Shown here piece after piece: positions 1-64,000 of a stretch of 64,000 bases of DNA. Numbering within the stretch: position 1 is the stretch's first letter; each line of letters opens with the position of its first letter. The notes under the pieces were generated by a model. The model made no database searches and had not been told where the DNA came from. It saw only the letters and a list, made by a program, of their open reading frames with translations. The stretch is taken from the NCBI GenBank assembly GCA_947494305.1, contig CANLUL010000002.1, forward strand, positions 429,727 through 493,726, read 5' to 3'. This DNA comes from an uncultured Sphingomonadaceae bacterium. Lineage in GTDB: Bacteria; Pseudomonadota; Alphaproteobacteria; Sphingomonadales; Sphingomonadaceae. The position numbers and the translations under genes were made by a program.

Positions 1-1014
1 TCGGAAACACTGGATATCCCCAACGGCCTAGGTGTCTTGGCACAGATGATTTTCAGCTTTCACGAAGATTGCGTCTATCTATCGCCCGCACCGCTGTATC
101 ACGCCGCACCTCTGCGATGGAATATGGGCGTGCATAGTCTGGGTGGGACCAGCGTCATCATGGACAAGTTCGATCCGGAACATGCGTTGCAATTGATCGA
201 GAAATATAAATGCGACGTGGGCCAATGGGTGCCAACCCATTTTGTCCGGATGCTGAAACTGCCCGAAGAAGTGCGTGCCAAATATGATGTCTCTTCGATT
301 AAGAGCGCGGTACATGCTGCGGCTCCGGTTCCAATCCCGATCAAAGAAGCAATGATCGACTGGTGGGGCCCCGTACTAAATGAATATTATGCCGGGACCG
401 AAGGCAATGGATTTGTCTTTTGCAACAGTGAAAACTGGATGACCCACAAGGGCACTGTTGGGCAGCCGGTCAATTGCCAGGTCCGGATCTGTGACGAGCA
501 GGGGGAGGAAGTTCCCGTTGGCGAAGAAGGGCAGATTTTCTTCGAAAATGGCAATAAGTTTGAATATCATAACGACCCGGAGAAAACCAAAGAAGCGACC
601 CATCCCAAGGGTTGGACATCGCTAGGCGATGTTGGGAAGGTGGATGAAGACGGATTTCTCTATCTGACCGATCGCAAGAGCTTCATGATCATCTCCGGCG
701 GTGTGAATATCTATCCGCAGGAAATCGAAAACGCGCTGATCACGCATGATAAGGTTACCGATGCCGCCGTGATTGGGGCACCTGATCCCGATATGGGGGA
801 GAAGGTTGTGGCTGTCGTGCAGCCAGCCAATATGGACGAGGCCGGAGACGATCTGGCACAGGAGCTGGAAGCGTTTTTAAGGGAGTCCCTTTCCGGCGTT
901 AAAATTCCGCGCCAGATTGATTTTCGAGATGAGCTTCCACGGCACCCCACCGGCAAATTGTACAAACGCCTGCTTCGGGATGAATATTGGAACAAGGCAG
1001 GCCAAAACGCCTGA
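1..1014 (+). CDS. AMP-dependent acyl-CoA synthetase/ligase, C-terminal part (5' end outside window)
   Basis: Frame 1 is open from base 1. Protein has YYAGTEGNG, GWTSLGDVGKVDEDGFLYLTDRKSFMIISGGVNIYPQEIE and C-terminal PRHPTGKLYKR, typical of the ANL superfamily. Confidence 0.93.
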   Translation, partial: SETLDIPNGLGVLAQMIFSFHEDCVYLSPAPLYHAAPLRWNMGVHSLGGTSVIMDKFDPEHALQLIEKYKCDVGQWVPTHFVRMLKLPEEVRAKYDVSSIKSAVHAAAPVPIPIKEAMIDWWGPVLNEYYAGTEGNGFVFCNSENWMTHKGTVGQPVNCQVRICDEQGEEVPVGEEGQIFFENGNKFEYHNDPEKTKEATHPKGWTSLGDVGKVDEDGFLYLTDRKSFMIISGGVNIYPQEIENALITHDKVTDAAVIGAPDPDMGEKVVAVVQPANMDEAGDDLAQELEAFLRESLSGVKIPRQIDFRDELPRHPTGKLYKRLLRDEYWNKAGQNA

Positions 1015-1541
1015 TGCCCGAAGCGCTTGCAACATCTGTGGAAATTGGTCCTGAGAAAGCGGAAGACAAAAAGGCCATTTATGACCTGACCGAAAGGGCC
1101 TTTGCGCCGAAGCCTTTTTCGGAGGGTGATGAGCAGGATTTGATAAACGCATTGCGCGATCATGATGCACTGACCATTTCTCTAGTGGCAAAGCATGACA
1201 ACAAACTCGTCGGTCATATCGCATTCTCACCGGCATTTCCGGATGACGGGTCTGACGGGTGGTATGCGCTTGGTCCAGTATCGGTCGAACCGGAATCGCA
1301 GAAATTCGGAGTGGGTAGTCAGTTGATCCACAAAGGACTCAACATGTTGCAAGATCGGAATGCCCATGGCTGCATCCTGATTGGCAATCCTGATTACTAC
1401 AAACGTTTTGGCTTTGAAGCGGCGCCGGACTCCTGCCCCGACGGCGAGCCATCAGAATATTTTCAGATGATCGCGTTCCAGGGCAAGAAGCCTGAACAAA
1501 TCATCTATTTTCACGAACTATTTCACGCCGAAGCAAATTAG
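1014..1541 (+). CDS. GNAT family N-acetyltransferase
   Basis: ATG at 1014 overlaps the upstream TGA (TGATG). Contains LGPVSVEPESQKFGVGSQLIHKGL and a YYKRFGFE C-terminal motif. Confidence 0.85.
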   Translation: MPEALATSVEIGPEKAEDKKAIYDLTERAFAPKPFSEGDEQDLINALRDHDALTISLVAKHDNKLVGHIAFSPAFPDDGSDGWYALGPVSVEPESQKFGVGSQLIHKGLNMLQDRNAHGCILIGNPDYYKRFGFEAAPDSCPDGEPSEYFQMIAFQGKKPEQIIYFHELFHAEAN

Positions 1542-1552
1542 GAGCGCGAACA

Positions 1553-2848
1553 ATGGCCTCAAATATACCCACTTTATCTCCCGAAATGGGAACGGCAGTG
1601 ATCGATCCTGATAGTTATGCCGAGTGGAATGGTCTGCTTGATACTTTTGACTGGCTCCGAGACAATATGCCGGTGGCAAAAGTGGTTGCGGAAGATGACA
1701 GTTTTGATCCGTTCTGGCTGATCACGCGTTATGAAGACGTGATGCGGATATCGAAGGATAACAAGACGTTCCTCAACAATCCCCGCCCGGTCGTGCTGTC
1801 GACCAAAGACATGATCGAATTTTCAAAGAGTATCACCGGAAGCAAGATGTTGGTGGATTCGCTGGTTGTTTTTGATGCGCCGGTTCATCCCAAATATCGC
1901 CGTCTGACTCAAGATTGGTTCATGCCCAAAAACCTGCGCTTGCTGGAAGCGGAGATAGAGGCGCTCGCAAAGAAAACAGTCGACCGGTTGGTTGATGCTG
2001 GAACTGAAGCAGATTTTGTTCCGCTGGTTTCGGCGCCTTATCCGCTCCATGTTGTCATGCAGATTTTGGGTGTCCCCGAGGAAGACGAACAGCGGATGCT
2101 GTTCCTCACCCAACAAATGTTTGGTGGCCAGGATGAGGATCTGTCCGGCACTGGAATGAAAGATATGACACCCGAACAGATTACCCAGGTTGTGGCGGGT
2201 GCCGTGGCTGAGTTCGAGCGCTATTTCGCAGCTATCGCGGCTGACCGCAGGGCCAATCCGACCGACGATGTCGCCAGTGTGATCGCCAATGCAGAGGTAG
2301 ATGGTGAGCCGCTTAACGATCGCGATATGGCCGGCTATTATATTATCGTCGCCAGCGCGGGGCATGACACGACTTCTGCGTCTACCGCCGGTGCCATGAT
2401 GGCGCTGGCACAAGACCCGGAACAATTTGCCCGGGTCAAAGCCGATCGCGATCTTTTGCCCGGCATTGTCGAAGAGGCGATCCGTTGGACCACACCGGTG
2501 CAGCATTTCATGCGCACGGCAGCGGAAGATACCGAGATCGGTGGACAACAGATCAAGAAAGATGACTGGTTGATGATGAACTATGTCGCGGCCAATCATG
2601 ATCCAGCGCAATTCGAAGATCCGCGAAAATTTGATGCGGCGCGATCACCCAATCGTCATGCGGCATTTGGCGCCGGCGCGCATCAATGTCTGGGCCTGCA
2701 TCTGGCGCGGCTGGAAATGCGGATATTGTTCAACGAGCTGCTCGACCGGATTGAAACACTCGAACTGGCCGGAGAACCGAAACGGGCCCGTTCGACCTTT
2801 GTCGGTGGCCTGAAATCCCTGCCCATCAAATATACACTGTCGGATTAA
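1553..2848 (+). CDS. Cytochrome P450
   Basis: I-helix AGHDTTS, ExxR region (EEAIRW), heme-binding FGAGAHQCLGLHLARLE. Confidence 0.96.
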   Translation: MASNIPTLSPEMGTAVIDPDSYAEWNGLLDTFDWLRDNMPVAKVVAEDDSFDPFWLITRYEDVMRISKDNKTFLNNPRPVVLSTKDMIEFSKSITGSKMLVDSLVVFDAPVHPKYRRLTQDWFMPKNLRLLEAEIEALAKKTVDRLVDAGTEADFVPLVSAPYPLHVVMQILGVPEEDEQRMLFLTQQMFGGQDEDLSGTGMKDMTPEQITQVVAGAVAEFERYFAAIAADRRANPTDDVASVIANAEVDGEPLNDRDMAGYYIIVASAGHDTTSASTAGAMMALAQDPEQFARVKADRDLLPGIVEEAIRWTTPVQHFMRTAAEDTEIGGQQIKKDDWLMMNYVAANHDPAQFEDPRKFDAARSPNRHAAFGAGAHQCLGLHLARLEMRILFNELLDRIETLELAGEPKRARSTFVGGLKSLPIKYTLSD

Positions 2849-2929
2849 TTGGCAAAATGAATGACACAAAGCGTCTTGTAATACGCTACATAGGTATCAA
2901 ATAGAAACGAGTCCCAAAGGAGAGCGAAA

Positions 2930-4357
2930 ATGGTTACCCAATATAAAAATTTGATCAATGGCGAGATGGTTAGCACAGCTGACATGCTGGATGTTGTAAA
3001 CCCCGCTAATGAAGAAATCATCGGCCAGGTGCCATCCTGTGGCGAAGATGAACTCAATCAGGCCGTTGCTGCCGCCCGCGCCGCATTTCCAGCCTGGAGC
3101 AAGAAGTCGATCGATGAGCGCCGTGCTGCGGTTCAGGCGATTTCCGGAATCATCAAGGAAAATGCCGATGAGCTTTTCCGTCTGTTGACCGCCGAGCAGG
3201 GTAAGCCCCATGCGCAGGCCCAGGGCGAGATTTTTGGTGCAGCAGCAATGTCGGCAGCCCAATCCACACTCGACCTTGAAGACGAGATTAACGAAGATAC
3301 GGATGAACGCCTCAGCCGCACCCGCCGGGTTCCCGTTGGAGTTGTTGGGGGTATCGTGCCGTGGAACTTCCCAATCATGATGGCGGTCCAGAAAATCGCA
3401 CCGGCCATGCTGTCCGGTTGTACGATTGTTCTGAAACCTTCGCCGTTCACGCCGCTTACGACTTTGCGTCTGGCCGAGCTGATCAAGGATGCCGTTCCGG
3501 CCGGTGTTGTTAACATCATTACTGGTGAAGACAGCCTTGGGCCGCTCATCACGGCGCATCCTGATATCGATAAAATCACTTTCACGGGCTCTACGGCAAC
3601 CGGAAAGAAAATTATGGAAGGGGCTTCTGCGGACCTGAAACGGATTACGCTGGAGCTGGGCGGCAATGACGCCTCGATCGTTCTACCCGATGCCAATGTC
3701 GAGAAAGTGGCCGAACAGCTATTCTGGTCTAGTTTTACCAATGCTGGCCAAATCTGTGTCGCTGCGAAACGTATCTATATCCATGAAGAAATTTACGATG
3801 AGCTAAGTGCAGCCATTGCGGAATATGCCAAAAACGTGACTGTCGGCGATGGTGCACAACAGGGTACAGCCGTTGGCCCGATCCAAAACAAGAAACAATA
3901 TGATCGCGTTTTGGAACTGGTGCAGGATGCCAAAGACAATGGCTATAAATTCCTGGTTGGCGGAGATGCGGACAAGGAAATCCCTGGATATTACATGCCG
4001 ATTACCATTCTCGACAATCCACCTGAAGATGCGCGCATTGTGGCCGAAGAACAATTCGGTCCTGTTATGCCATTGATGAAATTCTCTTCTGAAGAGGAAG
4101 CGATTGAGCGTGCCAATAACAGCGAATATGGGTTGGCTGGCGCCGTCTGGACTGCTGATCCCGACAAGGGCGTTGAAATTGCCGAGCAGTTGGAAACCGG
4201 CACGGTGTGGGTGAATGAATTCCTTCACCTGTCTCCTTTCGCTCCGTTTGGCGGACATAAACAGTCCGGTTTTGGAGCTGAATATGGCAAAGAAGGCTTG
4301 CTCGAATTCACCTATCCACAAGTGATTACGGTCAAGAAAGATAATGTTCCCGCCTAA
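2930..4357 (+). CDS. NAD(P)-dependent aldehyde dehydrogenase
   Basis: VPWNFPIMM, FTGSTATGKKI, ELGGNDASIV, active-site NAGQICVAAKR, PFGGHKQSGFG. Confidence 0.95.
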   Translation: MVTQYKNLINGEMVSTADMLDVVNPANEEIIGQVPSCGEDELNQAVAAARAAFPAWSKKSIDERRAAVQAISGIIKENADELFRLLTAEQGKPHAQAQGEIFGAAAMSAAQSTLDLEDEINEDTDERLSRTRRVPVGVVGGIVPWNFPIMMAVQKIAPAMLSGCTIVLKPSPFTPLTTLRLAELIKDAVPAGVVNIITGEDSLGPLITAHPDIDKITFTGSTATGKKIMEGASADLKRITLELGGNDASIVLPDANVEKVAEQLFWSSFTNAGQICVAAKRIYIHEEIYDELSAAIAEYAKNVTVGDGAQQGTAVGPIQNKKQYDRVLELVQDAKDNGYKFLVGGDADKEIPGYYMPITILDNPPEDARIVAEEQFGPVMPLMKFSSEEEAIERANNSEYGLAGAVWTADPDKGVEIAEQLETGTVWVNEFLHLSPFAPFGGHKQSGFGAEYGKEGLLEFTYPQVITVKKDNVPA

Positions 4358-4382
4358 TCCGGTGAACTATAAATAGAACAAG

Positions 4383-4415
4383 GTCGGCTATCACAAATGT
4401 GATGGCCGGCTTTTT
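4383..4415 (+). terminator. Rho-independent terminator after aldehyde dehydrogenase
   Basis: GTCGGCTATCACA-AA-TGTGATGGCCGGC hairpin followed by TTTTT. Confidence 0.8.
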
Positions 4416-4440
4416 CATTTGACCCTAGGGCATGGTCAGT

Positions 4441-4456
4441 TTAATCGATCAGTTAA
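4441..4456. promoter_or_regulatory. Candidate operator TTAATCGATCAGTTAA
   Basis: Partially palindromic 16-mer 35 bp upstream of the thiolase start; near-identical copies at 13008-13023 (reverse complement) and 60729-60744. Confidence 0.45.
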
Positions 4457-4490
4457 ATTTTGGATTCTTATAATTTGAAGGAACAGGAAT

Positions 4491-5663
4491 ATGGCAGATG
4501 CCTATATTGTAGATGCAGTGCGCACCGCAGGCGGTCGTCGCGGTGGCCGGTTGGCGGGATATCATCCGGTTGACCTGGGTGCAGCAACACTGGATGCGAT
4601 CGGTGATCGGAATGATTTCGACCCAGCCGCCATTGAAGATGTCATTACCGGCTGCGTCATGCAGGGCGGAGAGCAGTCCAACGATGTCGGCCGTAATGCG
4701 GTCCTGGCTTCCAAGCTGCCCAACAGCATTCCATCTGTTTCCATTGACCGGCAATGCGGTTCGTCTCAGCAGTCGATCCAGTTTGCCGCGCAAGGTGTTA
4801 TGTCGGGCACACAGGACATGGTTCTGGCGCACGGTATTGAAAGCATGACCCGTGTTCCGATGGGATCCACCTCAACACTTTTCTATAAGGCTGAACTCGG
4901 CACCTATAAAAGTGAACGATTGGAAGAAGCCTATCCCGGCATCCAATTCAGCCAGTTCATGGGCGCCGAAATGATCGTCAAGAAGCACGGTTTCACCAAA
5001 GAGGATCTGGATGAATATTCTTACCAAAGCCACGCTAAAGCCAAGGCGGCTACAGAAGCAGGTGCATTTGACAATGAAATTATCGCGCTTGAGGTCGAAA
5101 CGCCAGAAGGCAAAGAAATGCACACGGTGGATGAAGGTATCCGTTTTGACGCATCGCTTGAAGGCATGAAAGCGCTTGACCCTCTGCAAGAAGGCGGCGC
5201 AATTTCGGCGGCCAATGCCAGCCAGATTTGTGATGGCTCTTCGGCAGTACTGGTTTGCTCCGAACAGGCTTTGAAAGACCACGGCCTGACCCCGCGTGCG
5301 AAAATCGTGAACCTGACGGTGACTGGCGGCGATCCGGTGATCATGCTTGAAGAACCACTCTTTGCCACCGACCGTGCGCTAAAGCGCGCTGGCATGAAGA
5401 TTGATGACATTGACCTATATGAAGTGAATGAAGCCTTTGCTCCGGTTCCTTTGGCATGGCTCAAGCACACTGGTGCTGATCCAAGCAAGATCAACGTCAA
5501 TGGCGGAGCTATTGCTTTGGGTCACCCACTGGGTGCTTCCGGTACAAAGTTGATGGCAACATTGCTCAACGCTATGGAAGGCAAGGGCGCGAAATACGGT
5601 CTGCAAACCATGTGTGAAGGCGGTGGACAAGCCAATGTCACAATTATTGAACGTTTAAATTAA
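4491..5663 (+). CDS. Acetyl-CoA acyltransferase (thiolase)
   Basis: SIDRQCGSSQQSI, NVNGGAIALGHPLGASG, CEGGGQANVTIIERLN. Confidence 0.95.
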   Translation: MADAYIVDAVRTAGGRRGGRLAGYHPVDLGAATLDAIGDRNDFDPAAIEDVITGCVMQGGEQSNDVGRNAVLASKLPNSIPSVSIDRQCGSSQQSIQFAAQGVMSGTQDMVLAHGIESMTRVPMGSTSTLFYKAELGTYKSERLEEAYPGIQFSQFMGAEMIVKKHGFTKEDLDEYSYQSHAKAKAATEAGAFDNEIIALEVETPEGKEMHTVDEGIRFDASLEGMKALDPLQEGGAISAANASQICDGSSAVLVCSEQALKDHGLTPRAKIVNLTVTGGDPVIMLEEPLFATDRALKRAGMKIDDIDLYEVNEAFAPVPLAWLKHTGADPSKINVNGGAIALGHPLGASGTKLMATLLNAMEGKGAKYGLQTMCEGGGQANVTIIERLN

Positions 5664-5672
5664 AAACTGACT

Positions 5673-5748
5673 CGTCATGCTGAACTTATTTCAGCATCTC
5701 CCCGAAGTGCTGAGAGGCCGGAGATCCTGAAACAAGTTCAGGATGACG
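5673..5748. repeat. Intergenic long inverted repeat (REP-like hairpin)
   Basis: Arms CGTCATGCTGAACTTATTTCAGCATCTCC (5673-5701) and GGAGATCCTGAAACAAGTTCAGGATGACG (5720-5748) are reverse complements with about 3 mismatches and an 18-nt loop. Confidence 0.85.
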
Positions 5749-5766
5749 AAAAATTGGAGAATAATA

Positions 5767-6549
5767 ATGGAACTCAATGAAAACATCTCAGCGGTAATCA
5801 CTGGCGGGGCATCCGGCCTTGGAGCCGCGACCGCAAGGCGTCTTGCCGAAAAAGGCGTCAAGGTTGCGCTTTTTGACCTGAACGAAGAGAAAGGCGAAGC
5901 GCTGGCATCTGAACTCGGCGGTGTGTTTTGCAAGGTCAACGTGACCGAAGAAGAAAGCGTCGATGCCGGATTTGAAAAAGCCCGCGCTGCGATCGGTCAG
6001 GAGCGTATTCTGGTCAATTGTGCTGGTATCGGCAATGCGATCAAAACCGCTAGCCGCTCAAAAGAAGACGGCTCGATCAGGCATTTCCCGCTTGATGCGT
6101 TCAAGTTCGTCATCGAAGTGAACCTGATCGGTACATTCCGCTGTATTGCAAAATCAGCCGCCGGTATGCTGACTCTTGATCCATTGGAAGACGGTGATCG
6201 CGGCGCGATGGTCAACACGGCTTCCGTTGCGGCAGAGGATGGCCAGATTGGCCAGGCAGCCTATTCCGCATCCAAGGGCGGTGTTGTTGGCATGACCCTG
6301 CCGATCGCACGGGATCTTTCCCGCGAAGGTATTCGGGTGAACACCATTCTGCCAGGTATTTTCGATACGCCTCTATTGGCTGGTGCTCCGCCTCAAGTGC
6401 GTGATGCACTGGGCGCTATGGTTCCACATCCACCGCGCCTCGGTGTGCCAGATGAATATGCCAAACTGGCGATGTGCATGATCGAAACCGGATATTTCAA
6501 CGGCGAGGATGTTCGCTTGGATGGCGGTATTCGAATGGCGCCACGCTAA
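5767..6549 (+). CDS. SDR family oxidoreductase (3-hydroxyacyl-CoA dehydrogenase type-2 like)
   Basis: TGGASGLGAATA Rossmann motif, NCAG, YSASKGG. ATG at 5767 preferred over the ORF-track start at 5743, which lies in the repeat. Confidence 0.92.
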   Translation: MELNENISAVITGGASGLGAATARRLAEKGVKVALFDLNEEKGEALASELGGVFCKVNVTEEESVDAGFEKARAAIGQERILVNCAGIGNAIKTASRSKEDGSIRHFPLDAFKFVIEVNLIGTFRCIAKSAAGMLTLDPLEDGDRGAMVNTASVAAEDGQIGQAAYSASKGGVVGMTLPIARDLSREGIRVNTILPGIFDTPLLAGAPPQVRDALGAMVPHPPRLGVPDEYAKLAMCMIETGYFNGEDVRLDGGIRMAPR

Positions 6550-6564
6550 AACGGAAAACAACAG

Positions 6565-6592
6565 GGGCTGCGAGAAAATCGCGGCCCTTTTT
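6565..6592 (+). terminator. Rho-independent terminator after SDR
   Basis: GGGCTGCGA-GAAAA-TCGCGGCCC hairpin then TTTTT. Confidence 0.8.
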
Positions 6593-6612
6593 ATATCCAA
6601 AGGAACCTCCCC

Positions 6613-7482
6613 ATGGACTATACTCAAATTCTGTATGATGTTGCCGACGGCATCGCGACGATCACTATAAACCGACCGGAAAAGATGAACGCTTTTACCG
6701 GGACGATGATCAAAGAAATGACTGATGCCTTTGACCGGATCGATGCCGACGATGACGTACGGGCTGTGGTTGTGACCGGGGCGGGCGACCGCGCCTTTTG
6801 TGCGGGAGCAGACCTGACGCCAGAAGATGGCAAGAAGCCTTTTGCCAGCGAAGACCCGGTCGATGACTATTCGGATCCGCGCGTGCGCGACGGCGGAGGG
6901 TTGCTGATCCTGCGCATCTATCAATGCCTCAAGCCGGTTATTGGCGCCGTCAATGGCGTGGCGGTCGGCGTCGGTGCAACCATGCTGCTGCCGATGGATA
7001 TGCGGCTGGCCAGCGAGACCGCGCGCTTTGGTTATGTTTTTGCCCGCCGCGGGATTGCACCTGATGGTGCAGCCAGCTGGTTCCTGCCCAATATTGTTGG
7101 ACGGGCACAGGCATTGGAATGGTGCATGACCGGTCGTGTATTTAATGCAAAGGAGGCAATCGATGGCGGCTTGGTGCGATCACTGCACAAACCGGAAGAT
7201 CTGCTCCCGGCGGCATACGAACTGGCGCGTGAGATTGCCGATAACACCGCACCCGTTTCGGTCGCGGTGACCCGTCAGATGCTGTGGCAACTTCCGGCGG
7301 CCGATCACCCGATGGAGGCGCATAAAGTGGATAGCAGGATCATCTATAATCGCGCCAAATCGGCCGATGCGAAAGAAGGCATAGCGAGCTTTCTTGAAAA
7401 ACGATCCCCCGATTATCCAGATAAAGTTTCCAACGACTTGCCAGACACCTTCCCTTGGTGGGAGGAACCTGTTTATAAGTGA
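6613..7482 (+). CDS. Enoyl-CoA hydratase/isomerase (crotonase) family protein
   Basis: ITINRPEKMNAF, AGDRAFCAGADL, crotonase fold signature. Confidence 0.93.
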   Translation: MDYTQILYDVADGIATITINRPEKMNAFTGTMIKEMTDAFDRIDADDDVRAVVVTGAGDRAFCAGADLTPEDGKKPFASEDPVDDYSDPRVRDGGGLLILRIYQCLKPVIGAVNGVAVGVGATMLLPMDMRLASETARFGYVFARRGIAPDGAASWFLPNIVGRAQALEWCMTGRVFNAKEAIDGGLVRSLHKPEDLLPAAYELAREIADNTAPVSVAVTRQMLWQLPAADHPMEAHKVDSRIIYNRAKSADAKEGIASFLEKRSPDYPDKVSNDLPDTFPWWEEPVYK

Positions 7483-7517
7483 CACTAATGTGACGGGATG
7501 CACATGGGGGAGTAGTA

Positions 7518-8150
7518 ATGAGCGTCGAAAAATTGGCCGTAAAAGAGAATGAAGCGGGAGCGCGCGACAAGCTGATCGAAACCGCGAGTCAGATCATGCG
7601 CGACGGGGACACTATCGATATTTCGTTTAGCGAGTTGTCGGTATTGTCGGGCCTTAACAGCGCCTTGGTCAAATATTATTTTGGTAATAAAGACGGGCTT
7701 CTGGAAGCTATTTTGGAGCGGGATATGAATAATATCCTGGAGCAGATCGGCCTGTTAATCGAGAAGGACTGGCCGCCCGAGGACAAACTCCGGCATCATA
7801 TCGGAGCGGTAATCGACACCTATTATGAATTTCCCTATCTCAACCGCTTGACCATGCGATTGATCCGCGATGTTCCACCAGAGGGTGCACGCAATATCGC
7901 TGACAAATATCTGAAACCACTCTCCGAAGCCTATAATATATTCGTTGGCGAAGGCATTAAATCGGGCGTGTTCCGCGATGTGAATCCAGACTTGTTTTAC
8001 TCGGCCGTGACCGGAGCAGCTGATCGGTTCTTTACCGGCAAACTGGTCTGGAAATATTGCTATGGCCGTGAAGATTTCGATGAACGTATGCGCGATGCTT
8101 ATCGCGAGCAGACCGTTGATCTGATCATGGCGGGCATTTTGAAGAAATAA
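7518..8150 (+). CDS. TetR family transcriptional regulator
   Basis: N-terminal HTH (LIETASQIM...ISFSELSVLSGLNSALVKYYFGNKDGLLEAIL). Confidence 0.88.
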   Translation: MSVEKLAVKENEAGARDKLIETASQIMRDGDTIDISFSELSVLSGLNSALVKYYFGNKDGLLEAILERDMNNILEQIGLLIEKDWPPEDKLRHHIGAVIDTYYEFPYLNRLTMRLIRDVPPEGARNIADKYLKPLSEAYNIFVGEGIKSGVFRDVNPDLFYSAVTGAADRFFTGKLVWKYCYGREDFDERMRDAYREQTVDLIMAGILKK

Positions 8151-8168
8151 GGTTTGGGGAGACGGGAT

Positions 8169-9143
8169 ATGAAACGCGCACTAACGGCTCTTGGAATGTC
8201 TCTCGGCATAGTGATGGGCACCTCTGCTGCTGCTCATGATGTCAAATCACCGTCCCCAACCGGTCCAGTGATGACACTTGATGAGATCGGAAAGGCATTC
8301 GGGTGGGACTTTGAAAATACCGAAATCAAAACTGAGAAGGTCGCGGATGGTCTTTATGTCCTATTCGGCGTTGGCGGCAATATTGCAGCTTCAGTGGGTG
8401 AAGATGGAACGCTGATTGTTGACGATCAGTTTCCGCAACTGATGCCCAAGATCAAAGCGGCACTGAAAGAAATAGGCAGCGATAAGGTCGATTTCGTGAT
8501 CAACACCCATTGGCATTTTGATCATGCGGACGGCAATATGGCGCTAGGCAAAGACGGGACTTGGATTGTCAGCCAATCCAATTCGCGTGAGAAAATGCGC
8601 AGCGATCATATTATCAATCTGGGCTTCGTCGCCTATGAACAGAAAGCCTATCCGGCGCACGCAATTTCTGACATCACCTATGATACCACCATGCAGTTTC
8701 ACATCAATGGCGAGAAAATTGACTTGCTACATGTTGGCCCGGCCCACACAACCGGTGACACCGCTATCATATTTCGCGGCAAGAATGCCGTGCATCTGGG
8801 CGATGTTTTCAACAATAGCGGCTATCCCTTTATCGACGCAGACAATGGCGGAGATATTGAGGGTATGATCGCCTTTTGTCAGGCGGTTCACGATACCATC
8901 AACGACGATACAAAAGTTATTCCTGGTCACGGTCCGGTGACAACCCGCGCGAAACTGGCCCGCTATATAGAAGTGCTCACAACCATACAGAACCGCGTTC
9001 AGGCCATGATTGATGATGGCAAGGATCTGGACGCCATTGTTGCGGCGAAACCGACAGCCGATTTTGACAAGGAATTTTATGGTGCCGAGGTCACGACAAC
9101 CGCATTTGTTGGCCGTGTTTATGCGAGTTTGACTAACAACTAG
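8169..9143 (+). CDS. Secreted/periplasmic MBL-fold metallo-hydrolase
   Basis: Signal peptide MKRALTALGMSLGIVMGTSAAAHD; NTHWHFDHADGN metal site; VIPGHGPV. Confidence 0.92.
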   Translation: MKRALTALGMSLGIVMGTSAAAHDVKSPSPTGPVMTLDEIGKAFGWDFENTEIKTEKVADGLYVLFGVGGNIAASVGEDGTLIVDDQFPQLMPKIKAALKEIGSDKVDFVINTHWHFDHADGNMALGKDGTWIVSQSNSREKMRSDHIINLGFVAYEQKAYPAHAISDITYDTTMQFHINGEKIDLLHVGPAHTTGDTAIIFRGKNAVHLGDVFNNSGYPFIDADNGGDIEGMIAFCQAVHDTINDDTKVIPGHGPVTTRAKLARYIEVLTTIQNRVQAMIDDGKDLDAIVAAKPTADFDKEFYGAEVTTTAFVGRVYASLTNN

Positions 9144-9210
9144 TCGCTTAACAGATTGTGCTATCGGGCAAAGCGGTCAACCTAATATGGTCGCGGCATC
9201 ATTTTTTGTT

Positions 9211-10533
9211 CTATTGGATCGGAATCCAGTTACCATGAGCGCCATAGGGAACGCGGTGCGGTAATTTTATGGTCGCTATAGGTTCACCGGAAAACTCCTT
9301 GCAATCCAATATCACAAAGCTTGACTGGTTGGATGCCTCATCGTGGACAAAAGTCATCGCATAACCATCGTCCTCATCGGTACCTGTTTGAACGAATGTC
9401 GGTTCGCCGCCACGGACACTGGCGCCAAGCTCATGGGATTCACATTTCCCAGTTTCCAAATCATATTTGAGCAGGGCTTTGCCATAGGTGGGTTCTTCAG
9501 GATTCCCTTCACCATCCATTTCCATCAGATAGCCATAGCGGGAAGGAAGACCCATATATTGTTCATTGATCCGGCCAAAATCTCCTGGGCGGTCATCCAA
9601 TTGTTCTTCCGTCACCTGACCCGTTTTCAGATCGATGGTCCAGCGCCACAAATATCCAACATCACTAAAGTCACTGTGACTCCAGGAGCCCATCCGGGAG
9701 GCAACCATCACGATTTTACCATCTGTTTCATATGCGTTGACCGTATGGAAAATTGCGCATGGTTCTATTTCAAACCATCGGACATCACCGTTATTGCCAT
9801 TGCGTGGCATGACACCCAGCCGCGCACCAGCATTGGGGCGAAATTCATAGGGGAACCCTTTCATTGCCATCTCGAAATCAAAGACCACCGGCAGATCGAG
9901 AAAAATTGCATGGTTTCGGGTAATGGCAAAATCATGCATCATGACTTTTTGCGGTATATCTATTCCTTCGAGCTGTTTTAAAACTCCATCTGCGCCAACT
10001 CTAATATATTGCAGATAAGGGGCCTGAAAATTAGCATAGGAAAAGGCTAGCAGCTCACCCGTTTCTGGACATATTTTGGGATGCGCGGTCATTGCTGTGG
10101 TCAATGCCTCATTGTAATTCTGCATCCCGACCGTGCCAAGATCCTGATCAATGACATAGGGCCAGGCGCCTTCGTTCAGTGCCAGAATCTCGCTATTGTG
10201 GCTTACAATATGGGTGTTCGCCTTGCTGTGATCCCACTTGCCCATATGACCCGCCTGTAACGGGTCTTCGCCAAATCCAATCGTATCTACATATTTGCTG
10301 CGATACCATTCGGCCTTACCATCTTTCAGACGAATACCGTGCAACAGCCCATCACCAAAAAACCAGTGGACCGATTGTCCCGAGCTAGGATTGGGGCCTG
10401 TGCGTATGTAGGTTCCGTTCAAGCTCTCTGGAATTTCTCCCTTTACCACCAGATCGGTTGTCGTGTTTTCCTCCAGTACAGGGGCCCAATTGTCTCTCAG
10501 ATGCCAAGGTTTTTCAATCGTTTCAACGGACAT
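9211..10533 (-). CDS. Carotenoid oxygenase / lignostilbene dioxygenase family protein
   Basis: LNGTYIRTGPNPSS, HWFFGDGLLHGI, MMHDFAITRNHAIFLDLP, PYGAHGNW; conserved iron-ligand His pattern. Confidence 0.94.
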   Translation of the reverse strand: MSVETIEKPWHLRDNWAPVLEENTTTDLVVKGEIPESLNGTYIRTGPNPSSGQSVHWFFGDGLLHGIRLKDGKAEWYRSKYVDTIGFGEDPLQAGHMGKWDHSKANTHIVSHNSEILALNEGAWPYVIDQDLGTVGMQNYNEALTTAMTAHPKICPETGELLAFSYANFQAPYLQYIRVGADGVLKQLEGIDIPQKVMMHDFAITRNHAIFLDLPVVFDFEMAMKGFPYEFRPNAGARLGVMPRNGNNGDVRWFEIEPCAIFHTVNAYETDGKIVMVASRMGSWSHSDFSDVGYLWRWTIDLKTGQVTEEQLDDRPGDFGRINEQYMGLPSRYGYLMEMDGEGNPEEPTYGKALLKYDLETGKCESHELGASVRGGEPTFVQTGTDEDDGYAMTFVHDEASNQSSFVILDCKEFSGEPIATIKLPHRVPYGAHGNWIPIQ

Positions 10534-10648
10534 AATCGCTCTCCAACAGTATCTGGTTTGCTGCCAACAATGGCATGGCAGACATGTAGCTCAGAGAGAA
10601 TGTTTCAATCAGACTGGAAGATTTTACTACTGTGAGATTGACTAGGCA

Positions 10649-11410
10649 TTAGCGCAATTGTTGCCCGGAAGGACAGGTTTCGTGCGCAACAACGAGCCGA
10701 TATCCGGCGTCCAGATGCTCCTCGGTCATTAAATGGCCATATCGTTTGTCCCACGCGCCAGAGGTCAGATCCCGTTCAAGCTTTGCAAGGCTGCTCGGCG
10801 CATCTTCCAATTTTGCGAATGTCGAAATAGAGGCGCGAACCGCGGGATCCAGATAGGCATGTGGGCGCCGCCAATAAGCGCCGAGAAAGCCATCGGTGCA
10901 ATCATGGGGCACTGGTATGTTCTCGATTTCCACTTCTCCGAGAATACGCTCATACTCCGGCATCTTTGGCATGATTGGCTGATCAAGTTCGATTATTTCC
11001 GGGATGTAATCTGCCAACCAGAAATAATGCGCCTCTGGATCAAAGGTCAGGATGACCAATCGCCCCTTGGTAACACGGCGCATTTCGCGCAACCCTTTTT
11101 CTAGGTTCGTCCAATGATGGACGGTTAAAACGGCCATCGTGGCATCAAATTGATTGTCCTCGAATGGCATATCTTCTGCGACACCCTGATAAGCCGTTCC
11201 CAATTCCGGAGCGCGTTGCCCGATCATTTCTGCCGATGGTTCTAACGCTGTGACATCGCGATCAGTCGGCTCGTAAGACCCCGTGCCTGCACCGACGTTC
11301 AAGACCGATTGAGCATCACCAAGCGCGCGGTGGATCGTTGCTGCAATACGGGCATCTGGTTTGCGCAGGTTGGCATAGCCAATCCCGATTTTGTCATAGA
11401 GTACAGCCAT
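10649..11410 (-). CDS. Class I SAM-dependent methyltransferase
   Basis: VLNVGAGTGSYEP, DATMAVLTVHHW. Confidence 0.88.
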   Translation of the reverse strand: MAVLYDKIGIGYANLRKPDARIAATIHRALGDAQSVLNVGAGTGSYEPTDRDVTALEPSAEMIGQRAPELGTAYQGVAEDMPFEDNQFDATMAVLTVHHWTNLEKGLREMRRVTKGRLVILTFDPEAHYFWLADYIPEIIELDQPIMPKMPEYERILGEVEIENIPVPHDCTDGFLGAYWRRPHAYLDPAVRASISTFAKLEDAPSSLAKLERDLTSGAWDKRYGHLMTEEHLDAGYRLVVAHETCPSGQQLR

Positions 11411-11417
11411 CGTGGGA

Positions 11418-11732
11418 TCAGTCTCTCGGTGGGATGCTATGTACCATTGTCAGGAATTTCAAATCCGTTCCGGCACGGCGATGCTCCGAAAGCGCCTGAT
11501 AGTCTGGATCATTATACCAGGCTGTCGCGGCATCCTCATTCGGAAATTTAAACATGACAATCCGGCCTTCTCTTGGGTCTGATCCCTCAAAGGTGACGCT
11601 GTTGTCGTCAAAAGTGATGAACTCGCCGCCATGTTTTTTCAAGATCGGGAAGAATCCCTTTTCATAGATGCGATATTTGGCCGCATCGTGCACGATAAAA
11701 TTGGCAACTACATAAGCTGGTTGGTCGGACAT
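11418..11732 (-). CDS. DUF1330 domain-containing protein
   Basis: MSDQPAYVVANFIVHDAAKY...GRIVMFKFPNEDAATAWYNDPDYQALSEHR; start corrected to the ATG at 11732. Confidence 0.88.
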   Translation of the reverse strand: MSDQPAYVVANFIVHDAAKYRIYEKGFFPILKKHGGEFITFDDNSVTFEGSDPREGRIVMFKFPNEDAATAWYNDPDYQALSEHRRAGTDLKFLTMVHSIPPRD

Positions 11733-11743
11733 ATTCTCTTCCT

Positions 11744-12955
11744 CTATTGGTCGTTGGCAGCCATGCCGATATTGCCCCGAATTTCTTCGTTGTCCGCGCC
11801 CAAAGTCGGAGGGTCGGCATAGATATTGGCGGGGCTGGCAGAATAGTGGACCGGATGCTTGATGGTGCGATATTTGCCAGTTTTTTCGCCTTCGCGTTCT
11901 TGCCAAAACCCGACCTGCTCCAGATGCGGATCGGTCAGCACGTCCTCCATCTTGTTGTAGCGCATGGCCGGGATATTGTTCTCATCAAGCAACGGCAGCC
12001 ATTCATCCGTGGTCTTTGTTGCCGCAATTTCCTCAATAATAGCATAAAGCGCTGTTATATTTTTGGTGCGCTGCGAATAATCGGAAAAGCGTGGTTCATC
12101 AAATACACCCGGCTTGCCGCCCAGTTCGAAAAATTTCCGCCATTGTGCGTCATTGTAAGGAACCAGCCCAATATATCCGTCTTTTGTTGGATAGGGCTTG
12201 CGATTGGCGTTGATCGAGCGCGTGTAAGCAAGCCGCCCATTTCCGGGAATGAATGTCTCACCCCAGAGGTTTTCGACCATGTTGAACCAGGTAAAGGTTT
12301 CAAACATCGGTACCTGAACAAACTGACCCTTGCCGGTTTTTTCCTTGTGATAAAGCGCCGCCAAAGTCGCGTTCACCGCAAACAGGCCAACCGTCTTATC
12401 GGCCACCAGCGAAGGCATATAGAGCGGTCGCCCACTGTCACCGCGCTTTTCAAACAGACTAGCAAAGCCGGACGCACATTGAATCAGATCATCATAAGCT
12501 TGGCGTTTTTCATATTCGCCGCCCTGACCAAATCCCGCACAGTGTACATAGACAATAGCCGGGTTAATCGCCTTGACGCTGTCATAATCCAGACCCAACC
12601 GGCCCATGCCCGCCATACGGACATTGTGAAAAAACACATCGGCATGTTTCAACAATTCTATCAATGCCGCTTTGTCATCATCATCTTTCGCGTTGATCGT
12701 GATTGATTTCTTATTGCGATTGAGCGCGGTATAGATTGGCCCCAGATCGCCGGTTGGACTGTCCCCGGCATGACGCATCATATCGCCAGCGAATTTACCC
12801 TCGCCATTTTCCACCTTGATAACTTCTGCGCCCAGATCGGCGAAATTGAGTGTGGCAAATGGTCCCAGAACAACTGTGGACATATCGACAATCTTCAAAC
12901 CCTTCAGTGGTCCGGTGGGCTCTGTGTCCCACTCCAGTTTTGGCCAGCCGCTCAT
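11744..12955 (-). CDS. CaiB/BaiF-type CoA transferase
   Basis: GPLKGLKIVDMSTVVLGPFATLNFADLGAEVIKVE, NRNKKSITIN, AYDDLIQCASG. Confidence 0.95.
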   Translation of the reverse strand: MSGWPKLEWDTEPTGPLKGLKIVDMSTVVLGPFATLNFADLGAEVIKVENGEGKFAGDMMRHAGDSPTGDLGPIYTALNRNKKSITINAKDDDDKAALIELLKHADVFFHNVRMAGMGRLGLDYDSVKAINPAIVYVHCAGFGQGGEYEKRQAYDDLIQCASGFASLFEKRGDSGRPLYMPSLVADKTVGLFAVNATLAALYHKEKTGKGQFVQVPMFETFTWFNMVENLWGETFIPGNGRLAYTRSINANRKPYPTKDGYIGLVPYNDAQWRKFFELGGKPGVFDEPRFSDYSQRTKNITALYAIIEEIAATKTTDEWLPLLDENNIPAMRYNKMEDVLTDPHLEQVGFWQEREGEKTGKYRTIKHPVHYSASPANIYADPPTLGADNEEIRGNIGMAANDQ

Positions 12956-13007
12956 GTGATTTCCTTCAATTAATTAGGTGCATGGATTAGCATTGCTGTT
13001 ATCAGTT

Positions 13008-13023
13008 TTAACTGATTGATGAA
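13008..13023. promoter_or_regulatory. Candidate operator TTAACTGATTGATGAA (reverse complement of the 4441 motif)
   Basis: 14/16 match to the reverse complement of TTAATCGATCAGTTAA; lies between divergent CoA transferase and thiolase genes and adjoins the palindrome ATCAGTT-TT-AACTGAT (13001-13016). Confidence 0.45.
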
Positions 13024-13046
13024 CTGTTATTTTGAAGGAAGAATTC

Positions 13047-14558
13047 ATGGCGATTGCGGACCCAAAGGCCCCGGTACTGATTGGTGTGGGAGAGACCAGT
13101 GGAAAGGCGCTCGGGCTGGAATGGCCATCAACCGCTGAACTCGCCTCGGCAGCGGTAAAGGCGGCATTGGCAGATAGTGGAGCGGCGGAGAAACTGGCTG
13201 CTTCTATCGATTGCTTGCTGTCGACACGTCTTTTTCATGACAGCGGATTGCCCCACGATTTCGGATCTCCGGAAAATCACCCGGAAGCGGTGGCTACCGC
13301 AGCTGGTCTCGACCCCGAAACGCTTCTTTATGGCGATGTGGGTGGCCAAAGCCCGCAAAAGCATCTGAATAAATTGGCCTGTGATGTTCATGAGGGCAAA
13401 TATAAAGCCGTCGTTCTATCCAGCGCGGAAAACGTTGGAGCGGTCAAGCGCGCTCGGCGATCGGGGCAGGAACTGGACTGGAATCAGCCGGCAACCCGAG
13501 AGATGACCGACCTGCGGACCGATGAAGATAAAATTCTGACCCCCTATGAATGGCGACAGGGTCTGATCAGCATGCCGATGTCTTATGGTATTGTCGAAAA
13601 TGCCCGGCGCGCACGCCTGGGTATCGACCGGGACAGCTATGCCAAGGATATGGCGGAGCTGTGGTCAGCCTTTTCACAGGTATCCGTAACGCGCGAACAT
13701 GCGCAATTTGCGCGGGCTTGGTCGGCAGAAGAGTTGCTGGGGGATGGCAACAAAAATTTTCGGATCAACGATCCCTATCGCCGATGGATGGTGGCTCAGG
13801 ATGCGGTCGAATTGGGTGCCGCAGTCATCCTGACCACGGCCGGATATGCGGTTGAGTTAGGAATCGCGGAGGATAAGATGATCTATCTGCATAGCGGTGC
13901 CGATGCGAGTGTGCCGTTGATGAGTCAGCAGGATGATTTGTCGGTTTCACCGGCCATGGAATCGGCCTTTCCCAAAGCGATGGAATTGGCGGAAGTTGAA
14001 GCTGATGATTTGGGGCCGATTGATATTTACAGCTGTTTTCCGGTTGCAGTGTCTCTCGGAATCGATGCGCTAGGATCACCTGATCGTCCCTTGTCATCCT
14101 ACACACTGACCGGCGGACTGACTTTCTTTGGTGGCCCGGGCAACAGCTACAGCACCCATGGTATTGTTGCTTTGGTTGAGGCCTTGCGCAAAGATGGCAG
14201 CAAGCCCGGGATGATTTCGGCGAATGGCGGTGTGATCAACAAAGAATCGGTGGGAATATATGCCGCCCAACCGGTCGAAGGTGGCTGGTCTCCCGACCGG
14301 ATTGCCGAACCCTACCGAATTCCGAAACCGGATCATGTGAAGGAAGACCATTTCTTTGAGGGCGCAGCAGTGATCCGCAGCTATTGCATGCCTTATGGCA
14401 AGGGCAGCCGCGGGGCGGCCAGCTTGTGGCTGGAAGATGAGCAGGACCTTCCAGCCATTGGGATGTTACCCGATGCGCCAGAGGATACCGATTTGATCGG
14501 AATGAAAGTGACTGTCAAAACGCATGATGATCGAAATATCGCGACATTGGCCGGATAA
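13047..14558 (+). CDS. Thiolase-fold acetyl-CoA acetyltransferase (SCP-x-like)
   Basis: GVGETSGKALG, DIYSCFPVAVSLG, TGGLTFFGGPGNSYSTHGI; ATG at 13047. Confidence 0.88.
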   Translation: MAIADPKAPVLIGVGETSGKALGLEWPSTAELASAAVKAALADSGAAEKLAASIDCLLSTRLFHDSGLPHDFGSPENHPEAVATAAGLDPETLLYGDVGGQSPQKHLNKLACDVHEGKYKAVVLSSAENVGAVKRARRSGQELDWNQPATREMTDLRTDEDKILTPYEWRQGLISMPMSYGIVENARRARLGIDRDSYAKDMAELWSAFSQVSVTREHAQFARAWSAEELLGDGNKNFRINDPYRRWMVAQDAVELGAAVILTTAGYAVELGIAEDKMIYLHSGADASVPLMSQQDDLSVSPAMESAFPKAMELAEVEADDLGPIDIYSCFPVAVSLGIDALGSPDRPLSSYTLTGGLTFFGGPGNSYSTHGIVALVEALRKDGSKPGMISANGGVINKESVGIYAAQPVEGGWSPDRIAEPYRIPKPDHVKEDHFFEGAAVIRSYCMPYGKGSRGAASLWLEDEQDLPAIGMLPDAPEDTDLIGMKVTVKTHDDRNIATLAG

Positions 14559-14613
14559 CCGGTCTGATATAGTATCTCTGGATTTTGCCTAAAACCGTGA
14601 TATATTTTCGGAT

Positions 14614-15084
14614 ATGACAGAAAAGATAAAAAACATTGATCAAAATGACCGAAATATCCTGAGGGCCTTGCAACAGGATGCCAGTCTATCGCTGGAAAAT
14701 CTGGCTGCGAAACTGAGTCTATCCACCAATGCTTGCTGGCGACGGATCAAGCGGATGGAGGCGGACGGGATTATCGAACGCCGGGTTGCAATTGTGCAGC
14801 CTGAATCAGTGGGTCTGGGTATGACCGCCTTTGTTGCGGTCAAAACCAATGACCATAGCGACAAATGGCTGGAGAAATTTGCTGCAGCCGCTTCATCGAT
14901 AGACGAGCTGGTGGAATTTTACCGGATGGCTGGCGAGGTGGACTATATGCTCAAGTTTCTTGTCCGTGATATGGCTGACTATGATCGGGTCTACAAGAGA
15001 CTGATCAAGGCGGTATCGCTGTCTGATGTGTCAGCCAGTTTCGCGATGGAACGGATCAAATACACAACAGCGGTTCCGGTTTAG
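14614..15084 (+). CDS. Lrp/AsnC family transcriptional regulator
   Basis: IDQNDRNILRALQQDASLSLENLAAKLSLSTNACWRRIKRMEADGII HTH plus RAM domain. Confidence 0.95.
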   Translation: MTEKIKNIDQNDRNILRALQQDASLSLENLAAKLSLSTNACWRRIKRMEADGIIERRVAIVQPESVGLGMTAFVAVKTNDHSDKWLEKFAAAASSIDELVEFYRMAGEVDYMLKFLVRDMADYDRVYKRLIKAVSLSDVSASFAMERIKYTTAVPV

Positions 15085-16091
15085 GCCTCAACCACTTCCT
15101 GCTTAATAGCTCCGAATATCGAGTGTCCCTCTTCGTCGAGCATCTGGATTTTTACCGTATCGCCAGCGGACATGAAGGGTGTCTTCGCCTCGCCATGGTT
15201 GATTGTTTCGATCATTCGGATTTCGGCAATACAGCTATAGCCCAGTCCGCCCTCACTGCAGGGTTTGCCCGGCCCGCCATTTTCATCCTGATTAGATACC
15301 GTACCCGATCCAATAATCGAACCGGCACATAGGGGCCGTGTCTTTGCCGCGTGGGAAACCAGTTTGGCAAGACTGAAGGTCGCGTCAACACCGGCATTCG
15401 CACGTCCAAATGGCTCGCGATTATAGTCGACCATCAATGGCAAGTGGATGACACTATCTTTCCATGAATCGCCCAGTTCATCGGGAGTCACGGCGACAGG
15501 AGAGAAAGCAGATGGTGGTTTGGATTGAAAGAAACCAAAACCTTTTGCGAGTTCACCGGGAATCAGCCCGCGAAGGGATACATCGTTTACCAGCATGATC
15601 AGTTTGATATACTCAGCAGCGGCTTCTTCGCTAACACCCATGGGAACGTCGCCGGTTATAACGGCCACTTCACCTTCCATGTCACAACCCCATTTCGGAT
15701 CACCGAGCGGAATATTCTCGCGCGGACCAAGGAAGGCATCGCTGCCACCCTGATACATTAGAGGGTCGCTGTAGAAACTCTCTGGCACTTCGGCACCGCG
15801 CGCTTTGCGGACGAGTTCAACATGGTTGATATAGGCGCTGCCATCGGCCCATTGATAGGCGCGCGGTAGCGGAGAATGGGCGTCATTTTCATGAAATCGC
15901 TCGCATGGTACAACTTGATGTTCGACATCCCGGTACAGCGCTTCCAGTTTCGGGGCGCAATTTTGCCAATCATCAAGTGCTGCCTGCAACGTTGGAGCAA
16001 TATTATTTGCCTCGCAGCAACGGGTCAGGTCTTTGGACACGACGACCAATCGGCCATCGCGGGTTTCGTTCTTAAGAGTTGCGAGTTTCAT
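15081..16091 (-). CDS. Fumarylacetoacetate hydrolase family protein
   Basis: MEGEVAVITGDV, LVNDVSLR, SIIGSGTVSNQDENGGPG; next to hppD. Confidence 0.92.
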   Translation of the reverse strand: MKLATLKNETRDGRLVVVSKDLTRCCEANNIAPTLQAALDDWQNCAPKLEALYRDVEHQVVPCERFHENDAHSPLPRAYQWADGSAYINHVELVRKARGAEVPESFYSDPLMYQGGSDAFLGPRENIPLGDPKWGCDMEGEVAVITGDVPMGVSEEAAAEYIKLIMLVNDVSLRGLIPGELAKGFGFFQSKPPSAFSPVAVTPDELGDSWKDSVIHLPLMVDYNREPFGRANAGVDATFSLAKLVSHAAKTRPLCAGSIIGSGTVSNQDENGGPGKPCSEGGLGYSCIAEIRMIETINHGEAKTPFMSAGDTVKIQMLDEEGHSIFGAIKQEVVEA

Positions 16092-16154
16092 TTTTGCTCC
16101 GAAATTTGATCAACCGATTGTGCGCTTCAATGCAATAACAATCAATGCCAAAGA

Positions 16155-16703
16155 CTAGTGTTCGTCACGGGCTTTTTCGTGCAGCCACGCGGCGTGCTGT
16201 GGAGCCTTTTTGGTCCGGCTCCATTCTTCGAGCATATCGGGCGCGACACGGCGCAGTTCGGTCATCTCATCATCGGTGCCAATATCACAGGCAATTTCCA
16301 GTCGATGACCATTGGGATCAAAGAAATAGATCGATTTGAAAATTCCGTGATGTGTCGGGCCAAGCACCTCCAACCCTTCAGCTTCAGCATTGGCTTTTGC
16401 CGCCAATAGCTCTTCTAGTGTTTCGACCTTGAATGCAATATGCTGAACCCACTCTGGCGTGTTCGGGTCTTTCCCCATATCCGGTTGTTCCGGCAGCTCG
16501 AAAAATGCCAGTATATTGCCGCCGCCTGCGTTCAGGAAGATATGCATATAGGGATCGTATTCGCCCGTGGATGGCACTTCATTTTCGGCAAAAGCAATGT
16601 CGAAGTCCATTCCCATGACGCGTTGATAGAATTCGGTTGTTTCCTTCGCATCACGGCAGCGATAGGCGACATGGTGGATGCCGGAGAGATTGGGCGCACT
16701 CAT
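16155..16703 (-). CDS. VOC/glyoxalase family protein
   Basis: [48 protein letters not shown]. Confidence 0.9.
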
Positions 16704-17803
16704 TCTGCCGGTTCTTTCACATCGAGTACGCCGCGTGCGACCTGATCGCGTTCGATGCTCTCGAACAGGGCTTTGAAATTTCCTTCGCCAAAGCCGTCAT
16801 CGCCTTTGCGCTGAATAAATTCAAAGAAGACTGGTCCCACTTGCGGTTCGGCAAATATCTGAAGCAGAAGCCTAGGTTCGCCACCTTCGGTTGTGCCATC
16901 CAGAAGGATACCGCGTGTTTGCAATTCGGATGGTTGTTCTCCATGACCGGGCAGTCGCTCATCGAGCATCTGATAATAAGTTTCGGGAGGCGCTGTCATA
17001 AAGGGAACACCCAGCTTTTTGAGCCTGTCCCAGCAGCCCACCAAATCTTCGCAGATCAGAGCAATATGCTGGATACCTTCGCCGTTAAACTCGCGCAGAA
17101 ATTCTTCAATCTGACCTTTGCCGCCTTCACCCTCTTCGTTGAGTGGAATACGGATCTTCCCGTCCGGTGCGGTGAGCGCCTTTGAGGTCAGGCCGGTATA
17201 TTCGCCCTTGATATCAAAGAAACGGATTTCCCTGAAATTGAACAGGGTTTCATAGTAATCTGCCCAATATTTCATCCGGCCGCCATAAACATTATGGGTC
17301 AAGTGATCGATGGTATGAAAGCCTGCGCCTTCAGGATTGCGATCCACGCCGGGCAGATATTCAAAATCAATATCGTAGATGGACAGGTTTTCGCCGCGCT
17401 CACCGCCGTCATAGCGATCGACCAGATAGAGGATCGCACCGCCAATGCCGCGGATTGCCGGTATATGCAGTTCCATAGGTCCGGTTTCGACCGATACCGG
17501 CTCCGCGCCGTTTTTGATTAGATGATCCCAAGCCTTGCGTGCATCGCGGACCCGGAAAGCCATGCCGCAGGCGCTTGGCCCATGTTCGCGGGCAAAATAC
17601 CAGGCCGCCGATTTGGGCTCATAGTTGATGATCAGATTGATCCCGCCTTGCCGCCATAGATGCACATCCTTTGAGCGATGCTCTGCGATCTTGGAGAAAC
17701 CCATGACTTCAAATACAGGTTCCAACACACCTTTTTCCGGTGCGCAAAACTCGACAAATTCAAAGCCGTCGAGGCCAGCGGGGTTTTCAAACAGATCAGC
17801 CAT
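16700..17803 (-). CDS. hppD: 4-hydroxyphenylpyruvate dioxygenase
   Basis: [66 protein letters not shown]. Confidence 0.97.
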
Positions 17804-17888
17804 GATTGTTCCTTAGCATATGTTGATTGGATTCGAAAAGTAGTTACAAATGAAACTATAAGAAATATTGGCTAGTTTTGCAAGCAGC

Positions 17889-20800
17889 TTAGTGGAAATC
17901 GCGTGACTTAGGTAATATACGGACATTGCGCGGATGTCCGCCGTTGGATTTTGCCGGTCCGTTCTGCAAGGCTTGCCGAAGCGCCGCTTGTTTATCTTCA
18001 TTGCGATAAACAGGTCGATTGACCTCATCGGCGCGGGCCATGGCAACAGGCGGTTTTTCTCTCGGGTCACCGCCTGTGCGTGCCGAATCAACATTTGGAG
18101 CAGGAATGACTGGGTGATCCCGTTTAGTAATATCATCCAGCATATGGGTTGCGTCTTCAATCCGGCTAACCATTAAGTGGATTACACCTTCACGGCTTTT
18201 CTGCACTTCACCGCTGGCAATCATCAAGCGCGCGGCCATCACCGGACGGCGCATTTTCTCAAATCTACTGGCCCAAAGGAGTAAGTTGGAAATGCCAGTC
18301 TCATCTTCCAGTGTGATGAAGATCGCATTGCCCTTACCGGGTCGCTGACGGATTAGCACGACCCCGGCGACGCGTTGAAACGATCCGTTCTTGGCTTCCG
18401 TTAGCTCTTCACAACTCAACACCCCATCCGCGCGCATCGTCTCTCGTAGAAACTCCATGGGGTGACCTTTCAGGGAAAGCTTGAAACTCTGATAATCGGT
18501 GACGACATGTTCGCCCTTGGTCATGGTCGGGAGTTTTGCATCTGCTTCGGTGGCCAGTTCCTTGGCCTGCGCGGCTTCGAACAGGGGTAGCGTGTTCACA
18601 GGAGTCCGGCGTACCTCCCAAAGCGCCTGTCGCCGATCCAATCCTAAGGACCGGCAGGCATCGGCGTCGGCGAGCAAACGCAGTGCGCGAGCGGGAAGGT
18701 TAGCCTTATGAGCAAGCTCTTCGACGGACTGGAAGGGCCGGGCAGCGGTAATTTCATCTGCCCATGTCTCACGAAAACCATCAATTTGACGAAAGCCAAG
18801 GCGGAGGCTTTTGTCCGTTCCAACCCCATTATCCCAATTGCTATGATTCACATCAATTGCACGTACCTCGACCCCATGCTCTCTAGCATCTCGCACCAGC
18901 TGCGCGGGTGCATAGAAACCCATGGGCTGTGAATTCAGGATCGCGGCCGCGAATACCGCCGGGTGATGGCATTTAATCCACGAACTGATGTAGACCAGAA
19001 TCCCGAAACTCTGCGCATGGCTTTCGGGAAAGCCATAGCTGCCGAACCCCTCAATCTGCTTGTAGCAGCGCTCGGCAAAATCACGCTCATAGCCGCGTCC
19101 AACCATGCCATTGATCATCTTCTCCTGAAAATGATGGATCGTACCGACATTGCGAAAAGTCGCCATGGCGCGGCGCAGTTTATTGGCATCACTGGCCGAA
19201 AAATTGGCGGCAACAATGGCAAGTTTCATCGCCTGTTCCTGAAATAGTGGTACGCCGCAGGTGCGGCCAAGCACGGTTTTCAGTTCATCAGGCGGATGGG
19301 GCGGGCTGGGTTGGGGATAGACAATCTTCTCTATGCCTGATCGCCGTCGCAAATAGGGATGCACCATATCCCCCTCGATTGGGCCCGGCCGGACAATCGC
19401 CACCTGTATCACCAGATCATAGAATTGGCGTGGACGCAGGCGCGGGAGCATATTGATTTGCGCGCGACTTTCGACCTGAAAGACACCGATGCTATCGCCG
19501 TTACACAGCATATCATAAGTGACCGGATCCTCAGTCGGGACATTTTGCAATGTCCATCTCCCCGCATTGCCGGGAGGAAGGATATTGATAGACTCCATTA
19601 GATCGAATGCTTTGCGGATGCAGGTAAGCATACCGAGTGCCAGCACATCGACCTTCATCAAGCCCAGTGCATCGATATCATCCTTGTCCCACTCAATAAA
19701 AGTCCGATCCTCCATCGCCGCATTGTGGATCGGGACGGTTTCATCCAGCCGATCCTGGGTGAGGACGAAGCCGCCTACATGCTGAGAGAGATGTCTAGGG
19801 AATTGCAGGATCTGCTTCACCAGATCGCCAAGGCGTTTAATCTCTGGGCTTTCCGGATCAAGCCCGGTTTCGGCAAAACGGTTATCGGGCGCACTGCTGG
19901 AATAGCTGCCCCAGACTGTGCTCGACAGGCGCGAGGTGATATCTTCGGACAACCCCAAAGCCTTCCCAACCTCACGGATCGCGCTGCGGGAACGATAGTG
20001 CACCACCGTTGCTGCAATCCCGGCGCGGTGCCGGCCATAGCGTTCGTAAATATACTGGATGACTTCTTCGCGGCGTTCATGTTCGAAATCGACGTCGATA
20101 TCGGGCGGCTCCTTGCGTTCTTCGGAGATAAATCGCGAGAAGAGTAGGTCATGTTTCATCGGATCGACTGAGGTAATATGCAGCAAATAGCAAACTGCCG
20201 AGTTGGCAGCTGAACCGCGCCCCTGGCATAAGATACCCTGATCGCGCGCCCATTTGACAATGTCATGGACGGTTAGAAAATAGGGCGCATATTGCAGCTT
20301 GTCGATCAGGCGGAGCTCGCCCTCGACTTTCTCTCTCAGTCGCTTCGGTAGAACTTCTCCGTGTTTCTCATGGGCAGCAGACCAGGCGAGATGTTCAAGC
20401 CAGTCCTGCGGTGTCCAGCCCATGGGGACGGGTTCATCGGGGTAATGGTAGCTCAGTTCGTCGAGAGTGAAGTTAATCAGGTTCAGCAACCTTTGCGTCT
20501 GGCCAATGGCGTCTGGATAATCCTTGAACAATCTTGCCATTTCTTCGGGTGGTTTCAGATAGCGTTCGGCATTGGCGCGGAGCAGGCGGCCGGCTTTTGC
20601 AATAGTTGTCTTCTCGGCAATACAGGTCAGGATATCATGGAGCGGGCGCTGTTCGGCGGTGGCATAGAGCGGGTCGTTGGTAGCGAGTAGCGGGATGCTC
20701 GTGTTTTGGGAAAGGCGGTACAGCTTTTCCAGACTGCGTTTGTCCGGCCCTGACCTCGGCATGGTCGCACCTAACCAGATATGGGGCGTGTGTGATTTGA

Positions 20801-21317
20801 GATTTCGCCATAAGTCCCCCTCCCGTTTACGGGAGGGGTTAGGGGTGGGCATATCTTGATCCTTATCTTCCCACCCCCGGCCCCTCCCGTAAACGGGAGG
20901 GGAGAAGATAATCATCGCCCAATCTTCACCGCACCATTCGAGCAGGTCAGCTTCATATAAATGGCAGTCGCCTTTTTCCGCCCTCAGATTGCCAGTAGAG
21001 AGCATCCGCGTCAGCCTGCCCCAACCGCGACGGTTGAGCGGATAGACGATCATGTCAGGTGTATCGTCAGCAAAGATGAGCCGCGAACCGACAACCAGTT
21101 TCAGCTCTGGTAGCACAACGCCCTCTTCCTCCGCGTCTTCATGCGCGCGGCGTAAGGCGACATGCGCGCGAACCACCCCAGCGACGCTGTTGCGATCGGC
21201 AATACCAATACCGGCCATGCCCAGTTCCATCGCGCGCGTCACCATATCGGCTGGCGGAGATCCCCCGCGCAAGAAGCTATAATGGGTGGAGGCGCAGAGT
21301 TCTGAGAAGTGAATCAC
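17889..21317 (-). CDS. dnaE2: Error-prone DNA polymerase (DnaE2/ImuC)
   Basis: PHP-domain start FSELCASTHYSFLRGGSPP; PPDIDVDFEHERREEVIQYIYERYGR; directly downstream of imuA-imuB. Confidence 0.97.
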   Translation of the reverse strand: MIHFSELCASTHYSFLRGGSPPADMVTRAMELGMAGIGIADRNSVAGVVRAHVALRRAHEDAEEEGVVLPELKLVVGSRLIFADDTPDMIVYPLNRRGWGRLTRMLSTGNLRAEKGDCHLYEADLLEWCGEDWAMIIFSPPVYGRGRGWEDKDQDMPTPNPSRKREGDLWRNLKSHTPHIWLGATMPRSGPDKRSLEKLYRLSQNTSIPLLATNDPLYATAEQRPLHDILTCIAEKTTIAKAGRLLRANAERYLKPPEEMARLFKDYPDAIGQTQRLLNLINFTLDELSYHYPDEPVPMGWTPQDWLEHLAWSAAHEKHGEVLPKRLREKVEGELRLIDKLQYAPYFLTVHDIVKWARDQGILCQGRGSAANSAVCYLLHITSVDPMKHDLLFSRFISEERKEPPDIDVDFEHERREEVIQYIYERYGRHRAGIAATVVHYRSRSAIREVGKALGLSEDITSRLSSTVWGSYSSSAPDNRFAETGLDPESPEIKRLGDLVKQILQFPRHLSQHVGGFVLTQDRLDETVPIHNAAMEDRTFIEWDKDDIDALGLMKVDVLALGMLTCIRKAFDLMESINILPPGNAGRWTLQNVPTEDPVTYDMLCNGDSIGVFQVESRAQINMLPRLRPRQFYDLVIQVAIVRPGPIEGDMVHPYLRRRSGIEKIVYPQPSPPHPPDELKTVLGRTCGVPLFQEQAMKLAIVAANFSASDANKLRRAMATFRNVGTIHHFQEKMINGMVGRGYERDFAERCYKQIEGFGSYGFPESHAQSFGILVYISSWIKCHHPAVFAAAILNSQPMGFYAPAQLVRDAREHGVEVRAIDVNHSNWDNGVGTDKSLRLGFRQIDGFRETWADEITAARPFQSVEELAHKANLPARALRLLADADACRSLGLDRRQALWEVRRTPVNTLPLFEAAQAKELATEADAKLPTMTKGEHVVTDYQSFKLSLKGHPMEFLRETMRADGVLSCEELTEAKNGSFQRVAGVVLIRQRPGKGNAIFITLEDETGISNLLLWASRFEKMRRPVMAARLMIASGEVQKSREGVIHLMVSRIEDATHMLDDITKRDHPVIPAPNVDSARTGGDPREKPPVAMARADEVNRPVYRNEDKQAALRQALQNGPAKSNGGHPRNVRILPKSRDFH
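20816..20902. repeat. Palindromic repeat element carried in frame inside dnaE2
   Basis: CCCCCTCCCGT-TT-ACGGGAGGGGTTAGGGGTGGG ... CCCACCCCCGGCCCCTCCCGT-AA-ACGGGAGGGG; 87 bp = 29 codons, with local palindromes and an overall inverted repeat. Confidence 0.85.
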
Positions 21318-22870
21318 GCAAATAACCCGTGGAGAAACCAGTCTGGATTCGCCTTTTCCTCACCATAAAGCCCGTGCCGGAACAGCCAGTAGCGCCGACC
21401 CTTCACATCCTCGACCCGGTAATAATCCCGCGTCAGTCCGCCCTTGCCGGACTGCTGCCCGTGCTTGCGCTGCCACCATTCGGAACCAATCCGCTCGGGG
21501 CCTTCATAGCGGATAACCTGATGCGCCTTACGCCGCCAGGTGAAGCGATGCGGCGGTCCGTCGGGCACCTCGGCAATCACCTGCACGCGCTGCGGTGGAT
21601 CGAACATATGAAGCGGCCGCATCGGCGGATTACCGGAGGGAGGAATCTCCCACGGCGCTGGCGGCGGGGCATCCAGCGCGGGTAAGGCGAGCAGACCTTG
21701 CTCCGGTATATGACTGTCAGCAGGCTGAAATTTCTGCACCTGTCCTCGTCCCATGCGCGTGCTGAGTTGGCTCACCAAAGCGACTTCATCGGCTTCCAGA
21801 TCTTCACCGCCTTCGAGTTTGAGCTGTTTCACCGCCAGCGTCTCGGCCGCGACAATGCTGAGCCGGATCAGGTCATAACCAAAGCCGGGATTTAGTTCGT
21901 CATTCAAGGCATCAATCCGTTCACGCAGCAAGCGTTTGAACAAAGCCGGATCGCGGGTCGGCGCGCCGGTCTCTACGCCCAGTTTCGCGATATCACCATC
22001 ACAGCGGAACAACATCATACGGATCATCCGTGCGCCCTGTCCGCGTTGTTCAAGCTGCACGGATGCTTCTACAAATAGCTCTTCGAGTACACTCAATGCG
22101 GCATCGATATGAGTGAGTGGTTCGGGAAAGCGGCGGTCGGTTGTCACATTGCCAAGACTGCGAACCGGATCAATCGGACGATCTTCCACACCTAACAAGC
22201 GATCCAGTTTCAGGGTCAGTTCCATACCAAAGCGCGCTGCCAGATTAGGGCGCGGCCGGTCCGATAGATCGCCAATCTTGTAAAGCCCGGCTCGCTCCAG
22301 TGCCTGATGCGTTTTGGCATCCATATCGAGAGCGCTCACCGGAAGTTGCTCTTCTGCTCCTTCCTTCAGACCATGCTGTGCCAATGCAAGCGCGGCATCG
22401 GGTGTGTCAGCCAGCGCCCAATGGGCAGAATAACCGACCGTATCCAACTGGTCTTCGGCATCGCGTGCCAGCGCCTTTTCAGAGTCATAGAAATGCGCCG
22501 CGCCGGTAATGTCGAGAATCAACGCATGTGGCGGCGCGACAGCAACCATCGGTGTGTAGCGCTCACACGCTTCCGCGAGGCGATCCAGCAACTGTGCATC
22601 GGCGAGCATGTCATGGTCGAAAGCCATCAGGTCCGGTACCCGTGCCCGGGCATCGGCCAGCTTCATGCCGGCGCCCAATCCCAAAGCAACAGCTTGCCGG
22701 TCGGGGGCGGTAATGACCACCGCACCACGCTGTTTTTCGGTTAGCGCAAAAGGAGCCTCAGGCTGCCCGCGCGCCCTGATGATCCGCTCGGTCGGCAGCC
22801 AGGGCAGGAACAGCGCCAAGGTCCGGCGCTGTCTCTCCTGCTTGCCGTTCACGGAATGCATGATCGTCAT
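21314..22870 (-). CDS. imuB: Y-family DNA polymerase ImuB
   Basis: RRTLALFLPWLPTERIIRARG, LILDITGAAHFY, RPNLAARFG; start ambiguous (ATG at 22870 or 22861, the track extends to 22987). Confidence 0.92.
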   Translation of the reverse strand: MTIMHSVNGKQERQRRTLALFLPWLPTERIIRARGQPEAPFALTEKQRGAVVITAPDRQAVALGLGAGMKLADARARVPDLMAFDHDMLADAQLLDRLAEACERYTPMVAVAPPHALILDITGAAHFYDSEKALARDAEDQLDTVGYSAHWALADTPDAALALAQHGLKEGAEEQLPVSALDMDAKTHQALERAGLYKIGDLSDRPRPNLAARFGMELTLKLDRLLGVEDRPIDPVRSLGNVTTDRRFPEPLTHIDAALSVLEELFVEASVQLEQRGQGARMIRMMLFRCDGDIAKLGVETGAPTRDPALFKRLLRERIDALNDELNPGFGYDLIRLSIVAAETLAVKQLKLEGGEDLEADEVALVSQLSTRMGRGQVQKFQPADSHIPEQGLLALPALDAPPPAPWEIPPSGNPPMRPLHMFDPPQRVQVIAEVPDGPPHRFTWRRKAHQVIRYEGPERIGSEWWQRKHGQQSGKGGLTRDYYRVEDVKGRRYWLFRHGLYGEEKANPDWFLHGLFA

Positions 22871-23663
22871 GGTTCCACTCCAGTCGGGCGTTGAGCCCGT
22901 AAAGCCCGCTGCGATGGCGCAGCAGAGTGATGTCAAAAGTCGAATGGCCGGGGGCATTGGCTTCGAGCGGGGCAGAGGGCGCAGCATTGACTTGCCAGCG
23001 ACTAAAAGCGGCGGTGGGTAAGGGATCTTCCATATCGCTACCCGAACGCAATAGAAGGCTGGTCACGCCGGATTGTCTCGCCGACAATGACAGTCGCCGG
23101 GTTGCGGTCAGATCCAGTCCCTTTGGTTTTTTCCCTGCCAAATCGACAATCACTGCACCGATTGCTGGAGAACGCACACCGTCAGCCGCTGCGCGTAACA
23201 CGGCTATGCTATCCGGGGCATTCACATATATGATGCTATCCGGATCAATACCCAGCTCGGCTATGCCAGGGGGAAAGAGATGCCCATGCCGCCGGTTTTC
23301 TGCGCTTTCATTTATCCATAATATGGGTTTATCGTCTCTGCACCGTTCTGCCAGCAACAAAGCCATTGCGGCCGCGCTTGTCCCATCTGTTTTTTCTGCC
23401 GCATGAATCTCATGCAGCGCTGCCCGCGGCAAGCCATCGGCCATCGCATTGCCTCGCAGGGCGGCATCGATCCGGTTCACGCCAAAACTGAAATGCGTCG
23501 GACCCCTATCCGCTTCAACTGCCCTTGCAGCGGGCGCGGACAATATCCGGGCAAGCCGCGTCTTGAGCGCCGCTGCTTTCCGTCCAGCTGTTTCAGGCAC
23601 AGCAAAAGGGTTGGTCGGAGAGGCGTCTATTGCCCGCACCGAATCCGAATCGATATTGTTCAT
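22758..23663 (-). CDS. imuA: ImuA, RecA/SulA-like protein of the imuA-imuB-dnaE2 cassette
   Basis: FSFGVNRIDAALRGNAMADGLPRAALHEIHA; cassette position; start at the ATG at 23663. Confidence 0.9.
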   Translation of the reverse strand: MNNIDSDSVRAIDASPTNPFAVPETAGRKAAALKTRLARILSAPAARAVEADRGPTHFSFGVNRIDAALRGNAMADGLPRAALHEIHAAEKTDGTSAAAMALLLAERCRDDKPILWINESAENRRHGHLFPPGIAELGIDPDSIIYVNAPDSIAVLRAAADGVRSPAIGAVIVDLAGKKPKGLDLTATRRLSLSARQSGVTSLLLRSGSDMEDPLPTAAFSRWQVNAAPSAPLEANAPGHSTFDITLLRHRSGLYGLNARLEWNHDDHAFRERQAGETAPDLGAVPALAADRADHQGARAA

Positions 23664-23672
23664 GGTTTGTTC
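23658..23672. promoter_or_regulatory. LexA (SOS) box GTTC-N7-GTTC
   Basis: GTTCATGGTTTGTTC, a perfect match to the alphaproteobacterial SOS box, overlapping the imuA start codon (CAT at 23661-23663). Confidence 0.88.
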
Positions 23673-23795
23673 CAATCTATAGAACGGAGCGATTTGGTCA
23701 AGTGATTCTGTTGGACAGGCTTTTTCCAATCACCCTTGATCGAAGGCGCGAGAACCGCCACATCGTACATTCTGTCCTCCTGAAAAAGACTCTAA

Positions 23796-24557
23796 ATGAC
23801 TGAAAAATTACGTACTCTTGTTGAATCTAATATTTTCCAGAATGCGATTCTGGTGGTGATCGTAATCAATGCGGTCATTATCGGTATGGAAACATCGCCA
23901 GCGTTGATGGGCAGCTATGGACCGGCTCTGGTTCTGCTCGATACAATCGCTTTGGGTATTTTCATTGTCGAAATATTGATGAAGCTATTCGTGTACCGGT
24001 TCAGCTTTTTCAAGGATGGTTGGAATGTCTTCGATTTTACCATTGTTGCTGTGGCGTTGCTGCCGACCGGAGGCAATCTATCAGTCCTCCGTGCACTCAG
24101 GATATTGCGCGCCTTGCGGCTGATCTCGGCCATGCCGAAAATGCGCAAAGTGGTGCAGGGGCTATTTGCCGCTATCCCCTCTATGGGCACAGTGATCCTG
24201 CTACTCGGTTTGGTGTTCTATATCGCGGCGGTCATGGCGACGAAACTGTTCGGCGGTGAATTCCCGCAATGGTTTGGTTCGATCGGCGCTTCGCTCTATT
24301 CTCTGTTCCAGATCATGACTTTGGAAAGCTGGTCGATGGGCATCGTTCGCCCAATCATGGAGGTTTATCCATGGGCCTGGGTTTTCTTTGTGCCCTTTGT
24401 GCTTGTGACCAGCTTTGTCGTCCTGAACCTGTTCATCGCGATTATCGTCAACGCGATGCACGAAGAAGCCGACGAAGAACAAACGGCGCAGCGCGATGAA
24501 ATGCTAGAAGAGATCAGGGCGCTACGAAAAGACGTGGCAGAGTTGAAGAAACACTAA
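23796..24557 (+). CDS. Voltage-gated sodium channel, bacterial NavMs/NavAb type
   Basis: Six-TM protein; S4 VLRALRILRALRLIS; selectivity filter TLESWSMG; C-terminal coiled coil EEQTAQRDEMLEEIRALRKDVAELKK. Confidence 0.95.
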   Translation: MTEKLRTLVESNIFQNAILVVIVINAVIIGMETSPALMGSYGPALVLLDTIALGIFIVEILMKLFVYRFSFFKDGWNVFDFTIVAVALLPTGGNLSVLRALRILRALRLISAMPKMRKVVQGLFAAIPSMGTVILLLGLVFYIAAVMATKLFGGEFPQWFGSIGASLYSLFQIMTLESWSMGIVRPIMEVYPWAWVFFVPFVLVTSFVVLNLFIAIIVNAMHEEADEEQTAQRDEMLEEIRALRKDVAELKKH

Positions 24558-24826
24558 TCCGGTTTTTCACGGAAGAAATGCACCTGCATTTGCATCGGCC
24601 CAACCAATTCCACATGATGCAATTGCTGCGGTTCGATTATCTGTGTGTCCCCCGCTTGCATGTGCCGGCTATTGCCGCTTTCTTCAATCACATAGACTAG
24701 TTCACCGGCGATTAACTCCAGTAAACCCCATGTGCCTGGCTTTGTATTGTGGGCCTCTTGCAAAGCTTGCGGCAGGGTTGCTTCGCTAAAAACCGGTGTG
24801 GATTTATAGGCTTCAGGTTTGCTCAC
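24554..24826 (-). CDS. DUF1971 domain-containing cupin-like protein
   Basis: YKSTPVFSEATLPQALQEAHNTKPGTWGLLELIAGELVY...HHVELVGPMQMQVHFFRE. Confidence 0.82.
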   Translation of the reverse strand: MSKPEAYKSTPVFSEATLPQALQEAHNTKPGTWGLLELIAGELVYVIEESGNSRHMQAGDTQIIEPQQLHHVELVGPMQMQVHFFREKPD

Positions 24827-24829
24827 AGT

Positions 24830-25276
24830 TCAAACCACAGCAAAGCGAATGATTGCGATGGCTATACCGAATAACGCAAACATAATCGGTACAACCAGCA
24901 TTTGCCCGTAAACCGAACCAAAAGTCATCGGTCCGGTGAATGTATCAAACTTTCCATCAACCCATTGATTCTTCTGCCGCTTGCGATCGGTCATAGCAAG
25001 GCTGTTCAATATGAAGGCAGTGCCGAAATACATGAGCGTGTAAAGCACGCTAATCGCTATCATGAATAGCGCTTTGCCATCATGACCTGTTCCCAACAAC
25101 AAACCCATGAAGAACAAGATATAACTGGCCGCCATGCTGCCCCAGATAATGGCTGGAATACCAAAAGTTCTTGCCTCTGGCTGCACGCGGACAGGAATAT
25201 AATCAGTCTTGACCGGAGCACTGGTATCTTCAAATTCCATGCTTTGAACCGCGAGATTATTTTCATCGAGCAACAT
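24830..25276 (-). CDS. Hypothetical membrane protein
   Basis: Several hydrophobic segments (IIWGSMAASYILFFMGLLLG, ALFMIAISVLYTLMYFGTAFIL); start at 25276 overlaps the end of the globin gene. Confidence 0.75.
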   Translation of the reverse strand: MLLDENNLAVQSMEFEDTSAPVKTDYIPVRVQPEARTFGIPAIIWGSMAASYILFFMGLLLGTGHDGKALFMIAISVLYTLMYFGTAFILNSLAMTDRKRQKNQWVDGKFDTFTGPMTFGSVYGQMLVVPIMFALFGIAIAIIRFAVV

Positions 25277-25742
25277 CAAAAATCTCCTTCTTGGAAGTGT
25301 TTTTCTGGCGAATGGTTGGCAAACCATCGCGGTGGATAGAGATGCCCGTCATCAAGCTATCTGCGATCCGCGCAGCGCGATCGGACATAAATTGGCAGGC
25401 ATTGGAATTGACAAAAACGGTTGGAAGCACTTCGTTAAAAAGACCGAGCCAACGTGTAAAATGCGTCTGACTAATGCCGGGAATGGCAAGATGTTTGACC
25501 ATCGGGTTACCGTGAAAGCGGCCTGATTCAATCGCGATGGATGTCCAGAAGTCCTTCATCCTCGCTAGATGGGGAGGCCAATCAGTTATGATCTCATCGA
25601 AAATGGGCCCCAGCATTTCATCGCTGCGGATGCGGTCATAAAATGTCTCAACCAACTCTGAGATTCGTTCTTCGGTAATCCCCATGGCGATGGCATCGTT
25701 AAATTTCTGCTCGCGGGCGCTGATGGTGTGCGGGTGTGGCAT
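25263..25742 (-). CDS. Group III truncated hemoglobin
   Basis: LVETFYDRIRSDEMLGPIFDEIITDWPPHLARMKDFWTSIAIESGRFHGNPMVKHLAIPGISQTHFTRWLGLF. Confidence 0.94.
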   Translation of the reverse strand: MPHPHTISAREQKFNDAIAMGITEERISELVETFYDRIRSDEMLGPIFDEIITDWPPHLARMKDFWTSIAIESGRFHGNPMVKHLAIPGISQTHFTRWLGLFNEVLPTVFVNSNACQFMSDRAARIADSLMTGISIHRDGLPTIRQKNTSKKEIFDVAR

Positions 25743-25756
25743 CGTTTCGACTCATT

Positions 25757-25779
25757 AAAGGTGTATGTAATATACCTTT
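25757..25779. promoter_or_regulatory. NsrR-like operator palindrome 1
   Basis: AAAGGTGTATGTAATATACCTTT; arms AAAGGT.TAT...ATA.ACCTTT, immediately upstream of the globin start. Confidence 0.75.
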
Positions 25780-25797
25780 TATAGCGCACTTGAATTA

Positions 25798-25824
25798 TAA
25801 AGCAATATATAATATACCTCTTTA
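25798..25824. promoter_or_regulatory. NsrR-like operator palindrome 2, abutting the nsrR-like start codon
   Basis: TAAAG-N3-TATAT-N-ATATA-N3-CTTTA (TAAAGCAATATATAATATACCTCTTTA) directly before the ATG at 25825. Confidence 0.65.
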
Positions 25825-26256
25825 ATGCGATTAACAGTACAAACCGATTATGCCCTGCGCACTTTGATGTTTCTGGCCAGTCAGGAGGACAGTCAAAAAA
25901 TTGATGATGTTGCCCGCGTATACGGTATTTCCAAGAATCACTTGATGAAGGTGGTGCAGAGGCTGGTTGCAGCCGGTTTTGTGAATAGCCAGAGAGGGCG
26001 CGGTGGCGGATTGACCCTCGCCGATGAAGCGGATCAAATAAACATTGGTGCTGTAGTCCGTGCGATGGAGACAACAGACGAATTTGTAGAATGTCAGATG
26101 GGTGCTGATAATCACTGTATTGTAACACCGGTCTGTGGTTTGAAGCATATGCTCAATGATGCCGTCGAGGCCTTTTTAATGCATCTGGATCAATATACGC
26201 TAGCTGATGTCGTGCGAAACAAATCAGGGTTTGTTGAAATATTCGCTGCCGCTTGA
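25825..26256 (+). CDS. nsrR: Rrf2 family regulator, NsrR-like NO sensor
   Basis: MRLTVQTDYALRTLMFLA; C-X7-C-X5-C motif ECQMGADNHCIVTPVCGLK; Asp8 as in NsrR. Confidence 0.85.
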   Translation: MRLTVQTDYALRTLMFLASQEDSQKIDDVARVYGISKNHLMKVVQRLVAAGFVNSQRGRGGGLTLADEADQINIGAVVRAMETTDEFVECQMGADNHCIVTPVCGLKHMLNDAVEAFLMHLDQYTLADVVRNKSGFVEIFAAA

Positions 26257-26301
26257 CCCGACTCCTCTGGCCGTAGATATTACAAGCAGAGGAGAGACAT
26301 C

Positions 26302-27078
26302 ATGACACGTATATTCCCCCTGTTGACCGCTGCTAGCCTATTGGCTCTATCCCCGGTTTCCGGCGCTCACCATGAAAAGGATAGTGATGGTGTAATTGAT
26401 ATTGCCGCCACTCAAGATGCTTTGACCAAAGCGGAAAAACGATCAGTGGAAGACAAGGCTCGTGATGGTGCGCGCCGACCTGCTGAAGTGCTTCACTATC
26501 TTGGCCTCGAAAAAGGCGATACAGTTCTTGATCTGGTAGCTTCTGGCGGCTGGTATAGCGTGGCCTCCGCCATCGCCACCGGGCCGGAAGGGAAAGTATA
26601 TGCCCATAATCCGGATGCTGCTCTCAAATTGCGTGATGGGGCTTTTGAAACAGAAATCACTGCCCGTTTGGCGGCGAACCCATTGTCGCAAATCGAGCGA
26701 TTAAACACCGAGATTAACGACCTTGGTGTCGATGACAACAGCGTTGACCTAGCGCTCACGGCACTGAATTTTCATGATGTCTATAATAGTTTCGGAGCCG
26801 CAGCGGCCACGGGTATGTTGCTCGCGGTAAAAGCCAAACTAAAACCCGGCGGCGTGCTGGGCGTGATTGACCATGCGGGCAAAACAGATGGTGATAACAC
26901 TGCTTTACACCGGATAGACCCGGCGCTCGTCGTTGCAGCTGCGGAAGCGGCAGGCTTTGTCGTCGAACGTAACGATATGCTGCTCGACGGCTATGACGAC
27001 ATGAGTAAAAATGTATTCGATCCCTTGGTAAGAGGCAAAACTGATCGGTTCATATTGAAGTTGACCAAGCCGAAATAA
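26302..27078 (+). CDS. Exported SAM-dependent methyltransferase-like protein
   Basis: Signal peptide LLTAASLLALSPVSGAHH; LGLEKGDTVLDLVASGGWYSVASAIATGPEGKVYAHN; PGGVLGVIDHAG. Confidence 0.85.
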   Translation: MTRIFPLLTAASLLALSPVSGAHHEKDSDGVIDIAATQDALTKAEKRSVEDKARDGARRPAEVLHYLGLEKGDTVLDLVASGGWYSVASAIATGPEGKVYAHNPDAALKLRDGAFETEITARLAANPLSQIERLNTEINDLGVDDNSVDLALTALNFHDVYNSFGAAAATGMLLAVKAKLKPGGVLGVIDHAGKTDGDNTALHRIDPALVVAAAEAAGFVVERNDMLLDGYDDMSKNVFDPLVRGKTDRFILKLTKPK

Positions 27079-27093
27079 GGCCGTCTTTTTGAA

Positions 27094-27708
27094 CTAGGAT
27101 TCGGCTTTTCGAAAAACAAAATGCGACCAGGTGACACCGGCTTCCTGATTGCGTTTTAGAATGGATTCCCCATTTTGTTGATGGATCGGAAGCAACCGAT
27201 GGTCTCCGGCTAGCTCCCGCATTTCCATGTCGGAAATCTCGAACATCCGCCGGCCCTTAGGAACCGGACCATGGCGCAAATTCATGATTACAAGCCCGCC
27301 GGTTTTTAAAAGCGATGCCACAATCGGCATGGCCAGGTCTTGTTCTGCTGGATCTAGATGCATCCAGACTGCAGACATTAAGGCCAGATCAAATTTTGCT
27401 TCCCGGTTTGCAATCTTATCCAGATTGGGGAGAACATCATCGACCCATTCTATGCGGGCAGATGGATGGAGGGTCATGGCGGCATTTCGTAGCGCATGGG
27501 TTGGTTCAACAGCCACAATGTGGTGATCCTGCGCAGCCAGAAAAGCCGCATCGCGACCCGTACCGGAGCCGATGTCGACTATCTGAGCCGGATTTTTCGG
27601 GAAAAATTCCAGAACATGACGGTGTGCATCTTCGAACGATATCCGTTCATAATGGTCAACAAGCGTGGGCGCTTCTTCTTCATAGCCCTGGTTGCTGAAA
27701 GATTTCAC
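27094..27708 (-). CDS. Class I SAM-dependent methyltransferase
   Basis: IVDIGSGTGRDAAFLA, DLALMSAVWMHL. Confidence 0.9.
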   Translation of the reverse strand: MKSFSNQGYEEEAPTLVDHYERISFEDAHRHVLEFFPKNPAQIVDIGSGTGRDAAFLAAQDHHIVAVEPTHALRNAAMTLHPSARIEWVDDVLPNLDKIANREAKFDLALMSAVWMHLDPAEQDLAMPIVASLLKTGGLVIMNLRHGPVPKGRRMFEISDMEMRELAGDHRLLPIHQQNGESILKRNQEAGVTWSHFVFRKAES

Positions 27709-27723
27709 CCTGGTTCCTTAAAC

Positions 27724-28149
27724 CTATGCTGGGGTGAACCGCTGCGATAATTCAAACATTGCAATGGCCGCTTGTGCTGCTTCTCCTCCCTTATTTTTGC
27801 GTGTTTTGTCAGCCCGGGCGAGCGCTTGTTCCTCATTCTCAGTGGTAATGATACCATTGCCAATGGCAGCGCCATCCATGGTCAAAGCCATGATACCGCG
27901 CGCGCTTTCACCAGCGACAATTTCGAAATGATAGGTCTCACCGCGGATCACAACACCGATCGCCACAAAGCCGCCAAATTGACCGCTGTCGATTGCAAGG
28001 GAAATGGCACCGGGGATTTCCAGCGCACCAGGAACTGTGATGGTCTCATACTCGTGACCTGCGGCCTTCAAAGCGTCTGTCGCGCCATCAATCAACATGT
28101 CATTCAGATGATCATAAAACCGCGCTTCGACGATAAGGAATTTTGCCAC
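27724..28149 (-). CDS. ribH: 6,7-dimethyl-8-ribityllumazine synthase
   Basis: [54 protein letters not shown] start at 28149. Confidence 0.95.
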
Positions 28150-28150
28150 T

Positions 28151-28678
28151 CTAGTTCTCCGGTATGCCAAGTTTTATTAATGTGCCGCCTTGATATCGAA
28201 TATCATGGCTGACTTCTGTAACAGTCCAATCAGGCGGTGAAAGCTTACATAGCCCATCATAGTCAGGCCATTCAATCTCTAACAGCTCCAGGCCGATAAG
28301 ATCGCCTTCAAACTGATCAAGGCTCCAACTTATTCCATCAGACTCGACCGCATACCTTCGCTTGTTCAATTTCTGCGCTGGCATTGATTTCAACAGCGAA
28401 TATTCGGTATCGGTCAGATAGGCCGTGACAATGGGCCGGGCTAGTGGATCAGCACAATCATATTTTTTTGTAAGTTTGACAACGGACTGTCCGGTTATTC
28501 CGTCGGTCATTTTTCGTAGTCTCATGCGTGAATCGTCAATATAGCGATCTTCAATTACTATATAGGACAGTCCTTCAAGACGAGGCCGGGAATCTGCATC
28601 AACTAGCCAACGCCGCTCAAGTTCCAAATGCGCATATTTCGGCGATTTGGCTTCATCTTCCAACCCGCGCATGGTCAC
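28151..28678 (-). CDS. CYTH domain (triphosphate tunnel metalloenzyme) protein
   Basis: [43 protein letters not shown] start overlaps the ribB stop (TAGTG). Confidence 0.82.
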
Positions 28679-29985
28679 TATGCGTTTTCCAGAACCTTTT
28701 CTTTCCCGCCGGTCGGTATATCCCGCTGACCGACAATGCGTAGTCCATAGGCATCCAAACCGACCAGATCATGACTGGTATTGGAAAGCAATTCCATATC
28801 ACTGACCCCAAGCTCGGTCAGGATTTGTGCGCCGACACCATAATCGCGTACCTGATCCATTCCCGGACCTTTTTCCCCCGCAAGTCTGCGGACTTGCTTG
28901 GAAAGAAACTGTTCGCTCGATTGGGTGATGAAGACAATCAAGCCAGCACCCTCTTCTCCGATGATTTTCATAGACTCGGATAGCGTTTTGCCCGCCGGAC
29001 CAGTGGCGCCAAATATGTCGTTAAATATGGTCATTGCATGCATCCGCACCAATGTCGGCTTGTCCGGATCAACATGGCCTTTTTGCAAAACAATCTGTTC
29101 GGTCTGGGTTGCCTTATTGTAATAGGTAATGGCTTTCCATTCACCGCCCCACTGGCTTTCAAATGTTGCCTCGGCTCGGCGCGCAGCTAGATGATCATGG
29201 CGTAGGCGATAGGCGATCAGATCGCGGATCGTACCGATTTTCATCCCATGGTGCTGGGCAAATTCGATCAGATCATCAAGCCGCGCCATCTCTCCATCAT
29301 CTTTCATGATCTCGCAGATCACACCTGATGGATTTAGCCCTGCAAGCCGCGACACATCGACCGCTGCTTCGGTATGACCAGCACGCACCAGCACACCGCC
29401 ATTGCGGGCTTGTAACGGGAAGACATGACCCGGTGTCACAATCTCGTCCTTACTCTTGGTCCGATCGATGGCTACCGCCACCGTTCGAGCGCGATCCGCT
29501 GCACTGATACCGGTGGTAACGCCGTCACGTGCTTCAATAGAAATAGTGAAAGCGGTTTCATACGCGCCGCGATTATTCTGGCTCATCATGTCGAGGCCGA
29601 GTTCTTCCACCCGTTCCTTGTCCAACGCCAAACAGATCAGACCGCGTCCATATTTCGCCATGAAGTTGATTGCATCGGGGGTTGCCATTTGCGCCGGGAT
29701 AATCAAATCCCCTTCATTTTCGCGATCTTCGTCGTCGACCAATATATACATGCGGCCATTGCGTGCTTCGTTGATAATCTCTTCCGCACTTGCCATGACT
29801 GAAGCTCCGCCTCGCGCCAGATAGGATTCCAGTTTGCCAAGTGTTTCCGCGGTCGGATTCCAGTCATCATCACCCAAACTACGTAAACTATTCGCGTGAA
29901 GACCAGCCGCGCGGGCCAGGCCAGCACGGGTTTCTTCGCCGGATTCAATTAATTCTATCAGTTGTTCAATCAGGACCTTGCTCAT
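28678..29985 (-). CDS. ribB: 3,4-dihydroxy-2-butanone-4-phosphate synthase with N-terminal HTH and C-terminal degenerate GTP cyclohydrolase II-like domain
   Basis: RibB core ILVDDEDRENEGDLIIPAQ, PGHVFPLQARNGGVLVRAGHTEAAVD; N-terminal TRAGLARAAGLHANSLRSLGDDDWNPTAETLGKLESYL; RibA-like C-terminus lacks the Cys ligands. Confidence 0.94.
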   Translation of the reverse strand: MSKVLIEQLIELIESGEETRAGLARAAGLHANSLRSLGDDDWNPTAETLGKLESYLARGGASVMASAEEIINEARNGRMYILVDDEDRENEGDLIIPAQMATPDAINFMAKYGRGLICLALDKERVEELGLDMMSQNNRGAYETAFTISIEARDGVTTGISAADRARTVAVAIDRTKSKDEIVTPGHVFPLQARNGGVLVRAGHTEAAVDVSRLAGLNPSGVICEIMKDDGEMARLDDLIEFAQHHGMKIGTIRDLIAYRLRHDHLAARRAEATFESQWGGEWKAITYYNKATQTEQIVLQKGHVDPDKPTLVRMHAMTIFNDIFGATGPAGKTLSESMKIIGEEGAGLIVFITQSSEQFLSKQVRRLAGEKGPGMDQVRDYGVGAQILTELGVSDMELLSNTSHDLVGLDAYGLRIVGQRDIPTGGKEKVLENA

Positions 29986-30021
29986 GGAATCGCCTCTTCG
30001 ATATGATAATGACAACCACCT

Positions 30022-30039
30022 ATCACATTGTAATGTGAT
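30022..30039. promoter_or_regulatory. Operator-like palindrome ATCACATT-GT-AATGTGAT
   Basis: 8-bp perfect arms, 37 bp upstream of the ribB start. Confidence 0.7.
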
Positions 30040-30054
30040 GAGTCCAGAAATAAA

Positions 30055-30071
30055 ATCACATCAAATGTGAT
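30055..30071. promoter_or_regulatory. Operator-like palindrome ATCACAT-CAA-ATGTGAT
   Basis: 7-bp perfect arms, same half-site as 30022-30039; centres about 32 bp apart. Confidence 0.7.
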
Positions 30072-30107
30072 AGGTGTGATTAGTGGTCAGACCTTACTCC
30101 TTGACTC

Positions 30108-30127
30108 ATATGACACTTTAGTCATAT
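30108..30127. promoter_or_regulatory. Operator-like inverted repeat ATATGAC-ACTTTA-GTCATAT
   Basis: 7-bp perfect arms upstream of padR. Confidence 0.65.
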
Positions 30128-30147
30128 ATATTCCACAAATGGAATAT
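30128..30147. promoter_or_regulatory. Operator-like inverted repeat ATATTCCA-CAAA-TGGAATAT
   Basis: 8-bp perfect arms, 12 bp upstream of the padR ATG, abutting the previous repeat. Confidence 0.65.
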
Positions 30148-30159
30148 AAGAGGTGTGTA

Positions 30160-30747
30160 ATGTCCTTGAAACATGCAATTTTGGTTGCCCTCTCAGAGGG
30201 GCCAAAGTCCGGTTATGATGTTGCCAAGCAATTTGACGAGAGCATCGGCTTCTTCTGGCGGGCGCGGCACTCGCAGATTTACCGTGAAATGGGGAAAATC
30301 AAAGAGTCCGGCCTGGCGGTAGCCGAAGAAGTTCCGCAGTCCGGAAAACCCAATCGCATTGTATTCACCATTACCGACGCAGGGCGGGAAACATTGCTGC
30401 AATGGTCACGAGAACCTTCGGAACCGCCGGAAATGAAAGATCTGTTTCTGGTTCAGTTTCACGGTATCGAGCATATTGATCTGGATGGGCTGCGCCAAAA
30501 CTTGATGCGCAGGATTGAAACGCACCAAGACCGGCACGCTGAATATGTCGTCAAACACCAGTTGCTTGAAGATACCAATTCTCTTGCTGACTTGGGCCAA
30601 CAGCTGGCTTTGGAGGTTGGGATGCGATGGGAATATCAATGGGTGGATTGGTGTACCAAAGCGCTGGAGCGATTGGCTCCCGAAGCCATCGCGGGGATGA
30701 CAAATGTTGTTCCTTTTCAAAAAGAGGGGAAGAAAAATGCTGAGTGA
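30160..30747 (+). CDS. PadR family transcriptional regulator
   Basis: MSLKHAILVALSEGPKSGYDVAKQFDESIGFFWRARHSQIYREMGKIKESGLA winged-helix; ATG at 30160. Confidence 0.93.
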   Translation: MSLKHAILVALSEGPKSGYDVAKQFDESIGFFWRARHSQIYREMGKIKESGLAVAEEVPQSGKPNRIVFTITDAGRETLLQWSREPSEPPEMKDLFLVQFHGIEHIDLDGLRQNLMRRIETHQDRHAEYVVKHQLLEDTNSLADLGQQLALEVGMRWEYQWVDWCTKALERLAPEAIAGMTNVVPFQKEGKKNAE

Positions 30748-31237
30748 TAAACGACGCGCATTGCTGGTATTGAATGGCGTAGGACTATTGATATCTTCCA
30801 TATTTAGCGGTTGGCTCTATTTCTTCTTTCTTCTCGGAGCGATCGATTTGTGGCCTTTGGTAACCGACATACCAATTGAAATTGGCGGTGATCGTCGTGC
30901 CTGGAACATGGCGCATATGGAAGGCATTACAAATGGCCTTGTTCTCATCGCTTTGGCCGCCGCAGCGCCCTTTGTTCAACTGGGCGCCAGGAGCCAGACT
31001 TGGTTGTTCTGGTCTTCGCTAGTTACAGGCTGGATGTTCACACTGCCCGCTATTGCCAACGCCATCTTCTCTACCAGAGGTCTTGAATTTGGCGGTGGGC
31101 CTTTTCCAGGCGATGTCACCACCAACAATATTATTTACCTGTCAGGTTGGCCCCCAATCATTGCTGTACATATCGGCTTTGGATTGTTCGCATGGGGCGC
31201 CTGGCGGAAATATAAATCACTGGAGTCGGAAGCATGA
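30737..31237 (+). CDS. Four-TM membrane protein resembling styrene-oxide isomerase (StyC-like)
   Basis: RRAWNMAHMEGITNGLVLIALA and TRGLEFGGGPFPGDVTTNNIIYL resemble StyC motifs (W.RAHSGPALNG, NRGLSFG...GPGD) as recalled; four hydrophobic segments. Confidence 0.6.
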   Translation: MLSDKRRALLVLNGVGLLISSIFSGWLYFFFLLGAIDLWPLVTDIPIEIGGDRRAWNMAHMEGITNGLVLIALAAAAPFVQLGARSQTWLFWSSLVTGWMFTLPAIANAIFSTRGLEFGGGPFPGDVTTNNIIYLSGWPPIIAVHIGFGLFAWGAWRKYKSLESEA

Positions 31238-32121
31238 CTGTACAGATAAAGACTCCCCATCCTGAAGCTGGCGGTATTGTCGTTCGTGCCATTCCTTTTG
31301 CTTTTGATGAGAATATCAATCCGGTCTGGAATCCCGAAAAACCTGAATGGAGCCATATGGCCAATGGAGCATCCCTCACTATGCCCTATCTCGAGCCGTT
31401 TCTGATTAAGACCGTGCGCGAGGCACTGAAAAAAGCGAGCAACAAACAGCTGAAAGACGATGTACACGGCTTCATGGCGCAAGAAGGCAATCACTTCCAA
31501 AATCATCGTCGCTACAACGAAATATTGAAAAGCCACTATCCAGATCTTGCCGATGTTGAGGATGAAATGACGGCCGAATACAAGAAGTTTCAGAAGCGGA
31601 GCTTGCGCTGGCGTCTGGCCTATACAGCCGGTTTTGAAACGATGACAATGGGTATCACGGAGTGGTTAATCGAGGATCGTCGTAGCTTGTTCAAAGATGC
31701 CGATCCATCGGTGGCATCATTGATTCTATGGCACATGGTTGAGGAGACGGAGCACAAGAATGTTGCCTATGATTTGTATCAAGATCTCTATGGCGGTTAT
31801 TGGGCCCGGACGTGGGGGTTGATTTACGGAGCATGGCATGTCGCCTGGTCCAGCCGTAAAGGCTACAGACGCATGTTGAAGCGTGACGGCCTTTGGAACA
31901 AGTTCAGCAGCCGTATGCGGCTCTACAAAATGGTCGCACAATTCTTTATCAAGGCCTCTCCGGCGATGCTGCGATCATTAGTGCCCGGATATCACCCAAG
32001 CAAGGTCAACGATCCAAATTGGGTATTTCGCTGGACGAAAGCTTATGCCGATCTTCCGGAGAATATCATTCCGCTTCTAGATACCGGTGATCCAGATATT
32101 CCGGCGCAATTTTCTGGTTGA
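31234..32121 (+). CDS. PF10118/COG3687 predicted metal-dependent hydrolase
   Basis: MAQEGNHFQNHRRYNEIL, AYTAGFETMTMGITEWL, WHMVEETEHKNVAYDLYQ (di-metal E..H motifs); ATGA overlap with the upstream gene. Confidence 0.82.
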   Translation: MTVQIKTPHPEAGGIVVRAIPFAFDENINPVWNPEKPEWSHMANGASLTMPYLEPFLIKTVREALKKASNKQLKDDVHGFMAQEGNHFQNHRRYNEILKSHYPDLADVEDEMTAEYKKFQKRSLRWRLAYTAGFETMTMGITEWLIEDRRSLFKDADPSVASLILWHMVEETEHKNVAYDLYQDLYGGYWARTWGLIYGAWHVAWSSRKGYRRMLKRDGLWNKFSSRMRLYKMVAQFFIKASPAMLRSLVPGYHPSKVNDPNWVFRWTKAYADLPENIIPLLDTGDPDIPAQFSG

Positions 32122-32133
32122 AAGATGACTGCG

Positions 32134-33006
32134 TTAAAGGAAATCCCTTAGCGTCTCGACAAACCCATCAAACTGATCATGGTGCAGCCAGTGACCGGCG
32201 TCTGCGAATTCCTTCACGGAAACATTGTCACCGAAATATTGCATACGACCATCTTTTTCGGGATTGCTTGCCCAGCTGTCTGCACCATAGTGAAGCTGGG
32301 TTGGGCATGTGATATTGCCCCAAAGCTCGTGGACCGCATCTTGCGTAAGATCGATACTATCCCAGTGCTGGACATAAGGATCAAATTTCCAGCTATAGCT
32401 GCCATCCTCGTTGCGGATTACCGCGTGGGTGGTTAGATGCCGAGCCTGTTCATCGGAGAGATGCTGGTTCGCATCCTGCATACGCTTTAGTGCATCTTCG
32501 AAAGTAGGGTAGCGTTTTACCTGCCGTCCGGCGGACCTGCGTTTCTCTTCGATTGAATTTCGTACGCGCTGAAGCTGCCCCAGTTTGTCGCGTTCCTTGA
32601 GCATCTCCGGGCTCGGTCCCAAGCCTTCAATCGCGACAAGTTTCCGCACAGTATCTGGGTACAGGCCTGTATAGCGAAGCGCGATATTACCACCCATGCT
32701 ATGTGCAACAATGGTGACTGGTGAGAGATCCAGCTGATGGATCAGCTGCGCCAGATCAGTGACCATCGCCATTGATGAATAATTGCCGTCTGTACTCCAT
32801 TGGCTATCACCATGACCGCGCACATCGGGGCATATGATATGCCAATCGTCACGCAGTTCTTGCGCGACCCAATCCCAATTGCGGCAATGATCCCTGCCGC
32901 CATGGAGCAAGATCAATGGCGGTTTATCCTCATTGCCCCAGTCTGCATAATGCAGGCGGAGGCGCTGAGAGAAATAGCTATGAGATGCGGGGCCAATAAG
33001 GGTCAT
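32134..33006 (-). CDS. Alpha/beta hydrolase
   Basis: LILLHGGRDHCRNWD, DVRGHGDS, VAHSMGGNIAL, DAGHWLHHD. Confidence 0.95.
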   Translation of the reverse strand: MTLIGPASHSYFSQRLRLHYADWGNEDKPPLILLHGGRDHCRNWDWVAQELRDDWHIICPDVRGHGDSQWSTDGNYSSMAMVTDLAQLIHQLDLSPVTIVAHSMGGNIALRYTGLYPDTVRKLVAIEGLGPSPEMLKERDKLGQLQRVRNSIEEKRRSAGRQVKRYPTFEDALKRMQDANQHLSDEQARHLTTHAVIRNEDGSYSWKFDPYVQHWDSIDLTQDAVHELWGNITCPTQLHYGADSWASNPEKDGRMQYFGDNVSVKEFADAGHWLHHDQFDGFVETLRDFL

Positions 33007-33080
33007 GATCTTCTTTGCGTTGGGAAATGATAGCTCTTATTCTAGTGGCAATGGAACAAAGGGACAAGCATAGGTAAAGC

Positions 33081-36000
33081 TTATTCCTCCCACCAATGTG
33101 CTTTGCGGGTTTGGGTGCCCGTCGCGACTTCGTTCATGGTCGCCGGATCATAAAGCCGGCCGCCGATCATAACCCTATGAATCTTATCGCTATTGCGGAT
33201 ATTTTGGGTCGGATCAGCATCAAGCACGACTAGATCAGCCAGTTTGCCCACTTCGAGCGAACCAATATCCTGATCCATACCTAGTGATTTCGCCGAATCA
33301 ATTGTTCCGGTGCGCAAAGCCTGAATAGGAGACATCCCGCCACGCACAAAGGACCAGAGTTCCCAATGGGTAGCAATACCAGGCTGTTGACCATGCGCAC
33401 CAATGGAAACCAATACACCCTTTTCCATCAGTTTTTTCGCTTCCCGCGCATTGTCATCATCAACGAAATCGCTTTCGGGTGCTTTGGTACGACGTTTCGA
33501 ACTGGCCGCCAATCTATTGGGCGGCGTGTGCACTAACAAAGGATGTTCAAATATGTCGGTTGCTTGCCGCCAATAAGGATCTCCGGCCAATCCGCCATAG
33601 CTGACCACGACAGTTGGCGTATAATTGGTCTGCGATTGCGAGAAAAACTGAACCACATCGTCGTAGAAGATTTCCAACGGAACATTATGCTCGAGCGTCG
33701 AATTGCCATCGGCAATTAGCGCCATGTCCATACCGTATAGCGAGCCGCCTTCGGCTACGACTAGCATGTCTTCCTGTCGCGCTGCTTCGACAACCTGTTG
33801 TCTCTGTTCACGGCGCGGTTGGTTGTAGTTTTTGACGCTATGGGCACCCTGCGCTTTCAATCGGCGGACATGGGCCAGCGCATCATCAAGACTATTGATC
33901 TCCGCATAAACTGATGCCGCTTTTGCCCCGTAAATTATCTCTCCGGTGGAAAAAATTCGTGGGCCAACCAACATGCCAGCGCGCTGCATCTCGGCTGCGA
34001 CAAATATCTCGCTAGCCCGGCTGGACGGATCGTGGATCGTTGTGGTCCCAAGCGCTAGATTCTGGAGCAAAGACCAATTCTGCTCTGGAACCAGTTCATC
34101 AACGCCTTGTGGACCATGTGCATGTGCGTCGACCAGGCCGGGGATGATGGTCTTGCCTGACACATCTATGGATATGGCACCCGCCGGCACCGCAACCTCT
34201 CCGCTTGTTCCAATTGCGGTTATCCGGTTGCCGCGCAGAACGATCGTGCCATTATCGATGATCCCGCCATCTACATCGGCCATGGTGACGATGCGCCCAC
34301 CTGTTAGCGCGATCGTGGCATTGGGTTTCGCAGCCGAAACGGTCCTTGCTAGTGAAACGCCTGACTTGGGCGATTCAAATGTCTTGGCGTCTTTGTCTGC
34401 TGGCGTATTGGAGAAAAGCCGGTTGGTGTAAGCGCTGTAAACGGTTGACCCGACGCTCCAATGCAATTGCTGTCCGCCGCCGGACCAGTGTATATAATCA
34501 GCACCATATTTGCTGACCTTGGTGACCGGTAGTGCTTTGCTCTTTGGTCCTAGTTCAACCGCCTGTGATCCAGGCAATAACGGCATGACAAAGGCTTCGT
34601 AATTTTGTCGAAATGCGAGATGGTGACCATCAGGTGATACGACAAAATCATTTGCCAGTGCGCCTTTGGCATGCGTGCGTTTGGCTTCACCGTTCAGATC
34701 GGTGCTAACCAGCAGTTGTTTGTCGTCTTTCGAACCGAACATGAAAATCCGGTCATTGGTCGCACCAAATTGCGGCTTCGCCATGTTTCGTGAAACAAGC
34801 GTCGGCGCACCACCGGAGCTTGAAACGCGGTACACTCCTTCGTCCACAGACCAGTTCCGCGATGTCAGAAAACCTCCGCCACCCATCTCAAAGACTATAG
34901 TTTTACCGTCGGGAGAAAATTGTGGTCGGGCATAATGTCCGGGACGATTGGTCACGGTGCGAGGCGACCCTCCGGAAGCCCCAACGGTTCTAATTTGTCC
35001 TAACCCTTTGTCAGTCCAGGATACGAAAACAATTGAGCGCCCATCGCGAGACCAGGATGGGAAAAGTTCGCGCCCGGTGTTGCTATTGGTCAGCTTCTTG
35101 GCCGAACCACCGGACATGGGTTTGATGTAAAGTTTGCCCAGGCTTTCAAACACTACCTGCCGACCATTGGGGGACACCGCCGCAAAGCGAGACATTTTGG
35201 TGGTGAAGCTATCGGGGGCTACTTCGATTTTGGGATGCGGAGCATTGGCCACACCGCGCGTGTCATTTATCTGGAACGGAATCACTGACGAGCCGCTACC
35301 ATCGGCTGCCACTTTTCGGATTTTGCCACGCGCCCAAAAGACAATGCTCTTGCTGTTCGGTGTCCAATCCATATTGGGATAGACACCGGTAACGGCCCAA
35401 GTCTCCTGTACATCCTGATCCAGGTCATCATAGATTTTGCGTTCGTTTCCCGATGCCAAATCTTTGACATAAAGTTTCGATCTGGTCTGCTCGCGGCGGA
35501 CAAAAGCAATCTTGCTCCCATCCGGAGAAGGTGTGGGCCGAACCGAACCACCCAGGCCGGAGACAGCAGTGCTGATCTCTCCGCTTTCCAGGTCATATTT
35601 CTTGATATTGAACAGGTCTTTGTTGGAATCCTGCGCATAGATAAACGTCCCGCCGGGCGTTACATTTTGTGTGTAATATACTGACTTTCCATCGGCGGCG
35701 TAAATGGGTTCGCCAAGCTCCTTTTGATGCTTCTCACTTGGTTTTTTGACCAGCACCACTCCACCGCCGCCCGAGACATGATAGAGCCAGACTTCTCCGG
35801 TACCCAACGAGCGGCTCGTCGTGAAGTGCTTTTTGGCAATGACATAACGGCCATCCGGACTCCAGCTTGGTTGGTTGAGCAGGCGGAATTCTTCCTTCGT
35901 TACCTGCTTCTTGTCACTACCATCGCGGTTCATGATCCAGATATTATCGCCGCCGCCCCGATCAGAGGTAAAGGCAATGCGCTTTCCATCGGGAGAAAAT

Positions 36001-36290
36001 CGTGGTTGTACTTCCCAAGCTAATCCTTCCGCTATCCGGGTCGGTGTTCCGCCAGACATAGGCATCGTATAAATGTCACCGAGCAATGCGAAGGTGATAC
36101 TGTTGCCGTCGGGGCTGACATCAACGTCGATCCAGCTGCCCTCATCGGTGCTGATTTGCACTTGCTTAATAGTCGAACCTTTTGGAGCGTTTACATCCCA
36201 TTTATCTTCTTTGGCCTTGTCCTCTGACTGGGCGTGAACAGGCGCATTGATGAGTAACGCAGCAAGAGCAGAGACAAGATAATATTTCAT
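33081..36290 (-). CDS. TolB-like beta-propeller / amidohydrolase fusion protein (exported)
   Basis: Signal peptide; repeated PD(G/S)..I.F propeller motifs; TIIPGLVDAHAHGPQG; SLEVGKLADLVVLDADP. Confidence 0.93.
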   Translation of the reverse strand: MKYYLVSALAALLINAPVHAQSEDKAKEDKWDVNAPKGSTIKQVQISTDEGSWIDVDVSPDGNSITFALLGDIYTMPMSGGTPTRIAEGLAWEVQPRFSPDGKRIAFTSDRGGGDNIWIMNRDGSDKKQVTKEEFRLLNQPSWSPDGRYVIAKKHFTTSRSLGTGEVWLYHVSGGGGVVLVKKPSEKHQKELGEPIYAADGKSVYYTQNVTPGGTFIYAQDSNKDLFNIKKYDLESGEISTAVSGLGGSVRPTPSPDGSKIAFVRREQTRSKLYVKDLASGNERKIYDDLDQDVQETWAVTGVYPNMDWTPNSKSIVFWARGKIRKVAADGSGSSVIPFQINDTRGVANAPHPKIEVAPDSFTTKMSRFAAVSPNGRQVVFESLGKLYIKPMSGGSAKKLTNSNTGRELFPSWSRDGRSIVFVSWTDKGLGQIRTVGASGGSPRTVTNRPGHYARPQFSPDGKTIVFEMGGGGFLTSRNWSVDEGVYRVSSSGGAPTLVSRNMAKPQFGATNDRIFMFGSKDDKQLLVSTDLNGEAKRTHAKGALANDFVVSPDGHHLAFRQNYEAFVMPLLPGSQAVELGPKSKALPVTKVSKYGADYIHWSGGGQQLHWSVGSTVYSAYTNRLFSNTPADKDAKTFESPKSGVSLARTVSAAKPNATIALTGGRIVTMADVDGGIIDNGTIVLRGNRITAIGTSGEVAVPAGAISIDVSGKTIIPGLVDAHAHGPQGVDELVPEQNWSLLQNLALGTTTIHDPSSRASEIFVAAEMQRAGMLVGPRIFSTGEIIYGAKAASVYAEINSLDDALAHVRRLKAQGAHSVKNYNQPRREQRQQVVEAARQEDMLVVAEGGSLYGMDMALIADGNSTLEHNVPLEIFYDDVVQFFSQSQTNYTPTVVVSYGGLAGDPYWRQATDIFEHPLLVHTPPNRLAASSKRRTKAPESDFVDDDNAREAKKLMEKGVLVSIGAHGQQPGIATHWELWSFVRGGMSPIQALRTGTIDSAKSLGMDQDIGSLEVGKLADLVVLDADPTQNIRNSDKIHRVMIGGRLYDPATMNEVATGTQTRKAHWWEE

Positions 36291-36369
36291 GAGGACTCCC
36301 GGAGATTATGTTTTGCAAATCTCTATCGTATCTTTGCAAATTTCCAAACATCATTAGTTGTTGATTTTA

Positions 36370-36391
36370 GTGTATTATATATATAGCACAC
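36370..36391. promoter_or_regulatory. Operator-like palindrome GTGTATTATATATATAGCACAC
   Basis: GTGT-N2-TATATATA-N2-ACAC between the divergent amidohydrolase and ABC transporter genes. Confidence 0.5.
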
Positions 36392-36421
36392 ATAAAGAAC
36401 TTATAATTGGCAGGAACAAAC

Positions 36422-37312
36422 ATGCTCGAACTGAAAAATGTCACGCACATTTATGGCAATGGTACCAAAGCATTGGATGATGTGACTCTTTCTATTCCCA
36501 AGGGAATGTTTGGTCTGCTTGGTCCCAATGGCGCCGGCAAGTCGACTTTGATGCGAACAGTTGCGACACTGCAAACGCCGACTCAAGGGGCAATAGTATT
36601 TGGTGACATAGACATATTGCAAGACCCGGAAAGTCTTCGCGAGCGGCTGGGTTATCTGCCACAGGACTTTGGCGTCTATCCCCGTGTTTCGGCCTATGAT
36701 ATGCTTGACCATATGGCAGTTTTGAAGGGGATTGCCTCCAAAGCAGATCGCAAAGCAACGGTCGAGACATTGTTGAACCAAACGAACTTGTGGGATGTAC
36801 GTAAGAAAGCGATTGCAGGATTTTCTGGCGGTATGCGGCAACGTTTCGGCATAGCGCAGGCATTAATCGGAAACCCAGAACTGATTATTGTTGACGAGCC
36901 AACGGCTGGCCTTGATCCGGAGGAGCGCAATCGCTTTCTCAACCTTCTGGCTGAAATTGGCGAGAATGTAGTTGTAATTTTGTCCACACATATTGTGGAA
37001 GATGTAGCGGATCTGTGCCCGAAAATGGCGGTGATCGCACAGGGTCGAATAGAATTGGAGGGTGCGCCGCTGGATTTAATCAGCCGTACCAAGGGTTCAA
37101 TTTGGTCCAAGACAATTGATCGCCACGAACTCGATTCCTATTCCGCAAAATATGAAGTTATCTCCACCCGCCTCTTCGCGGGATCAACAATCATTCATAT
37201 CTTGTCGGCAGATGACCCCAAGGATGGATTTGAAGCGGTAGATGGCGGGCTGGAAGACGTCTATTTCTCTACGCTTGCTGCGACGCGGCGTAATACTGCT
37301 GAAGCGGCTTGA
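36422..37312 (+). CDS. ABC transporter ATP-binding protein
   Basis: Walker A GPNGAGKST, signature FSGGMRQRFGIAQAL, Walker B LIIVDEPTAGLDPEER. Confidence 0.96.
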   Translation: MLELKNVTHIYGNGTKALDDVTLSIPKGMFGLLGPNGAGKSTLMRTVATLQTPTQGAIVFGDIDILQDPESLRERLGYLPQDFGVYPRVSAYDMLDHMAVLKGIASKADRKATVETLLNQTNLWDVRKKAIAGFSGGMRQRFGIAQALIGNPELIIVDEPTAGLDPEERNRFLNLLAEIGENVVVILSTHIVEDVADLCPKMAVIAQGRIELEGAPLDLISRTKGSIWSKTIDRHELDSYSAKYEVISTRLFAGSTIIHILSADDPKDGFEAVDGGLEDVYFSTLAATRRNTAEAA

Positions 37313-37326
37313 GCGGGAGGGCGCCG

Positions 37327-40300
37327 ATGTTTGGTAAAATCACCGCGTTTGAACTGCGCTATCAATTCAAAAATCCGGTTTTCTGGGTTGTTGCTGTTCT
37401 CTTCTTCCTGCTGACCTTCGGAGCGATAACAGTTGATGGGATTACCATTGGCGGAGGCGGTAATGTTAATGCCAACAGCCCCACGGCGATTATTCAAATT
37501 CATTCCATACTGACTTTATTCTTCATGTTCGTAACAACGGCTTTTGTCGCCAATGTGATTGTGCGGGATGATGAAAGCGGTTTTGGACCGATGGTGCGAT
37601 CTACGCGGGTAACAAAATATGACTATCTGCTCGGGCGATTTACCGGGGCGTTTATAGCTGCCGCTATCGCTTTCCTGGCGGTACCTTTTGCAATCTGGCT
37701 CGGTTCGCTGATGCCGTGGCTCGATCAAGAAACGCTCGGTCCCAACCGCATCAACTATTATGCCTTTGCCTATTTTGTCGTCGCATTGCCCGGCATATTC
37801 CTGACGTCCTGTATATTCTTCGTTGTGGCCACGATGACCCGATCGATGATGTATAGTTATCTCGGTGTTGTCGTCTTTCTGGTACTATATGTTATTTTAA
37901 TCGCAACGGCAGCATCAAAACCCGAATTCCGTGAACTGGCCGGATATCTGGAACCCTTCGGACGCGGTGCGATAATCAATGATACGCGCTATTGGACTGC
38001 GACAGATAGTAATAGCTTACTTCCTCCGTTTAGCGGGATGTTGATTGTCAATCGTGTGATCTGGCTTGGCGTTTCGCTAGCAGCTCTGGTGCTGGCTTAT
38101 AAGAGGTTCAGTTTTTCAGATCGGGGCATCTCGGCGCGCCAAGCAAGGAAACAGGCGAAGAAGGCTGAAAAATTGGCTGCCGTAGCGCCGGTCACAGTAA
38201 AGTCGCTTCCAACGGCCGATGTTGCAAAGGCGGCCTGGCGTCAGCTCGTTTCGCGCACTAGCTTTGAAATAGCCCAGGTTTTCAAAAGTCCGGCCTTTAT
38301 TGTCTTGATGCTTATTGGCCTGTTTAATGCGACTGGCGGATTGCTGTTCGCCAATGAACTATATGGGACTCCCGCACGGCCCCTGACCTTTGCCATATTG
38401 TCCACTCTGATGGGAACATTCGGAATCATTCCGGTGATCATTTCAATCTACTATGCTGGCGAGCTCGTGTGGCGCGATCGAGATCGCAAGATGCATGAAA
38501 TCATCGATTCAACGCCGTTACCCAACTGGGCCTATATGGTCCCCAAGACCATTGCCGTTGCCTGCGTTTTGTTCGCTACATTCTTTGTTTCGGTCATTGC
38601 AGCTGTACTTATTCAACTGTCTCGCGGGTTTACCGATATTGCTTTCGATCAATATCTGGCCTGGTATCTTCTACCGCTATCTGTCGATATGATTATACTG
38701 GCTGTGCTGTCGGTTTTTGTTCAGGCGCTTAGTCCGAATAAATATGTGGGCTGGGGAATCATGGTTCTCTATTTGGTGGCCACATTGACGCTGGTAAATA
38801 TTGGTTTTGAGCACCCCCTCTATCAATATGGTCAGACGCCCAATCCACTCTTTTCCGATTTGAACGGAAATGCGGTCAATGGCGCTTATGGTTGGTGGAT
38901 GCGCCTTTACTGGGGAGCGATCGCAGTCATTCTCGCCGTGTTTGCTCATTTCCTGTGGCGGCGTGGTACCGAAACAAGTTTACTGCCGCGCATCAAACAG
39001 CTGCCCCGCCGGATGATCAGTTCAGCAGGAGCGGTAATGGCCGTTGCGGCATTGGTCGCCATCGGAGCTGGCAGTTATATTTTCTACAATACCAACATCC
39101 TCAACGAATATTCAACGCAGGATGACGTGGAAGAGTTACTTGCCGATTTGGAAAAAAAATATCTCAAGTATGAAACGGTGAAACAACCGTCGGTCACAGA
39201 CATTAAGCTTACCGTAAACATCTATCCGGATGAATTGAAACTGGATGCTTCCGGATCGGTGGATCTGATCAATGACACCGGCGCGCCGGTCGAACAGTTC
39301 CATATTCGCATTGGTGATCCCCGCTTACATGTGGAAGAGTTGAATATTGCCGCTGCCAAGATGGAGCTTAACGATGAAGAGCTAGGGTACCGAATCTACC
39401 AATTAGATCAGGCCATGCAGCCAGGCGAAACTAGGGTCATTAGCTTCAAAACTTCCAGGGAACGGAAAGGATTCCGCGCAAGCGGTAATGACACGCGATT
39501 GGTCAAAAATGGAACCTTTCTAAACAATCTGGAGTTTATGCCCACTTTGGGTATGAGCAGAAATGGATTGCTGAGCGACCGTCAGACACGTCGGGACCAT
39601 GACCTGCCTGCAGAGTTGCGGCCAGCGAAACTGGAAGATGAGTCTGCCCGCGAACGCAATTATGGCGGTAACGTTGATTGGGTAACCACAGATATTACGG
39701 TGACCACTGCAAAGGGCCAGACGCCAATCGCTCCAGGCAAACGTGTTTCTGATGAAGTGCGAGGAGAACGGCGTATTGCTAGGTTTGTATCGGAGCAACC
39801 TATCCTTGGTTTTCTGTCGATCCAGTCTGCCGATTATGCGGTTGAAGAACGTGACGCCAACGGTGTAAAAATGTCGGTTTTTTATCATCCATCCCATGAC
39901 TATAATGTCGAAACGATGCTGGATGCGACTGAAGAATCACTGGCCTATTACCAGAAGAATTTTGGGCCATATCAGTTTGATTATGCCCGGATCATTGAAT
40001 TCCCAGGATATGCCAGATTTGCTCAGGCTTATGCCGGAACCATCCCTTATTCAGAAACAATTGGATTCATCGCCGACAATAGCGACCCGAATGAAATTGA
40101 CTATGTAACCTATGTGACGGCGCATGAATTTGCCCATCAATATTGGGCGCATCAGGTCATCAGTTCCGATCAACAGGGCAGTACAATGCTCGTTGAGACG
40201 ATGGCGCAATATTCGGCTCTGATGGTGATGGAGCAGATATATGGTGAGGATAAGATTCGCCGGTTCCTGAAATATGAACTGGATCGCTATCTGGCTGCTC

Positions 40301-40917
40301 GTGGTAGCGAGGCTATTGAGGAGCTACCGCTGAACCGGGTCGAAAATCAAGGCTATATCCATTATCGTAAGGGCGCGTTGATCATGTATCTTTTGCAGGA
40401 CCGTCTAGGCGAAGATCGCGTCAATGCTATGCTCGCTGCACTGCTCGACAAATATCGGTTCAAGAGCCAGCCCTATGCAAATGCTAATGATCTCGTGGAC
40501 GGTTTTAAGTCACTGGCACGCAATGATCGTGAACGGCAGTTGGTTGTGGATCTGCTGGAAAAGATAACTGTTTATGACCTGAAGGCTGAAGAAGCAGTCG
40601 TTACAAAGCAGGACGATGGCCGTTTTGAGACCATTTTGAAAATCCAGTCTTCAAAATATTATGCGGATGGGCAGGGTAGGGAAACCGAAGCGCCTCTAAC
40701 TGATGAGATTGAGATCGGTTTGTTCACCGCACGCCCCGGTATCGGCGCTTTTGGTAAAGATGATGTGATCAGTATGGAACGCCGGTTGGTGCAATCCGGT
40801 GAGCAGATTATCAAGATCATATCTTCAAAAAGGCCAGGCTTTGTCGGCATCGATCCTTACAACAAATATATCGACCGGAATAGCGATGATAATGTGGTTG
40901 AGGTTAGCGACAGTTAG
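37327..40917 (+). CDS. ABC transporter permease fused to an M1-family metallopeptidase domain
   Basis: N-terminal multi-TM ABC-2 permease; C-terminal TAHEFAHQYWAHQ zinc site, QGSTMLVETMAQYSALMVME and KGALIMYLLQDRLGE. Confidence 0.93.
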   Translation: MFGKITAFELRYQFKNPVFWVVAVLFFLLTFGAITVDGITIGGGGNVNANSPTAIIQIHSILTLFFMFVTTAFVANVIVRDDESGFGPMVRSTRVTKYDYLLGRFTGAFIAAAIAFLAVPFAIWLGSLMPWLDQETLGPNRINYYAFAYFVVALPGIFLTSCIFFVVATMTRSMMYSYLGVVVFLVLYVILIATAASKPEFRELAGYLEPFGRGAIINDTRYWTATDSNSLLPPFSGMLIVNRVIWLGVSLAALVLAYKRFSFSDRGISARQARKQAKKAEKLAAVAPVTVKSLPTADVAKAAWRQLVSRTSFEIAQVFKSPAFIVLMLIGLFNATGGLLFANELYGTPARPLTFAILSTLMGTFGIIPVIISIYYAGELVWRDRDRKMHEIIDSTPLPNWAYMVPKTIAVACVLFATFFVSVIAAVLIQLSRGFTDIAFDQYLAWYLLPLSVDMIILAVLSVFVQALSPNKYVGWGIMVLYLVATLTLVNIGFEHPLYQYGQTPNPLFSDLNGNAVNGAYGWWMRLYWGAIAVILAVFAHFLWRRGTETSLLPRIKQLPRRMISSAGAVMAVAALVAIGAGSYIFYNTNILNEYSTQDDVEELLADLEKKYLKYETVKQPSVTDIKLTVNIYPDELKLDASGSVDLINDTGAPVEQFHIRIGDPRLHVEELNIAAAKMELNDEELGYRIYQLDQAMQPGETRVISFKTSRERKGFRASGNDTRLVKNGTFLNNLEFMPTLGMSRNGLLSDRQTRRDHDLPAELRPAKLEDESARERNYGGNVDWVTTDITVTTAKGQTPIAPGKRVSDEVRGERRIARFVSEQPILGFLSIQSADYAVEERDANGVKMSVFYHPSHDYNVETMLDATEESLAYYQKNFGPYQFDYARIIEFPGYARFAQAYAGTIPYSETIGFIADNSDPNEIDYVTYVTAHEFAHQYWAHQVISSDQQGSTMLVETMAQYSALMVMEQIYGEDKIRRFLKYELDRYLAARGSEAIEELPLNRVENQGYIHYRKGALIMYLLQDRLGEDRVNAMLAALLDKYRFKSQPYANANDLVDGFKSLARNDRERQLVVDLLEKITVYDLKAEEAVVTKQDDGRFETILKIQSSKYYADGQGRETEAPLTDEIEIGLFTARPGIGAFGKDDVISMERRLVQSGEQIIKIISSKRPGFVGIDPYNKYIDRNSDDNVVEVSDS

Positions 40918-41027
40918 CGAACGCCAGCTTCCTAACGGAATGATCATGTCTATCGATTGCATCATCCGTGCGGCTTTCCAAACCCGCTCTTCTGAGCAGT
41001 AAAGTGACTGAAGAGACCAAAACAAAA

Positions 41028-41053
41028 CCGGCGACACTAAATAGTGCCGCCGG
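41028..41053 (-). terminator. Rho-independent terminator of the TonB receptor gene
   Basis: Minus strand CCGGCGGCACTATTTAGTGTCGCCGG followed by TTTTGTTTT. Confidence 0.75.
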
Positions 41054-41090
41054 AATATATGCCTATCGGCTAAGATTGGACTGAAACGAG

Positions 41091-44000
41091 TTAGAACTCG
41101 TAGCGGATGCCGAGCTGAATCTTCCAGACCGAAGCCGATGTGCCAAGATTAACTTGGTCATCAGCATTGAAACCAGAGATTATATAGCGCCCTTGACCAT
41201 CGATATCGCCGTCAACGACGTCAACTAACGCACCATCGCCACCAGCGAAGTTACCACCCGGTACCGTGCGGAATACATTCCAGTCGCTATCAAGCAAGTT
41301 CAGCACGTTGTCGAAATCAGCAAATAGCGTAATGCGATCGTTCGCTCCAAAGAGTTTACCTGGACCAGGAATTTCCTGGCTAAAACGCATATCCATATCG
41401 AAGAACCAATCAGCGCGGCAGGTATTGCGGCTAATTGTTGCTCCGGGTGTGAACTTACAGTTCGTGCCACTCACATAGTCCAACAGCGACTGAACAGCAG
41501 CGGGATCCGAATTAGGCGAAAGATTAGGATCATTTAGGCCAGTGGGAATATAAAGCAGGGCAGAGTCACGGCTGCTTGACAATTCGCTGAATGGAGACCG
41601 GTCGAAGGTCAGGCTGTAAGGCCTTCCGGAGCGTGCGACGAATACAAGACCAAGTTCGGTTCCATAGTCGCCAAAAAACTCTTCGCGGAAATTTGTCGCG
41701 AAGGTAAACACATGAGCGGTCTGATAGTTCGACGTTGACGCATCAGGGCTGAGTATGTCGAAATGTGCCGACTTTCCGAAGTTCGATGACCCAGTTGAGC
41801 TACGCGCTTCCCGGCGATTTTGGGAATCCGTGAACGCATAACCCATATTTACTTGTACACTGCCGGTATCTGTGAAAATTCCGCTCCTGAAGTTTTTAGA
41901 TAGTAAAAACGAAGCAACATGGCTTTCGAAACTTCCGGCATTGGTTAGCATATACTCATTTTCACGCCTCGTGCCATAGCATGCGGCGGACAGATTATTG
42001 TAAACACCTGGGGACACATAGGTCGCGTTACAGCCGGCCAAGAGCGGGTCGACAGCCGAGTAGAACGGCCGACCATCTGTCGCAAGGCCATTGATACCTT
42101 CTCTAAAATCGACAGCATAGGTCAGGTCAACCCAATCCAGCGGGTTACGAAAATTGCTATAGATATAGTCAACCTTCACGTTCCAATCACTGAAAAAGCC
42201 GTTATCCGTTCCAAAGGTCGTTTCTACACCAAGATTGGCGCGTATAACCGAAGGTAGTTTCAAATTGGGATCAGTTGACTGGACTTCGCCGGCTCCCGCG
42301 CCAGCGACAGCACTAGCATCATCTATCGCACATTGAGGAAAACCGGTAAACTGTCCGCCAACAACGACGTCAATCTGACCATTGACCATTGGTAATCCTG
42401 CACAACCAGCAGCCAGCGTGCTTCCGTTCGACGCTGTGAAGCCAGTATTTGAATATCCGTTGGAGAACCAGACGGTCGGATCACCACCACCGAAAATCCC
42501 TACACCACCTTTGATTTTTGTATTGCTAAACAGCCCATCGTTGAACAGTTCATAGGCAAAGCCAAGGCGTGGCAGAAATAGAGGATCGAGGCGGCCAAAA
42601 GACACAGCGTTGCTGTAACCATAGCGCTGTTGGAAGAACGGATTGTGCTGAGGTGCATCGCCGCTGTACCAATCTACGCGACCACCTAGTAAAATGTTCA
42701 ACTGGTCATTCACCTGCCATTCGTCCTGGGCATAGGCGCTGAAAATCGTACGGCGGAATTGCGCGCCGGTATCTCGAATATCGCCAGATCCGGTTGCAGC
42801 AATGCCACCTCCGTTAACGTCATTGTCCACGACATCATCTGCGCCGGTGAAGCCGCTTGGGAAGCCCGTTCCGTTCGTCAACAATCCATTTCGGAAATCG
42901 TCAAGATTCTGGAAGAAAAGTGTGCCGGTTGCGTTGATCGCAAACAAGTTGAAAACATCTAGGCGATTGACTTCTAAGCCCAAGGTAAAATCATGGTCAC
43001 CGTGCAATAAGTTGGCTTTTATCTTCAGTTGATCAACTTGTTGTTCTAGAGCATTTGCCGAACGGAAAATACTTGGCCCTGTTGATAGTAGCCCGTTTTC
43101 CTGTGGGCCGATGACGCCGACAGCTAGCCTTACGGTAGGGTTGGGGTCTTGCGCTTCGTTGAAACCGAATGGTCCCTGCCTATCGGAAATATCCGACCGA
43201 GAAACACGAATTTCAGTTGAGAAATTGTCCGTCCAATTCGAGTATAGCCGAGCGGAGTAATAGTCCGATAAAGTGCCCTGTTCATTAAAGCTGTTGAGTC
43301 CGGTCAAATTGTTTGATCCAGTATCAGGGGTGACGTTTGATTCATCAAGATGCTGGTAAGTAACTTCCAGACGATGATCCTCAGTAATATAAGCATCCAG
43401 GCGGCCAAAATAGCGAACGCTGGTTTCCGGTGTAACGCCAGGGTAACCACCAATATCTTGACCATAAATGTCGCGTGCAATTTGTTCAAACTCGTCAAAT
43501 TGTGCTTGGGTGACAAAGTCTACTTCATTGGCAAGCCCGCTTCCCGCAGGTCCACGATCAACTGCATCTGGAAGATCGGTTTCTTCGTAGCCTGCAAAGA
43601 AAAACAAGCGGTCTGGAATAATCGGCCCGCTGAGGGTAGCGCCCCAGCGTTTCTCTTCGAAGGGCAACGTGGTCCGATCTTGGCCATCAACGCGGTCACC
43701 GCGTAAACCTTCATCCCGGAAGGTGAAGAATGCGGATCCGTGAAAGTCATTTTCGCCTGATTTGGTTACCACATTGATCGCACAGCCGGTGAACTGCCCA
43801 TATTCCACATCGAAAGGGGCGAACTCAACTGATGTCTCGCGGATTACATCATAGGGAATGGGCAGCGCGCTGCGTGCTGCAAATGGTGTATCGGTCAAAC
43901 CGAAATTATCAGATTGTGTAATGCCGTCTACCGTAAACGAGTTTGAGCGATCATTGCCTCCCAAACAAGATATCCGGTCAACTTCGCTATCCCGATCCAA

Positions 44001-44504
44001 AGAAACACGCGGATCAAGACGGATGATATCTCGGATGTCCCGAGAGATGGATGGAAAAGCTTCGAGGGTCTCTAATCCAAAAGACTGACCTGGGCCAGTT
44101 GCCAATTGGGTCGACAAAACGCGAGCACCGGTCACTACGATCACGCTTTCGTTTGCGCTTGAGTCCAGAGAAAACCTAAAGGATCTATTGCCCTGCAAAT
44201 TAATGAACTGATTTTCAATCGTCTGTCCCTGAAATCCCGACGCATTGGCAGTAACTGTATAAGGTCCACCGGGGACAAGACTTTCTGCCCGGAAAGCACC
44301 GTTGGCATTGGTCGTTGTTTGCCGAGATTGCCCCGTTCGTGTATCGGTAATAGTAACCGTTGCACCCGACAGAGGATTGCCATCTGCATCGTTAACAGAG
44401 CCCTCAACACCAGATGTAATTTGTTGTGCTGCAGCTGGAGCGGCCATCATTGTGGCGGCGGAAAGGCTGACAACACTGGCTGCTAATAGATATTTAATCT
44501 TCAT
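41091..44504 (-). CDS. TonB-dependent receptor, Oar-like, with N-terminal carboxypeptidase-regulatory-like domain
   Basis: VEGSVNDADGNPLSGATVTITDTRTGQSRQTTTNANGAFRAESL; NDFHGSAFFTFRDEGLRG; C-terminal Phe (IQLGIRYEF). Confidence 0.93.
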   Translation of the reverse strand: MKIKYLLAASVVSLSAATMMAAPAAAQQITSGVEGSVNDADGNPLSGATVTITDTRTGQSRQTTTNANGAFRAESLVPGGPYTVTANASGFQGQTIENQFINLQGNRSFRFSLDSSANESVIVVTGARVLSTQLATGPGQSFGLETLEAFPSISRDIRDIIRLDPRVSLDRDSEVDRISCLGGNDRSNSFTVDGITQSDNFGLTDTPFAARSALPIPYDVIRETSVEFAPFDVEYGQFTGCAINVVTKSGENDFHGSAFFTFRDEGLRGDRVDGQDRTTLPFEEKRWGATLSGPIIPDRLFFFAGYEETDLPDAVDRGPAGSGLANEVDFVTQAQFDEFEQIARDIYGQDIGGYPGVTPETSVRYFGRLDAYITEDHRLEVTYQHLDESNVTPDTGSNNLTGLNSFNEQGTLSDYYSARLYSNWTDNFSTEIRVSRSDISDRQGPFGFNEAQDPNPTVRLAVGVIGPQENGLLSTGPSIFRSANALEQQVDQLKIKANLLHGDHDFTLGLEVNRLDVFNLFAINATGTLFFQNLDDFRNGLLTNGTGFPSGFTGADDVVDNDVNGGGIAATGSGDIRDTGAQFRRTIFSAYAQDEWQVNDQLNILLGGRVDWYSGDAPQHNPFFQQRYGYSNAVSFGRLDPLFLPRLGFAYELFNDGLFSNTKIKGGVGIFGGGDPTVWFSNGYSNTGFTASNGSTLAAGCAGLPMVNGQIDVVVGGQFTGFPQCAIDDASAVAGAGAGEVQSTDPNLKLPSVIRANLGVETTFGTDNGFFSDWNVKVDYIYSNFRNPLDWVDLTYAVDFREGINGLATDGRPFYSAVDPLLAGCNATYVSPGVYNNLSAACYGTRRENEYMLTNAGSFESHVASFLLSKNFRSGIFTDTGSVQVNMGYAFTDSQNRREARSSTGSSNFGKSAHFDILSPDASTSNYQTAHVFTFATNFREEFFGDYGTELGLVFVARSGRPYSLTFDRSPFSELSSSRDSALLYIPTGLNDPNLSPNSDPAAVQSLLDYVSGTNCKFTPGATISRNTCRADWFFDMDMRFSQEIPGPGKLFGANDRITLFADFDNVLNLLDSDWNVFRTVPGGNFAGGDGALVDVVDGDIDGQGRYIISGFNADDQVNLGTSASVWKIQLGIRYEF

Positions 44505-44751
44505 GGATTTCGATCCCCGTATAAAATCACAAAATGAAAAAGTCCCGACGGACTCTAGTTTTCAACGAGCGCTAAATTTGCGCATCCCCACCCTAAAAAC
44601 AGGCTCTCCATAGTTTGCAAAAATGACAGTTTTGTCTCAATCGCAACGTCTTTATCTCGCGATGCAGCAATTAGTTTTTATCCACAGATTATCAAGCTTT
44701 GTGTTTTTGTGGAGACAATTTGCGTGTTCTTCGACCCGCTATCCCGCTCAT

Positions 44752-45372
44752 TCAAGGGCTTAGCGAATTGATACGGTCCACAACAACATCAAAATCACCT
44801 TCAAAACCATGACCGGACTGTTGCGAATTTACAACGATGTCAGCATGACGCTTCGAGGGTTCAACATATTTCTCATGCATGGGATTCACTTGATCGGCGA
44901 AAACAGTGTTCACCGAGTCGGGGGTTCGTCCACGTTCCCTGACATCGCGATCCAATCGGCGGGCAAGTCGGTTGGGTGCGTCGCATTCCACGAATATTTT
45001 GAGGTCCAGCAATGCCCGCATCGGTTGGTGGTGCAATATCAATATACCATCGACCAAGATGACGGGCCGAGGCGCGGTATGCTCCGTTTCTTCTTTCGGT
45101 AGATGGGTGGGAAAATCATATAGTGGACGGTTGATAGCTTCGCCCGTTTTGAGTTGCGCAAGCTGTGCGCATAGATTGTCAAAATCCACAGCATCAGGAT
45201 GATCAAAATTCGGACCACCTTTGCCCGGCGGTGCATCGCCCAACCCGAAAAAATAGTCGTCTTGCGGCAGGATTACGGCCTTGTCCGGGCCCAGTCGTTC
45301 CAGCAGTCTGTCGGTAAGTGTGGACTTACCCGAACAGCTCCCGCCTGAAATGCCAATTGCTATTGGGTTCAC
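44752..45372 (-). CDS. Uridine kinase family protein
   Basis: IGISGGSCSGKSTLTDRLLE, ILPQDDYFFGLGD, NFDHPDAVDFDNL, PLYDFPTH. Confidence 0.9.
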   Translation of the reverse strand: MNPIAIGISGGSCSGKSTLTDRLLERLGPDKAVILPQDDYFFGLGDAPPGKGGPNFDHPDAVDFDNLCAQLAQLKTGEAINRPLYDFPTHLPKEETEHTAPRPVILVDGILILHHQPMRALLDLKIFVECDAPNRLARRLDRDVRERGRTPDSVNTVFADQVNPMHEKYVEPSKRHADIVVNSQQSGHGFEGDFDVVVDRINSLSP

Positions 45373-46307
45373 GCTAGGCCGATTTCGCGCAAACGCTGTA
45401 GCAAATATTCATGAGCCGTTATCGGGTCGGGGTAAAGATTGGGATGCTCTGCGTCCATACAATCGGGCAGTGTTTCGATCAGATAGTCCGGTCTGAAATG
45501 TAAGAAGAAGGGCATGGAATAGCGGGAATGATCCCGTCGTTCCGGCGGAGGATTGACGACGCGGTGTGTGGTGGATGGCAGCCTGTTATTGGTCAGTCGC
45601 TGCAGCATATCACCGATATTGACCGCCAGTTCACCCGGCTTTGGAGTAACGGGCCGCCAATTGCCTTGCTTGTCGAGCAACTCCAGTCCGGCTTCTTCAG
45701 CGCCAATCAGAAGCGTTATCGTATTGATATCTTCATGCGCTGCGGCTCGAACCGCCGGCGAATCTTCCGGCACTGGCGGATAGTGGATCAGCCGCATGAC
45801 CGAGTTTCCGTCGCGCACTGTGTCGTTGAAAAACTCAGGAGGCAGATTTAGAAATCGCGCAATCGCCGACAATATCCGGCTGCCGGCAAAGTCAAAAGCA
45901 GCGAACATTTCGCTGAAGGTTTCTTGAAATTCATCCAACTCTCTGGGCCAGACATTGGGCGGCATATAGGATTCAAAATCATGCCCGGGTGGCAGTTCCC
46001 GTCCGATATGCCAAAATTCCTTCAGGTCATGGATAGTCTGGTCCTTCGCCACTTCTGTGCCAAAAGGTGTGTAACCACGTGCACCGCCGCCGCCGGGAAT
46101 GTGGTAGCTGCGTTTCACGTCCTCCGGGAGCGCAAAGAACGCGCGGGACATATCTTCGGCGCGGGCGATCAGATCATTAGAAATACCGTGATCGGCAACA
46201 ACAGCAAAACCCCATTCAGAAAATGTCTGTCCGATCTGCTCGGAAAAAAGTTCCGGATCCTTGTCCGACAATGCAAGTGATACAGAGGATAGCGTCTGGT
46301 TGGTCAT
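45369..46307 (-). CDS. Isopenicillin N synthase family 2OG-Fe(II) oxygenase
   Basis: HxD in AAAHEDINTITLLIG; GELAVNIGDMLQRLTNNRLPSTTHRVVNPP; RYSMPFFLHF. Confidence 0.94.
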   Translation of the reverse strand: MTNQTLSSVSLALSDKDPELFSEQIGQTFSEWGFAVVADHGISNDLIARAEDMSRAFFALPEDVKRSYHIPGGGGARGYTPFGTEVAKDQTIHDLKEFWHIGRELPPGHDFESYMPPNVWPRELDEFQETFSEMFAAFDFAGSRILSAIARFLNLPPEFFNDTVRDGNSVMRLIHYPPVPEDSPAVRAAAHEDINTITLLIGAEEAGLELLDKQGNWRPVTPKPGELAVNIGDMLQRLTNNRLPSTTHRVVNPPPERRDHSRYSMPFFLHFRPDYLIETLPDCMDAEHPNLYPDPITAHEYLLQRLREIGLA

Positions 46308-46351
46308 GCTATTAAGATGCGCTGCTTTGTGAATTTGTCAATCGGGTTCGA

Positions 46352-47584
46352 TCAGCCAATGGACAACATGAGCCCTGCCAATGCCGCGCTCATCAAGTTT
46401 GCCAACGATCCAGCGGCCAATGCCCTGATCCCCAACCGTGCGATGTTTGGGCGCTGGGTTGGAGCCAATCCACCGGTAACCGCCAATTGGATGGCAATGC
46501 TGCTGAAATTGGCAAAGCCGCAAAGTGCGAAAATAACAATAGCATTGGTGAGTGGGGAGATGCCCTCCTGCATCTTGCCCAGTTCGATGAAAGCAACAAA
46601 TTCGTTCAACACGACTTTGGTCCCGAATAAGCCGCCAGCTTGCATTGCCTCCTCCCAAGGGACACCGAGTAGAAACATGATTGGTGCAAACACATAGCCG
46701 ATGATCTTCTGGAAACTAAGGTCGGGATAGCCAAACCAGCCACCAACACCGCCCAACAAGCCGTTGGCCAACGCGACCAATGCAACAAAAGCCAGCACCA
46801 TCGCGCCAACGGCAACCGCCAGCTTCACACCAGTTTGCGCGCCCATGCCGGCGGCCATGATAATGTTCGCCGGCTTCTCTTCTTCATATTCAACATTGAC
46901 CAGCAAATCTTCCGGTGCCTTGTCATCCGGATTATCCGGCATGATGATCTTTGCCATTAAAATTCCACCTGGTGCAGACATGAATGCGGCGGCGAGCAGA
47001 TAATCAACCCGAATGCCCATTGCGGCATAAGCTGCAAGAATGGTTCCGGCGACACCAGCCATGCCCACGCTCATAACGGTGAACAGCTGTGATTGGGTCA
47101 GACTGGCGAGATAGGGACGGATGACCAGTGGTGATTCTGATTGCCCGACAAATATATTTGCCGCGGCGCAAAGCGACTCTACTTTTGATATACCGATGAT
47201 CTTCTGGATCGCGCCGCCCACCCATTTGATGATGAACTGCATGATGCCAAGATAATAGAGGATCGATATAAGGGCGGAAAAGAAGATGATGACTGGAAGG
47301 GCCGCAATGGCAAAGCTATTGCCGCCAATCTCTGGGTTAGCCAGCGGGCCGAAAATGAAATTTGTTCCGGCAGAGGCGTAACCCAGTAAATTGGACACGC
47401 CATTGGCCATCGCTTGAATGACGGCTTTGCCGGCGGGGACATAGAGCACAAGTAAAGCTATCCCGGCTTGCAATGCAAAGGCAGCACCCACCACCCGTAG
47501 TCGAATATTCTTGCGACCGTTGGAGAGCGCAAAAGCGACCAACAGAATTAATGCCATTCCGCAAAGCGAGTAAATAACAGCCAT
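46352..47584 (-). CDS. Concentrative nucleoside transporter (NupC/CNT family)
   Basis: GQSESPLVIRPYLASLTQSQLFTVMSVGMAGVAGTILAAYAAMGI; ALCGFANFSSIAIQLAVTGGLAP. Confidence 0.93.
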   Translation of the reverse strand: MAVIYSLCGMALILLVAFALSNGRKNIRLRVVGAAFALQAGIALLVLYVPAGKAVIQAMANGVSNLLGYASAGTNFIFGPLANPEIGGNSFAIAALPVIIFFSALISILYYLGIMQFIIKWVGGAIQKIIGISKVESLCAAANIFVGQSESPLVIRPYLASLTQSQLFTVMSVGMAGVAGTILAAYAAMGIRVDYLLAAAFMSAPGGILMAKIIMPDNPDDKAPEDLLVNVEYEEEKPANIIMAAGMGAQTGVKLAVAVGAMVLAFVALVALANGLLGGVGGWFGYPDLSFQKIIGYVFAPIMFLLGVPWEEAMQAGGLFGTKVVLNEFVAFIELGKMQEGISPLTNAIVIFALCGFANFSSIAIQLAVTGGLAPTQRPNIARLGIRALAAGSLANLMSAALAGLMLSIG

Positions 47585-48153
47585 TATAATGTGATCCCTT
47601 TGGTTGCAGTTTTACAAGCTTCAGTCAGCTGGTCGAGCACATCATCAATGGTATCGGACACAATTAACTGTTTCTGTCTTGTCCGGGACATGAACCCTTC
47701 GGCCGCAATCTTTTCAACCAGTTCAACCAGCGGGTCCCAATAGCCATTAATATTGAGCAGAGCGAAAGGCTTCGCATGATAGCCCAACGCGTTCCAGGTC
47801 CACGCTTCGAACAGTTCATCCAGCGTACCTATGCCGCCGGGCAATGCCACAAATGCATCGGTCAGATCGGTCATCTTGGCTTTGCGCTCATGCATGTTGG
47901 TGACGATATGCTGCTCGCTCAATCCATTGTGAGCCGCCTCAATTCCCACCAGCGTTTCAGGTATAACGCCGAAGGCTTTGCCGCCGCCCTCGAGAATAGT
48001 GTCCGCAATAATACCCATCAGGCCAAGTTTGCCACCACCATAGACCAGATCGATATTACGAGCGGTCATCGCAGACCCTAGTGCCCGCGTTGCCTCTGCG
48101 AACGAGGCGTCTTTTCCGGGGCTCGACCCACAATATACGGCTAGTCTTTGCAA
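47584..48153 (-). CDS. LOG family (TIGR00730) cytokinin riboside 5'-monophosphate phosphoribohydrolase-like protein
   Basis: LAVYCGSSPGKD, VYGGGKLGLMGIIADTILEGGG, ALPGGIGTLDELFEAWTW; TTG start at 48153 inferred (GTG at 48195 also possible). Confidence 0.92.
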   Translation of the reverse strand: MQRLAVYCGSSPGKDASFAEATRALGSAMTARNIDLVYGGGKLGLMGIIADTILEGGGKAFGVIPETLVGIEAAHNGLSEQHIVTNMHERKAKMTDLTDAFVALPGGIGTLDELFEAWTWNALGYHAKPFALLNINGYWDPLVELVEKIAAEGFMSRTRQKQLIVSDTIDDVLDQLTEACKTATKGITL

Positions 48154-48261
48154 CGCGCGTCCCCTGAATGGTCTGATGCAGACATTCTGACCCACATATA
48201 GAAAAATTGCCGCTTGTTACTATTCCTTTTTTTTCGTGGGCGATCACGCTAGGCAATATGG

Positions 48262-48912
48262 ATGACGGAGACTGAAAAAACGAAACCTATATCACTGGGT
48301 CTATTTGTGATGACCGTAATTTACGGCGGTATGACTGTGCTCGCCGGAGTGTTGGGGTTTAAACAAGTTGCGCTTGGACCACTGGCGGTAGAAGCGGGCA
48401 TTTTTGCATTTCTGATGCTGGTTATATTGTCGAGTTCGATCGCTCAGCTTTATGGCAGGGATCAGGCCAACAAGATGGTTCTGTGGGGATTTGTGCCGCT
48501 CGCCCTCTCGGTCTTTTTGATATTCATTGTGCTTGGCTTACCGGCATCCGACAAAATGCCTCCGGAAAACTTGAGCGCCTTTGAAACGGTATTGGGCCAA
48601 ACGCCGCGAATCATGGCGGCCGGGCCGGTTGCCTATGGCGTTTCGCTCTTTCTCAATGTCTATATCTTCGACAAATTGCGGGGCACAGGTGGCGAAGGCA
48701 GTATCTGGATGATGGTGCGCGGCGGTATTGCCTCTGCGATTTCACAAGCGATCGATTCGGTTATCTTCATTACATTAGCCTTTTATGGAGAGTTTCCAAT
48801 TGGGCCGCTGTTGACGGGTCAGATATTGGCCAAAGTGGTATTGTCGGTTGTTCTCGTACCGCCGCTGGTTCTTGGTGTGGTTAAACTGGCGCAAAAACTG
48901 GATGCTCGCTAG
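48262..48912 (+). CDS. VUT family queuosine precursor transporter (YhhQ-like)
   Basis: GPLAVEAGIFAFLMLVILSSSIAQLYGRDQANKMVLWGF; SAISQAIDSVIFITLAFYGE. Confidence 0.82.
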   Translation: MTETEKTKPISLGLFVMTVIYGGMTVLAGVLGFKQVALGPLAVEAGIFAFLMLVILSSSIAQLYGRDQANKMVLWGFVPLALSVFLIFIVLGLPASDKMPPENLSAFETVLGQTPRIMAAGPVAYGVSLFLNVYIFDKLRGTGGEGSIWMMVRGGIASAISQAIDSVIFITLAFYGEFPIGPLLTGQILAKVVLSVVLVPPLVLGVVKLAQKLDAR

Positions 48913-49669
48913 GCTATTCATCATATTGTGCAGCTTGGTTTTTGCACTCACCAGTTGCCAGGGAGCGGCGGAAAAGACGGTCCCAGCAGATACCAACATA
49001 GTGGCTGTTGTTGGTGCTATTCACGGCCAGCACAAGCGGAGTGAGCGTTATTCGCTGGACGTTTTAAAGAAAGCCATTCACGGATTTGATCCAGATGTTG
49101 TCCTGGTCGAATTGCCACAGGATCGCTTTAAAACAGCTTCAAAGAATTTCGATGCATTTGGTGAGGTGCGGGAGAACCGCGCTGATGATTTTCCGGAACT
49201 GGTGGACGTCGTTTTCCCGCTGCGCAAGGAAATGGGCTTTACAATAGTTCCGGTGGCCGCCTGGTCTAGGCAACTGGCCGATGATCGGCGAGCCAAATTA
49301 CAGCAACTGGAAAATGACCCGAAACGCGCCAAAGACTGGTCGGAATATCAAGCCGCCATTGCGGTCTACAATCGGTCCGTTTCCGGTAAATCGGACGATC
49401 CAAAATATATTCACGGCGGGGCCTATGATGAAGCTGTTAAAGCGAGACAGGAGACGTATCAGCAGCTGTTCGGAGAAGAATTGGGTGCAGGCGGATGGGC
49501 GAAAAGCAATAATGCCCATTTGACGTTGATAAACCAGGCGCTGGATGATGTAAGCGGCCAGCAGAAGCGGATTTTGATTCTGTTCGGAGCGTGGCATAAA
49601 TATAAAATTCGGGAAGACTTGGAAGCCCGATCGGACATTGTGATATCCGACGCAGCAGCGCTATTTTAG
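48902..49669 (+). CDS. Putative lipoprotein of uncertain fold, possibly TraB/ChaN/TIKI-like
   Basis: Lipobox LTSC; VAVVGAIHGQ, VVLVELP, RILILFGAWHKYKI; family assignment uncertain. Confidence 0.5.
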   Translation: MLARLFIILCSLVFALTSCQGAAEKTVPADTNIVAVVGAIHGQHKRSERYSLDVLKKAIHGFDPDVVLVELPQDRFKTASKNFDAFGEVRENRADDFPELVDVVFPLRKEMGFTIVPVAAWSRQLADDRRAKLQQLENDPKRAKDWSEYQAAIAVYNRSVSGKSDDPKYIHGGAYDEAVKARQETYQQLFGEELGAGGWAKSNNAHLTLINQALDDVSGQQKRILILFGAWHKYKIREDLEARSDIVISDAAALF

Positions 49670-49689
49670 CAGCCAAACACCTGATAAAA

Positions 49690-50289
49690 TTACAATAATT
49701 TCTTAGCCACTGCCAAATCATCCGGGGTGTCAATATCCAACATGTTGGATATTGCGAAAGTGATAGTGGCTGCGTTCAACAGCAAGGACCGTGCGCCTTT
49801 ATCTCCATTCAGAGAAGCCATCTTTTTGAACTGATCAGCCGGGAAAATGGCTGGCGGCATTATGTTCTCGCCGTTGGAGGAAGCCACAATCTTCACCTGT
49901 CCCAGCCGACGAAATTCCGCAACCAGCTGCTTAATGTTTTCGCTTGAAACAAAGGGCGCATCGGCAAGGCAGATACACAGAGCATCTGCCTTTACTGATT
50001 GCGCCTGTATCGCTGCCAGTCGGACCGAGGTTGACTGGCCCTCAGCAGCCTTTTCATTGCCCAGGATATTGTAACCGCTTTCACTCCAATGGTTTGTACA
50101 AGGATGCTCATCCTTCGGGGCGATGATAGTGGCGTTGAGAAACGGCAGGCTCTGCAAATTATCAGACACATAGAGGCCGAGCATTTTTTTACCCAGCAAT
50201 GCGGTCAGCTTGTCATGGTCACCAAATCTGCTCGACTGTCCCGCCGCCAAAATGGCCAGCATGATCGAGCTGTAATCCTGCTCGCTCAA
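49690..50289 (-). CDS. MobA-like NTP transferase (molybdenum cofactor nucleotidyltransferase-like)
   Basis: MLAILAAGQSSRFGDHDKLTALLGKKML; CLADAPFVS; downstream of molybdenum hydroxylase genes. Confidence 0.85.
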   Translation of the reverse strand: MSEQDYSSIMLAILAAGQSSRFGDHDKLTALLGKKMLGLYVSDNLQSLPFLNATIIAPKDEHPCTNHWSESGYNILGNEKAAEGQSTSVRLAAIQAQSVKADALCICLADAPFVSSENIKQLVAEFRRLGQVKIVASSNGENIMPPAIFPADQFKKMASLNGDKGARSLLLNAATITFAISNMLDIDTPDDLAVAKKLL

Positions 50290-50774
50290 GTGGCGGAGAG
50301 GCTTTTCAAATAGGTGATAATCGCATTACGCTGTCCAGCATCCTGCACCGCGCCGGCGACCATGGTTGTCCCCGGAACTTTTCCAGCCGGGTCAGCAATA
50401 TACGCGTCCAGCTCTGCATCGGTCCACGTTATGCCAGATGATTTGAGGGCCTCAGAATAGGCAAAATCTTCGCGCGCGCCGGCCTGTGATCCGACGGAAG
50501 CATATAAATTGGGGCCTGCTGTTGAAGGTGCATCGGCATCCACCACATGGCACCCACTACAGATTGCAAAGGCAGATTTTCCAGCCGCGATTAGCGCTGC
50601 TTCATCATTCTCTCCGGAAACTGTCGGTTCTTCTGCCGCTGCCTGTTGAACGGGCGGTGCCCCAGGTTCACGGACAATAATCTGTTCGACCGGTTCCGGT
50701 ACCGGGTCACTGCTGCAAGCGGCCAGAGCAAGCGCAGGCAAAACTGCCACGATGGCTGATAGAATTCTCATCAA
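50286..50774 (-). CDS. Cytochrome c lipoprotein
   Basis: Lipobox LAAC; CSGCH heme motif; [14 protein letters not shown] axial Met region. Confidence 0.93.
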
Positions 50775-50793
50775 TTTCCTCTCAAAATGACGA

Positions 50794-53001
50794 CTATGCG
50801 AAGCTGGTCTTGCTCAAGGGCAATTCCCGAACACGTTTGCCGGTCGCTGCAAATATTGCGTTGGTCACAGCTGGCGCAATAGGAGGTAGTCCGGGTTCAC
50901 CGCCACCGCCCAATCGCTTATGATCACCATTGATGATTTCCACTTCCACCTCCGGCATCTCGTTGATGCGAAGCATTGGATAATCGTGGAAGTTGCTTTG
51001 TTGGACGGCACCATCTTTGAGCGAAATCTCTCCATAGAGCGTGGCGGTCAAACCATAGACAATGGCGCTTTCCATTTGCGCAGTGAAGCCATCCGGATTG
51101 ACGACAAAGCCGGCATCAGCCGCCACGTAGACTTTTTTCACCTTTGGCTTTGCGCCAGTCATGTCGACTTCAGCAACTTGCGCGATAATCGAGCCAAAGG
51201 ACGGAACAAATGCGATTCCGCGGCCATGACCTTCGGGCATTGGTTTATCCCAACCCGACATTTCCGCTGCCTTGTCCAATATGGCCAGATGGCGTTTGGA
51301 ACCGGCCAGCAATTCGCGACGGAATGCATAGCCGTCTTTGCCGGCGGCAACGGCCATTTCGTCGACAAAAGATTCGATAAAGAAGCCATGCTGGCTATGA
51401 TCGACCGAACGCCAAGGACCAAAGCGGAGGTGGGTTGGCACATCGACTTTGCGGATCTTGTGATTGGCAATATTATAGTAAGGTACGGTTGGTGCTTCTT
51501 GTGGGTCGAATAAATGCGTATGGATATTGCTCCAGCTTACCGCATTACCATCTTTGTCCAGGCCACCTTCGAACCGGCTCGTTGCGGAAGGACGATAGTG
51601 ATCCTGCATCGTGTCTTCTTCGCGTGACCAGATCATCTTGATCGGGTATTTGGTTGCTTTGGCTAAGCGAACGGCCATTTCGATATTGTCATTTTCCGAA
51701 CGTCGACCAAAGCCGCCACCCAGATAGGCGTTGTGATAGCTCACATCCTCAAAATCGAGGCCAGCCGCCTCGGCAGCCGCTTTGCGTGCGCCCAGAGGAG
51801 ACTGGTGCCCGGCCCAGACATCGCATTTGCCATCGCGCACCCATGCTGTGCAGTTCATCGGCTCCATAGTGGCATGCGCGAGAAATGGAACTTTATACTC
51901 CGCTTCCACTTTGGTTGCGGCACGGGCAAACGCATCACTTACATCGCCTTCTTCAGTTTCCGTGTCACCGCCGTCGGTGCCAGCTTCGTTCAGATATTCG
52001 TCATAGCGTTTGAACAAGGCGGCATTGTCCAGCTTGTCGCCTTCTGTACCGGAATAAGTTGCATCAATTGTGTTGAGTGCTTGTTGCGCCTGCCAATAAC
52101 CATCGGCCACAACGGCAACAAAATCACCCATATTGAGGATCTGCAAAACGCCAGGCATTGTTTTAGCTGCTGTGGCATCCATCGCTTCCACTGTCGCGCC
52201 AACAACCGGAGCCGCCTTCACGGCCGCATATTTCATACCCGGTACTTTTGCATCAATACCGAAATCGGCAGACCCATCGACTTTCGCGGGAATGTCCGTA
52301 CGCGCAATTGGCTTACCCATCAGCGTGTATTTATCTGGTGATTTCAATTTTGGTTTGGCGGGCAGGCTTTGTTCAGCCGCCGCTGCAGCAAATTTTGCGT
52401 AGGGTTCGGATTTGCCACTCTTCGCGTGGTTCACCATGCTATTCGCAGTAGTGATTTCACTTTCGGCAACATCCCATTCGCTGGCTGCCGCTGCTACCAA
52501 CATTTCCCGAGCCGCGGCTCCCGCTGTTCGCATGGCGCGTTGACCTGTTCCACGTACGGAGAAACTACCGCCGGTAATTTGCAGGCCCATGGCTTGCACT
52601 AGTTCCAGGAAGCCGCCCGCTACTGTGGGTTCCAAAATTTCTGGCACCTCTAAATTGGGAGCAATAAACTCGCGGCCAATGCTGTCGGAGACATATTGAT
52701 CAATGGCTGGTGCTTCCAAAATTCGGACATTGGCCCAGTCCGCATCCATTTCATCGGCCAGCATCTGTGCCAATGCAGTAAAGGCCCCTTGGCCCATTTC
52801 AACATGCGGAATGATCGCCGTTATGGCGTTATCTGTACCAACCTTGACCCATGCGTTGAGCAATTCTTCGCCTTCGCCACTTGCTAATATGGGTTTTAAT
52901 TCGTCCGTCGGATTACCGGGGCGCACGGCCACACCAACAACCAAAGCTCCACCGGCGACAACTCCAGCACCAATGAATGCGCGTCTAGACCATTTACCCA
53001 T
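50794..53001 (-). CDS. Molybdopterin-binding aldehyde dehydrogenase/isoquinoline 1-oxidoreductase beta subunit-like, TAT-exported
   Basis: TAT-like [59 protein letters not shown] at 53001. Confidence 0.94.
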
Positions 53002-53003
53002 GA

Positions 53004-53507
53004 TTACGCCTCCACTTTCGTCGACTCTGAACCGGTCTCGGTTGCCGGTTGTTCCATTCCAGCAGCAATTTTGATCGCCGAGCGAATGCGGCCATACATG
53101 CCGCAACGGCAGACATTTCCAGCCATCGCGCTGTTTATCTGTTCATCCGTTGGTTGCGGGTTGTTCTTCAACAACGCCGTTGCAGACATGATTTGACCAG
53201 ACTGACAATAGCCACATTGTGGCACCTGCGCATCAATCCATGCCTGTTGGACTTTGCTCAGTGTGCCGTCTTCTGCTGCCAGCCCTTCAACGGTTGTAAT
53301 CGCTTTGCCATCCGCTTGTGAAATCGGCGTGGAACAGCTGCGAACCGGCTTACCATCCAGGTGAACCGTACAGGCACCACATTGCGCGATACCGCAACCA
53401 AATTTGGTCCCGGTCATTTCCAGATTTTCCCGCACCACCCACAATATCGGAGTGGCAGGATCAACATCGACCTCTTTGGTTTGGCCGTTGACGTTTAGCT
53501 TTATCAT
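53004..53507 (-). CDS. (2Fe-2S)-binding protein, small subunit of molybdenum hydroxylase
   Basis: [53 protein letters not shown]. Confidence 0.97.
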
Positions 53508-53628
53508 GAAATCTCACCCGATTGGTTGCATGGCAATTTGCAACCTATACCGAATGGACTGTACTAAGCCAAGTGCACAATGGTGCATGACCCCCTGACT
53601 AAACCAATAGCTCGGTTAATGGTGTGGC

Positions 53629-54369
53629 TTATGAGAAGACCTCTGCCAATGTGCCGGTATCCGTGCCTTCTTTTGCCGTTCGCAAGTCGACATAGATAGA
53701 GGCAATGCCCGCACCCTGAAGAGCGCCTGTTATGGTGTTGACCAGCAAAGCAACAATTGCTGCTCCGGTTGCACTAAACAGGCTAAGCGCGCCACCAATG
53801 CCGCCAATCACCGCGGCAATGACGACATAAATTATCATCACTAGAAACAGCAGCAGTTTTGAACCCGATGTTAGCTGAGAGCTGCGCTTCATCGAATCCA
53901 CCACGCCCAAATTTTCGGTCATCAGGACCGGGGTTGAAACCATCCACATTAGCATCAGGATAATGCCCGGAACCACCAGAAGAATAAGGCCGCCCATGAT
54001 ACCAAGGCTCATCAATATACCCAATCCGATCAGCGGCAGGAATTTTGAGAGCGCCATTTTGACGCAGTCGCCTAGATTGATCTCTTCACCGCCCAGATCT
54101 TTGACAGTTGCGACGATTAGGGTCGCTTGCAAAACCACTGAAAAGAAAATCAAAACGAAAAAGCCGATAAAGCTGGATATGATCACCGCAGGGGAAGCAA
54201 AAGCACCTGCTATGGCTGCGGGGTCACCCTGAACAAGTTGCAAAAGTGCATTGGGAATGCCCACGATGAGAGCGGAAAGGCCCAGAAAAACAACCGGATT
54301 TCTGCTGATCACACCAAATGTATTGTTGAGTACGCGGCTGATATCAACCTTTGCTTCTGCATCTGCCAT
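53629..54369 (-). CDS. Polytopic membrane protein, YciC/GPDP membrane-domain-like
   Basis: Long hydrophobic segments; ISRVLNNTFGVISRNPVVFLGLSALI; VVPGIILMLMWMVSTPVLMTENLGVVDSMKRSSQLT. Confidence 0.75.
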   Translation of the reverse strand: MADAEAKVDISRVLNNTFGVISRNPVVFLGLSALIVGIPNALLQLVQGDPAAIAGAFASPAVIISSFIGFFVLIFFSVVLQATLIVATVKDLGGEEINLGDCVKMALSKFLPLIGLGILMSLGIMGGLILLVVPGIILMLMWMVSTPVLMTENLGVVDSMKRSSQLTSGSKLLLFLVMIIYVVIAAVIGGIGGALSLFSATGAAIVALLVNTITGALQGAGIASIYVDLRTAKEGTDTGTLAEVFS

Positions 54370-54492
54370 AGTAGACCTCCCTTATATGTGGTCTATTTAT
54401 TGTCACAATTGGCACCGGACGTAAAGTAAACTTCCTTTTATCGATCCATGTTCTGACTTGCCGTAAGACATTGTTTCTGCAACATCATCCCG

Positions 54493-55161
54493 GTGACTCA
54501 AGCAGCCCAGTCGTCCGTTTCAAATAACGCAGCTTCCTTCGAAGAAGCCTATGACGATGTGCGCGCTGATGATGATATCCAGTTCACGGTAGAAGAATTT
54601 AAACCACCCGAAGTGCCAGAATGGTGGCGCGATACGATTGAATGGCTGTCCAACCTTTTTGCGCCAGTTGCAGAAGCATTTGTCTATTCGTGGCCGGTTT
54701 TGAAATATGTGTTGCTGGCGCTGCTCATTGTTGGCGTGTTGACTTTGCTTTGGGTCATTTTGGCACCCTATATTGAAGAATGGCGCGAGCGAAAGCCGAA
54801 AGAGATTGAAGAAGAATGGCGACCCGAAGAGGGTGTGGCGCGGCGCTGGCTAGAGGAAGCCGACGCACTCGCTTCTAAAGGACAGTTTGAACAAGCGGTG
54901 CATTTGTTACTCTATCGCAGTATCGAAGATATTGAGCGTCGCCGCCCCGATCTGTTGCGGCCATCCAATACCTCGCGAGAGATTGAGCGCTTTGAGAGTT
55001 TGCCCGATCGTGCGCGCAATATGTTTGCGGTCATTGCCGGCCATGTTGAACGCGGCATTTTTGGAGCCAATCCAATTGGAGAGGAAGGCTGGCAGTCCGC
55101 CCGCAAAGCCTATGGCGATTTCGCCTTGGCAGATAGCTGGAGGGCCTCTGCACAGAAATGA
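54493..55161 (+). CDS. DUF4129 domain-containing membrane protein
   Basis: RRWLEEADALASKGQFEQAVHLLLYRSIEDIERRRPDLLRPSNTSREI; GTG start. Confidence 0.8.
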   Translation: MTQAAQSSVSNNAASFEEAYDDVRADDDIQFTVEEFKPPEVPEWWRDTIEWLSNLFAPVAEAFVYSWPVLKYVLLALLIVGVLTLLWVILAPYIEEWRERKPKEIEEEWRPEEGVARRWLEEADALASKGQFEQAVHLLLYRSIEDIERRRPDLLRPSNTSREIERFESLPDRARNMFAVIAGHVERGIFGANPIGEEGWQSARKAYGDFALADSWRASAQK

Positions 55162-56444
55162 GCCAGCAAGCCAACCCCTTTAACCGTTTAACGGTCATCA
55201 TCATGGCGGTGATCGGTTTCGCCGCCTTTGTCGCGCTGCTCGCTGGTATGGGTTTGGGTGAGAAATTTGCGCCGTCCAGCAATGGACAGGCGCACGGCGC
55301 GTCCAACAGCATTGTCGGATATAAAGCGCTGTCCAATCTGATGGAAAAGACCGGAGCGGATATCCAATATTCGCGTAACAAGGCTGGGTACAACAATCCC
55401 GGTCTGCTCATTTTGACGCCCAACCCCTATTCTGACGCACAGGAATTGGCCGATGCTGCGCAGAACCGTTCCTATGTTGGTCCGACGCTGATCATTCTTC
55501 CGAAATGGGCGGTCGCCCCAATGCCCACTTTAAAACAAGGATGGGTGGCGCGCGGCGGAACATTCGGTCCTGAGCCTGGGCAGGCCATGCTCAAAGAGTT
55601 GGCAGATGTGGAAATAGAGGTTCCCGAAAACCCAAAAGCCAAATCGACGTCTACCGCTATTTCTGCGTTTGGGAATTCCGTCAAAACGCCGATCAGCCCG
55701 GTAACGATGAGCGGTGACTATGTACGCACTGTTGTTCGTGAGCCAAAGACCGGACGCGCTTTGGCCGCCTATCTCGACGACGGCGGTAGCTATGCACAGT
55801 TGGATAGTCTGGATCCGTCACAAATTACTGCTGAAGACGAGATAGATTCTAACTACTATCCCATCTTGTTTGTCGCCGACGCTGATCTGCTCAACAATGC
55901 TGGTATGGCCGACAAGCAAACCGCAAAACATGCCTTGGCTTTGGTCAACGCAGTATCAGCTGGTGACCTCAGTACCGTTACTTTCGATCTAACATTTAAT
56001 GGGCTGGGCGCTTCGGACAATTTGCTGACGCTGGCATTTGAGCCGCCTTTTTTATCTGCCACAATTTGCCTTATCATCGCTGCCATCGCGGCAGCATGGA
56101 TGGCGTTTTATCGCTTCGGTCCGCCGCTTAAAGAGGCGCGCAGCATTGATTATGGAAAGACCGCGCTAGTGAATAATAGCGCGAGCTTCATCAACCGGAT
56201 GCAGCGACAATATCTGGCGGCAGAACCCTATGCAGACATGGTGCGGGATCAGGCCATCTCAGACATCGGTATTTCATCAGCGCTGGAAGACAGCGAAAAA
56301 AACCGCGCACTGGATGCACTTGGTGACGTCAACGGATATAATTTTTCGGTGCACTATCACGCGCTGAAGCAAGCAAAAAACTCACATGAAGTTGCCAATG
56401 CGGCATCAGCGCTATTCGAATGGAAGAAGGAAAAAATCGGATGA
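55158..56444 (+). CDS. DUF4350 domain-containing protein
   Basis: GYKALSNLMEKTGADIQYSRN; second TM region LSATICLIIAAIAAAWMAFYRFGPP; ATGA overlap. Confidence 0.75.
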   Translation: MSQQANPFNRLTVIIMAVIGFAAFVALLAGMGLGEKFAPSSNGQAHGASNSIVGYKALSNLMEKTGADIQYSRNKAGYNNPGLLILTPNPYSDAQELADAAQNRSYVGPTLIILPKWAVAPMPTLKQGWVARGGTFGPEPGQAMLKELADVEIEVPENPKAKSTSTAISAFGNSVKTPISPVTMSGDYVRTVVREPKTGRALAAYLDDGGSYAQLDSLDPSQITAEDEIDSNYYPILFVADADLLNNAGMADKQTAKHALALVNAVSAGDLSTVTFDLTFNGLGASDNLLTLAFEPPFLSATICLIIAAIAAAWMAFYRFGPPLKEARSIDYGKTALVNNSASFINRMQRQYLAAEPYADMVRDQAISDIGISSALEDSEKNRALDALGDVNGYNFSVHYHALKQAKNSHEVANAASALFEWKKEKIG

Positions 56445-57397
56445 AGATCGAGGAACTGAAAACGCTGGCGGATAATATCCGAGCGGAAGTAGCGAAAGCG
56501 ATAATCGGTCAGGAAGAGACGATTGACCATATGTTGATCGCGCTGTTTTCCTCCGGCCATGTGTTGCTGGAGGGGCCTCCAGGTACGGCAAAAACCTTCC
56601 TTGCCCAATGTTTCTCGGCCACGCTCAATCTCGACTTTGGTCGTATCCAGTTCACTCCGGATTTGATGCCGGGCGATATTATTGGTTCCAACCTGTTTAA
56701 CTTCCAGACCAGTAAATTCACACTGACCCGTGGTCCGATTTTCTGTGATCTCCTGCTTGCGGATGAAATCAATCGAACTCCGCCCAAGACGCAGGCCGCT
56801 ATGCTCGAGGCGATGCAGGAACGTGCTGTTACGATTGATGGAGAGACCCATGAATTGTCGTCACAGTTCATGGTGGTGGCCACCCAGAATCCGATTGAAC
56901 AACAGGGCGTGTATCCGCTTCCCGAAGCACAGCTTGATCGTTTTCTGTTCAAATTGTTGATCGAATATCCCGATGCCGAAGAAGAAAAGAAAATTGTTAC
57001 CCAATATGGTCAGCGGACAGGTGCGACCGACCCGAAAGATATGGGTATCGAAGCACAAGTGAATGAGAAAATTCTCAAAGATGCGGCTGAAACGGTGAAA
57101 TCGGTGAAACTGGTCGATGATGTGAGCGATTATATTGTCCGATTGGTTCGCGCGACACGGGAAACATCTGATCTGGAAAACGGCGCAAGCCCACGTGCCG
57201 CGATCATGCTAGCATCAGCATCCCGGGCGCGTGCAGCCATTTTAGGTCGCGATTATGTGATTCCCGATGACGTTAAAGCGTTAGCGCCATCTGTACTACG
57301 CCACCGTACATTGCTCTCACCTGCTGCTGAAATCGAAGGCCGTCAGGTTGACACTATCATCACCAACTTGGTTGAGCGCACGGAAGCGCCGCGTTGA
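56441..57397 (+). CDS. MoxR family AAA+ ATPase
   Basis: LEGPPGTAKTFLAQ, DLLLADEINRTPPKTQAAMLEAMQERAVTIDG, VVATQNPIEQQGVYPLPEAQLDRF. Confidence 0.97.
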   Translation: MKIEELKTLADNIRAEVAKAIIGQEETIDHMLIALFSSGHVLLEGPPGTAKTFLAQCFSATLNLDFGRIQFTPDLMPGDIIGSNLFNFQTSKFTLTRGPIFCDLLLADEINRTPPKTQAAMLEAMQERAVTIDGETHELSSQFMVVATQNPIEQQGVYPLPEAQLDRFLFKLLIEYPDAEEEKKIVTQYGQRTGATDPKDMGIEAQVNEKILKDAAETVKSVKLVDDVSDYIVRLVRATRETSDLENGASPRAAIMLASASRARAAILGRDYVIPDDVKALAPSVLRHRTLLSPAAEIEGRQVDTIITNLVERTEAPR

Positions 57398-58713
57398 TTT
57401 ATCCAACTAGCCGTGCTGTTTTCCTGATCGCATTGGGTGCACCCATTGCTGCTGTATTGGCGGCTGTGATTCCCTCCCTGTGGGCGATCGGACTGGCATG
57501 GGCGGTTATGCTTTTAATCCTTTTGGCTCTGGATGGTTTGGTGGCCGCCAAAGTTTCGAATGTTGACCTCGCTAGCCCTGGCCAGACCGAAATTGGCGAA
57601 CCCTTGCAATTTAACATCAAAGCTGATTTTGCGGGGATGATGTTACCGCGAACGGTGCAAGGCAATCTGGGAGTGGATGAGCGCCTATCGGAGACTGGCC
57701 GGGTCGAATTAAATTTGGCGCGTGAGGGAGCGTCAAACAACCAGCTGACCGGTCAAGCGGCAACCACCCCTACACGGCGCGGGATCGGTGAAATCGGCAA
57801 ACTCTGGTTGCGCTGGACAGGGCCATTGGGACTGGCATGGCGTCAGACCGAAAAAGAGAGTGATAAAAGCGTATCGGTTTTGCCCAATATTTCGGCGGTG
57901 CGCAGCCCGACCGTACAGATGTTCCTGCGCGATTCTGTGTTCGGATTATTAGCCCGAAAATTTCGCGGCGAGGGCAGTGAGTTTGAAGCGCTGACAGAAT
58001 ATCAACCGGGCATGGACCGGCGCAGCATCGATTGGAAAGGATCAGCGCGGCATAGCAAGTTGCTGGCTAAGGAATATGATACAGAGCGCAATAACCAGAT
58101 CGTCTTTGCGCTCGATTGTGGGTCAGCCATGTGTGAACCGATTGACGGTTTGCCGCGTATTGATCGCGCCGTATCAGCGGCTCTTTTAACCGCCTATATC
58201 ACTCTGAAATCTGGAGACAAAACAAGCTTGTTCAGCTTCGCTGCAAAACCCGAGTTGTCGACGCCCTTTTTGTCGAACAGCCGCAATTTCTTTCGCCTGC
58301 AGCAGGACGCAGCGACCATTGATTATCGTCATCAAGAGAGCAACTATACCTTGGCGCTATCGGCATTGCAGAACCGTTTGAAGCGTCGATCACTCATCAT
58401 CGTGTTTACCGACTTTACCGACCCGACCGCAGCTGACCTGATGCTAGAGGCTGCCGGGCGGCTCATCGACAAACATCTCGTTCTGTTCGTTGTGCTGGAG
58501 GACAAAGAACTTGCAACCGTTATCGGTAAGCCGCCGGAGACTTCTGCGGATGTTACCAGAGCAGTCACCGCGCAAAGCCTGCTTGATCAGAAAAAACTTG
58601 TGGTCACTCGGCTGCAGCATATGGGCATTGATGTTATCGAGGGTGCGCACGATGTCGTAGGCACGCGGTTGATTAACAGCTACCTCAAAATCAAGCGGCG
58701 GGGGCAGCTATGA
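57394..58713 (+). CDS. DUF58 domain-containing protein (vWA-like)
   Basis: GSEFEALTEYQPGMDRRSIDWKGSARHSKLLAKEYDTERN; TTG start overlapping the moxR stop. Confidence 0.93.
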   Translation: MIYPTSRAVFLIALGAPIAAVLAAVIPSLWAIGLAWAVMLLILLALDGLVAAKVSNVDLASPGQTEIGEPLQFNIKADFAGMMLPRTVQGNLGVDERLSETGRVELNLAREGASNNQLTGQAATTPTRRGIGEIGKLWLRWTGPLGLAWRQTEKESDKSVSVLPNISAVRSPTVQMFLRDSVFGLLARKFRGEGSEFEALTEYQPGMDRRSIDWKGSARHSKLLAKEYDTERNNQIVFALDCGSAMCEPIDGLPRIDRAVSAALLTAYITLKSGDKTSLFSFAAKPELSTPFLSNSRNFFRLQQDAATIDYRHQESNYTLALSALQNRLKRRSLIIVFTDFTDPTAADLMLEAAGRLIDKHLVLFVVLEDKELATVIGKPPETSADVTRAVTAQSLLDQKKLVVTRLQHMGIDVIEGAHDVVGTRLINSYLKIKRRGQL

Positions 58714-59756
58714 ACGCAGATGTTGCTATCCAAACCGAAGGTGATGCAGAAATTTCACGCGTGGCTTTGCGTAGTGATCGGTTCCGACTGGAGCGCGAAG
58801 ATGATTGGGCGCGGCTCGAACAAATTGTCACGCAAATGGAAAAGGGGCATTCCAAGCGCCTCTCCGACGAAGATGTACTGGCATTACCCACGCTCTATCG
58901 AACTTTATTATCCAGTCTATCGATCGCGCGTGAAAACTCGCTCGATGCTGGGTTAATCGATTATCTCGAAGGTCTTTCGTTGCGGTCTTACTTTCTCGTC
59001 TATGGCACGCAAACTAGTTTTGGCCGTTGGTTGAAAGAGTTTTTCGGCGGCGGATGGAGTCGGGCCGTACGAGCAATTCAATTGGAAATCTGGATTGCCT
59101 TATTCGTAATGGTTGCTGGGGCCGCGGTTGGTTATGCTTTGGTCGCTGGTGATAGTGACTGGTTCTATGCGCTGGTCCCCGGTCAGTTCGCCGATGTGCG
59201 CGTCCCCGGTGCATCCGAGGAGGCATTGCGCGGCACCTTGTTCGGATCGGAAGACCAAGAAGGTTTGGGCGTATTTGCCGCTTATTTGTTCAGCAACAAT
59301 GCGCAAGTGGCAATTCTTGCTTTCGCACTTGGATTTGCCTTTGCCATTCCCAGTATCTTGTTGTTGATCCACAATCTGGCTTTGCTCGGGGCAATGCTCT
59401 GGGTTTTTGCACAGCGCGGTCTAACCGTCGAGTTTGTTGGTTGGCTCTCCATTCACGGGACAACCGAATTGTTTGCAATTTTGCTAGCCGGAGCAGCGGG
59501 GATTCACGTGGGCCGGGCGATTGCTTTTCCCGGAGACAAATCGCATCTGGCGGCGGCCAGTGCGGCTGGCAAACGAGCCGCTCTGGTTATGGTGGGTGTG
59601 ATCATCATGCTGATTTGTGCCGGTTTGCTTGAAGGGTTCGCACGGCAGTTGGTCGACAATACAGCTGGACGATATGCCGTTGGCTATGGAATTCTGCTCT
59701 TCTGGCTGATTTATTTCATCGGTGCAGGACGTCGGTATCGCGGGAGCGGGTCATGA
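58710..59756 (+). CDS. Stage II sporulation protein M-like membrane protein (SpoIIM superfamily)
   Basis: FSNNAQVAILAFALGFAFAIPSILLLIHNLALLGAMLWVF; HGTTELFAILLAGAAGIHVGRAI. Confidence 0.88.
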   Translation: MNADVAIQTEGDAEISRVALRSDRFRLEREDDWARLEQIVTQMEKGHSKRLSDEDVLALPTLYRTLLSSLSIARENSLDAGLIDYLEGLSLRSYFLVYGTQTSFGRWLKEFFGGGWSRAVRAIQLEIWIALFVMVAGAAVGYALVAGDSDWFYALVPGQFADVRVPGASEEALRGTLFGSEDQEGLGVFAAYLFSNNAQVAILAFALGFAFAIPSILLLIHNLALLGAMLWVFAQRGLTVEFVGWLSIHGTTELFAILLAGAAGIHVGRAIAFPGDKSHLAAASAAGKRAALVMVGVIIMLICAGLLEGFARQLVDNTAGRYAVGYGILLFWLIYFIGAGRRYRGSGS

Positions 59757-60700
59757 ACGACAAGACGGCCGTCGAACCCTGGGTCCGAAGGACTGCCACT
59801 CCAAAACTCGATCGGATCATGGTCTCACCTGAAGGGGTGCCGTTAAACGTGACAATCGCGGCGGCTGGGGCCAGAGCAGGTGCATTGGCGCTTGATATCG
59901 TGATCATTCTGAGCATGATTTTCTTTGTCACCATTGCTTGTTTGTTGGTACTTTGGGGCTTCGGCGTTGCGTTTGCGGGCAACCCGGAAGAATTTAACGG
60001 CCCGCTAGGTGTGTTGGCGGTCATTTGGATTATTTCAGTGTTCTTGTTCCGAAACGCCTATTTTCTCTACTTTGAACTGGGCGATCGAGCGGCCACTTGG
60101 GGTAAGCGCGCTGTCGGTATCAGAGTAGCAGCGAGAGATGGTGGCCGACTGACGGCAGAGGCTGTGATCGCGCGCAATATTGTGCGTGATGTCGAGCTCT
60201 TCTTGCCCTTGGTGTTTTTGATGCAAACCAGCACACAAGAAACCGCATCCAGTTTCACCGCTTGGGCGGGCTTTATCTGGGTATTGATGTTTCTGCTTTT
60301 CCCGCTGTTCAACAAAGACCGTTTGCGCGGAGGAGATCTCATTGCCGGCACTTGGGTGATTCAGAATGTGAAAAAGGGTCTTGGCGATATCGTTGCGCCC
60401 ACCGCAGCAACACAAACCGAAAACGACACCAATCCCGCCAGCCGCTATCAATTTACCGAAGAAGATCTCTCGGTTTACGGAGAATATGAATTGCAGACGC
60501 TAGAAAACGTGCTGCGGGCCGGCAGCGAAGAAGCGTTGGAAACAGTAGCGTCATCTATCTGCCAAAAAATTGGTTGGCAGCCGGGTACGGGAGATGAACG
60601 GATTTTCCTAGAAGCCTACTATACCGCGCTTCGGGCAAGGCTGGAGCGCGGGATGAGATTCGGCAAACGGCGCAAGGACAAATATTCTCAATCCGAATGA
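59753..60700 (+). CDS. RDD family membrane protein
   Basis: GARAGALALDIVIILSMIFF; ELGDRAATWGKRAVGIRVAARDGGRLTAEAVIARNIVRD. Confidence 0.9.
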   Translation: MNDKTAVEPWVRRTATPKLDRIMVSPEGVPLNVTIAAAGARAGALALDIVIILSMIFFVTIACLLVLWGFGVAFAGNPEEFNGPLGVLAVIWIISVFLFRNAYFLYFELGDRAATWGKRAVGIRVAARDGGRLTAEAVIARNIVRDVELFLPLVFLMQTSTQETASSFTAWAGFIWVLMFLLFPLFNKDRLRGGDLIAGTWVIQNVKKGLGDIVAPTAATQTENDTNPASRYQFTEEDLSVYGEYELQTLENVLRAGSEEALETVASSICQKIGWQPGTGDERIFLEAYYTALRARLERGMRFGKRRKDKYSQSE

Positions 60701-60728
60701 AGCAAATCCAGCGTGCCGTAACGTCAAC

Positions 60729-60744
60729 TTAATCGCTCAGTTAA
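60729..60744. promoter_or_regulatory. Candidate operator TTAATCGCTCAGTTAA
   Basis: 15/16 identity to the motif at 4441; 64 bp upstream of the acyl-CoA dehydrogenase start. Confidence 0.45.
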
Positions 60745-60807
60745 TCGCTTGTTTTCCGCAGTTTTCCGCCTATAGTCACGGCAAAATTAGACTAAGGAGC
60801 TTCTCTT

Positions 60808-62019
60808 ATGAATCTTGAGTTTACCGAAGAAGAAAATGCATTTCGCGCCGAAGTGCGTGAATTTATTGAGAATAATGCACCTGAAGGCATGACCCGGGAT
60901 ATGGCGAGCGAAGGCGATGCCGATCCGGCGACGATGCGCGAAGCAATGCTCGCATGGCACAAAACGCTTGGTAAAAAGGGTTGGTCCGTTCCTGCCTGGC
61001 CAAAAGAATATGGCGGAACCGGCTGGAACCCGACGCAGCGTTATATTTGGGGCGAAGAAAATGCGCGGATGAACACCGTCATGCCGCTACCTTTTGGCGT
61101 TTCAATGGTTGGCCCGGTTATTTACACGTTCGGTAACGAAGAACAGAAGCGCGAGCATCTGCCCGGTATCATTTCCGGTGATGTCTGGTGGTGTCAGGGT
61201 TATTCAGAGCCTGGCGCCGGTTCTGATCTCGCCTCTTTGAAAACAACAGCGGTCCGTGACGGCGATGACTATATTCTCAATGGTCAGAAGACATGGACTA
61301 CATTGGCGCAATATGCCGACTGGGGTTTCTTTCTCTGCCGGACCGATCCGGATGCAGAAAAACCGCAAATGGGGATCAGTTTCATTCTGGTCAACATGAA
61401 TACACCGGGCATTGAAGTCCGTCCGATCAAGCTGATTGATGGCGGTTACGAAGTGAACGAAGTCTGGTTGACCGACGTGCGTGTGCCAGCGACAAACCTC
61501 ATCGGCGAAGAAAATCACGGCTGGACCTATGCTAAGTTTTTGCTGGCGCATGAGCGTTCCGGGATTGCAGGGGTTGCCCGTTCGAAACGCGGTGTTGAAC
61601 AGTTGAAAGAAATTGCAACGAGCGAAATGCTCGATGGCAAGCCACTGATCGAGGATATGGGTTTTGCTAGCAAAATCAGCCAGCTGGAAATTGATCTGTC
61701 GGCACTGGAGATTACTGAGCTGCGGACGCTTGCTGGAGAACAAGCCGGTAAAGGACCGGGACCGGAAAGTTCGCTCCTGAAAGTGAAGGGTACCGAAATT
61801 CAACAACGCCTGACCGAGCTGACATTGGAAGCAGTAGGCCATTACGGCGCTCCGGATGCACGCAGTTTCCCGGATGATGGGTCAAACGACTTCCCAATTG
61901 GTCCGGACTATGCCCACCATGCGGCACCGACCTACTTCAACATGCGCAAAACGTCGATTTACGGCGGATCCAATGAGATCCAGCGCAATATCATCACCAA
62001 AATGATCCTCGGTCTTTAA
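60808..62019 (+). CDS. Acyl-CoA dehydrogenase
   Basis: GYSEPGAGSDLASLKTTAVRDGDDYILNGQKTWTT; KTSIYGGSNEIQRNIITKMILGL. Confidence 0.96.
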   Translation: MNLEFTEEENAFRAEVREFIENNAPEGMTRDMASEGDADPATMREAMLAWHKTLGKKGWSVPAWPKEYGGTGWNPTQRYIWGEENARMNTVMPLPFGVSMVGPVIYTFGNEEQKREHLPGIISGDVWWCQGYSEPGAGSDLASLKTTAVRDGDDYILNGQKTWTTLAQYADWGFFLCRTDPDAEKPQMGISFILVNMNTPGIEVRPIKLIDGGYEVNEVWLTDVRVPATNLIGEENHGWTYAKFLLAHERSGIAGVARSKRGVEQLKEIATSEMLDGKPLIEDMGFASKISQLEIDLSALEITELRTLAGEQAGKGPGPESSLLKVKGTEIQQRLTELTLEAVGHYGAPDARSFPDDGSNDFPIGPDYAHHAAPTYFNMRKTSIYGGSNEIQRNIITKMILGL

Positions 62020-62045
62020 GCCGACCGACAAAGGGGAATATCAAA

Positions 62046-63179
62046 ATGGATTTCGAATTTACCGACGAACAAAATATGGTGCGCGACGGGATTTCGCGTT
62101 TGATCCGTGAAGAATATGATTTCGACACACGCCGTGAAGTTGTCGCTAGCGATAGCGGTTGGCGGCCTGAACTTTGGGCACAGCTAGCGGAACTGGGTAT
62201 GCTTGCTGCTCCATTCAGCGAAGCCGACGGCGGTTTTGGTGGTGCGACCGAAGCGATGATCATCATGGAAGAATTTGGCAAAGGCCTGGCGGTTGAGCCG
62301 TTCATTCCGAGTGTCGTTTGTGCCGGTGGTTTCCTGAAACATGGCGGCAATGACGCACAGCGAGAGGAATATATTGGCGGGATCATCTCTGGCGAGAAAG
62401 TCTTTGCTTTCGCCTATGCAGAACCGCGCGGTCGCTATGATCTGGCGAACCTCGAAACCTCGGCCAAAGCTGATGGCGGCGACTATGTGATCAACGGTCA
62501 CAAAGCAGTCGTCGTTGGTGCGCCTTGGGCTACTCACCTGGTTGTTACTGCGCGAACCTCTGGCGGTCAGACCGATGCCAACGGTATCTCAGTGTTTGTC
62601 GTTGCGAAAGACGCCGATGGCGTGTCCACTCGCGACTATGCAACCGTCGATGGGCGCCGTGCCTCAGAAGTATATTTTGAGAATGTAAAAGTCTCTGGCG
62701 ATGCATTGATTGGTGAAGCAGATAATGGTCTGCCGTTGATCGAAAAAGTGGTTGATGAAGCGACTGCTGCCGTCTGTGCGGAAGCGACAGGGGCGATGAA
62801 AATTACCAACGAAACCACGCTCGACTATTCGCGTCAGCGTAAACAATTTGGCGTTGCCATCGGTTCGTTTCAGGTGCTGCAGCACCGGATGGCCGATATG
62901 CTGATGGAATATGAGCAAGCTGTGTCGATGACTTATCTAGCGACCATTAAACTGGATGAAGATGCAGTTGAGCGGAAGAAGAATGTCTCTTCGGCCAAGG
63001 TTAAAATCGGTCAGGCTGCGCGCTTCATCGGTCAGGCTGCGATCCAGACCCATGGCGGCATGGGCATGACCGACGAGCTGGCAGTGGGCAGCTATTTCAA
63101 GCGGCTTTCGATCTTCGAAAGTGAATTTGGCAGCGTCGATCATCATATGCGGCGCCATATCAAATTGGTTGCCGGTTAA
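62046..63179 (+). CDS. Acyl-CoA dehydrogenase
   Basis: FAYAEPRGRYDL...VINGHKAVV; RKQFGVAIGSFQVLQHRMADM; THGGMGMTDE. Confidence 0.95.
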   Translation: MDFEFTDEQNMVRDGISRLIREEYDFDTRREVVASDSGWRPELWAQLAELGMLAAPFSEADGGFGGATEAMIIMEEFGKGLAVEPFIPSVVCAGGFLKHGGNDAQREEYIGGIISGEKVFAFAYAEPRGRYDLANLETSAKADGGDYVINGHKAVVVGAPWATHLVVTARTSGGQTDANGISVFVVAKDADGVSTRDYATVDGRRASEVYFENVKVSGDALIGEADNGLPLIEKVVDEATAAVCAEATGAMKITNETTLDYSRQRKQFGVAIGSFQVLQHRMADMLMEYEQAVSMTYLATIKLDEDAVERKKNVSSAKVKIGQAARFIGQAAIQTHGGMGMTDELAVGSYFKRLSIFESEFGSVDHHMRRHIKLVAG

Positions 63180-63204
63180 GATAACGATACATCCTATCAA
63201 TTAA

Positions 63205-63238
63205 GGGGGGATGGCCACGCTGGCTCTCCCCTTTTTTT
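63205..63238 (+). terminator. Rho-independent terminator after acyl-CoA dehydrogenase
   Basis: GGGGGGATGGCCACGCTGGCTCTCCCC then TTTTTTT. Confidence 0.7.
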
Positions 63239-63274
63239 GTGTCTAGACTAAAGCATCCTTTGGAGAGGGTGCGA

Positions 63275-64000
63275 ATGAGTAAATCCAGCGGTGCTGCGTC
63301 GGGCGGTGTCTATCGATATTATGTGCTGATCATGCTGATGTTGACCTTCATGTTCAACATCACAGATCGCATGGTGATGTCGATCCTGATCGAGGATATA
63401 AAGGCAGACTTCACGCTTTCAGACACGCAAATCGGCTTGTTGGCGGGTACTGCATTTACGATCTTCTATGTTATTCTTGGCATTCCCGCTGGGCGGCTGG
63501 CGGATCGCACCAATCGCAAGAATATGGTGGCTATTGCTGTAGCTCTGTGGAGCGTGATGGCCGCGTTATGCGGTGTCGCAATCGGTTTCTGGACACTGTT
63601 TTTGGCACGGCTGGGTGTTGGCATTGGCGAGGCAGGCGGTAGTCCGCCATCGGTCTCGCTGATCACAAATTATTTTGAATCACACGAGCTTTCAAAGGCG
63701 ATGGGAATCTTCTCGGTCGGCGCTGTTCTCGGCCCCGTTCTGGGGTTTGTAGCCGGTGGCTTGCTGGCTGAAGCCTATGGCTGGCGCTGGACATTTATCA
63801 TCCTTGGGCTACCTGGAGTTCTGGTCGGCGTGATAATATTTTTTACGATAAAGGAACCCAAGCGCGGGCAAATTGCGACACGTGAGACGCAATCAACACA
63901 GGTCACGGAGCAGGAACCATTCATGGTGACCATGCGTTCTTTGTGGCAGAATAAATTGTTCACGCGGGTGGTCATTTCCCAGATGCTGGCCGTTACTGCG
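63275..64000 (+). CDS. MFS transporter (3' end outside window)
   Basis: Open frame from ATG 63275 to the window end, absent from the ORF track because it is not closed; MFNITDRMVMSILIEDIKADFTLSDTQIGLLAGTAFTIFYVILGIPAGRLADRTNRKNMV. Confidence 0.92.
   Translation, partial: MSKSSGAASGGVYRYYVLIMLMLTFMFNITDRMVMSILIEDIKADFTLSDTQIGLLAGTAFTIFYVILGIPAGRLADRTNRKNMVAIAVALWSVMAALCGVAIGFWTLFLARLGVGIGEAGGSPPSVSLITNYFESHELSKAMGIFSVGAVLGPVLGFVAGGLLAEAYGWRWTFIILGLPGVLVGVIIFFTIKEPKRGQIATRETQSTQVTEQEPFMVTMRSLWQNKLFTRVVISQMLAVTA

Follow-up and report, generated by a model that had tools for sequence, protein, structure and literature searches.

Recurrent pairing of a styrene-oxide isomerase relative with a predicted diiron protein in a Sphingomonadaceae operon and in distant bacteria

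What could a PadR-type regulator, a four-helix membrane protein resembling styrene-oxide isomerase (SOI) and a PF10118 protein be doing together in a single overlapping operon? The operon lies in the window analysed here, a 64,000-nucleotide stretch on contig 2 of the 3.35 Mb genome of an uncultured Sphingomonadaceae bacterium, and the nearest relatives of its membrane protein include those of Sphingorhabdus and other Sphingomonadaceae. The initial annotation had described three tightly coupled genes, and the three ORFs were confirmed at its positions, all on the forward strand. The padR stop codon ends at 30747, 11 nt into the SOI-like gene (ATG at 30737), and the SOI-like stop codon ends at 31237 in an ATGA overlap with the PF10118 gene (ATG at 31234). 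The features of the region are as follows.

30101..30127, forward strand: candidate promoter and PadR operator before padR (TTGACT plus the inverted repeat ATATGAC/GTCATAT), proposed from a conserved footprint.
30160..30747, forward strand: PadR-type regulator, PF03551 and PF10400, both domains over cut-off; orthologues stand first in the operons of several Sphingomonadaceae and of family f48, a distant one.
30737..31237, forward strand: membrane protein of the SOI superfamily, clade A, predicted to carry heme b on His60 (profile, alignment, predicted fold).
31234..32121, forward strand: PF10118 protein of subfamily S, predicted ferritin-like diiron oxygenase or oxidase (Pfam, ligands, fold, tree).
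32134..33006, reverse strand: alpha/beta hydrolase, a loose associate only; orthologues lie by the pair in L014, L035/L036 and L101 and are mostly unlinked elsewhere.

The membrane protein had been likened to StyC, the SOI of styrene degradation. Its sole NCBIfam match is indeed the StyC model NF045734 (E 3.7e-13), at 49.8 bits against an equivalog cut-off of 150 bits, and a Pfam search of the protein returned no family. When the PDB was searched with a profile of 38 homologues, the best matches were two SOI chains (E 2.6e-7 and 2.1e-5). The AlphaFold comparison proposed in the initial annotation gave the same answer: the model (pLDDT 90; long helices at residues 4-33, 53-79, 84-110 and 138-165) had SOI 8pnu as its only PDB match at E<=0.001 by Foldseek (E 1.6e-6, TM 0.75/0.80). 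The motifs WxxAHxxxxxNG and RGLEFG...FPGD are both present. The heme-ligand histidine expected from the first of these, His60, is invariant in the 38 homologues, as are Arg114, Trp56 and Trp99; the Asn of the same motif varies, being Gln or His in some. Judged by profile, alignment and predicted fold, the protein is a true SOI relative and a member of the SOI superfamily.

SOI carries a ferric heme b on His58, with Arg112 as a heme-propionate residue (PMC11374702). Across our superfamily alignment the heme His is invariant in all rows and the Arg112 position is Arg except in three rows; the alignment thus indicates that heme binding is likely retained. The other side of the heme is different. 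In SOI, N99 and Y103 place the epoxide oxygen, the N99A and Y103A mutants have lost activity, and N64A and D95A are impaired (PMC11374702). The window's protein has F, A and T at the N99, Y103 and D95 positions and of these four residues keeps N64 alone; clade A, to which it belongs, has Phe/Ala (or Thr) at the N99/Y103 positions throughout. Both the StyC branch and clade B (e.g., L005, L046-L048) retain N99 and Y103; D95 is confined to true StyC. Clade A also has residues of its own, with E62, T65 and T102 invariant and H145 in TM4 near-invariant (37/38). From the alignment, then, the distal pocket, or substrate side, of the clade A proteins appears rebuilt relative to SOI. Hence the likeness to StyC stood for the fold, the motifs and the heme His, but not for the identity: the score falls well below the StyC cut-off and the subfamily as a whole has other residues in place of the catalytic Asn99 and Tyr103. 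An unchanged styrene-oxide isomerase is unlikely because Asn99, Tyr103 and Asp95 are all replaced there. No styrene monooxygenase StyA/B was seen near the operon; a genome-wide Smoa_sbd search also gave no match, but the control genomes were equally silent.

Retention of the heme-binding residues with loss of those that place the substrate is what might be expected if the membrane protein were a small cytochrome b, passing electrons from the quinone pool to a PF10118 diiron oxygenase with no isomerisation at all. The residues peculiar to clade A, including the second near-invariant His in TM4, would suit such a role, and a diiron oxygenase requires an electron source, which most loci do not have linked. 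Nevertheless, we consider this redox partnership rather unlikely. The SOI heme acts as a Lewis acid in its ferric state, at subunit interfaces of the membrane domain (PMC11374702), and there are orphan SOI-like genes without PF10118. In addition, clade B pairs retain both N99 and Y103, so that loss of the isomerase pocket is no condition of pairing.

The product of 31234-32121 matches PF10118 over nearly its full length at 200.6 bits (cut-off 33.2). The Pfam title of the family is "Predicted metal-dependent hydrolase", but the AlphaFold model (pLDDT 87) points elsewhere. Its top PDB matches by Foldseek are CmlI, R2lox, RNR R2, AurF, T4moH and stearoyl-ACP desaturase, all of them ferritin-like diiron or dimanganese proteins, although with weak E-values (the best, CmlI, at 0.025, prob 1.00). 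The initial annotation had noticed E-x-x-H di-metal motifs, and in 31 homologues E54, Q83, E84, H87, E135, H167, E171 and H174 are invariant. The window's protein reads QExxH...HxxEExxH, and QExxH with HxxxExxH occurs in 54/54 PF10118-like proteins and in 47/49 of a wider set. The ligands of AurF, CmlI and DnfA are ordered Glu, Glu-x-x-His, Glu, His-x3-Glu-x2-His (PMC9478400); E54, E84, H87, E135, H167, E171 and H174 follow that order. At the level of profiles the relationship is distant. AurF and PF10118 models match each other's members weakly (E about 1e-4; 1.6e-4 for the AurF model on a PF10118 gene), and a PF10118 relative scored 21.5 bits against the AurF profile PF11583, below the cut-off of 29.6. 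PF11583 was absent from the Pfam matches of the window's protein, an hhalign comparison of the PF10118 set with AurF-like proteins gave no significant match, and a PDB sequence search with the PF10118 profile found nothing. Because the fold E-values are weak, the ferritin-like reading draws on the consistency of matches and ligands. Taken so, PF10118 is probably a ferritin-like dimetal enzyme, an oxidase or oxygenase, whose metal ligands are three His and four carboxylates. The name "hydrolase", for which the analysis turned up no support, looks wrong, and the partner seems better described as having a ferritin-like diiron oxygenase fold.

Two other readings of this protein bear on the same evidence. 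It might be a genuine lipid or ester hydrolase, with the SOI-like protein as its membrane partner or as an isomerase of its product; the family title says as much, and an alpha/beta hydrolase gene lies near the pair in several lineages. We regard this as improbable, given that the fold matches are uniformly of the ferritin-like kind, that QExxH/HxxxExxH is the pattern given for AurF and CylC (PMC12101540), and that our literature search found no experiment behind the annotation. Equally improbable, in our judgement, is a dimetal halogenase or desaturase acting on a lipid-like substrate, the product of which would be processed by the SOI-like protein. CylC halogenase has QExxH/HxxDExxH motifs (PMC12101540), to which QExxH and HxxEExxH are nearer than to the DExxH of AurF, and stearoyl-ACP desaturase is among the fold matches; yet the likeness to CylC is by description, and the loci examined offered no fatty-acyl-carrier or halide context.

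Whether the two genes belong together was examined across genomes, as the initial annotation had advised. In 37 public-genome loci, from Sphingomonadaceae, Erythrobacter, Phenylobacterium, Parvibaculum, Paraglaciecola, another Gammaproteobacterium and Acidobacteria, PF10118 directly adjoins the SOI-like gene in 32, in either order; the remaining five are one contig end, two Novosphingobium and two Acidobacteria. PF10118 is the only gene to recur beside SOI-like genes in most of the lineages compared, and the linkage is present in each deep SOI clade sampled. The coupling that had been read from one operon thus recurs in distant genomes, far beyond what chance would give for such a gene set. 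None of the three outcomes that the initial annotation would have counted as refuting it (no structural match to SOI, no conserved His, no co-occurrence in other genomes) was observed. A phylum-wide SOI search added few further genomes. In a census of 241 Alphaproteobacteria genomes, 14 of the 30 SOI-like genes adjoin PF10118 on the same strand, and PF10118 is found in 13/16 genomes with SOI-like genes (three lack it) versus 9/225 others.

The association can be narrowed to part of the PF10118 family. In a tree of 49 PF10118 proteins, all 27 linked ones fall in one clade (support 100/97), and 17 of the 22 unlinked ones fall outside it. We call this clade subfamily S; it was defined after the tree had been viewed, and the remaining PF10118 copies were classed by subfamily profiles. 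Subfamily S occurs in 14 of the 241 genomes, and an SOI-like gene is found in 13 of those 14 versus 3/227 others (p 7e-18, such p-values being descriptive, as the subfamily was set post hoc and some genomes are close kin). No SOI-like gene occurs in the eight genomes that carry only other PF10118 copies, and adjacency to an SOI-like gene was seen for 13/20 subfamily-S genes versus 0/28 other PF10118 genes. Genome G176 has the two genes apart; its SOI-like protein (L054) is sister to the linked SOI-like protein of G167, and its S protein (L143) to the linked S protein there. The superfamily extends beyond StyC, which is a single branch of it, and a large part of it is associated, in distant bacteria, with one subfamily of PF10118.

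Some loci depart from the simple pair. G159 (L065:934-1977) has SOI-like genes in tandem duplicate next to a single PF10118 gene. Elsewhere, SOI-like genes have as near neighbours members of a flavoprotein-like oxidoreductase family whose assignment is poor (L031:7797-8516, L032:5329-6816, L100:10197-11603 and L110:6660-7991), and at three of these four loci PF10118 does not adjoin the SOI-like gene. Such oxidoreductases are a possible alternative oxygenase partner.

The regulator is a different matter. The PadR protein is over cut-off for both PF03551 (51.4 bits, cut-off 27) and PF10400 (Vir_act_alpha_C, 48.7 bits), and a TTGAC...CATAT...CATAT footprint lies upstream of padR in eight more loci that carry PadR; several of these are close kin, and one, L106, is from a distant family with the order PadR-PF10118-SOI. 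The footprint pattern occurs once in this genome without mismatch, so PadR looks dedicated to this operon; further occurrences were found with three mismatches, at a rate like that of the control. A simple sigma-70 scan returned no promoter at the conserved TTGACT, and the promoter reading therefore comes from the footprint. PadR is present in only part of the loci. In other lineages its position is filled by a TetR gene that is divergent. The regulator is therefore exchangeable, and PadR was rejected as a core part of the system; by this comparison it is a dispensable local regulator. The suggestion that PadR control signified phenolic sensing was abandoned, as PadR appears incidental and nothing points to phenolics.

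The upstream region holds other repeats as well. Two more perfect inverted repeats, at 30022-30039 (ATCACATTGTAATGTGAT) and 30055-30071 (ATCACATCAAATGTGAT), are located in the stretch that separates padR from the divergent ribBA-like gene; they are absent upstream in the relatives examined and so are perhaps for another regulator. The palindrome TATATTCCACAAATGGAATATA (30127-30148) immediately precedes padR, and several close relatives keep it (TATTCCATTAGTGGAATA). The gene at 28678-30015, on the reverse strand, encodes a DHBP synthase/GTP cyclohydrolase II-like protein, which in its longest ORF has ~75 additional N-terminal residues resembling a helix-turn-helix; that part had no Pfam match.

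Neighbouring genes give a hint of a pathway in one genome. In Paraglaciecola arctica (L034:2552-9584), one strand encodes a Zn-ADH, an ALDH, the SOI-like protein, PF10118, an acyl-CoA ligase and an aromatic-dioxygenase-type ferredoxin reductase, such that the pair is flanked by dehydrogenases on one side and by ligase and reductase on the other. The arrangement suggests that a hydrophobic compound is oxidised to an acyl-CoA, and this operon is the best lead to the substrate. Most loci have no catabolic operon, this context comes mainly from one genome, and a ferredoxin or reductase is not linked in most loci. Sphingorhabdus sp. 109, Parvibaculum and a genome of family f17 carry orthologues (58-93%) of the alpha/beta hydrolase close to the pair. 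It was considered as a third core part and rejected, being present in 38/241 genomes and mostly unlinked.

The pair might instead destroy a reactive small molecule (an epoxide, a hydroxylamine-like compound or a nitrogen-oxide species), with no part in catabolism. Small single operons with dedicated PadR or TetR repressors would fit detoxification, as would the AurF/CmlI/DnfA ligand pattern, DnfA being a hydroxylamine oxidase among the AurF-type relatives (PMC9478400). In Chakrabartia godavariana an H-NOX (heme-NO-binding, HNOB) gene runs divergently from the pair (L021:5204-5740); it could be taken as further support, but among the loci examined it lies by the pair in that lineage only. The Paraglaciecola operon looks catabolic, and DnfA is close to AurF/CmlI whereas PF10118 is distant from them. 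On balance we find detoxification unlikely, and marginally more so than an electron-transfer role for the heme protein.

The reading we prefer, with a probability of about 0.48, is an oxidation module of two obligate protein partners with a repressor of its own, in which diiron oxygenation is followed by rearrangement on a heme protein. The PF10118 protein, working at the membrane with O2 at its diiron site, would oxygenate a hydrophobic compound and so yield an epoxide or a similar electrophile. The SOI-like protein, its ferric heme acting as a Lewis acid, would turn this reactive product into a carbonyl by rearrangement, and ordinary dehydrogenases together with an acyl-CoA ligase could then feed the carbonyl into central metabolism. 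PadR would keep the operon off as long as neither substrate nor product is present. The main objection to the rearrangement step is the loss of N99 and Y103 in the window's subfamily. The broader proposal is more tentative than the module itself: that the module is widespread, a PF10118-subfamily oxygenase handing its product to an SOI-superfamily heme-b protein with a non-styrene active site, and so forms a second Lewis-acid heme route without styrene monooxygenases. The initial annotation had imagined an undescribed epoxide, aromatic or lipid modification system; its SOI homology and di-metal coupling survive in our reading, its phenolic-sensing element does not.

Both families (SOI-like/StyC and PF10118) are of course already catalogued. 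Neither the pair, nor subfamily S, nor a function for PF10118/COG3687 was found described in the open-access literature, most subscription journals being outside that scope; the SOI literature examined concerns styrene degradation, and the SOI heme was reported only in 2024. If the preferred reading is true, it would be the first functional assignment for PF10118, as an oxygenase and not a hydrolase, and heme Lewis-acid chemistry would extend past styrene oxide. It would also provide biocatalyst candidates with a different pocket, and a set of "hypothetical" operons would be open to simple expression, heme and iron assays.

Compared with known systems, the pair would by analogy parallel StyAB plus StyC, except that a diiron oxygenase would stand in for the flavin epoxidase and the substrate would differ. 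The SOI-like protein shares with StyC (PDB 8pnu/8pnv, 30tw; NF045734) the four-helix membrane fold, the His58 and Arg112 positions, Trp97 and the RGL loop. It differs in having T, F and A for D95, N99 and Y103, in the new clade A residues at positions 62, 65, 102 and 145, and in its partner, which is PF10118 where that of StyC is StyAB. The second protein is a clear member of PF10118 but belongs to a separate subfamily tied to SOI-like genes. It resembles AurF/CmlI (PF11583) and DnfA in its predicted ferritin-like fold, in the order E..ExxH..E..HxxxExxH and in weak profile matches both ways; unlike AurF/CmlI, which have DExxH, it has QExxH, does not reach the AurF cut-off and has no amine-oxidation context. 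The CylC/NocO dimetal halogenases share the QExxH and HxxD/EExxH layout, as described for CylC, but the second PF10118 motif has E where CylC has D, and the PF10118 loci have no halogenase context. Finally, PadR repressors with Vir_act_alpha_C likewise combine PF03551 and PF10400 with a candidate operator ahead of the operon, whereas the PadR of the window's type is local to part of the loci.
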